From Candidatus Omnitrophota bacterium (GTDB taxonomy: Bacteria > Omnitrophota > Gorgyraeia > Zapsychrales > Zapsychraceae), in NCBI GenBank assembly GCA_016212005.1, contig JACRHP010000088.1, forward strand, positions 1 through 37,706: 37,706 nt of DNA, in the 5' to 3' direction. Position numbers and translations under genes: made by a program. Numbering within the stretch: the stretch's first letter is position 1; the number at the start of each line of letters is the position of its first letter. This document shows, piece after piece, positions 1 to 37,706 of the stretch. Below the pieces are notes generated by a model. It ran no database searches. It was not told the DNA's origin and saw only the letters and a program-made list of their open reading frames with translations.

Positions 1-802
1 CCCAGCATCTCCTGCACCGAACGCAGGTCCGCCCCGTGCTCCAGCAGATGTGTCGCGAACGAATGCCGCAAGGTGTGCGGCTTGATCTCTTTTTTGATGT
101 TGGCCTTGCGCGCGTAATGCTTGATGATCTTCCACGCGCTCTGGCGGCTCATGTTCCTGCCCAGCCGGCTTAAAAAAAGCGCCGAAGACGCGGGCACCCG
201 CCCTTTGGTCAATTTAGGCCGGCAGACGCTGCAATACCGCGCCACCGCTTCCCTGGCCCTTTTGCCGACGGGGATGATGCGTTCCTTGCGCCCCTTGCCG
301 ATACAGCGCACGTACCCGACCTCCAGGTTAACGCTGTCCATCTTCAGACCGACCAGCTCCGAAACCCGCATCCCGCTCGCGTAGAAAAGTTCCAGGATCG
401 CCTTGTCGCGGACCGTCTGCCAATGGCCGCCTTTGGCGGCGGCCAGCATCGCCTCTATTTCCTGGACGGTCAGGGTTTCCGGGATCCGTTGCCATAATTT
501 CGGCGTATCGACCAGGTTCGTCGGGTCCGCCCCGGCGAGGCCTTCGCGCACCAGAAAACGGTGGAACATCTTGATCGCCGACAGGCTGCGGCAGATGGAC
601 GTTGCCGACAACCCGCGCGATTTCTGCTGGTACATATAATCCGCGATGTCCTTGCGCTCGGCCTGGCGGATATCCTTGCGTCCTTTCCCGTCCAGGAAAG
701 AACAGTACTGCGCCAGGTCCCGGCGGTAGGCCATGAGCGTATTGCCGGCGAGGCCGCGCTCCACGGACAGATGGTTCACGAACTCTTCGATATAATTGCT
801 CA

Positions 803-803
<1 letters not shown>
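1..803 (-). CDS. xerD: Tyrosine recombinase XerC/XerD-like, 3' end outside the window
   Basis: Site-specific recombinase that in bacteria resolves chromosome dimers at dif together with FtsK; related integrases move mobile elements. The open frame reads leftward from an ATG at 803 to the window edge (267 codons), so the C-terminus is missing. The N-terminal SAM-like core-binding domain is at about 1-85. The catalytic domain shows ASGMRVSEL (first catalytic Arg) and HTLRHSFATHLL (the His-x-x-Arg motif). The catalytic Tyr lies beyond the edge. The ATG overlaps the stop of the preceding lipoprotein gene by one base (TGATG), so the two are probably translationally coupled. The linkage to ligA and ftsK elsewhere in the window favours a housekeeping Xer protein over a phage integrase; XerC and XerD cannot be separated here. 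Confidence 0.9.
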
Positions 804-3628
<2,825 letters not shown>

Positions 3629-3647
3629 ATTAGGAGGCGAGTTACAG

Positions 3648-3685
3648 TTTTATTCGCCAGAAAGTCAATACGAAGGCGAATAAAA
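3648..3685. repeat. Perfect 11-bp inverted repeat between acyP and tRNA-Pro
   Basis: The arms TTTTATTCGCC (3648-3658) and GGCGAATAAAA (3675-3685) are exact reverse complements separated by 16 bases. A T-rich run on the minus strand precedes rather than follows the hairpin, so it is not a textbook terminator. It may stabilise the acyP mRNA 5' end or separate it from the tRNA transcript. Function is unknown. Confidence 0.5.
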
Positions 3686-3689
3686 AAAA

Positions 3690-3763
3690 TCGGGGCGCAG
3701 GGATTTGAACCCTGGACCTCAACGTCCCGAACGTTGCGCGCTAGCCAACTGCGCTACGCCCCG
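3690..3763 (-). tRNA. tRNA-Pro(CGG)
   Basis: Folds as a full cloverleaf: acceptor CGGGGCG/CGCCCCG, D stem GCGC/GCGC, anticodon stem CAACG/CGTTG with loop TTCGGGA (anticodon CGG, reads CCG), and T arm CAGGG-TTCAAAT-CCCTG. The C1-G72 pair and G37 are typical of tRNA-Pro. The discriminator is A, CCA is not encoded, and a run of eight T follows at once and can end the transcript. Confidence 0.96.
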
Positions 3764-3841
3764 TTTTTATCTCGTTTGACTATCAGAAAAACGGCATCGA
3801 ACCTAAAAGGCGAGATGCCTGAACTGTAAATATTGAGGGTC

Positions 3842-3870
3842 AGTCTACCATTAACGAGAATATCCGTCAA
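3842..3870 (-). promoter_or_regulatory. Predicted sigma70 promoter for tRNA-Pro
   Basis: On the minus strand TTGACG (3865-3870) and TAGACT (3842-3847) are separated by exactly 17 bases. The inferred transcription start is near 3835, about 70 bases before the tRNA. The leader holds a hairpin with arms GGCATC/GATGCC. Confidence 0.6.
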
Positions 3871-3874
3871 TCAG

Positions 3875-3902
3875 CTCTTGGAGAAAGTCTCTTGGAGAAA
3901 GT
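3875..3902. repeat. Two tandem copies of a 14-base unit
   Basis: CTCTTGGAGAAAGT occurs twice head to tail without mismatch between the fabZ stop and the tRNA-Pro promoter. It is probably a small slippage duplication; no function is evident. Confidence 0.8.
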
Positions 3903-3908
3903 TCCCGT

Positions 3909-4343
3909 TTAGACTTCCTTGATGCCGAAACCGATTTCCGCCTCCGCCACAAGCTTGTCCCCCACAAACGCCTTGGTGTCCAGGAATCCCGCCTTGGGCA
4001 TCAACTTCAGCGTCCTGATCTCAAGGCGCAGCTGGTCGCCGGGGATAACGGGCGCGATAAATTTCGCCGTGGTCTTGGCCAGATAATAGGTCAAGGTCTT
4101 GCCCTGCATGTTCTTGCTGTAATAAAAATAGATGCACCCCGCCTGGGCCAGGGCCTCGATGATCAAGACCCCGGGCATGATCTTTTCGTTGGGGAAATGC
4201 CCCGTGAAAAACTGTTCGTTGACCGAGACGTTCTTGATGGCGACCAGCCGGTCGTTGGGCACCAGCTCCACCACCTTGTCGATCATCAAAAACGGAAACC
4301 GGTGCGGAATGATCTTCTGGATTTCCCGTATATCAAGTTCCAT
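3909..4343 (-). CDS. fabZ: 3-hydroxyacyl-[acyl-carrier-protein] dehydratase FabZ
   Basis: Dehydrates beta-hydroxyacyl-ACP in type II fatty acid synthesis in the cytoplasm. At 144 residues it is a normal length. It shows the N-terminal IPHRFPFLMIDKV, the hot-dog helix GHFPNEKIMPGVLIIEALAQ with catalytic His49 and Glu63, and a complete C-terminus. A GAGGTAA ribosome binding site precedes the ATG. It begins only 24 bases after the stop of a HEPN-domain gene. An essential gene may therefore be read partly from the upstream toxin-antitoxin promoter; no closer promoter is evident. Confidence 0.97.
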   Translation of the reverse strand: MELDIREIQKIIPHRFPFLMIDKVVELVPNDRLVAIKNVSVNEQFFTGHFPNEKIMPGVLIIEALAQAGCIYFYYSKNMQGKTLTYYLAKTTAKFIAPVIPGDQLRLEIRTLKLMPKAGFLDTKAFVGDKLVAEAEIGFGIKEV

Positions 4344-4367
4344 GGCTATTACCTCTATTAGATGCCT

Positions 4368-4775
4368 TTATTTCTTATTCAAATACTCAAACGCCCATTT
4401 ATAAAAACGCTCGGCCTGCTTAAAAATATCCGCTGCCTCATTTTCGCGGAATTCTCTGCCTTCATAGGCAATGACGTTCTTCTTGGCGATAATACGGCGG
4501 ACTGTTGCCGTCTGCTTTTCGATGCCATCAATGGGGGAGCGACCTAACAGCTCAACGGCCTGCATGTGATCATCTCCGGCCGCACGAATGCCCTGCGACT
4601 TGACTAACAACGCATCGCAAGAAGATATCACGCAATGCACGGAATTTAACCCGACGGATGCCCACATGCGGTTTTTATAAGCATGGTGCATGGTGTCGTA
4701 GAATTCTTCCGCCTTGTTCCAGTAGACAACATATTCGCTTTGATCGACCGCCCTTGTTTTCAAGTGTTTCATCAT
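4368..4775 (-). CDS. HEPN-like protein, probable partner of the adjacent nucleotidyltransferase
   Basis: An all-helical 135-residue protein resembling HEPN-domain proteins encoded next to minimal nucleotidyltransferases. The helix VHCVISSCDALLVKSQGIRA and the later RRIIAKKNVIAYEGREF resemble the two core HEPN helices. The canonical R-x4-H RNase motif is not clearly present, so RNase activity is doubtful. It overlaps the upstream HTH-nucleotidyltransferase gene by 4 bases (ATGA), which argues for one coupled module. It may be the toxin or a substrate-binding partner; the assignment rests on pattern and context. Confidence 0.7.
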   Translation of the reverse strand: MMKHLKTRAVDQSEYVVYWNKAEEFYDTMHHAYKNRMWASVGLNSVHCVISSCDALLVKSQGIRAAGDDHMQAVELLGRSPIDGIEKQTATVRRIIAKKNVIAYEGREFRENEAADIFKQAERFYKWAFEYLNKK

Positions 4776-5401
4776 CGCAAAAGCTTCTCCAATCTGTCGC
4801 CATAAATAAGCTGATAAGATTTAAGAATATGCGGCACGGCTCCGGCTTTCTTCTTGGCGTTAGTTCTGAATTCGGCGATGCTATTAACATAAGGAGAAAT
4901 CAGATTTCCCCACTGAGAGGACAACCGCTGATCTATGTCGAAAAAAAACATTTCAATGCTTTTCTTGAGTTCGGAGGTCTTTACAATAACAAGGAGATCC
5001 ACATCGCTGTCCGCGCGTTCCGTTTTGGCATGAACGCTGCCAAAAAGCGCGACACTCAAAATATCATCCTTGAGCACGGACTTCTTTATTGCCGCACGGA
5101 TGATATCAAATAATCGCTCACTCAACCTTTTCTCGCACAAAAAAAGAGGTTTTAAGGCTTCGCGAACGATGGCGCGCTCATCATTCAGACGGAATAAATG
5201 GGTTTTCCCAACCGCGCGCATAACCAACACCCCTTCCCGAAGGAGATCCTGCAGAATTTCATGTGCGGTCTTGGGCGTCACTCCCGCCATCTTTGCCATT
5301 TGCCGACCGCTCATTTCACCGGGATCCTGGCAGAGGATCCTCAAAGCCCTGACTTTAACCTCATTATTTAAAATTTTATCGAGTGGCTTATTTAAGCGCA
5401 T
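4772..5401 (-). CDS. Winged-helix regulator fused to a MNT-type nucleotidyltransferase
   Basis: A 209-residue two-domain protein. Residues about 13-72 form a winged helix-turn-helix (SGRQMAKMAGVTPKTAHEIL with wing LVMRAVGKTHLFRLN), typical of a transcription regulator. Residues about 113-205 form a polymerase-beta-like nucleotidyltransferase with GS at 121-122 and DVD at 133-135, the G-S-x10-D-x-D metal-binding signature. Together with the HEPN gene it forms a probable toxin-antitoxin operon in which this protein would modify its partner and repress its own promoter. The palindrome at 5423-5440 is the likely operator. The ATG at 5401 gives about a 34-base leader and has no strong ribosome binding site. 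Confidence 0.85.
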   Translation of the reverse strand: MRLNKPLDKILNNEVKVRALRILCQDPGEMSGRQMAKMAGVTPKTAHEILQDLLREGVLVMRAVGKTHLFRLNDERAIVREALKPLFLCEKRLSERLFDIIRAAIKKSVLKDDILSVALFGSVHAKTERADSDVDLLVIVKTSELKKSIEMFFFDIDQRLSSQWGNLISPYVNSIAEFRTNAKKKAGAVPHILKSYQLIYGDRLEKLLR

Positions 5402-5422
5402 ATGTTTATAATTTGGAACACG

Positions 5423-5440
5423 TGTTTACTTAAGTAAACA
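5423..5440. promoter_or_regulatory. Perfect 18-bp palindromic operator candidate
   Basis: TGTTTACTTAAGTAAACA is fully self-complementary. It starts 2 bases downstream of the -10 box and covers the expected transcription start of the HTH-nucleotidyltransferase operon, the classic place for a repressor dimer. Autoregulation by the fused winged helix is an inference. Confidence 0.75.
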
Positions 5441-5441
5441 A

Positions 5442-5470
5442 ATAATACCCGGAAATGAGCCCCTTGTCAA
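5442..5470 (-). promoter_or_regulatory. Strong sigma70-type promoter of the HTH-nucleotidyltransferase/HEPN operon
   Basis: Minus-strand TTGACA (5465-5470), a 17-base spacer and TATTAT (5442-5447) form a near-consensus promoter. The 18-bp palindrome follows directly, so repressor binding would block initiation. Confidence 0.8.
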
Positions 5471-5492
5471 ATTAGAAATTCTCAAAGTCACG

Positions 5493-5552
5493 TCAATGCC
5501 ACTTGCAAGGGTTTTCGTGGTACGTGTTTTTCGCCGGCTGTCTGGATGGCAT
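5493..5552 (-). pseudogene. 19-codon fragment sharing its start with the ORF at 6191-6313
   Basis: A short frame beginning MPSRQPAKNTY, 2 bases after the hepT stop, ends at a TGA after 19 codons. Its first 11 codons match the ORF starting at 6313 (MPSRRPAKNTY) apart from one residue, because both lie in the 34-bp direct repeat. After that the two diverge. It looks like a leftover 5' end of the same gene and is probably not functional. Confidence 0.5.
5519..5552. repeat. 34-bp direct repeat, copy 1 (left border of mntA-hepT)
   Basis: Positions 5519-5552 match 6280-6313 in 32 of 34 bases and in the same orientation; the mismatches are at repeat positions 8 and 21. The two copies enclose exactly the mntA-hepT gene pair plus part of the fragment at 6191-6313. 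Confidence 0.9.
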
Positions 5553-5554
5553 GC

Positions 5555-5902
5555 TCAATGAGCGCCTGACTCATTAAGAATCTTTTTTAAATTTCGCTTC
5601 AATTCCGGCAGGTCATTCTGAACGACCTCCCAGACGACATCCAGGTCCACCCCAAGATAATCATGGATCAGGACATCCCGCATCCCGGCGATATCCCTCC
5701 AGCCGATCTCCGGATGCCGACCGCGGACACTTTGGGGGATTTGCTTGGCGGCCTCGCCGATGATCTCCAGATTACGGATAACGCCGTCCTGGACAAGTTT
5801 GGTTTTCCAAAACCGGTCTTGCGTCAGGTCCCGCGTGTAGCCTTCGATGGTCGCGATCGCGTCCAGCATATGGTGCAGATAAACTTTGCAGTCTTTATTC
5901 AT
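5555..5902 (-). CDS. hepT: HepT-like HEPN ribonuclease toxin (DUF86)
   Basis: A 115-residue DUF86/HepT protein. HEPN proteins of this family are RNases with a composite R-x4-H-x-Y site, present here as R75, H80 and Y82 in [13 protein letters not shown]. In studied HepT/MntA pairs the antitoxin attaches AMP to that Tyr and neutralises the toxin. The start overlaps the mntA stop by 8 bases, giving the usual antitoxin-first order. All catalytic residues are present, so it should be active. It belongs to a different family from the HEPN protein at 4368-4775. Confidence 0.92.
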
Positions 5903-6194
5903 GCAAATAAACCGCCTGTTTTAATACGCGCCCGCGGATGTACTTGCTCAAGGATTTCGGCGTGGCGATGTCGACATCCTTGTGGAGGAGTTCCTGCAAA
6001 TCCAGTTTCAAACCCACCATATCCAGCAGGCTTGTCCCCTTCTCGAATTCCACCAGGAAATCAATGTCGCTTTTCCTGGTCGCCCGCCCGCAGGCATAGG
6101 AACCAAAAACGGCGATGCGCCTGACATGATACTTCTTGAGCAATTCCCGGAACCTTTCCTCGTAAAAAATCGGATCAAACCGTCTTTTGATCAT
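5895..6194 (-). CDS. mntA: MntA-type antitoxin nucleotidyltransferase
   Basis: A 99-residue minimal nucleotidyltransferase. The signature GS at 31-32 and DID at 43-45 fits G-S-x10-D-x-D. By family knowledge it would AMPylate the Tyr of HepT and so inactivate it. A GGAG site lies just before the ATG. The ATG also overlaps the TGA of the short upstream frame (ATGA), suggesting coupled translation. No dedicated promoter is visible between the gene and the repeat at 6280-6313. Confidence 0.92.
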
Positions 6195-6313
6195 GTGGCA
6201 TCAGCTCCTTTTTGAATCACCAAGCGCGCGTCCTTCAGGGCGCGGTCACAGATCCCGGCGATATCCTCGAGAAGTTTCTGGTACGTATTTTTCGCCGGCC
6301 GTCTGGATGGCAT
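6191..6313 (-). pseudogene. Truncated N-terminus, possibly of a DUF1016 (YhcG-type) nuclease
   Basis: A 40-codon frame beginning MPSRRPAKNTYQKLLEDIAG, with a GGAG ribosome binding site. The stretch TYQKLLEDIAGICDRALKDA resembles the N-terminal helix of DUF1016 proteins (PDDEXK nucleases linked to restriction systems). The frame stops at a TGA that overlaps the mntA start, where a full gene would continue for about 300 residues. It is either a decayed gene or a short leader frame now used to couple mntA translation. The family match is short and tentative. Confidence 0.45.
6280..6313. repeat. 34-bp direct repeat, copy 2 (right border of mntA-hepT)
   Basis: Same orientation and 32/34 identity with 5519-5552. 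It contains the ribosome-proximal start and first 11 codons of the truncated ORF. Confidence 0.9.
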
Positions 6314-6387
6314 TAGCCGTTCTCCATTGTTCGTCACTCGTCTACAAAATCAGCCTGTCCCTTTTTAAAGTGCCCGGCACATTATTT

Positions 6388-6474
6388 TTACATTATGTAA
6401 GGAATTTCTGTCCCTTTTCTCAGTTGATTCTTGTGGGCATTCGTAGTAAATTCGATAGCTTTAGTGATTAAGCC
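6388..6474 (-). pseudogene. N-terminal fragment of an HD-domain (RelA/SpoT-type) hydrolase
   Basis: Minus-strand reading gives LITKAIEFTTNAHKNQLRKG followed by TEIPYIM and a stop. This matches the first helices of small RelA/SpoT-like HD hydrolases, which continue with His-Pro after IPYI. The break falls exactly there, next to the short palindrome GTGCCCGGCAC (6370-6380). The ATG upstream is out of frame. It is a degraded remnant, not a working gene. Confidence 0.5.
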
Positions 6475-6475
6475 A

Positions 6476-7264
6476 TTACTTTTTTTGTTGCTCATCGATT
6501 TCATCATCTGGAATAGACCTTATTCCCTCATCTAAATTATCGTCTTCTGGTATAAATTCAACATTTTCATTATTTGGAGCGATGGATTTTCTTTTTAGTT
6601 GAGGAGGTGGTAAAAATTCATTTTTTATTGCTGCTTCATAAGCAGTCTGTTGATCGTAACCAGCTTCAATGAGAGATTGGTAAATAGCAGTTTGATTCTT
6701 GAGAGTTTCTTGCTTTCGTTCTTCCTTTTTCTGCTGTTCTTGTTGAAATTTTTCTAATCCTCTGACAGCATTGCTCAAAGGATCGGTCTGGTAATATCCG
6801 GGTTCACCACCGGGTTCTAATATTGTCTTTGGTCGCACGCCGGCCGGAACCGCTCCTTCCGGTATCAATCTATTTAAAATCGTTTCAGAATACAAGAAAG
6901 TCTCATTAGGGGAGATTTTAGATTCTTCTCCGGGATTCAATGCTTCTTCTTTTTTCTCTTTTCTTGTGAAAGTATCTTCATATACGGGATTTCCATAAGC
7001 ATCCGTAAAGGGCTTACGTCTTAATACCCCCGCGTTGCCTTGGTTATCCTCAATTTCGTATTCATCTTGTCCATAGGTATTGGGGAAAGGTTTCTTATTC
7101 ACATTTACTTTGTAACCATCCTCTTCGTACTCATATTGATCATTTCCATAGACATCTTTAAATGGCTTCTTTCGCCATTCTCCGGCATCGGCAAGAAATA
7201 TACTCATCGTAAAAAATAGAAAGTATGCCAAAAAGATTGAGTTTATTTTAGCGTAAGTCTTCAT
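6476..7264 (-). CDS. Exported protein with three KPF-YG repeats
   Basis: A 262-residue protein with an N-terminal signal peptide (hydrophobic at about 9-25, cleavage probably after ADA-G). The mature N-terminus has three repeats of about 28 residues, each beginning basic-K-P-F and carrying Y-G and Y-E: KKPFKDVYGNDQYE, KKPFPNTYGQDEYE and RKPFTDAYGNPVYE. The C-terminal half is charged, Gln/Glu/Lys-rich and probably coiled coil or disordered. I do not recognise the family. It is 4 bases downstream of the PEP-CTERM gene, so they are probably co-transcribed. The segment is AT-rich compared with the flanking core genes, suggesting later acquisition. Confidence 0.75.
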   Translation of the reverse strand: MKTYAKINSIFLAYFLFFTMSIFLADAGEWRKKPFKDVYGNDQYEYEEDGYKVNVNKKPFPNTYGQDEYEIEDNQGNAGVLRRKPFTDAYGNPVYEDTFTRKEKKEEALNPGEESKISPNETFLYSETILNRLIPEGAVPAGVRPKTILEPGGEPGYYQTDPLSNAVRGLEKFQQEQQKKEERKQETLKNQTAIYQSLIEAGYDQQTAYEAAIKNEFLPPPQLKRKSIAPNNENVEFIPEDDNLDEGIRSIPDDEIDEQQKK

Positions 7265-7268
7265 TTGC

Positions 7269-7880
7269 CTACTTTCTTTTTTTGATCATCAAACCGAATA
7301 ATCCTAAGCCTAAAAGTGATAAAGTAGCGGGTTCGGGCACAGGAGCTACTTTAAAATTATCCAAGCCGACCGTGTTACCTGCTTGAATAATGATGTCCAG
7401 ATGATTAACATCGGAAAGCACCTTTCCCCAGTTTTCTTGTGTGGTATTCCAAGCCTCTGCGGTCAGAGGGACATGATAGGTTTTCCAGAATTGAGTTGAA
7501 GGAATAGGAGGATCGATATAACTAAAGGTCGCATTTGAACCACCCCCATTCATTTGGATTCTTCCAAAGCCACTTCCTACACTTGTAAGAGGAGTTGTTG
7601 GCTCAAGGACAATAAAATCATAGGAAAATAGCCCTCTATCAAACTCTAACAAATTTCCTCTAAATTTTGATGGTGGTATGGCAGCAGCCGTATCGTCAGC
7701 ATTATCCGTGATGCTTAAAAATCCACCGGGATTCCCTCCAACACCTTCATGCATAACGGCCGCCCCGGAGGCTGTCCAACCTTCATCATCAACATCAAAT
7801 GTGCTGATAATCAGCATTGCATGGCTATGCGTAGCAAAACAAAAAAGAACGATCATCAAGAGCAAGAACGCTTTCATCAA
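7269..7880 (-). CDS. PEP-CTERM surface protein
   Basis: A 203-residue exported protein. A signal peptide occupies about residues 1-21 (ending HSHA). The middle is a beta-rich domain with FDVDDEGWT, GGNPGGFLSI and HLDIIIQAGNTVGLDNFKV, similar to laminin-B/carbohydrate-binding-like folds seen in such proteins. The C-terminus is a textbook sorting signal: VPEPATLSLLGLGLFGLMI followed by KKRK. Exosortase would cleave it in the periplasm during export to the cell surface or exopolysaccharide; no exosortase gene is in the window. An AGGAG ribosome binding site precedes a double ATG. Confidence 0.9.
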   Translation of the reverse strand: MMKAFLLLMIVLFCFATHSHAMLIISTFDVDDEGWTASGAAVMHEGVGGNPGGFLSITDNADDTAAAIPPSKFRGNLLEFDRGLFSYDFIVLEPTTPLTSVGSGFGRIQMNGGGSNATFSYIDPPIPSTQFWKTYHVPLTAEAWNTTQENWGKVLSDVNHLDIIIQAGNTVGLDNFKVAPVPEPATLSLLGLGLFGLMIKKRK

Positions 7881-7942
7881 TTTCTCCTTTCACATTTATA
7901 TAACCTTGTAGACGCTTTATCTAACCCCTTAGCCTTGTGCTC

Positions 7943-7986
7943 ATTATAAAACAAATGCCGTGCCAATGTACACTCCCGGAGTGTAC
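7943..7986 (-). promoter_or_regulatory. Possible promoter with 19-bp palindrome, before the PEP-CTERM gene
   Basis: The minus strand has TATAAT at 7943-7948. At the expected -35 distance there is no TTGACA, only one end of a perfect inverted repeat with 9-base arms, GTACACTCC/GGAGTGTAC (7968-7986). A weak -35 with a palindrome on top suggests an activator-dependent promoter. The same palindrome could instead be the terminator hairpin of fabG, whose stop is 11 bases away, but a T-run is lacking. Confidence 0.45.
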
Positions 7987-7997
7987 TACGGTGCGCT

Positions 7998-8765
7998 TTA
8001 TCTTATCGCCAGGCCGCCGTCGACCTGGACGACCTGGCCGGTCATGTACTGCGCGCCCTGGCTTAACAAAAACACGACACAGTTCGCCACGTCTTGGGGT
8101 GTACCTATCCGCTGCAAAGGCACGCTTTCAGTAATTTTCTTTTTCTGCTCTTCGGTAAAATGCGACAAAATTTCCGTTTCGATGAATCCCGGGGCGACCG
8201 CGTTGACCCGGATCCCGTAACGGGCCACTTCCTTGGCCAGCGCCTTGGTGAAAGCGTTCATGCCGCCCTTGGAGGCGGAATAATTCGTCTGGCCCGGCAG
8301 GCCGATGATACCGCTCACCGAGGAAATATTGACGATGTCCCCGCTTTTTTGTTTCATGAACGTGACAATGCACGCCCTAGCCGCGTTGAACATGCCGTTG
8401 AGGTTGGTATCGATCGCCTGGTCCCAGTCCTCGCGCGACATCATCATCAGCGGTTTATCGACGACGACGCCGGCGTTATTGACGAGGATGTCGACGCGGC
8501 CAAAATCCTCTTTGACCCGCGCGATCCACTCTTTGACGTCCTCAAAATCCTTGATGTCCACACACTCCGCCTTGCAGCGCACACCTTTGGCCTTGATTGC
8601 TTTTTCCAATTCCAGGGCCACGTCGTGGCTTTTGCTGTAATTAAACGCGATGTCGCAGCCGCGCTCCGCCAGCGCCTCGACGATAGCGCGGCCGATGCCG
8701 CGCGCGCCGCCGGTCACCACAGCGACCTTGCCTTTGAGTGTTGGTCCATCTTCAAGACCGGGCAT
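7998..8765 (-). CDS. fabG: 3-oxoacyl-ACP reductase FabG-like short-chain dehydrogenase
   Basis: A 255-residue SDR that would reduce beta-ketoacyl-ACP with NADPH in fatty acid synthesis. It has the cofactor loop TGGARGIG, the NNAG motif, the catalytic Ser in NISSVSG and the YSASKGG Tyr-Lys pair. The C-terminal VDGGLAIR is typical. It overlaps the end of ribE by 14 bases, so it is the last gene of the riboflavin operon. The first ten residues extend beyond most family members; no alternative ATG lies there. A role in another reduction cannot be excluded because SDR substrates are hard to read from sequence. Confidence 0.9.
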   Translation of the reverse strand: MPGLEDGPTLKGKVAVVTGGARGIGRAIVEALAERGCDIAFNYSKSHDVALELEKAIKAKGVRCKAECVDIKDFEDVKEWIARVKEDFGRVDILVNNAGVVVDKPLMMMSREDWDQAIDTNLNGMFNAARACIVTFMKQKSGDIVNISSVSGIIGLPGQTNYSASKGGMNAFTKALAKEVARYGIRVNAVAPGFIETEILSHFTEEQKKKITESVPLQRIGTPQDVANCVVFLLSQGAQYMTGQVVQVDGGLAIR

Positions 8766-9345
8766 GGCAACCTCCGTTGATATATTTAGCCAGGATGTCC
8801 GTCTCCAGGTTGACCCAATCGCCTTTTTTCCTGGCCCCCAGCGTCGTCAACCGCCGGGTCAGCGGGATAAGGTAGACCGAGAACGCGTCTTTGCGCACAC
8901 CGCCGACGGTGAGGCTGACCCCGTCCAGGCAAACCGATCCCTTGGGGACGATATACCGGGACAAATGACGGGGCAGATGGACGACGAGCTCAACGTAGTT
9001 GGGCCGCGACAATACTTCCTTGACCCTGCTGACAACATCCACATGGCCGGTGACAAAATGTCCGCTCACGCGCCCGCCGGTTTTGAGCGCCCTTTCCAGG
9101 TTGACCTTGCCGCCTGGTTTAACTTTTCCCAGAGAAGTGGACAAAAGCGTCTCGCGCATCAGGTCAAACGTCATCGCGCCCTTGCCGGCCGCCGTCACCG
9201 TCAGGCAGACACCGTCGACCGCGATGCTGTCGCCGACCTTCGTGCCTTTGAGGACCTTGCGGGCGCGCACTTTTAATACCGACAAATTTTTCTTGCGCGT
9301 GACCCGCTCGACAACGCCCGTTTCTTCCACGATCCCGTTAAACAT
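8752..9345 (-). CDS. ribE: Riboflavin synthase, alpha chain
   Basis: Converts two molecules of 6,7-dimethyl-8-ribityllumazine to riboflavin plus a pyrimidine. The 197 residues comprise two lumazine-binding barrels: MFNGIVEETG at the start, VDGVCLTV and GHFVTGHVD in the first half, and LDGVSLTV in the second. It overlaps ribD by 8 bases and fabG by 14. RibH, its substrate-making partner, is encoded earlier in the same operon. Confidence 0.97.
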   Translation of the reverse strand: MFNGIVEETGVVERVTRKKNLSVLKVRARKVLKGTKVGDSIAVDGVCLTVTAAGKGAMTFDLMRETLLSTSLGKVKPGGKVNLERALKTGGRVSGHFVTGHVDVVSRVKEVLSRPNYVELVVHLPRHLSRYIVPKGSVCLDGVSLTVGGVRKDAFSVYLIPLTRRLTTLGARKKGDWVNLETDILAKYINGGCHARS

Positions 9346-10420
9346 AGCCCGTCACCAGGATATCCTCACCGAGTTTCCGCAGCGTCAGATCTTTCAGCCG
9401 GACCGCCTTGTTGACGTCCAGGGCCTTGAGCCCCGCGACGGCGCCCAGGGCGTTTTGGTCGCCGAGGATCCTGGGGGCGATATAAATGTAAAACTTGTCG
9501 ACCAGCCGTCCCTTGAGCGCGCTGCCGATGACATGCGCCCCTCCCTCCATTAGAATACTTGTGATTTCTTCTTTGGCAAGTGCTTTTAACAGCCATTTCA
9601 GGTCGACACCACCCGCCTTCGCCGGACAGACAATCACGTTCACGCCCCTTTGCCGGAAGCGTTTGACCGCCGCGGCCGGGGCCTTTTTGGTCACGGCGAT
9701 AAAACAATCCGCGGGGTCGACCCCGGCGAACAGCCGGGCGTTCCACGGCGTGCGCAGCGAAGAGTCCACGATGATCTTTTTTAATCTCTTGTCCTGTCTT
9801 TGACCGTTTAACCGCGGGTCATCGCGCAAGACGGTGTTCACGCCGACACAGATCGCGTCGAACTCGTCCCGCACCCGGTGCGCGTACGCGCGCGCCGGCG
9901 CCGAGGTGATCCACCGCGACTGCCCGCCGGCCGTGGCGATCTTGCCGTCCAGCGTCTGGGCGCATTTGGCCGCCGTAAAAGGCATCTTGTGCCGGATATA
10001 TTTTTCAAAGGCCTCATTCATCTTTGCTGCCTGTGCGCGCAAAACACCCACCGTTGTTTTAATCCCGGCCCGGCGCAGTTTCGCGATGGATTTCCCGCGC
10101 GTCAATGGGTTCGGGTCGACCATGGCGATGACCACTTCCCGGATACCGCTTTCGATAATTTTATCAACACAAGGCGGCGTGCGGCCGTAATGAAAACACG
10201 GTTCCAGCGTGACATAGAGTTTCGCCCCGCGGGCGCGGGCGCCGGCTTTCTTCAGGGCGACGATCTCGGCGTGGTCCGTCCCGCAGCGTTTGTGCCAGCC
10301 GCCGGCGACCACGCGGTCACCCTTGACGATGACCGCGCCGACCATCGGGTTCGGCGACGTCCGGCCTTTGCCTTTCGCGGCAAGCGCCAACGCCTTACGC
10401 ATAAAATACTCGTCTGACAT
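9338..10420 (-). CDS. ribD: Bifunctional pyrimidine deaminase/reductase RibD
   Basis: Catalyses the second and third steps of riboflavin synthesis. The N-terminal deaminase domain (about 1-145) has zinc ligands His50 in TDHAE, Cys75 and Cys84 in EPCFHYGRTPPC. The C-terminal reductase domain (about 146-360) begins with FTAAKCAQTLDGKIAT and includes ILMEGGAHV. At 360 residues it is complete. The ATG has an AGGT site just upstream, inside a repeat-rich 77-base gap behind the PHP gene. It overlaps ribE. Confidence 0.97.
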   Translation of the reverse strand: MSDEYFMRKALALAAKGKGRTSPNPMVGAVIVKGDRVVAGGWHKRCGTDHAEIVALKKAGARARGAKLYVTLEPCFHYGRTPPCVDKIIESGIREVVIAMVDPNPLTRGKSIAKLRRAGIKTTVGVLRAQAAKMNEAFEKYIRHKMPFTAAKCAQTLDGKIATAGGQSRWITSAPARAYAHRVRDEFDAICVGVNTVLRDDPRLNGQRQDKRLKKIIVDSSLRTPWNARLFAGVDPADCFIAVTKKAPAAAVKRFRQRGVNVIVCPAKAGGVDLKWLLKALAKEEITSILMEGGAHVIGSALKGRLVDKFYIYIAPRILGDQNALGAVAGLKALDVNKAVRLKDLTLRKLGEDILVTGYV

Positions 10421-10428
10421 TTTTACCT

Positions 10429-10512
10429 GTTAATGGTAAATAGTAAATGGTAAATGGCCGGATGGTTTTTGTTTTTCCATTAACCATTCACTATTTACTA
10501 TGAACCATTGAC
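10429..10512. repeat. Imperfect inverted repeat made of TAAATGG/AATAGT-like words
   Basis: The left arm starts GTTAATGGTAAATAGTAAAT (10429). The right arm (10477-10512) carries the reverse complement with about 17 of 20 matches. Within each arm short words such as GGTAAAT recur. The right arm runs into the last codons of the PHP gene, so the element reshaped that C-terminus. It could fold into a long hairpin between two operon genes. Confidence 0.6.
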
Positions 10513-11325
10513 TGCTTGCTTTAATTTCTCGACCAGATCATACGGGATCCGCGCCTTGCCGATGAATGTGTGCTTTCTCGCCTCGCCGTGGGTGTCCGAT
10601 CCGCCCGTCGGCGCCAGATGATATTTTTGGGCGAGCCCTTTATAAAAATCCGTCGCGCTTTGCGAACAATTCGGATAATACACCTCCAGCCCTCCCAGGC
10701 CCTCCCGGACAAGGCCGGGGATCAATTCGTCGACATGGGTGAGCATGGGATGCGCCAGGACCGCCACCCCGCCGAGATCCTTGATCAAACGGATCGCCTC
10801 CTGCGGCGTCTGCCGGAACTTCGGCGCGTACGCGGGGGCACCTTCCGCCAGGAATTTGTCAAACGCCTCCCTGGCGTTCGATACGATCTTTTTCTGCACC
10901 AGAACGGTGGCCAGATGAGGACGGCCTACCGCCTTGCTCATCGCCAAAGCGGTCACTTCTTCCAGCGTAATGCCGCCGATCCCCAGCCCCTTTAACTTCT
11001 GGATCATCTCCTTCATCCGTTCGACGCGCGCGTCCTGGATCTTGCTCAACTGCGCCTTTAACGCGGCGTCCTGCCAGTCAAACAAATACCCGAGCATGTG
11101 GATATCCTTGCCGTTGATCTCGGTGGAAAGTTCGATGCCGGGGATGATCTCCACGTCAAGTGAGCGCGCCGCTTCGATGGCCGGGCCGATGCCGTCGACG
11201 GTGTCATGGTCGGTGATGGCGATACACCCCAGGCCGACCCGCGCGGCTTCCTGCACAACCTCTTGAGGCGACATGGTCCCGTCGGAATAATGGGTATGGA
11301 TATGCAGGTCAGCCGGCTTCGTCAT
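10498..11325 (-). CDS. PHP-domain phosphoesterase (YciV/TrpH-like)
   Basis: A 275-residue PHP-fold metal phosphoesterase. Metal-binding segments are [35 protein letters not shown] and GGSDTHG. Relatives are 3',5'-nucleoside bisphosphate phosphatases or 5'-3' RNA exonucleases acting on short RNAs. The ATG at 11325 was chosen because the domain begins there; a longer frame upstream only adds sequence unlike the family and lies within nusB. It overlaps nusB by 17 bases. The last residues (VNGS) are encoded inside an inverted repeat. Confidence 0.88.
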
Positions 11326-11752
11326 GAGAAACGGTCTTGGAGAGGGTCTCCGTCTTATGGATCTTGTCGAGGATGCCGTTGACGAACTTGCCGGACTCGA
11401 GGTCGCCGTATTTTTTCGCAAGCTCAACGGCTTCGTTAATGGTCACTTTAGGCGGGATGTCGCTGGTATGCAGGAGTTCATAAACCCCCAGGCGCAGGAT
11501 ATTGCGGTCGATGACGGCCATGCGTTTGAGCTGCCAGTTGGCGGCGTAACGGGAAATTTTGTCGTCGATGTCCCGGATCCCGGCTTCCACTCCGGCGGTC
11601 AGGCGGTCGGCGAACTCGCGCACGTGAGGGTCGACGGCGTCCTCCTGCTCGTCCCAGAACTGCCGGGCCGCCAGCGCGATCTCCCGGCGGGTCATCTCCG
11701 CCTGGTAAAGGATCTTAAGCGTGTATTCACGGGCCAGTGTCCGTTTGCGCAT
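11309..11752 (-). CDS. nusB: Transcription antitermination factor NusB
   Basis: Binds boxA RNA with NusE (S10) and supports antitermination on rRNA operons. The 147 residues contain the family blocks [18 protein letters not shown] and [14 protein letters not shown] followed by [10 protein letters not shown]. It starts 4 bases after ribH, the common ribH-nusB arrangement, and overlaps the PHP gene. The N-terminus [14 protein letters not shown] also fits. Confidence 0.96.
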
Positions 11753-11756
11753 GGTT

Positions 11757-12224
11757 TCACCTTATCTGCGCCATCAGGTCGATCATCTCAAGCGCGGCCG
11801 TGGCGGCGTCGCGTCCCTTGTTGTCTTTCTTGATATCGGAACGTTTACAGGCCTGGTCCACCGTATCCGTCGTCAGGACACCAAAAATAACCGGCTTCCC
11901 CGAGATGACCGAAACTTCGGCGATCCCCCGCGCGGCGCCGCGGGCCACCAGGTCAAAATGCAACGTTTCCCCGCGGATCACGGCGCCCAGACAGACCACG
12001 GCGTTGACCGTTTTTCTTCGGGCGAGGCGAAGAGCGGTAACAGGGATCTCCAGGGAACCCGGCACCCGCGCGACGAGGATGTCTTTTTCCCGGACGCCCA
12101 GGCGCCGCAGTTCCTTCAGGCATCCCTCCAGCAGCCGTTCGGTGACAAAGCCGTTGAACTTCGACACCACCACGCCGATCTTCCTGCCTTTACCTGCCGG
12201 TTTTCCTTCCAGTATTCTTGCCAT
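11757..12224 (-). CDS. ribH: 6,7-dimethyl-8-ribityllumazine synthase
   Basis: Joins the ribityl pyrimidine and dihydroxybutanone phosphate to give lumazine; usually a 60-mer capsid. Its 155 residues show [39 protein letters not shown] (catalytic His) and [14 protein letters not shown]. It lies 6 bases after ribBA and 4 before nusB. The usual Glu after the TT-x-T is replaced by Asp, a mild change. Confidence 0.97.
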
Positions 12225-12230
12225 GGGACC

Positions 12231-13430
12231 TTAAAGGATATGCCCGAGCTTGTCTTTTTTGGTTTTCAGATAACCCTTGTTGACGGGGTTGTGGGGGATC
12301 TGCAAGGGGACGCGTTCCACGACCGTAAGGCCGTAACCTTCCAGGCCGACGATCTTGCGCGGGTTATTGGTCAACAGGCGGATCTGCTTGACGCCCAGAT
12401 CGACGAGGATCTGCGCCCCGATGCCGTAATAGCGCAGGTCCGGCAAAAAGCCCAGCGCCTCGTTGGCTTCCACCGTATCCAGCCCCTGGTCCTGGAGATT
12501 ATACGCCTTCAATTTATTGACGAGGCCGATGCCGCGGCCTTCCTGACGCATATAGATGACAATGCCGCCGCCGTTTTTACCGATCGCCTCCAGGGCCGTA
12601 CGCAGCTGCGCGTTGCAGTCGCAGCGCAGGGAATGGAAGACATCCCCCGTCAGACATTCCGACTGCACGCGCACAAGGATAGGGACGGATTCGTCGATTT
12701 TCCCCATGACAAGGGCGATATGCACAAACTCATCGACCCTGGACTGGTAGGCCACGACCTTGAATTCACCGTATTCCGTCGGTAATTTCGTCTCCACGAC
12801 ACGCTCAACGAGTTTTTCGTATTTACGGCGGTACTCGATGAGGCTGTCGATGGTGCAGATCTTCAAGCGGTGCTTCTTGGAAAACTCGATCAGGTCGGTG
12901 GTCCGGGCCATGGTCCCGTCTTCGTTCATGATCTCGCAGATGACGCCGGCCGGATAAAGCCGGGCCAGCCGCGTCAGGTCGACCGACGCTTCGGTATGCC
13001 CGGCGCGCACCAGAACGCCGCCTTTCAGCGCCCGCAAAGGGAACAAATGGCCTGGAGTAATAAAATCGGATGGTTTGGATTTGGAATCGATGAGAATTTT
13101 GACGGTGTGCGCGCGATCGGCCGCGGAAATGCCTGTTGTGATGCCTTTGGCCGCGTCCACCGAGATCGTCCAGGCCGTGTCGCATTTTTGGTGCCGGTGG
13201 TTAAAGTCGATCTTCATCGGATGCAATTCCAGATCCTTAAGCCGGTCATCTTCCATCGGGACGCAGATAAGCCCGCGCGCCTCCTTGGCCATGAAGTTGA
13301 CCTTTTCCGGAGTGATAAACTGGGCGGCGCACAGAAGGTCTCCTTCGTTCTCCCGGCCCTCGTCATCCATCACAATGACCATTTTCCCCGCTTTAAGGTC
13401 CACCAGGATTTCTTCGATGGTATTGAACAT
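12231..13430 (-). CDS. ribBA: Bifunctional DHBP synthase / GTP cyclohydrolase II RibBA
   Basis: Supplies both precursors of riboflavin. The N-terminal half (about 1-200) is 3,4-dihydroxy-2-butanone 4-phosphate synthase, with [11 protein letters not shown] and HTEASVDL. The C-terminal half (about 205-399) is GTP cyclohydrolase [21 protein letters not shown] holds the three zinc Cys and [11 protein letters not shown] is in the active site. At 399 residues it is full length. It heads the rib operon. The leader has a strong promoter and an intrinsic-terminator-like hairpin (13470-13503), then a GAGAGGA ribosome binding site. Confidence 0.98.
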
Positions 13431-13469
13431 GCAATCCTCTCTAACTTGTTGGCAGGTTGCCGGTTAAAC

Positions 13470-13503
13470 AAAAAAACCCAAGATATGCCTGCGGCGTCTT
13501 GGG
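13470..13503 (-). terminator. Terminator-like attenuator in the ribBA leader
   Basis: On the minus strand CCCAAGA and TCTTGGG form a perfect 7-bp stem around a 13-base loop that holds a nested GCC/GGC pair. Seven T follow directly. It lies between the ribBA promoter and the ribBA start, only about a dozen bases after the expected transcription start. Transcripts would end early unless it is relieved. No FMN-riboswitch consensus is present. Confidence 0.75.
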
Positions 13504-13521
13504 CAACGGAAGAACGCTGGT

Positions 13522-13550
13522 AATATATTCCAAATGTTATTGCTTGTCAA
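13522..13550 (-). promoter_or_regulatory. Promoter of the riboflavin operon
   Basis: Minus-strand TTGACA (13545-13550), a 17-base spacer and TATATT (13522-13527). Transcription would start near 13515 and run into the hairpin at 13503. Its -35 box overlaps that of the opposite promoter for the cinA-type gene. Confidence 0.8.
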
Positions 13551-13572
13551 GCCTTTTGTCCCCTCCTATAAT
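13544..13572 (+). promoter_or_regulatory. Promoter of the cinA-type gene, giving a leaderless transcript
   Basis: Plus-strand TTGTCA (13544-13549), a 17-base spacer and a perfect TATAAT (13567-13572). The expected start, 6-8 bases downstream, coincides with the A of the ATG at 13580. No ribosome binding site exists between them. Confidence 0.75.
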
Positions 13573-13579
13573 AATTTCC

Positions 13580-14047
13580 ATGCGCCTGGAAGCAGAAGTC
13601 GCCCAAGGACTGATCGACCGCTTTAAGACCCTCGCCATCGCCGAATCATGCACCGGGGGGTTGTTGACCCATCGGCTCACCAATATCCCGGGGAGTTCCC
13701 GTTTTCTGCAAGCCGCGCTTGTCCTCTACAATAACGAAGCGAAGAAAAAAATCCTGAAGGTCCCCGCGCGGGTGCTCGGCCGGTACGGCGCGGTGAGCGA
13801 ACAGACCGCGGCCGCCATGGCGAAAGCGGTCCGGCGCATGTTCCGCGCCGATTTCGGCGTGGCGATCACCGGCATCGCCGGCCCGGGCGGAGCGACCGAA
13901 ACGAAGCCGGTGGGGTTGGTCTATATCGCGATCAGCGTCCCCGCCGAAACCTTGTGTCTGCGATGCCGTTTTCAAGGGACCCGGGCCCATATCAAACGCC
14001 AGGCCTCAACACAGGCCCTGCGTTTGCTGAAAAAATGTCTGTCTTAA
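13580..14047 (+). CDS. pncC: Nicotinamide-nucleotide amidohydrolase (CinA C-terminal domain)
   Basis: Deamidates nicotinamide mononucleotide to nicotinate mononucleotide in NAD recycling. The 155 residues form a stand-alone CinA C-terminal domain: AESCTGGLL, RYGAVSEQTA, TGIAGPGGATETKPVG and the distal Arg/Lys helix. The N-terminal molybdopterin-like CinA domain is absent, as in PncC/YgaD. The ATG at 13580 was chosen because the domain starts there and the promoter places transcription start at that base; an upstream in-frame extension would lie in the promoter. thpR follows after 3 bases. Confidence 0.93.
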   Translation: MRLEAEVAQGLIDRFKTLAIAESCTGGLLTHRLTNIPGSSRFLQAALVLYNNEAKKKILKVPARVLGRYGAVSEQTAAAMAKAVRRMFRADFGVAITGIAGPGGATETKPVGLVYIAISVPAETLCLRCRFQGTRAHIKRQASTQALRLLKKCLS

Positions 14048-14050
14048 TTT

Positions 14051-14641
14051 ATGGCTGAAACAATACGCGCCTTCATCGCCGTTGAGCTAAACGACCAGGT
14101 CAAAGAAACCATCCGGGAATTCCAGGCCCATCTCAAACCCCTGGGCTGCGACATCGCCTGGGTCAAGCCGGAGAACGTCCATCTGACGCTCAAATTCCTG
14201 GGTGAAGTCAAAACAAAAAGACTTCCCTCTGTGATAGAAACGCTCGAGGACGTATGCCGGGACTTGCGGCCATTCGACACGGCCTTGACGCAGCCGGGTG
14301 TCTTTCCGGACCTCCGGCATCCACGCGTCGTTTGGATAGGCCTGGAGGATACCGGCGGCGATCTGGCGAGGATGGCGGAGTCCCTGGAAACCGCGTTGGG
14401 CAACACCGGGTTCAAAAAAGAACGCCGGGATTTTCAGGCCCACATCACCGTCGGGAGAATACGCGCGCTGAAAAACATCGCGCAGCTTTCCGACGCGATC
14501 AGAAAATTTCCCGTACCCGCCGGCGTCAAACAACCCGTCTCCGTCGGACAGATCGTCCTCTTTAAAAGCACCTTGACCCCGCAGGGGCCTGTCTATGAAC
14601 CTTTAAACCGGAGCGGGACCGAACAAGCCAAGCTCAGATAA
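14051..14641 (+). CDS. thpR: RNA 2',3'-cyclic phosphodiesterase ThpR
   Basis: A 2H-superfamily enzyme that opens 2',3'-cyclic phosphates on RNA (formerly 2'-5' RNA ligase). Both catalytic motifs are present in 196 residues: HLTLKFLG near residue 41 and HITVGRI near residue 133. The N-terminus MAETIRAFIAVEL is typical. It is co-transcribed with the cinA-type gene. Its 3' end overlaps that of the convergent pgpA by 8 bases, with no terminator between them. Confidence 0.95.
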   Translation: MAETIRAFIAVELNDQVKETIREFQAHLKPLGCDIAWVKPENVHLTLKFLGEVKTKRLPSVIETLEDVCRDLRPFDTALTQPGVFPDLRHPRVVWIGLEDTGGDLARMAESLETALGNTGFKKERRDFQAHITVGRIRALKNIAQLSDAIRKFPVPAGVKQPVSVGQIVLFKSTLTPQGPVYEPLNRSGTEQAKLR

Positions 14642-15089
14642 TTCCTGCCCAGCGTAAAGCGATCTGCATGGTGAGGTTGGTATAAAGTCCCGCCACAAGG
14701 TCGTCGGCCATGATCCCGCTGGAGCCGGGAAACTCTTCAAAACGGTCGGCCGGATAGACCTTGAACATATCGAAGGCGCGGAACAAGAAAAACGCGGTCA
14801 AAAACACGGCGGGTGTCAGGGGCAATAAAAAAAAGGCCAGCAGGACGCCGCTGACCTCGTCGATAACGACACAAGATGGGTCCTTCTGACCCACCAACCG
14901 TTCCATCCGTCCGCTGACGGCAAAGCCGGTGGCCGTGATGACAATAAACACCACCACATAACCAAACGCGTGCCCGTGCAGCGCGACCGCCAATAACGCG
15001 CCGGCGAGGCTCGCCAGGCTGCCGGGGGCAACCGGGAAATTGCCGATACGAAAAAATGTCGCCAGCAGTTTTACCAGTTCACTGCGCAT
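14634..15089 (-). CDS. pgpA: Phosphatidylglycerophosphatase A
   Basis: Removes phosphate from phosphatidylglycerophosphate, the step after PgsA, at the inner membrane. The 151 residues carry FPVAPGSLASL near the start, VIDEVSGVLLAF with metal-binding acids, and FRAFDMFKVYPADRFEEFPG plus GIMADDLVAG. There are about four membrane segments. The start ATG at 15089 (MRSELVKLL) fits the family; the longer frame only adds residues encoded within pgsA. It overlaps pgsA by 11 bases, joining two consecutive enzymes of phosphatidylglycerol synthesis. Confidence 0.93.
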   Translation of the reverse strand: MRSELVKLLATFFRIGNFPVAPGSLASLAGALLAVALHGHAFGYVVVFIVITATGFAVSGRMERLVGQKDPSCVVIDEVSGVLLAFFLLPLTPAVFLTAFFLFRAFDMFKVYPADRFEEFPGSSGIMADDLVAGLYTNLTMQIALRWAGII

Positions 15090-15654
15090 AAACGGCCCGG
15101 CGGTTATTCCACAAGAAAGAAATTCCGGAAAACAAGGTGACGGCGACCACGACAAACATCAAAACGGAAATCCCCTGGAAAAGCGGGACAACCAGGGCCT
15201 TGGACCAGTGTCCCGGGGAAACCGTCTCGGCGAGGATCAAAAAAAATAAAATTATCAGGATGGCGGAAAACTGCAAAGCGGTTTTTACCTTTCCGGCCTG
15301 CTCGGCGGCGAGCACTTTCCCGCGCTTCATCGCGTAAAGGCGCACCAGGGTTACCGCCACCTCCCGCGCGCAGATGGTCACGAACATCCACAAGGCGATC
15401 ATGTGCATGGACGCGAAAACAAAGAAGGCCGTCAAGACAAGGAACTTATCGGCGACCGGGTCCATCATCTTCCCAAAATTACTAACGAGGTTGTATTTTT
15501 TGGCGTAATATCCATCGCAGAAATCCGTGGCAATGGCCAGCAAGAAAACAACCACCGCGATGATTTTCGCGCCGACCCCAGGCTGGAAAAGAAACCCTAT
15601 AAACACCAGCGTCAAAAGGATCCGCGAAATGGTCAGCTGATTAGGCAAGCTCAC
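15079..15654 (-). CDS. pgsA: CDP-diacylglycerol--glycerol-3-phosphate 3-phosphatidyltransferase
   Basis: Makes phosphatidylglycerophosphate from CDP-diacylglycerol. A 191-residue membrane protein with about six hydrophobic segments. The CDP-alcohol phosphotransferase signature is at DFCDGYYAKKYNL and then FGKMMDPVADK: the D-x2-D-G-x2-A-R-x8-G-x3-D-x3-D pattern with Lys in place of the usual Arg. The N-terminus LPNQLTISRILL is characteristic. The start overlaps rimO by 4 bases. Confidence 0.95.
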   Translation of the reverse strand: MSLPNQLTISRILLTLVFIGFLFQPGVGAKIIAVVVFLLAIATDFCDGYYAKKYNLVSNFGKMMDPVADKFLVLTAFFVFASMHMIALWMFVTICAREVAVTLVRLYAMKRGKVLAAEQAGKVKTALQFSAILIILFFLILAETVSPGHWSKALVVPLFQGISVLMFVVVAVTLFSGISFLWNNRRAVYAQ

Positions 15655-16964
15655 AAGGTTTCTCCCGACAAGTCGTATTCGTAAGCATCCGTTATCCGTA
15701 CCGGCACAATATCCCCCGGGGTTAACGTCCGGGTGGAATGGACGTAAACCGTGCCGTCCACCTCGGGGGCGTCGTGCCGGGTGCGGCCCAGATAAATATT
15801 CTTTTCCCTCTGCTGGGGCTCGTCGAGCAGGACTTCCATCGTACGGCCGATCTTCTCTTTTTGCAGCGATAATGAAATATCCTGCTGGGCGCGCATGAGG
15901 GTATCCAGCCGTTGTTTCTTGATCCGGTCGGGGACCTGTCCGGGCATGGCATACGCGGCGGTCCCTTCTTCGCGCGAATAGACGAACGCGCCGACTCTCT
16001 CAAACCGCGTATCGCGGACAAACCCCATCAACTCCCCGAAATTCTCTTCCGTCTCGCCGGGAAGACCAACGATAAATGTCGTGCGCAGATGCGCCCCCGG
16101 GATCCGCGCGCGGATCTTGCGGACCAGATCGACCGTCTCCCGCGTTGTGATCCCGCGGTTCATGCCCTTGAGAAGGTTGTCGGATATGTGCTGCAGCGGG
16201 ATATCGATATATTTACAGATCTTCTCTTCCCGGGCGATCGTGTCGATCAATTCATCGGTCACATGGGCGGGGAACGCGTACAAGAGACGGACCCAGCGGA
16301 TATTCCTGGTGGCGGCGGTTATTTCCCGCAAGAGCCGGGCGAGCGCCTTCTCGCGGTAAATGTCCATCCCGTAGGCCGTGATGTCCTGGCCGATAATATT
16401 GACCTCCTTGACCCCGCGCCCGTCGAGCTGCCGGACCTCGCGGACGACGGACTCGATGGCGCGCGAGGTGAACTTTCCCTTGATGGCGGGGATAATACAG
16501 AAACTGCAGCGGTTATAACAACTCTCGCAAATCTTGACGTACGCGAAATGCGCCGGGGTCAGCGGGACCTGTTCAGGGACGCCCTGGCGGTCGAGCTTGC
16601 GCACGCCGATGATCGTATCGACCTCTTTGAATTCCTCGGCCAACTCTTTGCCGTAACGCTGGGCCAGGCACCCGGCGACGACAATCCGTTTGAGCTTGCC
16701 CTTTTTCTTTAGTTCGATCAGGTCCAGGATCGTATCGATCGATTCCCTTTTGGCTTCCTCGATAAAGCCGCACGTGTTGACGACAACCGTGTCCGCGCAG
16801 GCGGCATCCGCCGGCCGGTAGCCCTGACGCTTTAACTGCCCCAGGATCACCTGGGAATCGACCAGGTTGCGGGCGCATCCCAGGTTGATGACGCCGACCT
16901 TGCGGCCGCTGGAAACACGCTCCTTATAAAAATCGTCCGTTGTTTTTATGGCGGGTTTGATCAT
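15651..16964 (-). CDS. rimO: Ribosomal protein S12 methylthiotransferase RimO
   Basis: Radical-SAM enzyme that methylthiolates an Asp of ribosomal protein S12. The 437 residues have the UPF0004 domain with Cys30, Cys65 and Cys99 for one iron-sulfur cluster. The radical-SAM triad is Cys149, Cys153 and Cys156 (CYNRCSFCIIP), and a C-terminal TRAM domain is present. LGCARNLVDSQ and the sequence around IIGQDITAYGMD point to RimO rather than MiaB. The N-terminus carries about 18 extra residues before KVGVINLGC. It overlaps pgsA and follows rodZ by 6 bases. Confidence 0.95.
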   Translation of the reverse strand: MIKPAIKTTDDFYKERVSSGRKVGVINLGCARNLVDSQVILGQLKRQGYRPADAACADTVVVNTCGFIEEAKRESIDTILDLIELKKKGKLKRIVVAGCLAQRYGKELAEEFKEVDTIIGVRKLDRQGVPEQVPLTPAHFAYVKICESCYNRCSFCIIPAIKGKFTSRAIESVVREVRQLDGRGVKEVNIIGQDITAYGMDIYREKALARLLREITAATRNIRWVRLLYAFPAHVTDELIDTIAREEKICKYIDIPLQHISDNLLKGMNRGITTRETVDLVRKIRARIPGAHLRTTFIVGLPGETEENFGELMGFVRDTRFERVGAFVYSREEGTAAYAMPGQVPDRIKKQRLDTLMRAQQDISLSLQKEKIGRTMEVLLDEPQQREKNIYLGRTRHDAPEVDGTVYVHSTRTLTPGDIVPVRITDAYEYDLSGETL

Positions 16965-16970
16965 GGAATT

Positions 16971-17918
16971 TTACTGGATAACGGAAAGGCCATCCCGGGT
17001 GATGACGACCTTTGTGGCGTTGCGGTCACGGCGGCTCAAGGCGCCGAGCAGCTTGCCGTTGAGTTCAAATTCCAGCTGCTGCATGTTCTTGCCGGAGATC
17101 TCGATCTTCTCGCTGGCGATCCAGCTTTCCGATTTGCCGTAAGCGAGCGAGGACTGAAAGACCACGATACCGTCGGCCGCGACCCGCAACCAGCTGTCTT
17201 TTTTCGCCCTGACCGTCAGGATAATGTCTTTCTGGACCTCCCGCGGCGCGGACACCGCCGGCTGGGCCGCGGCATAAGCGGGCTTGGACGGGGCTTTTGA
17301 AACAGGTTCTTCAACCGGGGGGTTGGCCGGTTGCGCTTTCTTGACGGGGACGGGTTCCGCGGGACGATTATTTTTAGCCGGCTGGCTCTCTCCCCCTGAC
17401 GGCCGGGAGGACCCCTGCGAAAGGGACTTACGGCCGGCGGCAGGAGGAAGGGCCGCTTCTTTGCGTATTGTTGTTTTTGCGGTCTGGACCGGCCCCGGAC
17501 GCCTATGCGTAAAAAAAGTAATGATCTTGAATAAAAAGAACAGGACGACAAAGACGCCGACGACCGCCGCGATCTGTTGTTTGCGTTTAGGCGTGAAAAC
17601 TTTCGCCATCGTTCCCATGAGATCAAACTCCTCCTTTGGGACGGACGGCGGACTGGACGCGGTCCTGACCGGTTCAGGCTTTTTGTATTCCACAGCAACA
17701 TCTCGCACGTTAATGTGCAAATATCCGGCGTACATCTTGAGGAACCCCCGCAAATAAAAAGGCGAAAGCGTACGGACGGTGTAGCCCTCTTCGATGGCCC
17801 GGAGCACATCCATGGGGATCTTCGTGGCCTCATGGACGGTTTGCAACGTGATCCCTCTGGCCTCGCGCGTGGATTTTAATAAAGAACCTGGTTCATTTGT
17901 TGTCGCTTGCATATTCAA
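16971..17918 (-). CDS. rodZ: RodZ-like cytoskeletal/cell-shape protein
   Basis: Bitopic membrane protein that links MreB to the cell wall machinery in its family. In 315 residues: an N-terminal helix-turn-helix (about 10-75; LLKSTREARGITLQTVHEAT), one membrane segment (about 115-136), a Pro/Ala/Lys-rich linker (about 140-225) and a C-terminal DUF4115 beta domain (SWLRVAADGIVVFQSSL, NGKLLGALSRRDRNATKVVI). The position between ftsK and rimO-pgsA is a common one for this gene. No mreB is in the window. Confidence 0.9.
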   Translation of the reverse strand: MNMQATTNEPGSLLKSTREARGITLQTVHEATKIPMDVLRAIEEGYTVRTLSPFYLRGFLKMYAGYLHINVRDVAVEYKKPEPVRTASSPPSVPKEEFDLMGTMAKVFTPKRKQQIAAVVGVFVVLFFLFKIITFFTHRRPGPVQTAKTTIRKEAALPPAAGRKSLSQGSSRPSGGESQPAKNNRPAEPVPVKKAQPANPPVEEPVSKAPSKPAYAAAQPAVSAPREVQKDIILTVRAKKDSWLRVAADGIVVFQSSLAYGKSESWIASEKIEISGKNMQQLEFELNGKLLGALSRRDRNATKVVITRDGLSVIQ

Positions 17919-17937
17919 CTAACCCTTATCTTAAAAT

Positions 17938-20226
17938 TCAAGCCTTCGGCTGATCTCCCTCAGCCTTGTTTTTCATATTCTCTAATAACCATTGTTCCCG
18001 GTCAACAAGAATATCTCTGGGTTTACTTCCCACGTAAGGGCCGACTATTCCGTTCTGCTCCATCATATCGATAAGGCGCGCCGCCCGCGTATACCCCAGC
18101 CGCAGGCGTCTCTGCAGGATCGACACGGAAGCCTGGTTCGATTCGATCACCAGCCGCACCGCCTCGTCATAATATTCATCGGACTGATCATCCGCTCCAC
18201 CCGGGCCGCCCCCCCTTTGCTGTTTGGTGATATCCTCCCCGTAAGCCGGCGCCTGCTGGTCTTTGATAAAACGGATGACGCGCTGGATCTCGTCGTCACG
18301 GACATAGCTGCACTGCCCGCGGGTGGGTTTGGCGTCGCCGGGCTTGATAAAAAGCATGTCGCCTTTGCCCAATAAACTCTCCGCGCCGTTCATGTCCAGG
18401 ACTGTGCGTGAATCCACCTTGGAGGCCACTTTAAAAGATATCCGCGCCGGGAAGTTGGCTTTGATCACTCCCGTGATGACATCCACCGACGGCCTTTGCG
18501 TGGCCAGGACCAGATGGATGCCGACGGCCCGGGAGAGCTGCGCGATGCGCGTGATGGCGCTTTCCACGGCCTTGGCCGAAACCTGCATCAGGTCCGCCAG
18601 TTCGTCGATAATGACGACGATATACGGCATCTTGTGGCCGCGCGCGTTATACCCTTGCAAATTGCGCACGCCTTCCTTGGACAGCGTCCGGTACCGGCTC
18701 TCCATCTCGCCGACGACCCAGTGCAGGGCCGCCGCCGCCTTTTGCGGGTCCGTGACCACCGGTGAAAGAAGATGCGGGATATCGTTGTACTGGGCCAGCT
18801 CCACCATCTTGGGGTCGATCATGACGAACTTGACCTCATCGGGAGAGGCGCTAAGGATCATGGACATGATGAGGCCATTGACGCAAACGGTCTTCCCGGA
18901 ACCGGTCGTCCCGGCGATCAAAAGGTGCGGCATTTCCGCTAAATCCGCCACCATGGGTTTACCCGCGATGTCTTTACCCAACGATAAAGTCAACTTGGAC
19001 TTGACCTGGGCGGAACGGAATTCCGGGCCGGTTAAAACTTCCTTCAGATAGACGGTCGAGAAATCGGAATTGGGCACTTCGATGCCGACCCGGTTCTTGC
19101 CCGGGATCGGCGCCACGACACGCACGGTCGTGGCGCGCATCGCCAGGGCAATATCGTCGGAGAGTGTGGTAAATTTCTGCACCTTGACGCCCGGCGCCGG
19201 CTCAAGTTCGTAACGGGTGATGGCCGGGCCGCGTTCGATATGCGCCACGCGGGCGCTGACGCCAAAATTGGCCAGCGTTTCTTCCAAAAGTTTCGCGCCG
19301 TTCATCAAATTGCTCTGCAGCTTCCCGGGAGCGATCGCGGGCGGGTCTTGAAGCAAATCCAGGCTGGGGATCCGGTATTCCCCGACGATCGCTTCTTCCC
19401 CGCGGGCCGGGGCAGGTTCTTCTTTGCCCGGTTTTTGCGCGGCAGGCTGGACGATATGGATCTGCGGCTTGACCGGGGCCGCGGGCGCGGCAGGGACCAC
19501 CGGCGCGACGGGTTTTATCTTTTCCGCGGGCGGCGTTTTATTCTGAAAAATTTCCTTTAACGGCCGCACCGCCTTCTTTAATCCTTGTTCCTTGACGGCC
19601 TCCGCGGACTTCACGCCCGCCCTGGGCCGCAGCAATGAGGCCAGCGCGGAGGTCTCGTCTTCTTCCCGCGTGAGGTCTTCCCGCCATGGCCCGGGCAACC
19701 CGCGCATCTTGTCGACCGCGCGAAGAAATAACAGAGCGACCAGGACCTCGCCGGTAAGGATCAGGGACAAGGTCCCCAGCATTAAAAGAATGATATACGA
19801 ACCGACAACCCCCACATACCGTAAAAGAAAATCGGAAAGGAGAAACCCGACGAGACCGGAGCGCTGGAACCGGGCCGCGGCCTCCTGCGGTCCCACCATC
19901 CCGCCCAGCGTGCTGATGACACAAAAAAGCACGATAAAGCTCAAAAGCTTGATCCACGAAAAACTCAACCTGCGGAGCATAAATTTGTTCCAGCTCCAGA
20001 AAAGCAGGAATACGACCAGAAGATACGCGCTAAAGCCAAAGATAAACAGAAGGGACCCGGCCGCGTAGGCGCCGGTGATACGGATGAGATTATGCGCGGG
20101 GACGTTGGGGGTGGCGGTATACCAAAAGAGGTCTTCAGGAACGAAGGAAACGAGGCTCGCCAGAAGAATCAGCCCTGCGGCCAGGATGACGACAGCCTTG
20201 ATCTCACAAATATGTTCCTGTTTCAT
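17938..20226 (-). CDS. ftsK: DNA translocase FtsK/SpoIIIE
   Basis: Pumps chromosomal DNA at the division septum and activates Xer recombination. About five N-terminal membrane segments (residues about 5-170) are followed by a Pro-rich linker. The motor domain has Walker A GTTGSGKT (about 439-446) and Walker B VVIIDELADLM. A C-terminal gamma winged helix (VSILQRRLRLGYTRAARLID) reads orientation sequences. I chose the ATG at 20226 (MKQEHICEIKAV), right before the first membrane segment. The frame can also start at a TTG at 20310, but those 28 codons lie over a strong hairpin and have no ribosome binding site. Confidence 0.96.
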   Translation of the reverse strand: MKQEHICEIKAVVILAAGLILLASLVSFVPEDLFWYTATPNVPAHNLIRITGAYAAGSLLFIFGFSAYLLVVFLLFWSWNKFMLRRLSFSWIKLLSFIVLFCVISTLGGMVGPQEAAARFQRSGLVGFLLSDFLLRYVGVVGSYIILLMLGTLSLILTGEVLVALLFLRAVDKMRGLPGPWREDLTREEDETSALASLLRPRAGVKSAEAVKEQGLKKAVRPLKEIFQNKTPPAEKIKPVAPVVPAAPAAPVKPQIHIVQPAAQKPGKEEPAPARGEEAIVGEYRIPSLDLLQDPPAIAPGKLQSNLMNGAKLLEETLANFGVSARVAHIERGPAITRYELEPAPGVKVQKFTTLSDDIALAMRATTVRVVAPIPGKNRVGIEVPNSDFSTVYLKEVLTGPEFRSAQVKSKLTLSLGKDIAGKPMVADLAEMPHLLIAGTTGSGKTVCVNGLIMSMILSASPDEVKFVMIDPKMVELAQYNDIPHLLSPVVTDPQKAAAALHWVVGEMESRYRTLSKEGVRNLQGYNARGHKMPYIVVIIDELADLMQVSAKAVESAITRIAQLSRAVGIHLVLATQRPSVDVITGVIKANFPARISFKVASKVDSRTVLDMNGAESLLGKGDMLFIKPGDAKPTRGQCSYVRDDEIQRVIRFIKDQQAPAYGEDITKQQRGGGPGGADDQSDEYYDEAVRLVIESNQASVSILQRRLRLGYTRAARLIDMMEQNGIVGPYVGSKPRDILVDREQWLLENMKNKAEGDQPKA

Positions 20227-20280
20227 CGGTCCAATCTGCTGTTTACGCTGGACTCCCGTATTTTCCTCCCACCACGATTC

Positions 20281-20310
20281 TTGGCGGGACGAGGCTCGCC
20301 GTCTCGCCAA
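20281..20310 (-). other. Hairpin just after pnp
   Basis: Arms TTGGCGAGACG and CGTCCCGCCAA (minus strand) pair at 10 of 11 positions around an 8-base loop, 4 bases after the pnp stop. No T-run follows, so it is more likely a 3'-end stabiliser or processing site of the rpsO-pnp mRNA than a terminator. It also argues that this stretch is not ftsK coding sequence. Confidence 0.55.
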
Positions 20311-20314
20311 AACT

Positions 20315-22441
20315 TTAGATTTCGGCGGACGAGGCGGCCTTCTCGGCCTGTTTCTTGCTCAAATTGACGCGCCTCATCTCGTCGATCTCGATGACTTTCA
20401 CCTTGAACCGGTCGCCGACCTTCACGGCCTGGTTGACGTCTTTCACGTATTTATCCGAAAGTTCGGACACGTGCACCAAGCCCTGTTTACCGGGCAGGAA
20501 TTCGCAGAACGCCCCGAAATTGGCGACCTTCACGACCTGGGCGTCGTAAATCTTCCCGATCTCGGGGGCTTCGACCAAACCGCTCACGTACCTCAAGGCT
20601 TTCTCGGCCGACTCTTTGCTGGTCGAGGCGATCAGGACTTTGCCGTCGTCTTCAATATCGATACTTTCAACGCCGGTCGCCTCGATAATCTTCTTGATCG
20701 TCTTGCCTCCCGGGCCGATGACCTCCCCTATTTTGTCGGCAGGGATCTGCACCGTCACTATCCGCGGCGCATATGTTGAAATGTCCGCGTTGGGTCTGGA
20801 GATGACGTTTTGCATCTTTCCAAGGATCGTCCCGCGCGCTTCATGGGCCTGGTCGACGCCCTTTTCCAGGATATCTACGGCGATGCTGTGGATCTTGATA
20901 TCCAGCTGGATCGCCGTGACCCCTTTATCCGTACCGGCGATCTTGAAATCCATGTCGCCGAAGTGATCTTCCAGTCCCATGATATCGGTCAACAGCCGCC
21001 ATTCCCGGCCGCGCGTGACCAAGCCGATGGAGATACCGGCAACCGCGCCCGAGACGGGAACGCCGGCGTCCATCAGGCTTAACGAACCGGAGCAGACGCT
21101 GGCCATACTCGAAGAACCGTTGGATTCGAGGATCTCGGAAACGACCCGGACCGTATAAGGGAATTGCTCTTTCGTGGGCATGACCGCGCGCAGGGCCTTG
21201 GCGGCCAAGGCGCCGTGGCCGATCTCGCGGCGTCCCGGCCCGCGCATCGGTTTGGTTTCCCCGACGCTAAAGGAAGGGAAATTGTAATGCAACATGAAAT
21301 TGTTATACGAAAGCCCGTCCAGGGCCTCGATCATCTGTTCGTCCCTTTTGGTGCCCAGGGTAACGACCGCGAGGCTCTGCGTCTGCCCGCGGGTAAAAAG
21401 GCTCGACCCGTGGGTGCGCGGCAGGACATTGACTTCACAGCTGATATCCCGGATGTCTTTAAGCCCGCGACCGTCGGCGCGTTTGTGTTCGTCAAAAATA
21501 AGCCGCCTGACCTCATCGTACTCCACCTGGTCGAAGACAACTTTTATATCAGCCGGCGTCAAAGCACGGTCGTTGATCTTATAGGCCTCGAACACGGTCA
21601 TATCGCTCCGGACCTCATCCAGAAGCATGTTGAGGGCTTCTTCGCGTTCTTCCTTTTCGCCGATATTGTAGATCTCGGTCAAACGCCCTCGCGTCATTTC
21701 CGCGACTTTTTTCTTCAATTCCTCGGACGCCCGGAAGATCGCTGCCTTCGTTTTTTCGGCCCCGACCTGCTGGCGGAACTTGTCCTGGATCTCCCGGGTC
21801 GGCTGAAGTTTCTGGAAAGCGTACTTCACGGCCTCCTTGATCCTTGTCTCGGGGATCTCGTTGGCCTCACCTTCGATCATCACAATGCCGTCCGCCAGAC
21901 CAACGACGACCAGGTCGAACTCCCCCTGTTCACGCTGGGCGTACGTGGGGTTGAGGACAAATTCTCCGTTGACGCTGCCCAGGCGCACCGCGCCTACCGG
22001 CCCCTCAAACGGGATATCGGAAATATGTAACGCGGTGGAAGCCCCGATGATCGCGAGGATATCCGGGTCATTTTCCCCGTCGCTGCTTAAGACCGTGGCC
22101 GTGACCTGGACTTCGTTGTAGAACCCTTCCGGAAAAAGCGGACGGACCGGGCGGTCAATAAGGCGCGACGTCAAAATTTCCTTCTGTGTCGGACGTCCTT
22201 CGCGTTTAAAAAATCCGCCGGGGATACGTCCCGCCGAATAGGTCTTTTCCTGGTACTCGACCATCAACGGGAAAAAATCGACGCCCTCTTTCGGCTTCTT
22301 GGACATGCAGACGGCCACCAAAACGACCGTCCCGCCGTAACTGACGGTGACAGCGGCGTTCGCCTGTTTGGCGAGTTTGCCGGTTTCGATAACAAGATTA
22401 TCGTTCCCAAAGGGAACTTCGATACGTCCTGACTTGCTCAT
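20315..22441 (-). CDS. pnp: Polyribonucleotide nucleotidyltransferase (PNPase)
   Basis: 3'-5' phosphorolytic exoribonuclease of mRNA turnover. The 708 residues have two RNase PH domains (first starting IEVPFGNDNLVIETGKLAKQ, with YSAGRIPGGFFKREGRP; second around GQTQSLAVVTLGT and REIGHGALAAKAL), then a KH domain (VIGPGGKTIKKII) and a C-terminal S1 domain (VVKVANFGAFCEFLPGKQGL). It follows rpsO by 10 bases with its own AAGGGGG site, the widespread rpsO-pnp pair. No truncation. Confidence 0.98.
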   Translation of the reverse strand: MSKSGRIEVPFGNDNLVIETGKLAKQANAAVTVSYGGTVVLVAVCMSKKPKEGVDFFPLMVEYQEKTYSAGRIPGGFFKREGRPTQKEILTSRLIDRPVRPLFPEGFYNEVQVTATVLSSDGENDPDILAIIGASTALHISDIPFEGPVGAVRLGSVNGEFVLNPTYAQREQGEFDLVVVGLADGIVMIEGEANEIPETRIKEAVKYAFQKLQPTREIQDKFRQQVGAEKTKAAIFRASEELKKKVAEMTRGRLTEIYNIGEKEEREEALNMLLDEVRSDMTVFEAYKINDRALTPADIKVVFDQVEYDEVRRLIFDEHKRADGRGLKDIRDISCEVNVLPRTHGSSLFTRGQTQSLAVVTLGTKRDEQMIEALDGLSYNNFMLHYNFPSFSVGETKPMRGPGRREIGHGALAAKALRAVMPTKEQFPYTVRVVSEILESNGSSSMASVCSGSLSLMDAGVPVSGAVAGISIGLVTRGREWRLLTDIMGLEDHFGDMDFKIAGTDKGVTAIQLDIKIHSIAVDILEKGVDQAHEARGTILGKMQNVISRPNADISTYAPRIVTVQIPADKIGEVIGPGGKTIKKIIEATGVESIDIEDDGKVLIASTSKESAEKALRYVSGLVEAPEIGKIYDAQVVKVANFGAFCEFLPGKQGLVHVSELSDKYVKDVNQAVKVGDRFKVKVIEIDEMRRVNLSKKQAEKAASSAEI

Positions 22442-22451
22442 GAATGCCCCC

Positions 22452-22721
22452 TTACTTGCGCAGATTCAATTTTGAGATCGTTTCCTGATACTTCTGGGGG
22501 TCTTTTTTCTGCAGGTAGGATAAAAGACGTCGTCTTTTTCCAATCATCATCAAAAGACCGCGACGGGAATGAAAATCCTTTTTGTGGGTTTTAAAATGCT
22601 CCGTCAGGTAGTTGATCTTCTCGGTTAATAACGCGATCTGGACGTGGGAAGACCCGGTGTCCTTGGAATGCGTTTTAAAATTTTCGATGACCTCTGTCTT
22701 TCTGGCCTTCAGCAAAACCAA
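22452..22721 (-). CDS. rpsO: 30S ribosomal protein S15
   Basis: Primary 16S rRNA-binding protein of the small subunit. 89 residues with the S15 blocks [19 protein letters not shown] and [20 protein letters not shown]. The start is a TTG at 22721, fixed by an AAGGAGG site with a 7-8 base spacer; no ATG is available in that position. It heads the rpsO-pnp-ftsK-rodZ-rimO-pgsA-pgpA operon and has a clear promoter at 22790-22818. Confidence 0.98.
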
Positions 22722-22789
22722 TTTCTTTTCCTCCTTGATAAATAATACTTTTAATAAATGATCTTTTCCTTGTCCGTTAAAGTTGGGTC

Positions 22790-22818
22790 ATTATACTATC
22801 CTGCCCTCTGGCCGTCAA
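22790..22818 (-). promoter_or_regulatory. Promoter of the rpsO-pnp operon
   Basis: Minus-strand TTGACG (22813-22818), 17-base spacer and consensus TATAAT (22790-22795). A leader of about 60 bases ends with an AAGGAGG ribosome binding site. S15 often represses its own mRNA, but I see no specific operator structure. Confidence 0.8.
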
Positions 22819-22865
22819 GTTTTTAAACACGCCCCACGGATTGTTCCCGCACATTTCTTTCGCCG

Positions 22866-23183
22866 CTACTGAATATTCTTCAACTTGATACGCAGTTTCT
22901 TTTGTTCGTCATTGACCTTCTCAACTTCACCCAGAAATCTGCCTAACGCTTCCGTCGGCCTCTCAGGCGCGTTGGCCCTGACGTATTCCCTCCCGATCAG
23001 GTAATACAGCTGTTCGCGCTTGAGGTCCATCGCCGTCGAGTCAAGCTGCAGCTTGCTGCGGCGGGAGAACTTGACAAATTCCTTCTCTCCTTTTTTCGCC
23101 AGATCCATGGCCTCTTTGCCGAACTGGGTCAGTTGTTCCTTCGCCTTCCCCCACTCTTTCTTCAAGTCAGGTTGTTTGGACAT
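22866..23183 (-). CDS. Small coiled-coil protein, function unknown
   Basis: 105 residues, Lys/Glu-rich, almost certainly helical coiled coil, starting MSKQPDLKKEWGKAKEQL. There is no signal peptide, membrane segment or known motif; I do not recognise the family. The ATG at 23183 was chosen because an AAGGAG site precedes it; a longer frame reaches back over the promoter. A divergent gene for another small coiled-coil protein lies 120 bases away, hinting at related roles. Confidence 0.75.
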   Translation of the reverse strand: MSKQPDLKKEWGKAKEQLTQFGKEAMDLAKKGEKEFVKFSRRSKLQLDSTAMDLKREQLYYLIGREYVRANAPERPTEALGRFLGEVEKVNDEQKKLRIKLKNIQ

Positions 23184-23225
23184 GCCCGTCTCCTTCCTTA
23201 TATAACGCACCAAGATAGCGTTGTC

Positions 23226-23254
23226 ATTATAACAAGTAACTCCATGGCAAACAA
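23226..23254 (-). promoter_or_regulatory. Predicted promoter of the small coiled-coil protein gene
   Basis: Minus-strand TTGTTT (23249-23254), 17-base spacer and consensus TATAAT (23226-23231). The -10 sits within a near-palindrome, CTTGTTATAATGACAAC. Confidence 0.55.
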
Positions 23255-23266
23255 TACAAAATTGAG

Positions 23267-23295
23267 TTGCCCGCATTCCTGTTTCATTTTATACT
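23267..23295 (+). promoter_or_regulatory. Predicted promoter giving an almost leaderless transcript
   Basis: Plus-strand TTGCCC (23267-23272), 17-base spacer and TATACT (23290-23295). The start is expected near 23302, three bases before the ATG at 23305, so no ribosome binding site can be present. Confidence 0.6.
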
Positions 23296-23304
23296 ATCTG
23301 TACC

Positions 23305-23538
23305 ATGAAAGATTCCGAAAATTTCTTTGTCTTTATCGCTGGGGCGGCGGTCGCCCTCCTTTTGTTCTTCGGTATTGTTACGGCGATCAAAAAATCCTTT
23401 TCTCTCCCGGGGCCGGAAAGGATCGATTCTTCCCAAATGGTGGATGAACAAAAACGGCACTCACAGGACATCATGGATCGGCAGAAAAGATCCATGGAAG
23501 ACCAGAAGCAGAGAATACGCGACCTCCAGCACCGCTGA
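23305..23538 (+). CDS. Small single-pass membrane protein with coiled coil
   Basis: 77 residues. A hydrophobic segment at about 8-27 (FVFIAGAAVALLLFFGIVTA) is followed by basic residues and then a Gln/Arg/Asp-rich helix (about 46-77) with heptad character. It would sit in the inner membrane with most of the chain on the cytoplasmic side if the positive-inside rule holds. The family is not recognised. It is one of few plus-strand genes, with its own near-leaderless promoter. Confidence 0.7.
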   Translation: MKDSENFFVFIAGAAVALLLFFGIVTAIKKSFSLPGPERIDSSQMVDEQKRHSQDIMDRQKRSMEDQKQRIRDLQHR

Positions 23539-23560
23539 TCCCGCCGCGCCCTTGCGTCTT

Positions 23561-24031
23561 TTAAGTGTGTTCCCTCGCCTGAAGGATACGGTCCGTCATT
23601 TCCTTTTCATAAAAAAGAGCGATCTTGTCCAGTTCTTTCCGGTCAAAAAAGTGACAGATGGCCCCCTCAATAGCCTCCAGCCGCGCTCTGAGGTACTGAT
23701 AATCCGGACGCAAAACGGATCGGGAAGTATCGGTGAATTTCTTTTCTTCGGCCCGTGTCTTTTTCTCGTGGGCATACTGGATGAAATCATCGACCGCCTG
23801 GCGGAATTCCGGCCCCGCGGCCTTGTATTCCGGCCGTCCCGCAAGCCGGGCGGCCAGGAAGTCATCCGCCAACGCCTGGGTGAAATACCGGTCGACCCTG
23901 TCCAGGTCCTCTTTGGTCGTTTTATAACACCACACCAGATAGCGACGGATCAAATCCTGTTCCCGCCGCGTCAGTTTCGCGGCATCAGACATGGTTGAAC
24001 CTGCGCGGGAGATTGGCTTCACGGGGATCAT
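23561..24031 (-). CDS. Hypothetical helical protein, function unknown
   Basis: 156 residues, soluble, all-helical, rich in Arg, Asp, Glu and aromatics (DLIRRYLVWCYKTTKEDLDR, FTQALADDFLAARL). No motif that I recognise. The listed start overlaps the preceding NTF2-like gene stop as ATGA. A second ATG at 23992 (MSDAAKLTRREQ) has a weak AGG site and may be the real start, because the first 13 residues look unstructured. It is the last gene of a HIT/NTF2-like operon. Confidence 0.72.
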   Translation of the reverse strand: MIPVKPISRAGSTMSDAAKLTRREQDLIRRYLVWCYKTTKEDLDRVDRYFTQALADDFLAARLAGRPEYKAAGPEFRQAVDDFIQYAHEKKTRAEEKKFTDTSRSVLRPDYQYLRARLEAIEGAICHFFDRKELDKIALFYEKEMTDRILQAREHT

Positions 24032-24456
24032 TTACGGATGGCCTCGTCCATCAGGTTATTATGGCTGCCGATGACGACCCAGCGCTCGCGCTGTTTTTTC
24101 CATGTCATCGTGTAGCGGCGGATGACCCTTTTGCCGCCCTCGTCGTTTTTCTCGATCGTGAAAATAAAATACTGGACGATCGCGACGTCCTCATGGATCC
24201 GGATATCGACCGGACGCAGTTCGCAAATGGCGATCTTGGTCGTTTTGGTCCAGAACCCGACCCATTTGTTCAGCCACGGCCGGTCGATGTTGATGGGGCT
24301 TTCGTGCCCGAAGCCCAAAAACTCCGGATGGATATACTTTAGAAATTCGTCCACCCGGGCGCTGATCAGATGGTCCCAATGCTCTTCCAGGCACTGCCAA
24401 ACTTCATTTTGCTCCTTGGACCAATTTTTGGGTTTCGATGATGTCAGTGACGACAT
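24028..24456 (-). CDS. NTF2-like (SnoaL/DUF4440-type) protein
   Basis: 142 residues with the alpha+beta cone fold of NTF2-like proteins: a helix EVWQCLEEHWDHLISARVDE, then HPEFLGFGHES, a linking helix and strands AIVQYFIFTIEKN and RYTMTWKKQRERWVVIGSHN. Members bind small ligands or act as isomerases or hydrolases; nothing indicates the substrate here. An AGGAGAGG ribosome binding site precedes the ATG. It lies 24 bases after the HIT gene. Confidence 0.82.
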   Translation of the reverse strand: MSSLTSSKPKNWSKEQNEVWQCLEEHWDHLISARVDEFLKYIHPEFLGFGHESPINIDRPWLNKWVGFWTKTTKIAICELRPVDIRIHEDVAIVQYFIFTIEKNDEGGKRVIRRYTMTWKKQRERWVVIGSHNNLMDEAIRK

Positions 24457-24480
24457 TGTTTCCCTCTCCTTTTTATTGGA

Positions 24481-24873
24481 TCATTTTAAATGTTTGCGGA
24501 TCCGTTCGGCCATCCTGGCCAGTTCCTGATCGTCGGCCGGTTTGGACTTGGCGAAATTCAAGTCCCCGACCGACTGGATGGGCACCAGATGCACATGCGC
24601 GTGCGGGACCTCGATGCCGGCGACCATGATGCCGACGCGTCGGCACTCGACTGACTTTTTGATCGCCGCGGCGATTTCCCTGGAAAAAACCATGATCCCC
24701 CCCAAAAGGGCGTCGTCCAGATCGAAGATATAGTCAATTTCCTTTTTAGGGATCACCAGCGTGTGCCCGGGATTGATCGGGCGGATATCAAGGAAGGCCA
24801 AAAAACACTCGTCTTCGCAAATTTTGTGGCAGGGGATTTCACCTTTGACGATGCGCGTAAATAATGTCGGCAC
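24481..24873 (-). CDS. HIT-family nucleotide hydrolase/transferase
   Basis: Histidine-triad protein acting on nucleoside phosphoramidates or dinucleoside polyphosphates (Hint-like). The triad is HAHVHLVPI; the N-terminal FTRIVKGEIPCHKI and FLDIRPINPGHTLVIPK are typical. I chose a GTG start at 24873: AAAGGA lies 6 bases upstream, and the promoter places transcription start near 24884. An ATG at 24888 would therefore lie outside the transcript. The C-terminus is complete. It heads a three-gene run. Confidence 0.93.
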   Translation of the reverse strand: MPTLFTRIVKGEIPCHKICEDECFLAFLDIRPINPGHTLVIPKKEIDYIFDLDDALLGGIMVFSREIAAAIKKSVECRRVGIMVAGIEVPHAHVHLVPIQSVGDLNFAKSKPADDQELARMAERIRKHLK

Positions 24874-24890
24874 TTTACGTCCTTTCATTA

Positions 24891-24919
24891 AGTATAATCA
24901 CGGGGGACCCCGGACACAA
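24891..24919 (-). promoter_or_regulatory. Predicted promoter of the HIT gene with palindrome in the spacer
   Basis: Minus-strand TTGTGT (24914-24919), 17-base spacer and TATACT (24891-24896). The spacer contains the inverted repeat CGGGG/CCCCG, which could be a regulator site or simply the terminator stem of the exonuclease gene that ends at 24926. Confidence 0.55.
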
Positions 24920-24925
24920 TATGCT

Positions 24926-25756
24926 TCATTTCGCCCGGACCTTCTCTTTATTCCCGCCCGGCTGCGTACGGTCTTCGGCAACGGGAACCGCGGCCGGGAA
25001 CCGTCCGCCCAGCGCGTTCTCGACCAGGTCCTTGACTTCATCGCTGAACTGGGCCGAAAGGATCCATTCCAGGTACCCGCGGTCCTTCTGGACGATCTCC
25101 TGCAGGCTGTACTTGTTGGCGTGTTTGCCGAACATCATATATAATTTGCCGTTCCACCAGCGGAATTTTTTTTCTTTATCATAAAAATCACCGCCGCCGC
25201 GATAACGGTACTTGTCGAGAGAACCCAGCTGGTCGTCGTCTTGGCTGTATTTGGCCACCTGGGCCTGCAGGATCTCGAGGGTCGCCTGCGCGTCGGCCAG
25301 GGCGGAGTGGGCGTTTTCCAGGTTTTTGTCGCAATAAAACTTATAAGCCGCGTAAAGATCTCTTTTCTCATTTAAATGATAAACCCGCTGGGCATCGTAA
25401 ATTTTATGGTCCCGCCAGTTAAATGGCAGGCTTGCCTCGCGCAGTTCCCGCTCCAAGAGCGGCAAATCGAATTTCTCGATGTTAAACCCGGCCAGGTCGC
25501 TGTCCCCGATAAATTCCAGGATTTCCTTGCCGATGTCCTTAAACGCCGGGGCGCCGGCGACATCCGCGTCCGTAATCCCAATAAGTTGACTAATAATAGG
25601 GGGGATCGGCACGCCGGGATTAACTTTTTTTAAATACGTTTCCGGCGGCTTTTGCGCAGAGCATTTGACCATGGCGATCTCGATAATTTTATCGCGCTCG
25701 ACCCAGGTCCCGGTTGTCTCCAGGTCCAAAACGACTAATGTATGTAAAAGCCTCAT
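24926..25756 (-). CDS. DnaQ-like 3'-5' exonuclease with C-terminal DUF3820-like domain
   Basis: 276 residues. The exonuclease domain (about 1-175) has all DEDDh motifs: LDLETTG (Exo I), AGFNIEKFDLP (Exo II) and HSALADAQAT (Exo III). The C-terminal part (about 205-255; YMMFGKHANKYSLQEI then YLEWIL) resembles the small DUF3820 domain often attached to such nucleases. It probably trims single-stranded DNA or RNA or proofreads; it is not fused to a polymerase. It lies downstream of the csp terminator. Confidence 0.92.
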   Translation of the reverse strand: MRLLHTLVVLDLETTGTWVERDKIIEIAMVKCSAQKPPETYLKKVNPGVPIPPIISQLIGITDADVAGAPAFKDIGKEILEFIGDSDLAGFNIEKFDLPLLERELREASLPFNWRDHKIYDAQRVYHLNEKRDLYAAYKFYCDKNLENAHSALADAQATLEILQAQVAKYSQDDDQLGSLDKYRYRGGGDFYDKEKKFRWWNGKLYMMFGKHANKYSLQEIVQKDRGYLEWILSAQFSDEVKDLVENALGGRFPAAVPVAEDRTQPGGNKEKVRAK

Positions 25757-25773
25757 CGGCTGCCTTTCTATGC

Positions 25774-25814
25774 TGAAAAAACAAGAAAGGCCCGACAGAA
25801 ATTTCTATCGGGCC
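25774..25814 (-). terminator. Rho-independent terminator of csp
   Basis: A 13-bp stem with one G-U pair (GGCCCGATAGAAA/TTTCTGTCGGGCC, minus strand) occupies 25789-25814, followed by a T-rich tract with six T in a row. It lies 13 bases after the csp stop and before the exonuclease gene. Confidence 0.88.
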
Positions 25815-25827
25815 CGGTGATTATCAT

Positions 25828-26028
25828 TTATAATTTGACAACCTTGACCGCGTGGTTGCCTTTAGGGCCAGCTTCGATCTCAAACTCCACGTCCTGGCCT
25901 TCCTGAAGGGTCTTATACCCCTCCCCCTGGATGGCCGTGTGATGGACGAACACATCCGGGCCGTTTTCCGGAACGATAAATCCGTACCCCTTCTGATTGC
26001 TGAACCATTTTACTTTACCTCGTGCCAT
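25828..26028 (-). CDS. Cold shock protein (CspA family)
   Basis: A 66-residue single cold-shock domain that binds single-stranded RNA/DNA. RNP1 is KGYGFI and RNP2 is VFVHHTAI; the start [18 protein letters not shown] is canonical. It is a one-gene transcript with its own promoter, a GGAAGGAGGAGG ribosome binding site, a hairpin in the leader (GGGAC/GTCCC) and a strong terminator. Confidence 0.97.
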
Positions 26029-26067
26029 TACTTACCTCCTCCTTCCTGCGGGACTTCGCTGGTCCCA

Positions 26068-26096
26068 AGTATGGCGCAACTTCACCGTTTTGTCAA
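26068..26096 (-). promoter_or_regulatory. Promoter of csp
   Basis: Minus-strand TTGACA (26091-26096), 17-base spacer, CATACT (26068-26073). The roughly 35-base leader carries a short hairpin with arms GGGAC and GTCCC before the ribosome binding site. Confidence 0.75.
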
Positions 26097-26125
26097 TTTA
26101 AATGTACGCTGGTTCCAGAGGAGAA

Positions 26126-27481
26126 TCAGGTTTCGCCGCGCAGCAACTTGTCGCGGTCAAAACCCAGCAAAGCCGTTGTCCCGTTAGGGTCGCGCGTATA
26201 AGCACGGCAAAACGTGGCGATTTCCTTCATGCTCACCATATTGCGCTGGTCCAGCTGCTGCAGCAAAAATGTCCTCAAAAGGTGTTCCCGCATGACCTCG
26301 CGGGACGTCAACCCGGCCTGCTGGGCCAGACGGTCGCGGTAAACGGTGCTGGGGTTGACCTGTTTGAGCTTGCGGCTGTCGTAATCGTATTTATAGACCT
26401 GGGAAAGGAGGATCTTGACCTGTTCCATACCGCTAGTTTCGCTCACCTCATCGATGACGCGGAACATTTTGTCCTTGACGTGATAGCGTTTGAGCACGAT
26501 AAAAATATCGATAAGGTTGACCAGCATCTCGGGGATGTTCATCGGTTCATTTTGAAGGCGGATGATGGCTTCCCGCGAGGTCAAGGCGTGGATGGTCCCG
26601 ATGCAGTATTTGCCGATGTTGCAGGCGGTGATCATGTCGCGGGCCTCGATGCCTCTGACTTCGCCGACGATGATGCGTTCCGGGCGCATGCGCAGGGCGT
26701 TCTTGACCAGATCGGCCAAACTCAAGTCCTCATCGCTTTCCAGCCGCGAACAGCTTTCCTCCAGAAAAGTGTTCAACTCCAGGGTGTCCTCAATGACGAC
26801 CAGGCGGTCCGTTTCCGGGATAAACGAGAAAAGGGCGTTCAACAGGGTCGTCTTGCCGACGCCGGGACCCCCGGCAATGATCATATTCGCCGGACGGATC
26901 GACATGCCCTCGAGGTAAAGCCACAGCTGGGCGGCGACTTCGTGCGTGAGGCTCCCTTCGCGGACAAGGTCCAGGATACTTAACGGCGAGACCTTGGCCT
27001 TGGTGATCGTGATCTGCGGCCCGAACGGCGAAAGGATGATATTCACGCGGCCTTCAAGGTTGGGCAGCTCCAGGTTGGCGATCTTATCCAGTTTCTTTCG
27101 TCCGGCGAACAGGAGAATCTTGCGGATAAACAGGTCCAGCTCCCTAGGGGTCGTAAAGCTCTTGCCCGTTGACATGAACCCTTTCTGGCTGTGATGGATG
27201 TAAATGGGCTTGAGGCTGTTGATGACAAGGTCCTCAACGCAAAAATCGCACAGAAGGTCCGTAGCGATGCCGTAGGAAAGAAAATCGCGGATAAACTGGA
27301 CGCGGGTCTCCTCGTTCTGAAGGTCCTGCTTCAGCTCGCCGAACTCGCCGTTGGAAAGGACTCCGCCCAGGGCCTCCGCGACCATCTGCTCACGCTCTTT
27401 CTGTGGCTGCAGGAGGCTCATCTTCCCGTAGAGCGCCTCAATAAGACGAAACTCCAATTCCTGGCATTTTGCTGGGTCCAT
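26126..27481 (-). CDS. CpaF/VirB11-type secretion ATPase
   Basis: 451-residue hexameric ATPase of type II/IV secretion and Tad pili. Walker A is GGPGVGKTT (204-212), the Asp box is VVIEDTLEL (228-236), Walker B is RIIVGEVRG (269-277) and the His box is GTIHALT (H298). The N-terminal domain holds CVEDLVINSLKPIYIH, as in CpaF. The C-terminal 100 residues go beyond the ATPase core and are uncharacterised. No tadB/C, pilin or secretin gene is nearby, so it is an orphan here. It has its own promoter. Confidence 0.9.
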   Translation of the reverse strand: MDPAKCQELEFRLIEALYGKMSLLQPQKEREQMVAEALGGVLSNGEFGELKQDLQNEETRVQFIRDFLSYGIATDLLCDFCVEDLVINSLKPIYIHHSQKGFMSTGKSFTTPRELDLFIRKILLFAGRKKLDKIANLELPNLEGRVNIILSPFGPQITITKAKVSPLSILDLVREGSLTHEVAAQLWLYLEGMSIRPANMIIAGGPGVGKTTLLNALFSFIPETDRLVVIEDTLELNTFLEESCSRLESDEDLSLADLVKNALRMRPERIIVGEVRGIEARDMITACNIGKYCIGTIHALTSREAIIRLQNEPMNIPEMLVNLIDIFIVLKRYHVKDKMFRVIDEVSETSGMEQVKILLSQVYKYDYDSRKLKQVNPSTVYRDRLAQQAGLTSREVMREHLLRTFLLQQLDQRNMVSMKEIATFCRAYTRDPNGTTALLGFDRDKLLRGET

Positions 27482-27513
27482 TTTAATCCCCGGTTAAGAG
27501 TGAAACCATTTCT

Positions 27514-27541
27514 ATTATAAAACCAAAAAACTCCGGAGCAA
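27514..27541 (-). promoter_or_regulatory. Predicted promoter of the secretion ATPase gene
   Basis: Minus-strand TTGCTC (27536-27541), 16-base spacer, TATAAT (27514-27519). A leader of about 26 bases contains GGGGA as ribosome binding site. Confidence 0.6.
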
Positions 27542-27543
27542 GA

Positions 27544-30138
27544 TTATTTCGCACTCTTCTTCGGTCTGGCCGTCACGATGGCGGCATGGTTCAGATCAAG
27601 ATATTGCCTGGCCAGCCGCTGGACATCCTGTGCCTCTACGCGGTCGATGGCCGGCGCATAATCGTGATAATGCCGGTATCCCAGGCCGTAAAGTTCATCC
27701 AGCCCGCTGACAAAACTCAAAGCTGAATTTGTCTCCAGCCCGGCGCGAAAATTCCCCTTCAGATAAGTTTTGATGTCGTTTAATTCATCCTGCGATACAG
27801 ACTGGTCCTGCAGCTTGCGGATTTCCCGCTGGATCATCTGCTTGACCTGTTCGACTTTTTCATCAGTTGTCTGGACATAGAAATAAATCCATCCGGCGTC
27901 CAGAGCCGGAACCAGGTCACCGCCCAAGGTGTAGGCCTGCCCCAGCTCTTCCCGGATGCTGTTAAAGAGCCTGCCGCTAAACGACGACCCTAAAAGCGCG
28001 GCCACAACGTCCAGGCCGTAACGGTCAGGGTTTTTAAGGTCGACGCCGTGGAACCCGAACATGACCATGGCCTGTTCCTTGTCCAGGGACATTTCCTTCA
28101 CCCGCGGGACCGCCGGCGGATCTTCATGCGCGGAATTTAATTTTATCTCTTTCCCCGGCAAAGCGCCAAATTTTTTTTCCAAAAGCGTCCGCAGGACGTC
28201 GGCAGATATGTCGCCAAAAACCGAAAGGACCATGTTCGCGGGGGCCGCGAACTTTCGGTAAAAATCGACGATGTCTTTGCGCGTGATCTTTTCGATCGTC
28301 TGCGCGCTACCGAGTTCGTCCCTCCGCAAAGGATGCGTTAAAAACAGAGTTTCCCGCAAGGCCAGCGCCGTCGTCTGAAAAATACTGTCCTCACGCCGGC
28401 GCAGGGCGGCCTTCATATCCTCTTTCTCCCGGAGGATCTCTTCCTCGGAAAACGCGGGATCCTTGACCATCTCTTCCAGCAACGCCAGTGCCCGCGGCGC
28501 GTCTTCGGATAAACATTCCACATTAAGGCCGAGACTATTTTTGCCGGAAAATGTGCCAAACGCCATCCCCAGCGATTCAACTTCAGCGGCGATCTGCGCG
28601 GCACTGCGCGCTTTCGTCCCCTTCGTCCAGAGGTCGGCGGTCATGCGCGAAATCCCGTTAAGCTCGAGAAGTTCCTGGCGCGTACCCCCTTGCAGCGACA
28701 GCCGGATTGAAACAATCGGCAGTGTATGGTCTTCCCTCAACAAAACAACCAGACCGTTGGCAAGAACATATCGCTGGATTTCCTCTGTTACGACCGGTTC
28801 CGATATTTCTTCTTCTTTCTGATCTGTCAACGGCCTCAAAAGAACAAGAGTCAGCGACGGCTCGGTCAGATATTGGTTGGCTACACGCTGGATGTCCTGT
28901 GCGCTGACCTTTTTAACCGCTGCAACGTATTTCAGAGAGAACTGGTCGTCGCCGGTAAACGCCTCGTCCACGGCCTGCGCGTAGGCCAGGGAAGACGCCT
29001 TCTGATGGCTGAAGAGATACCCGCTCAAGACCTGCCGTTTGGCTTTCTCCAGTTCCTCTTTATTAACGCCCCGCTGCTGCAACAGACGGATTTCGTCCCA
29101 GACGGCCTCGGTGGCGGGCTCGACGTTCTTGTCTTCCAAAAGCGCCGTGACCCCGAAATACCCGCGGTCCACCGGCGTATAATTGTAAGCCGAGATATCA
29201 TGCACCAGGCTTTTCTTTTTATAAACCTGAAGATAGAGCGGAGAACTTTCTCCCTGGCCGAGGATCATGGCCAGGACATCCAGGGCGTACAAATCCTTGT
29301 CCAGGAGACTCACGCTGCTGAAAGCCATCAAAAGCCGCGTCAGGTCCGTCGGATAACGCTCTTGGTAGCGCCGGCCGCTTATCTGTGGCGGTTCCGGGGG
29401 GACGTTGCGCGCTACCTCCCTCTGGCGCGGGAAGCCGGACCAGGATTGTCTGATTTTCGGCAATATTTCCCGCGTCTGGACCGCCCCGGCGACCGACAAA
29501 ATGATGTTATTAGGAACATACTGACTGCGGTAATAACTCCAGATATCGTCCCTGGTCAGATGCAGAAAGGTTTCCTTATAGCCAATGATCGGATAGCGGT
29601 AGGCATGCGCGATGTAAATATTCTGGTCCGCGATCTCGCCGAGCCTACGGTCGGGATTATCGTTGTCCATGCGCATCTCTCCCAGGACAACCTGGCGTTC
29701 GCGTTCGACTTCTTCGGGGCTGATCGTGGAGTTCATCAGCATGTCCGTGAGGACATCCAGCGCCATATCAAATGCCTCGGGAGGGACTTCAATCGTATAG
29801 ATCGTGTAATCTTTCCCCGTTGAGGCGTTGACGCTCCCGCCCACTGCTTGGATCTGCGCGGCGATCTGGCCGACACCCCGTTTTTGCGTCCCTTTAAACA
29901 TCATGTGCTCCAGAAAATGGGAAACGCCGCTGCCGAGATATTCGCCCTCGGTCGCCGACCCTGTTTTGACCAGCGCGTACAGACAGACGACCGGACTCGC
30001 CGGCATCTCGCGCGTGAGGACGGTCAGACCGTTATCCAGGATGATTTTGGAAGAGACCTCTTCAGCCGCAGGGGACGGGGTTTGCTGGAAAAAAAGACAG
30101 GTAACGGCAATAAAAAAGAAGGTGACGGTTCTACGCAT
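27544..30138 (-). CDS. Double M16 (pitrilysin-type) zinc peptidase, exported
   Basis: 864 residues: a signal peptide (about 1-25) and two consecutive M16 units. The first unit has the inverted zinc site HFLEH (74-78) with the downstream acidic ligand in EVERERQVVLGEM, so it should be catalytic. The second (from about 465) has no HxxEH and is the inactive clam-shell half. I chose the ATG at 30138 because the signal peptide starts there. An ATG at 30177 overlaps the previous stop (ATGA) but would add 13 residues encoded by a GC-rich hairpin (CGGCCGG-GAAA-CCGGCCG). Probably periplasmic processing of peptides. Confidence 0.93.
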   Translation of the reverse strand: MRRTVTFFFIAVTCLFFQQTPSPAAEEVSSKIILDNGLTVLTREMPASPVVCLYALVKTGSATEGEYLGSGVSHFLEHMMFKGTQKRGVGQIAAQIQAVGGSVNASTGKDYTIYTIEVPPEAFDMALDVLTDMLMNSTISPEEVERERQVVLGEMRMDNDNPDRRLGEIADQNIYIAHAYRYPIIGYKETFLHLTRDDIWSYYRSQYVPNNIILSVAGAVQTREILPKIRQSWSGFPRQREVARNVPPEPPQISGRRYQERYPTDLTRLLMAFSSVSLLDKDLYALDVLAMILGQGESSPLYLQVYKKKSLVHDISAYNYTPVDRGYFGVTALLEDKNVEPATEAVWDEIRLLQQRGVNKEELEKAKRQVLSGYLFSHQKASSLAYAQAVDEAFTGDDQFSLKYVAAVKKVSAQDIQRVANQYLTEPSLTLVLLRPLTDQKEEEISEPVVTEEIQRYVLANGLVVLLREDHTLPIVSIRLSLQGGTRQELLELNGISRMTADLWTKGTKARSAAQIAAEVESLGMAFGTFSGKNSLGLNVECLSEDAPRALALLEEMVKDPAFSEEEILREKEDMKAALRRREDSIFQTTALALRETLFLTHPLRRDELGSAQTIEKITRKDIVDFYRKFAAPANMVLSVFGDISADVLRTLLEKKFGALPGKEIKLNSAHEDPPAVPRVKEMSLDKEQAMVMFGFHGVDLKNPDRYGLDVVAALLGSSFSGRLFNSIREELGQAYTLGGDLVPALDAGWIYFYVQTTDEKVEQVKQMIQREIRKLQDQSVSQDELNDIKTYLKGNFRAGLETNSALSFVSGLDELYGLGYRHYHDYAPAIDRVEAQDVQRLARQYLDLNHAAIVTARPKKSAK

Positions 30139-30173
30139 GGGTTGACCCAAACGGCCGGTTTCCCGGCCGGTAA

Positions 30174-30728
30174 TCATTCCTTTGATCTCTTGTGGTACTC
30201 TTCCAGCAGCCGGCGGATGTCCTGGTCGAGGTTGCGGGCGATCTGCGTGCACATGAAAATGATCAACGAGAACTGCCAGCAATCCTCGGGCCCCACGACA
30301 AGGCCCGTGTCCACGTTTTCCTCCCGCTGCAAGAGGTCCTGGTAATGCTTGATGGCGGAGGAAAGTTTACCCTCGTAAATATCCAGCGTGCTGGTCTTGT
30401 TGTCGTAACGCAAGGACGGGATCGTCACCCCGCGCACGATCAAAAAATTGACCAGGGAATTCTGGTTTAATCCGCCTCCGACACTGGCATCAGAGGCATC
30501 ATCGAATTCAAACCCCTTGAATTGAGGATTATTGGGAGGGATGATCAAAGACGGTTTCTCCACGCGTACTTCCCCTTTTCGCACCACCGTATCGCCGTAA
30601 TTGACCGACGACTCCGAAAGCAGGATATACGGCACCCGGGTGGCACCCAGGGTCAGCAGGGCCTGGACCCTCGCGCGGATGATCCCGGTTTCACGCAACG
30701 CCTTTTCCCAGTTTTTTTCAATATCCAT
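30174..30728 (-). CDS. Hypothetical protein, function unknown
   Basis: 184 residues, soluble. The N-terminal helix (DIEKNWEKALRETGIIRARV) is followed by a beta-rich middle (TRVPYILLSESSVNYGDTVV, SLIIPPNNPQFKGFEF) and a helical C-terminus. It resembles no family I can name. The stop overlaps a possible M16 start (ATGA), so the two genes are probably expressed together. There is no clear ribosome binding site at the ATG. Confidence 0.7.
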   Translation of the reverse strand: MDIEKNWEKALRETGIIRARVQALLTLGATRVPYILLSESSVNYGDTVVRKGEVRVEKPSLIIPPNNPQFKGFEFDDASDASVGGGLNQNSLVNFLIVRGVTIPSLRYDNKTSTLDIYEGKLSSAIKHYQDLLQREENVDTGLVVGPEDCWQFSLIIFMCTQIARNLDQDIRRLLEEYHKRSKE

Positions 30729-30729
30729 T

Positions 30730-30800
30730 CTACTTCGCCAAATTGCTTTCGCGTTTGGCTTCGTAGAACAAGTTCCCCACGTCAGGTTGCTGGTATATTC
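30730..30800 (+). repeat. Inverted-repeat arm downstream of the GIY-YIG gene
   Basis: Read on the plus strand this stretch (CTACTTCGCCAAATTGCTTT onward) matches the minus strand of 31120-31050 at roughly 70% of positions, including CTTTCG, TTGGGCTTCG-like and AGAACA blocks and a TGGTAT near the end. The two arms flank the GIY-YIG gene and each can fold into its own hairpin. Confidence 0.55.
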
Positions 30801-30814
30801 TACAAAGCATTTTA

Positions 30815-31060
30815 TTAAATCAATCTCTTCCTTAAGAATGCATATCCGGATCCAAACTTTAAATATTTCTCAAATGCAATAGCACGATCTCTGTTTCTAA
30901 AAAAAATATAAGTTTCTACTTCCCAAGGAGCATATCTCTTGGAATAACCCGGGTTGTCTTCCTTATTATGATTTTGGAGTCGCCTTTCTAAATCCTCGGT
31001 TAACCCCACATAATACTGATCACTTTTCTTTAAACTCTTCAGAATATAAACGATATACAT
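30815..31060 (-). CDS. GIY-YIG nuclease-domain protein
   Basis: 81 residues forming a stand-alone GIY-YIG domain of the YhbQ/UPF0213 type. The motif is YIVYIL ... YYVGLT, then ERRLQNHN with the catalytic Arg, and the conserved Glu in AIAFEKYLKFGSG. Such proteins are single-domain nucleases of uncertain biological role. The ATG at 31060 begins the domain; the longer frame would run into tRNA-Ser(GGA). It lies about 60 bases after that tRNA in the same direction, is AT-rich, and is bounded by inverted repeats, all consistent with a mobile single gene. Confidence 0.88.
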   Translation of the reverse strand: MYIVYILKSLKKSDQYYVGLTEDLERRLQNHNKEDNPGYSKRYAPWEVETYIFFRNRDRAIAFEKYLKFGSGYAFLRKRLI

Positions 31061-31120
31061 ACCACAAACCCCGTGGACCTGTTCTTCGAAGCCCAACACG
31101 AAAGTTGTTGGGCGAAGAAG
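31050..31120 (-). repeat. Inverted-repeat arm between tRNA-Ser(GGA) and the GIY-YIG gene
   Basis: The partner of 30730-30800. On the minus strand it contains CCCAACA/TGTTGGG with flanking TTCTTCG/CGAAGAA, an extended hairpin directly after the tRNA 3' end, and then the GIY-YIG start codon. Confidence 0.55.
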
Positions 31121-31122
31121 AA

Positions 31123-31211
31123 CGGAGAGGGAGAGATTCGAACTCTCGAGACACATTACTGCGTCCACACGCTTTCCAAGCGTGCTCTTTCAACCGCTCA
31201 GACACCTCTCC
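31123..31211 (-). tRNA. tRNA-Ser(GGA)
   Basis: Class II cloverleaf with a long variable arm: acceptor GGAGAGG/CCTCTCC, anticodon stem CACGC/GCGTG, loop TTGGAAA with anticodon GGA (reads UCC/UCU), T loop TTCGAAT, discriminator G. CCA is not encoded. A tRNA hairpin-type sequence and then a GIY-YIG gene follow. Confidence 0.96.
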
Positions 31212-31246
31212 GAGATCTTACCTTTATTCTAGAAAAAGATCGAGGA

Positions 31247-31268
31247 CTTCTGGCCGTTAGGCCAGAAG
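31247..31268. repeat. Perfect 9-bp hairpin upstream of tRNA-Ser(GGA)
   Basis: CTTCTGGCC and GGCCAGAAG are exact complements around GTTA, about 35 bases before the tRNA 5' end. The segment between it and the tRNA (CTTACCTTTA, AGAAAAAG, GAGGACTTC blocks) recurs upstream of tRNA-Ser(CGA) at 31519-31562. Confidence 0.7.
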
Positions 31269-31313
31269 TAACTCTCTAAGGTTTATCAGAATACCACAAA
31301 CAACTTATTTTCG

Positions 31314-31369
31314 GAAAGAAATAAACGAGATCCCGAAAAGAATCCTTTTCGGGATCCTTATTTCTTTTC
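31314..31369 (-). terminator. Long hairpin, probable terminator of tRNA-Ser(CGA)
   Basis: An inner 12-bp perfect stem GATCCCGAAAAG/CTTTTCGGGATC (31329-31356) extends by an outer A/T stem GAAAGAAATAA/TTATTTCTTTTC. The minus-strand 3' arm is T-rich. It separates the two serine tRNA genes. Confidence 0.55.
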
Positions 31370-31375
31370 TAAATT

Positions 31376-31412
31376 GCGAAAATCTCTTCCCTTTGGGTTA
31401 AGAGATTTTCGC
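31376..31412 (-). other. Perfect 13-bp hairpin between the serine tRNAs
   Basis: GCGAAAATCTCTT and AAGAGATTTTCGC are exact complements with an 11-base loop, 16 bases after the tRNA-Ser(CGA) 3' end. It may be a processing or termination signal. Confidence 0.6.
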
Positions 31413-31427
31413 TTAATGAAGAAATTA

Positions 31428-31514
31428 CGGAGACGAGAGGATTCGAACCCCTGACCCGCTTGCGCGGGCAACGGTTTTCGAGACCGCCGCATTCAACCAC
31501 TCTGCCACGTCTCC
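31428..31514 (-). tRNA. tRNA-Ser(CGA)
   Basis: Class II cloverleaf: acceptor GGAGACG/CGTCTCC, anticodon stem GCGGT/ACCGT, loop CTCGAAA with anticodon CGA (reads UCG), variable arm CCCGC/GCGGG, T loop TTCGAAT, discriminator G. CCA is not encoded. Confidence 0.96.
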
Positions 31515-31609
31515 AAAAGCTTACCTTTAATTTTTATTTCCAGAAAAAGTTTGAGGACTTCGAGCCGAAGATGGGAACAAAAGATTCATACCCGGAGGAC
31601 AAATGAAGA

Positions 31610-33094
31610 TCAAGCGGCGTTTTTCTTTTCCAGTTCGCTCAAAGCCTCGGCAAATACTTCGACGATGTCCTGGTCGAGCTTGCCTCCCATTTTCCGCAGT
31701 TCAGCGCAGGCCTGGGCCACGGTCATCCGGCTCCGGTAAGGACGGTCGGAGGTCAGGGCGTCATAAATATCCGAGATCGTCGTGATCCGTACCAGCGGCG
31801 AGATCTGGTCCGCCTTAAGCCCGTCGGGATACCCGCTGCCGTCAAGCTTCTCATGGTGATGGCGGACGATATCGCACAGATTGCTCAACGAACGGATCGG
31901 CTTGATGATACTCTCCCCGATCTCGGGGTGTTTTTTCATAAGCTCCCAGTCCTGCTCGGTCAAGGGCCCCTTCTTTTGCAAAACCTCATCGGGGATACCG
32001 ATCTTGCCCAGGTCATGAAGACGCGCGGCATCCCGCAGCGTCTGGATGTCGCCGGCATCGAGCCCGAGTTTGCGGGCGATCAGGACACAGGTGTCCGCCA
32101 CCCGGTCCAGGTGCCCGCGGGAATATTTGTCCTTGGCATCCACAGCAAGGGCGAGCGCCGAGATGGTCTCGAAATACGTCTTTTCCATGTCCGTGTTGAG
32201 CCTGGCGTTCTCGATAGACACGGCCGTCTGCGAGGCCACGTTGGCCAGAAGGTTCAAGTCGTCCTCTTCGAACTTTTCCGCCACTTTCCTGCCTCCGACA
32301 ATGATCATCCCCAGGGCCTTCTCTTTGATGACCAGCGGCGCGCAGATCAAAGGCGCGGAAGACAAACAGCTCAAGGCTTTCGCCCGGGTGAATTCATCGG
32401 GCAACTCGGCAAAGACAATCGGTTTTTTTGATTTGAGGATGGACTGCAATACCGTTTTTTCTCTCATGTCAATGGACCTGTGCCGGCCGGCCCCTTCCTC
32501 AACGCCATAGACGGCCTTGATGTTCAGGGCGTTATTCTCCCGATCCCAAACCAGCAACATCCCGACATTCCCGGCCAGGCCGTCGGTGACGGTCTCGAGG
32601 ATCAGCTCGAGAAACGTGTCGATGTTCTGTATGTTGGAAATACCCTGCCCGACCTTCGCCATGACGGCGTGCAGCGTGCGGCGGGCCAGTTCCAGGCTGC
32701 GGATATTCTCCTGCAGCCGTTCGTTGATGGCCGAGAAAGACTGCGCCAGGATGGAAATTTCATTCTGTTCCGAGGTCAAGCTGCGTATCTTCTCCGGGCT
32801 CAAGATGTTTTCCAGCGCCCTGCGGCTGGCCTCGGTTACCTTGACAAGGTCGTTTAAAACCTGCTTCATGGAGGCATACCCGACAATGACCCCCATAACG
32901 ATGAAGATCAAGGTAAGGTTAAACTCACTGGTGGTCAGCTGGATCTGGCCATAATCCTGTATCTGCGTGTAAAAATAATAAAGGACGACCGTCGGGATGA
33001 CCGACATCAGCAGGAACAGGATCGTGAATTTTCTCACGATGGAGGTCTGCTGGATGGAACCGGAAATCCTGGATTTGCTGGAACGGGGTTTCAT
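31610..33094 (-). CDS. Membrane-bound HD-GYP domain protein with GAF domain
   Basis: 494 residues. Two membrane segments (about 22-45 and 60-78), a HAMP-like linker and coiled coil (about 85-140), a GAF sensor domain (about 150-300; VGMLLVWDRENNALNIKAVY) and a C-terminal HD-GYP domain. HD metal ligands are in RLHDLGKIGIPDEVL, and HHHEKLDGSGYPDGL holds the GYP motif. HD-GYP enzymes usually degrade cyclic di-GMP, so it is a probable signal-dependent phosphodiesterase controlling surface behaviour. All metal-binding residues appear intact. It lies between serine tRNA genes. Confidence 0.93.
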   Translation of the reverse strand: MKPRSSKSRISGSIQQTSIVRKFTILFLLMSVIPTVVLYYFYTQIQDYGQIQLTTSEFNLTLIFIVMGVIVGYASMKQVLNDLVKVTEASRRALENILSPEKIRSLTSEQNEISILAQSFSAINERLQENIRSLELARRTLHAVMAKVGQGISNIQNIDTFLELILETVTDGLAGNVGMLLVWDRENNALNIKAVYGVEEGAGRHRSIDMREKTVLQSILKSKKPIVFAELPDEFTRAKALSCLSSAPLICAPLVIKEKALGMIIVGGRKVAEKFEEDDLNLLANVASQTAVSIENARLNTDMEKTYFETISALALAVDAKDKYSRGHLDRVADTCVLIARKLGLDAGDIQTLRDAARLHDLGKIGIPDEVLQKKGPLTEQDWELMKKHPEIGESIIKPIRSLSNLCDIVRHHHEKLDGSGYPDGLKADQISPLVRITTISDIYDALTSDRPYRSRMTVAQACAELRKMGGKLDQDIVEVFAEALSELEKKNAA

Positions 33095-33185
33095 GGCGTC
33101 TGTCTCAATTAAAGGATACCATATAAATAGATATTTTAACTAATATTCACAGGGGTGCCAATAAAATTTCAATAATATCTACGGA

Positions 33186-33382
33186 GGCGGAAGGATTCCT
33201 CCGCCTTTCCTCAAAACATTGCAGGCGGAGTCCCGTCTTCCTTCCAGATTATTTGGAAAAGACGGGAGAACCCAAAGAATACACGAAGAGGTAGAGATTC
33301 CCCCACCCTTTCTAAATACTTTGTAGGCGGGGTCCCGCTTTCAAGGATACTTTATCCAGATAAGCGGGAGAACTCTTCCTCG
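33186..33382. repeat. Series of related hairpins between the HD-GYP gene and tRNA-Ser(TGA)
   Basis: This stretch holds no gene. It contains GGCGGA/TCCGCC (33186-33204), then a unit with CCCGTCTT/AAGACGGG (about 33231-33267) and a unit with TCCCGCTT/AAGCGGGA (about 33333-33369). The last two units are preceded by AGGCGGRGTCCCG and followed by GGAGAAC, so they are diverged direct copies of one hairpin element. They lie downstream of the tRNA and may act in its termination. Confidence 0.5.
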
Positions 33383-33387
33383 TTAAA

Positions 33388-33475
33388 TGGCGGAGAGGCT
33401 GGGATTCGAACCCAAGAGGCCTTTCGACCTGCGTGTTTTCAAGACACGTCCATTCAACCGCTCTGGCACCTCTCC
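33388..33475 (-). tRNA. tRNA-Ser(TGA), CCA encoded
   Basis: Class II cloverleaf: acceptor GGAGAGG/CCTCTCC, anticodon stem CGTGT/ACACG, loop CTTGAAA with anticodon TGA (reads UCA and others), variable arm, T loop TTCGAAT, discriminator G followed by an encoded CCA. The other three tRNAs in the window lack encoded CCA. Confidence 0.96.
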
Positions 33476-33502
33476 AAAAAATTTTCGCAGAAAATTTTTT
33501 GG
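33474..33502. repeat. Perfect 13-bp inverted repeat touching the 5' end of tRNA-Ser(TGA)
   Basis: CCAAAAAATTTTC and GAAAATTTTTTGG are exact complements around a 3-base centre. The last two bases of one arm are the first two bases of the tRNA. A further small hairpin (ACCCAT/ATGGGT) lies about 10 bases beyond. It may mark a 5' processing site. Confidence 0.65.
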
Positions 33503-33552
33503 ACCTCGAACCCATTTTATGGGTGAGAGGTGACTTCCCCAACTTAAGTTCA

Positions 33553-34149
33553 TTAAAAAATCTTCTCGATCGCGGCCGCGTAAATATCCCTGGCCCGGTC
33601 GACCACGGCGGTAAAAAAGTCGAAAAACGTCCATTGCCAGGCCGTCAGGTCCAGCAAAAGCACGACGACGCACGATAAAAAGACGAAATAAACGCTCATC
33701 CGGAAAAAATACGCGGACTTCAAAAACGAGGACTCCTCCTCCTGCAGTTCCCTGGCCAGAAGAAGGACGTGCATCACGAGAAAAAACCCGGCAAAAAATA
33801 GAAAATAATGAGCGTAGGCGCTCACGTCGCGGATTTTGTTCAGGGCATACATTCCCACCAAAACCACCGTGGCGTAGACGGGGATAACGCGGGCGATCGT
33901 CCTGTCCAGCGGCGTGAGGAATTTAAAAATCTCCGTCATGGCCGCTTGTCCGCCCTGGTACATCCGCTGGAACTGATATACGAAAAAAAAGACAAGGACA
34001 AAACTGTACGCCCCCCATTGGAAGAACTCGCCGTAATCCGCGGGGTACCTCTCCAGGTGTCCGTAGAAAACGACGGCGCACGCGAAGACGACGGGGAAAA
34101 ATACGACGGTGAAAATAATCCTCAACAGAAACAACAATCCTTCACCCAT
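33553..34149 (-). CDS. Polytopic membrane protein, function unknown
   Basis: 198 residues with about five or six hydrophobic segments (roughly 5-27, 44-62, 88-106, 115-133 and 145-168), Phe/Tyr/Val-rich, with charged loops such as FQRMYQGG and [12 protein letters not shown] recognise no family. It starts inside the end of serS (8-base overlap), so it is translated from the serS transcript. Confidence 0.78.
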
Positions 34150-35425
34150 GGTAGTCCTTTCTTTCTATCTTTTCCAATCCCCCCATATACGGCCGCAGGG
34201 CCTCGGGGACAATGACCTCTCCTTCTTTAGTCTGATAATTTTCCAGGATGGCGACGACCGTGCGCGCGAGCGCCACCCCTGAACCATTGAGCGTATGGAC
34301 GAACGTTGTTTTCGTGGTCTTCCCCTTGAAACGAATATTGGCCCGCCGCGCCTGGAAATCCTCAAAGTTCGAACAGCTGGAACATTCCAGCCATTTGTCC
34401 AGACCGGCGGCGTACACCTCAATGTCGTAGCACTTCGCGGCGGCGAAGCTCAAATCGCCGCTGGCCAGAAGCACGACGCGGTGCGCCAGCCCCAGCTTCT
34501 GAAAGATCGTCTCGGCGTTGGCGACGAGCTTTTCCAGTTCGTCATAGGAATCCTGCGGCCGGACGAACTTGACCATCTCGACTTTATCGAACTGGTGCAC
34601 GCGCACCAGGCCCTTCGTGTCTTTGCCGTAGGAACCGGCCTCCCGCCGGAAACAAGCGGTATAGGCCGCGTAACGCACCGGCAGGTCTTCTTCGTTCAAA
34701 ATCTCGTCGCGGTGGATGTTGGTGACCGGGACTTCGGCGGTGGGGACCAGGAACAGGTCGTCGTCCTTGAGCTTGTACATATCTTCTTCCATCTTCGGCA
34801 GCTGCCCGGTGCCGGTCATGGATTCCCGGTTGACCAGGACCGGAGGGAATACTTCCGTGTAGCCGTGCTCGCGGGTATGGATGTCGAGCATAAAATTGAT
34901 AAGCGCGCGCTCCAACAGCGCGCCGGCACGCTTAAAGAGGACAAAATGCGAACCCGAAAGCTTGGCCGCCCTTTTGAAATCGATGATATCCAGGCCCTCG
35001 GCCAGCTCGACATGGTCCCTGGGAGTAAAATCAAACTTGGGTTGCTTGCCCCACTGACGCACCACCTTGTTCTTATCCGGGGCGCCCACCGGCACCGAGG
35101 CGTGCGGGAGGTTGGGGATCGTCAGAAGCGCGTTCTGGACCTGGGCCTGAAGGTCTTTGATCTGCGGTTCCAGCTCGTCGATCTTTGCCGCGATCGCCTT
35201 CATCGATCCGATTTTTGCCTTCGGGTCCTTTTTATCCTTCAAAAGGCGACTAATCTCGTCGTTGGCGGTATTTTTCTGGCCCCGCAGGTCTTCCACGGAG
35301 GCGACCAGCCGGCGGTATTTCTGGTCCAGGCGCTGGATCTCCGGCGCGTCGGCCCTGGCGTTCTTGGCCGCCAGGCCGTTTTGGACGGCTTCCAGATTTT
35401 CTCTGATGAGTTTGATGTCGAACAT
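34142..35425 (-). CDS. serS: Seryl-tRNA synthetase
   Basis: Charges serine tRNAs; class II synthetase. 427 residues: N-terminal tRNA-binding coiled coil (about 1-100), catalytic domain with motif 2 ([13 protein letters not shown]) and motif 3 ([19 protein letters not shown]), and [13 protein letters not shown] in the active site. Three of its tRNA substrates are encoded in the next 4 kb. The promoter is so close to the ATG that only about three untranslated bases are expected. Confidence 0.98.
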
Positions 35426-35433
35426 GGCAATTT

Positions 35434-35462
35434 TTTATACCACATGCCCGCAGAAAAAGCAA
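35434..35462 (-). promoter_or_regulatory. Promoter of serS, nearly leaderless
   Basis: Minus-strand TTGCTT (35457-35462), 17-base spacer, TATAAA (35434-35439). The transcription start is expected at about 35428, three bases before the ATG, and no ribosome binding site is present. Confidence 0.65.
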
Positions 35463-35479
35463 AGCACTTTACCAAAAAA

Positions 35480-35740
35480 CTACTGGTAAATATGCCTCCG
35501 ATGGCCGATATCCAGAATATAAACAGTGATTTTCTGTTTTTCGACCGTATAGATGATCCGGTAAACACCGACCCGAAGGGAAAATTGACCTTTAAGTCTG
35601 TGCTTTAGAGGCTTCCCCTGAAACGGGTTCTCTTTGAGGGATTCAAGGGCTTGGGCGACACGCAGAAAATGAGAGCGGTCGGAAGAACCGAGTTTTCGAT
35701 AGGACTTTTCCGCCTCGGGGAGCAGAACGACTTTATACAA
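35480..35740 (-). CDS. RelE/ParE-family toxin
   Basis: 86 residues, the compact RelE fold: MYKVVLLPEAEKSYRKLGSS, RVAQALESLKENPFQGKPLK, GQFSLRVGVYRIIYTVE and VYILDIGHRRHIYQ. RelE relatives cleave mRNA in the ribosomal A site; the C-terminal His-Arg-x-x-x-Tyr and the basic residues support an active toxin. It overlaps the antitoxin gene by 8 bases, in the standard antitoxin-toxin order. Confidence 0.94.
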   Translation of the reverse strand: MYKVVLLPEAEKSYRKLGSSDRSHFLRVAQALESLKENPFQGKPLKHRLKGQFSLRVGVYRIIYTVEKQKITVYILDIGHRRHIYQ

Positions 35741-36005
35741 CTTTGAGTTCCTTGTTCAACTGCTCAAGGGAAACACCCTTACCTTTCCTGATATCTCCTT
35801 GCGCTTTCTTGAGCTTCTTCATTAATTCCCGGTCCGACTCGATTTCCAGGGTCTCGAGAATACTCTCATAATCCTCCATGCTCATCATAACGATCTCCGG
35901 CTTTCCGTGCCGGGTCACGACATAGCGGTCGAATTTCTCGTGGATATTCCTGATAACGCTGGATAGTTCCGGCCGCAGTTCCCGCACTGTGATAAAACTC
36001 ACCAT
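35733..36005 (-). CDS. Phd/YefM-family antitoxin
   Basis: 90 residues: an N-terminal DNA-binding Phd/YefM domain (VSFITVRELRPELSSVIRNI, YVVTRHGKPEIVMMSMEDYE) and a charged C-terminal tail that would wrap the toxin. The ATG at 36005 is set by AGGAGGTGG placed 5 bases upstream; a GTG three codons earlier overlaps that site. The protein should repress its own promoter, which carries a fitting palindrome. Confidence 0.94.
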   Translation of the reverse strand: MVSFITVRELRPELSSVIRNIHEKFDRYVVTRHGKPEIVMMSMEDYESILETLEIESDRELMKKLKKAQGDIRKGKGVSLEQLNKELKVV

Positions 36006-36026
36006 CGGCTCCACCTCCTCAACAAA

Positions 36027-36055
36027 AGTTTACCATGTTGTGTACACAATTGCAA
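36027..36055 (-). promoter_or_regulatory. Promoter and operator of the Phd/RelE-type module
   Basis: Minus-strand TTGCAA (36050-36055), 17-base spacer, TAAACT (36027-36032). The spacer contains the 12-bp palindrome TTGTGTACACAA (36038-36049). YefM-type antitoxins are known to bind palindromes with a TGTACA core, present here in the centre. Confidence 0.78.
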
Positions 36056-36067
36056 TCACAGATCTGC

Positions 36068-36106
36068 AAAAAACTGCCGCAGACCACTTGGGGAGATCTG
36101 CGGCAG
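36068..36106 (-). terminator. Rho-independent terminator of the small peptide gene
   Basis: CTGCCGCAGA and TCTGCGGCAG (minus strand) form a perfect 10-bp stem with a 13-base loop, followed by six T. It lies 24 bases after the stop of the 38-codon gene and insulates the toxin-antitoxin promoter. Confidence 0.88.
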
Positions 36107-36129
36107 CGAAGAATAAAGGTAAAGACGGA

Positions 36130-36246
36130 TCAAAGCTGCGGGCCAGGGACTGGATTCTCTTGCTGATCTAGCTGCGGCCAGGCGGCGGATGCCGCCATGA
36201 CAAAACCCGCCACGAATACTGCCCAAATCCTTGTTATCCTGATCAC
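36130..36246 (-). CDS. 38-residue exported peptide, function unknown
   Basis: A short gene: GTG start at 36246 with AGGAGG six bases upstream, ending with TGA at 36130. The product has Arg residues at the N-terminus, a hydrophobic core (IWAVFVAGFVMAA) and a signal-peptidase-like ASA-A site. That leaves a mature tail of only about 17 residues rich in Gln and Pro (WPQLDQQENPVPGPQL). A strong terminator follows at once. The combination of ribosome binding site, signal peptide and terminator makes a real gene likely. It may be a small envelope peptide; I know no homologue. Confidence 0.62.
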   Translation of the reverse strand: MIRITRIWAVFVAGFVMAASAAWPQLDQQENPVPGPQL

Positions 36247-36286
36247 GTCGTCCTCCTGTTGAGATTAAAGTAAAGCGCCAAATGTA

Positions 36287-36751
36287 TTATTTCTCCCGCA
36301 GATCCTTTTCCTTCATGGTTGCATAGTTTAAATCTTTTATTGCTCCCTCTCCTTCCTCCCTGGCCACAAAGTTGAGAAATGGAACTGCATCCCAAAGTCC
36401 CATTTTAACACCACCTTTTATATAATAATTTTTACCTGTTTCCACATGAATGGTGCGCGATGAATCTTCCCCAAGCCAATTCTCAACAGAAGCAACGTGC
36501 TCGCCCGGAGTTGTCTCATACACAAAGTAGGTGCCACTATTCAACGCCCCTCTTCGCTTTCCATCGACATTGATATACACCGTACGCAGAGAACCAGTAA
36601 ACTCCGATTCCCTATAAAAATAAATCAGCCCAAAATTGGAATCACCTGAAGGGACATAATGCTCCCTGTGCTTGGTCAAGTTGGCGACCATCGCCGTGGC
36701 ACATCCGCACAATAAAAATAAACACAAAACCAAACTTATCTTTTTAGTCAT
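36287..36751 (-). CDS. DUF2846-like lipoprotein
   Basis: 154 residues. A lipoprotein signal ends LLCGC with the acylated Cys at 17. The mature part follows the DUF2846 pattern: GLIYFYRESEFTGSLRTVYI, VDGKRRGALNSGTYFVYETT, PGEHVASVEN, GKNYYIKGGVKMG. Such proteins are outer-membrane or periplasmic and their role is unknown. An ATG at 36766 with a GGAG site is an alternative start, adding MKGKD. AT-rich relative to core genes. Confidence 0.82.
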   Translation of the reverse strand: MTKKISLVLCLFLLCGCATAMVANLTKHREHYVPSGDSNFGLIYFYRESEFTGSLRTVYINVDGKRRGALNSGTYFVYETTPGEHVASVENWLGEDSSRTIHVETGKNYYIKGGVKMGLWDAVPFLNFVAREEGEGAIKDLNYATMKEKDLREK

Positions 36752-36779
36752 GTCCTTCCCTTTCATTGTCTCATCTCCG

Positions 36780-36900
36780 CTAAATCTTTTAAATAACTGC
36801 CCCCGCTGATTTACCTCTCTTCGTCGGGCGAATCAACCTATCCCGATTGGGATAAGTCCATCGGCTCTTTTCCCCAACAGTCACCCCCGCTGTTTCGTTT
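36780..36900 (-). other. Possibly structured leader RNA before the lipoprotein gene
   Basis: No gene fits here. The G-rich minus-strand segment is bordered by two direct copies of CAGCGGGGG (36796-36810 and 36880-36897 regions) and has a hairpin TATCCC-AATC-GGGATA in the middle (36839-36854), followed by GGTTGATTCGCCCGACG. It lies right in front of the lipoprotein gene. It does not match a riboswitch consensus that I can confirm. Confidence 0.35.
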
Positions 36901-36941
36901 TAAGTTTTTGACGAACAAAATGGAACAAAACGTGAGGGTTA

Positions 36942-36962
36942 TTTGCCATAACCTATGGCAAA
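36942..36962 (-). other. Perfect 9-bp hairpin downstream of a terminator
   Basis: TTTGCCATA and TATGGCAAA are exact complements around a 3-base loop, directly after the T-rich tract of the terminator at 36964-37010. It could be a second, backup hairpin or a 5' element of the next transcript. Confidence 0.5.
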
Positions 36963-36963
36963 T

Positions 36964-37010
36964 AAAAATCCCCCATCACGATTTTCCTGGGGAAACCGTC
37001 AAGGGGGATT
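36964..37010 (-). terminator. Rho-independent terminator of the 62-residue protein gene
   Basis: The outer stem AATCCCCC/GGGGGATT (minus strand) encloses a second pairing ACGGTTTCC/GGAAAATCGT, and five T continue from the 3' arm. It is placed 10 bases after the stop codon at 37020. Confidence 0.8.
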
Positions 37011-37019
37011 GAGAGCATA

Positions 37020-37208
37020 TTACCGATTCTTCTTTTGTTTGTCCAGTATTTTTTCTCGTTGATCCCGATCTGACCATGCATCTTCTGCAAAAGCTTTAGC
37101 AGACATCTTTGTAAGAACTTTGATTTCTTCTATGGATTCCGGTACTTTTCTGTATCCTTCCTTATATTTCTTAATCATAGTCCAATCTCTCATGTTCTTA
37201 TTCACCAT
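37020..37208 (-). CDS. Small basic protein, function unknown
   Basis: 62 residues, Lys-rich, helical, no signal or membrane segment (RDWTMIKKYKEGYRKVPESI, then KMSAKAFAEDAWSDRDQREK). I recognise no family. AAGGAGG lies 5 bases before the ATG, inside the last codons of the upstream surface-protein gene, and a terminator follows, so it is the last gene of that transcript. A cytoplasmic product at the end of a surface-protein operon is unusual. Confidence 0.72.
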   Translation of the reverse strand: MVNKNMRDWTMIKKYKEGYRKVPESIEEIKVLTKMSAKAFAEDAWSDRDQREKILDKQKKNR

Positions 37209-37706
37209 GTCATCCTCCTTCGCGCCAAACCCAGCGCACCGAAGATCCCATAGATCAGTGTCGGCAGTTCAGGGACCGCCGCGGCGGCCAGTGGTTCGAC
37301 TGAGCTCACCGCAAGTGGTTCGACCGGGTTCACCACAAGCGGTTCGGCGGGGCTCACCTCAAGCGGCTTGCCGTCGACACTTGTACCCGGCGAGAACGCG
37401 GCCCCGCCGGCCTGCGGCAGGCTCTTGTGCCCGACGAATATTGGAGAAGTCCCTTCAGGGAAGCGCGTTAACGATTGATCCTTGTCACCTTCGCTGCCAT
37501 AATAAATTTGATCAACAGGATAAGCGTCCGTGTCGCGTAAAAAGATCGTTTCGTTGCTATTGTTAAGGCTCAACGCGCCCGTACTGGCCAACTGCCAAAA
37601 GACGCCGTTCAGGTGAGGCGAACCGCCGCCGAAAACGACGAGATATTGGTAAGGCAAAAGTGTTGTTTCCTGCGGAAAGACATGCCGGGTTGCCGACGCG
37701 TCGGAG
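37202..37706 (-). CDS. Lamin-tail-domain surface protein with PEP-CTERM-like end, 5' end outside the window
   Basis: The frame is open to the right edge, so only the last 167 residues are seen; a start within the window (TTG at 37657) is unlikely because the domain continues upstream. The visible part has a lamin-tail (LTD) fold: LPYQYLVVFGGG, WQLASTGALSLNNSNETIFL, QIYYGSEGDKDQSLTRFPEG. A low-complexity linker made of three 8-residue repeats (LEVSPAEP, LVVNPVEP, LAVSSVEP) follows, then VPELPTLIYGIFGALGLARRR, a PEP-CTERM-like sorting signal with a divergent motif. It is probably exported and anchored or released by exosortase. Confidence 0.82.
   Translation of the reverse strand, partial: SDASATRHVFPQETTLLPYQYLVVFGGGSPHLNGVFWQLASTGALSLNNSNETIFLRDTDAYPVDQIYYGSEGDKDQSLTRFPEGTSPIFVGHKSLPQAGGAAFSPGTSVDGKPLEVSPAEPLVVNPVEPLAVSSVEPLAAAAVPELPTLIYGIFGALGLARRRMTW
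37291..37362. repeat. Three tandem 24-bp repeats within the surface-protein gene
   Basis: Units begin at 37291 (GTGGTTCGACTGAGCTCACC), 37315 (GTGGTTCGACCGGGTTCACC) and 37339 (GCGGTTCGGCGGGGCTCACC), each ending with four more bases such as GCAA. They keep frame and encode 8 residues per unit. The GTTCGAC-GCTCACC core resembles dispersed palindromic repeats common in environmental genomes, here inserted into coding sequence. Confidence 0.8.

Follow-up and report, generated by a model that had tools for sequence, protein, structure and literature searches.

Direct copies of a DUF1016_N-SNase gene start around a mntA-hepT pair in an Omnitrophota genome, and their possible origin by insertion with long target duplication

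Introduction

How small chromosomal toxin-antitoxin (TA) pairs that have no transposase enter genomes is an open question. It is raised by a mntA-hepT pair in a stretch of 37,706 nucleotides (the whole of it is called the window here) from an uncultured groundwater bacterium of the Omnitrophota, where an earlier note had described the pair as lying between two direct repeats that open the same protein start. For restriction-modification systems, insertion with long target duplication is said to have been described by Nobusato et al. in 2000 and by Furuta et al. in 2010.

Two copies of one protein start lie on either side of mntA-hepT

A repeat search of the window revealed a direct repeat of 35 nt whose two copies have the same orientation, a spacing of 761 and 33/35 identical positions (94%), while about 3e-9 such matches are expected by chance in 37.7 kb with equal base frequencies; the same-strand bracket around mntA-hepT is thus real (Table 1). 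The description of the repeats as exactly bordering the pair holds on the hepT side, where the ATG of copy 2 is 2 nt from the hepT stop codon, but not on the mntA side, where the 35-bp identity stops ∼85 nt ahead of the mntA start. The lengths previously read for the frames opening at the two copies (Table 1) are correct, and the stop of the leader open reading frame (ORF) overlaps the mntA start as ATGA. Copy 2, in turn, has decayed and enters the remnant of a DUF2283-like gene that resembles, in a comparison by eye, L025 from 3724 onward and the end of an ORF in L028 (RRKPLQVALT*). Upstream of the start codon the two copies differ, with a REP-like leader ahead of copy 1 and the end of hepT ahead of copy 2, and the sequence ahead of copy 2 has ∼18 bp in common with copies in the genomes G001 and G021. 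Because the upstream sequences diverge from the start codon, the duplication is not simply readable outwards, and one side must have been altered since. The last hepT codons (ESGAH) seem to derive from the sequence preceding the downstream repeat, judging from the hepT of another genome, G043, which stops earlier.

Both proteins of the pair have intact motifs, namely GSx10DxD in MntA and RDVLIHDY in HepT, the latter comprising Rx4-6H plus the neighbouring tyrosine. Against the NCBIfam equivalog cut-off of 60 bits they reach 49.6 and 50.4 bits (MntA, 50.4), and by these scores the genes are best described as a HEPN-MNT pair of the MntA-HepT kind, yet not as an equivalog by the NCBIfam standard. 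In type VII systems of this kind, the antitoxin AMPylates the toxin, and the toxin stops growth. As proteins they are ordinary, and the interest of the locus is its genomic context: the unit between the repeats consists of the leader ORF, mntA and hepT only, with no transposase or integrase inside. A second TA pair, HTH-MNT/HEPN, has its own promoter-like site at 5470-5442 (TTGACA-17-TATTAT). Copy 2 was also considered as the head of this second pair, which was dropped given that site and the course of copy 2 into the DUF2283 tail.

Table 1. Features of the window and bracketed TA or Fic units in related genomes
Genome or locus	Feature or unit	Position	Strand	Basis or repeated piece
Window	Accessory island between fabZ and fabG	4344..7997	.	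3.65 kb
Window	Second TA pair: HTH-MNT (5401-4772) and HEPN (4775-4368)	4368..5401	-	
Window	3'-end remnant of DUF2283-like gene fused to copy 2 (CGAAAACCCTTGCAAGTGGCATTGACGTGACTTTGAGAATT)	5470..5517	-	Outer limits approximate
Window	Repeat copy 2, 3' of hepT	5518..5552	-	Opens a 19-codon ORF, MPSRQPAKNTYHENPCKWH*
Window	hepT, HEPN RNase toxin	5555..5902	-	Pfam HepT-like 3.4e-31; 107.9 bits vs cut-off 23.5
Window	mntA, minimal nucleotidyltransferase antitoxin	5895..6194	-	Pfam NTP_transf_2 5.5e-15, above cut-off
Window	Leader ORF, MPSRRPAKNTYQ...GADAT*	6191..6313	-	40 codons; sequence and 5'-end homology to the L028 gene
Window	Repeat copy 1, 5' of mntA	6279..6313	-	First 11 codons of the DUF1016_N-SNase 5' end
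Window	REP-like leader 5' of copy 1, GCCGGGCACTTTAAAAAGGGACA	6314..6386	-	Found also 5' of repeats in G001 and G003
G032	MNT-HEPN			3'-terminal 84 bp of a PEP-utilising, ptsI-like gene
G019	MNT-HEPN, then a VapBC-like pair			Three copies of a gene 3' end (46-57 bp; one gene, unknown family)
G021	MNT-HEPN			262 bp of a glycosyltransferase 3' end
G005	HTH-MNT/HEPN			74 bp of DUF1016_N-SNase 3' end; outside HepT scan
G021	Phd-ParE			93 bp of DUF1016_N-SNase 3' end; outside HepT scan
G000:C41, L106 (window's own genome)	Fic-family gene	5934-7285		78-bp copies (88%) of DUF1016_N-SNase 3' end; outside HepT scan

The repeat is the 5' end of a DUF1016_N-SNase gene

A search with the leader peptide found a full-length gene, L028, in the congener G005 (UBA10147, Candidatus Omnitrophota). 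It starts MPSKQLAKNTYQKFLDDIAGIYDRALKD and encodes 382 amino acids, with Pfam matches to DUF1016_N (5.7e-30) and then SNase (1.1e-5), and its codons 1 to 31 align with the window at 82% DNA identity, the homology of copy 1 running on to codon 31 at position 6221. The full-length gene beginning with the repeat, as the earlier note had predicted, therefore exists, adjoining fabG and with no TA pair in front. The G005 locus is not a strict empty site, because only ∼10 bp of its upstream sequence matches the window, and no relative showed this exact junction with one repeat only. In the window, nothing is left of the body of the host gene beside copy 2. The family is a regular one in these genomes, and further full-length DUF1016_N-SNase genes are present in G005, G003 and G011, those of G003 and G011 being labelled by similarity to the G005 protein. 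The leader peptide had no match in a protein search of plasmids, and a scan of the genome contigs for the repeat returned only loci already found or members of the same repeat family; one match to the leader peptide, in G002, was rejected as chance, as it sits within an unrelated 418-aa ORF.

The family was also met at the edges of assemblies. Contigs of the window's own genome (G000) and of G005 (L096, L097, L099 and L100) terminate within DUF1016_N genes, and two such contig-end genes in G000 share 93% identity across 551 bp; recent copies of the family thus seem to break assemblies. In addition, REP-like leaders of the form GCCGGGCACTTT..AAAAGGGACA stand ahead of gene-start fragments in the window and at L025 4179-4238 and L026 7185-7265; some of them then carry AACACYTGACACAAA, which occurs alone at L112 3254-3276.

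The same gene start recurs in the fabZ-fabG island of relatives

The bracketed pair is part of an accessory island between fabZ and fabG (Table 1). In many relatives fabG and fabZ are adjacent, often <100 bp apart, which is the ancestral order with an empty junction. In G001, where it is split between two contigs, this junction is occupied as well, and G005 and G021 have it occupied next to fabG or fabZ. Read in the orientation of the window, the G000 island has mntA-hepT after copy 1, the DUF2283 tail after copy 2 and then HTH-MNT/HEPN. That of G001 has DUF433-DUF5615 behind one copy, MNT-HEPN later after a second and DUF4258-like/DUF2283 behind a third, the DUF4258-like label being given by eye to a protein for which Pfam returned no match. 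The island of G005 holds the intact DUF1016_N-SNase gene, and that of G021 a decayed DUF433-DUF5615 behind a mutated copy, with an SNase tail at the contig end. DUF433-DUF5615 is thus headed by the DUF1016_N-SNase 5' end in both G001 and G021 (sister species). Between these genomes, which belong to two genera, the block shows 87-93% DNA identity, compared with 76% for fabZ, and the similarity begins at the repeat and ceases at the toxin stop codon.

The same 5' end is found without any TA pair ahead of a protease gene in G000:C41, G005:C74 and G003:C53; the G000 instance, at C41:3944-3997, is a third repeat copy in the genome of the window (85% over 54 nt). Since it heads different TA pairs as well as this protease gene, the 5' end is no signature of mntA-hepT. 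The protease-like gene encodes a large, secreted protein, the 5' end lies just ahead of it (L007 3944-3997, L027 3975-4049 and L076 1501-1572), and its position is orthologous in the three species. Like the two copies in the window, the G000 copy by the protease gene has CCG (Pro) as codon 6, as though these copies had been homogenised inside this genome.

Two further kinds of element were observed in these comparisons. Beside the island, at a tRNA-Pro, a GIY-YIG-like endonuclease gene (named by eye) is present in G001:C56 (L026 4121-4700) and G003:C64 (L061), and in both cases 39 bp of the tRNA end are duplicated beyond it; the window at 3690-3763 has the empty form of this insertion, which was the sole clean empty site observed. 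A dispersed repeat, GGTTGGYTGCGCGCGGCACCAGCAGTAACAC, follows just after island genes (L025 3789-3837 and 6006-6080; L028 1690-1737 and 2167-2210; L029 7424-7498) and is possibly a REP or terminator-like element.

Ends of other genes bracket other TA and Fic units

Among the genomes searched, the nearest mntA-hepT is that of G043, from a different family of the same order, with 79% amino acid identity in MntA and DNA similarity to the window (74%) from the mntA start codon on. The G043 pair sits behind a DUF433-like gene, which it again overlaps by ATGA. One copy of an amidohydrolase 5' end stands on either side of this three-gene set, and the amidohydrolase gene itself is intact downstream. 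G043 thus shows the arrangement of the window, except that another gene supplies the repeated piece. Pieces of other genes, this time 3' ends, bracket further MNT-HEPN, HTH-MNT/HEPN, Phd-ParE and Fic units, including one in the window's own genome (Table 1).

Direct repeats on both sides of hepT were sought at 30 HepT loci from the order, 29 of them distinct. Repeats were found at 9 of the 29 distinct loci, versus 4 of 90 sliding control intervals that were unmatched for accessory content and from which two intervals containing a TA pair or Fic gene had been set aside (Fisher p 0.0004). The sliding intervals were added because fabZ loci alone (0/26 bracketed) are a poor control, given their housekeeping neighbourhood. 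With the two cases known beforehand removed, the figures are 7/27 versus 4/90 (p 0.003). Clear copies of gene ends account for five of the nine (window, G043, G032, G019 and G021), and a strict count of clear host-gene ends, again minus the two known cases, gives 3/27 versus 1/90 (p 0.04) or versus 4/90 (p 0.2), so that the strict enrichment is weak. These statistics are modest and partly post hoc, and because the criteria were fixed after the first cases, the survey figures are a lead and not a test. Direct repeats at L118 (palindromic), L136 (TGTCATTCCCGCG family), L137 and L133 were excluded as gene-end duplications, and one of the repeats in the control intervals (31.4-33.5 kb of the window) consists of two tRNA-Ser genes.

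Insertion with long target duplication and its alternatives

The explanation we prefer, and to which we assign about an even chance, is that mntA-hepT is a transferable TA cassette inserted at the 5' end of a DUF1016_N-SNase gene with a long target duplication. Host sequence taken from the end of a gene does flank the unit here in direct copies, and the GIY-YIG-like insertion at tRNA-Pro, with its 39-bp duplicate and the empty form in the window, speaks for this explanation too. The earlier note had envisaged insertion into, or capture by duplication of, the 5' end of another gene; this stands insofar as the repeat is such a 5' end and gene-end brackets recur in relatives, but the 5' end is not specific to mntA-hepT. 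Under this explanation, the two ends of the cassette would join the target at least 35 bp apart, placing the target gene start on both sides and the cassette behind the target gene's own start region. The target start codon and coding region would remain intact downstream, because of which the insertion could be tolerated. The upstream copy, comprising the start codon plus 31 codons, would become the leader ORF, perhaps translationally coupled to mntA through ATGA, while the downstream copy would later lose the rest of its gene, a deletion fusing it to the DUF2283 gene tail. Offset joining of this kind would give flanking direct copies without need for a transposase, and insertions that duplicate a gene end would leave the gene whole; the same process at 5' or 3' ends of other genes may have produced the bracketed TA and Fic cassettes of the order. 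Against it stand the diverging upstream sequences, the missing host-gene body by copy 2 and the protease lineage without TA.

Somewhat doubtful in our judgement is that the copies are relics of deletion, in which tandem units of a DUF1016_N-SNase gene plus a TA pair lost the gene bodies but retained the start region, from which the downstream antitoxin is driven, so that 5'-end fragments of unequal length now precede each TA pair. DUF1016_N genes are indeed numerous (9-10 matches per genome in G000, G001 and G005), G005:C78, G003:C48 and G021:C48 have intact ones immediately 5' of TA pairs and in the same orientation, and a DUF1016_N match precedes AbiEii in G000:C26. Moreover, the fragments always retain the start codon and end at varying points (codons ∼11, 18, 22, 25 and 31) shortly before the next gene, and pN/pS between them is 0.30, indicating that they diverged under protein-level constraint. 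However, the 3' part of the gene is absent beside every fragment, and such deletions leave unexplained the amidohydrolase 5' ends of G043 and the 3'-end duplicates accompanied by an intact host gene.

It is unlikely, in our view, that the 5' end together with the REP-like leader is maintained as a functional head for expression, whether as promoter, start region or leader peptide, which spreads by recombination and is common to TA pairs and the protease gene. The start codon and an open frame are retained in 9 of 10 copies, the ATGA overlap with the next gene occurs in both the window and G005:C74, and the exact 14-mer ACACYTGACACAAA of the leader occurs three times in nine genomes, always ahead of a gene-start head (two DUF1016, one amidohydrolase). 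The stop positions, on the other hand, are unconserved, the G021 copy has an early in-frame stop, mntA and DUF433 carry ribosome-binding-like sites of their own, and the leader of copy 1 yielded no promoter-like match. Least probable are integron-like or otherwise recombinase-driven cassettes with the repeat as attachment site, an idea suggested by the TA cassette arrays of G000 and G001, in which one repeat recurs between the cassettes. It was dropped since different gene ends form the brackets from locus to locus, in place of an attC-like common site. The repeat also ends at varying places, and neither IntI nor another integrase was recognised by eye among the ORFs of the G000, G001, G005 and G021 islands.

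Returning to insertion with long target duplication, we extend it tentatively, and with less confidence than for the window itself, to many TA families of the Omnitrophota. These may move as autonomous, transposase-free units that duplicate the end of a target gene, with either a preference for gene ends or a selective filter, and each would begin at the antitoxin start codon, or where a captured gene 5' end starts, and finish with the toxin stop codon. The brackets made of other genes' ends in relatives suggest that addictive pairs enter genomes while duplicating a short piece of the target. As such brackets can be counted across thousands of genomes, TA insertion with long target duplication is directly testable. 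The repeats could, in addition, permit amplification of the TA pair via homologous recombination, or its loss, for which the earlier note had predicted a clean excision leaving one copy.

Comparison with known systems

The window shares with type VII MntA-HepT (PMC11586414) the adjacent MNT antitoxin and HEPN toxin and the GSx10DxD and Rx4HxY motifs, and differs in scoring under the NCBIfam equivalog cut-offs. As in superintegrons (PMC2654758), TA pairs are arrayed as cassettes; unlike there, no integrase was recognised in the islands, no common attachment site is apparent, and the brackets are ends of host genes. The closest likeness is to restriction-modification systems, for which insertion with long and variable target duplication has been proposed (PMC3031569, PMC3874152), the duplications being of the order of 100 bp (PMC3874152). 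In both cases a small addictive unit, in which no transposase is seen, lies between long, variable direct copies of its target, whereas here the units are TA or Fic cassettes, the duplicated piece is a gene end (5' or 3') and the host belongs to the Omnitrophota. Long-target-duplication insertion, already described for restriction-modification systems and applied here to TA cassettes, is the explanation that fits the locus best.
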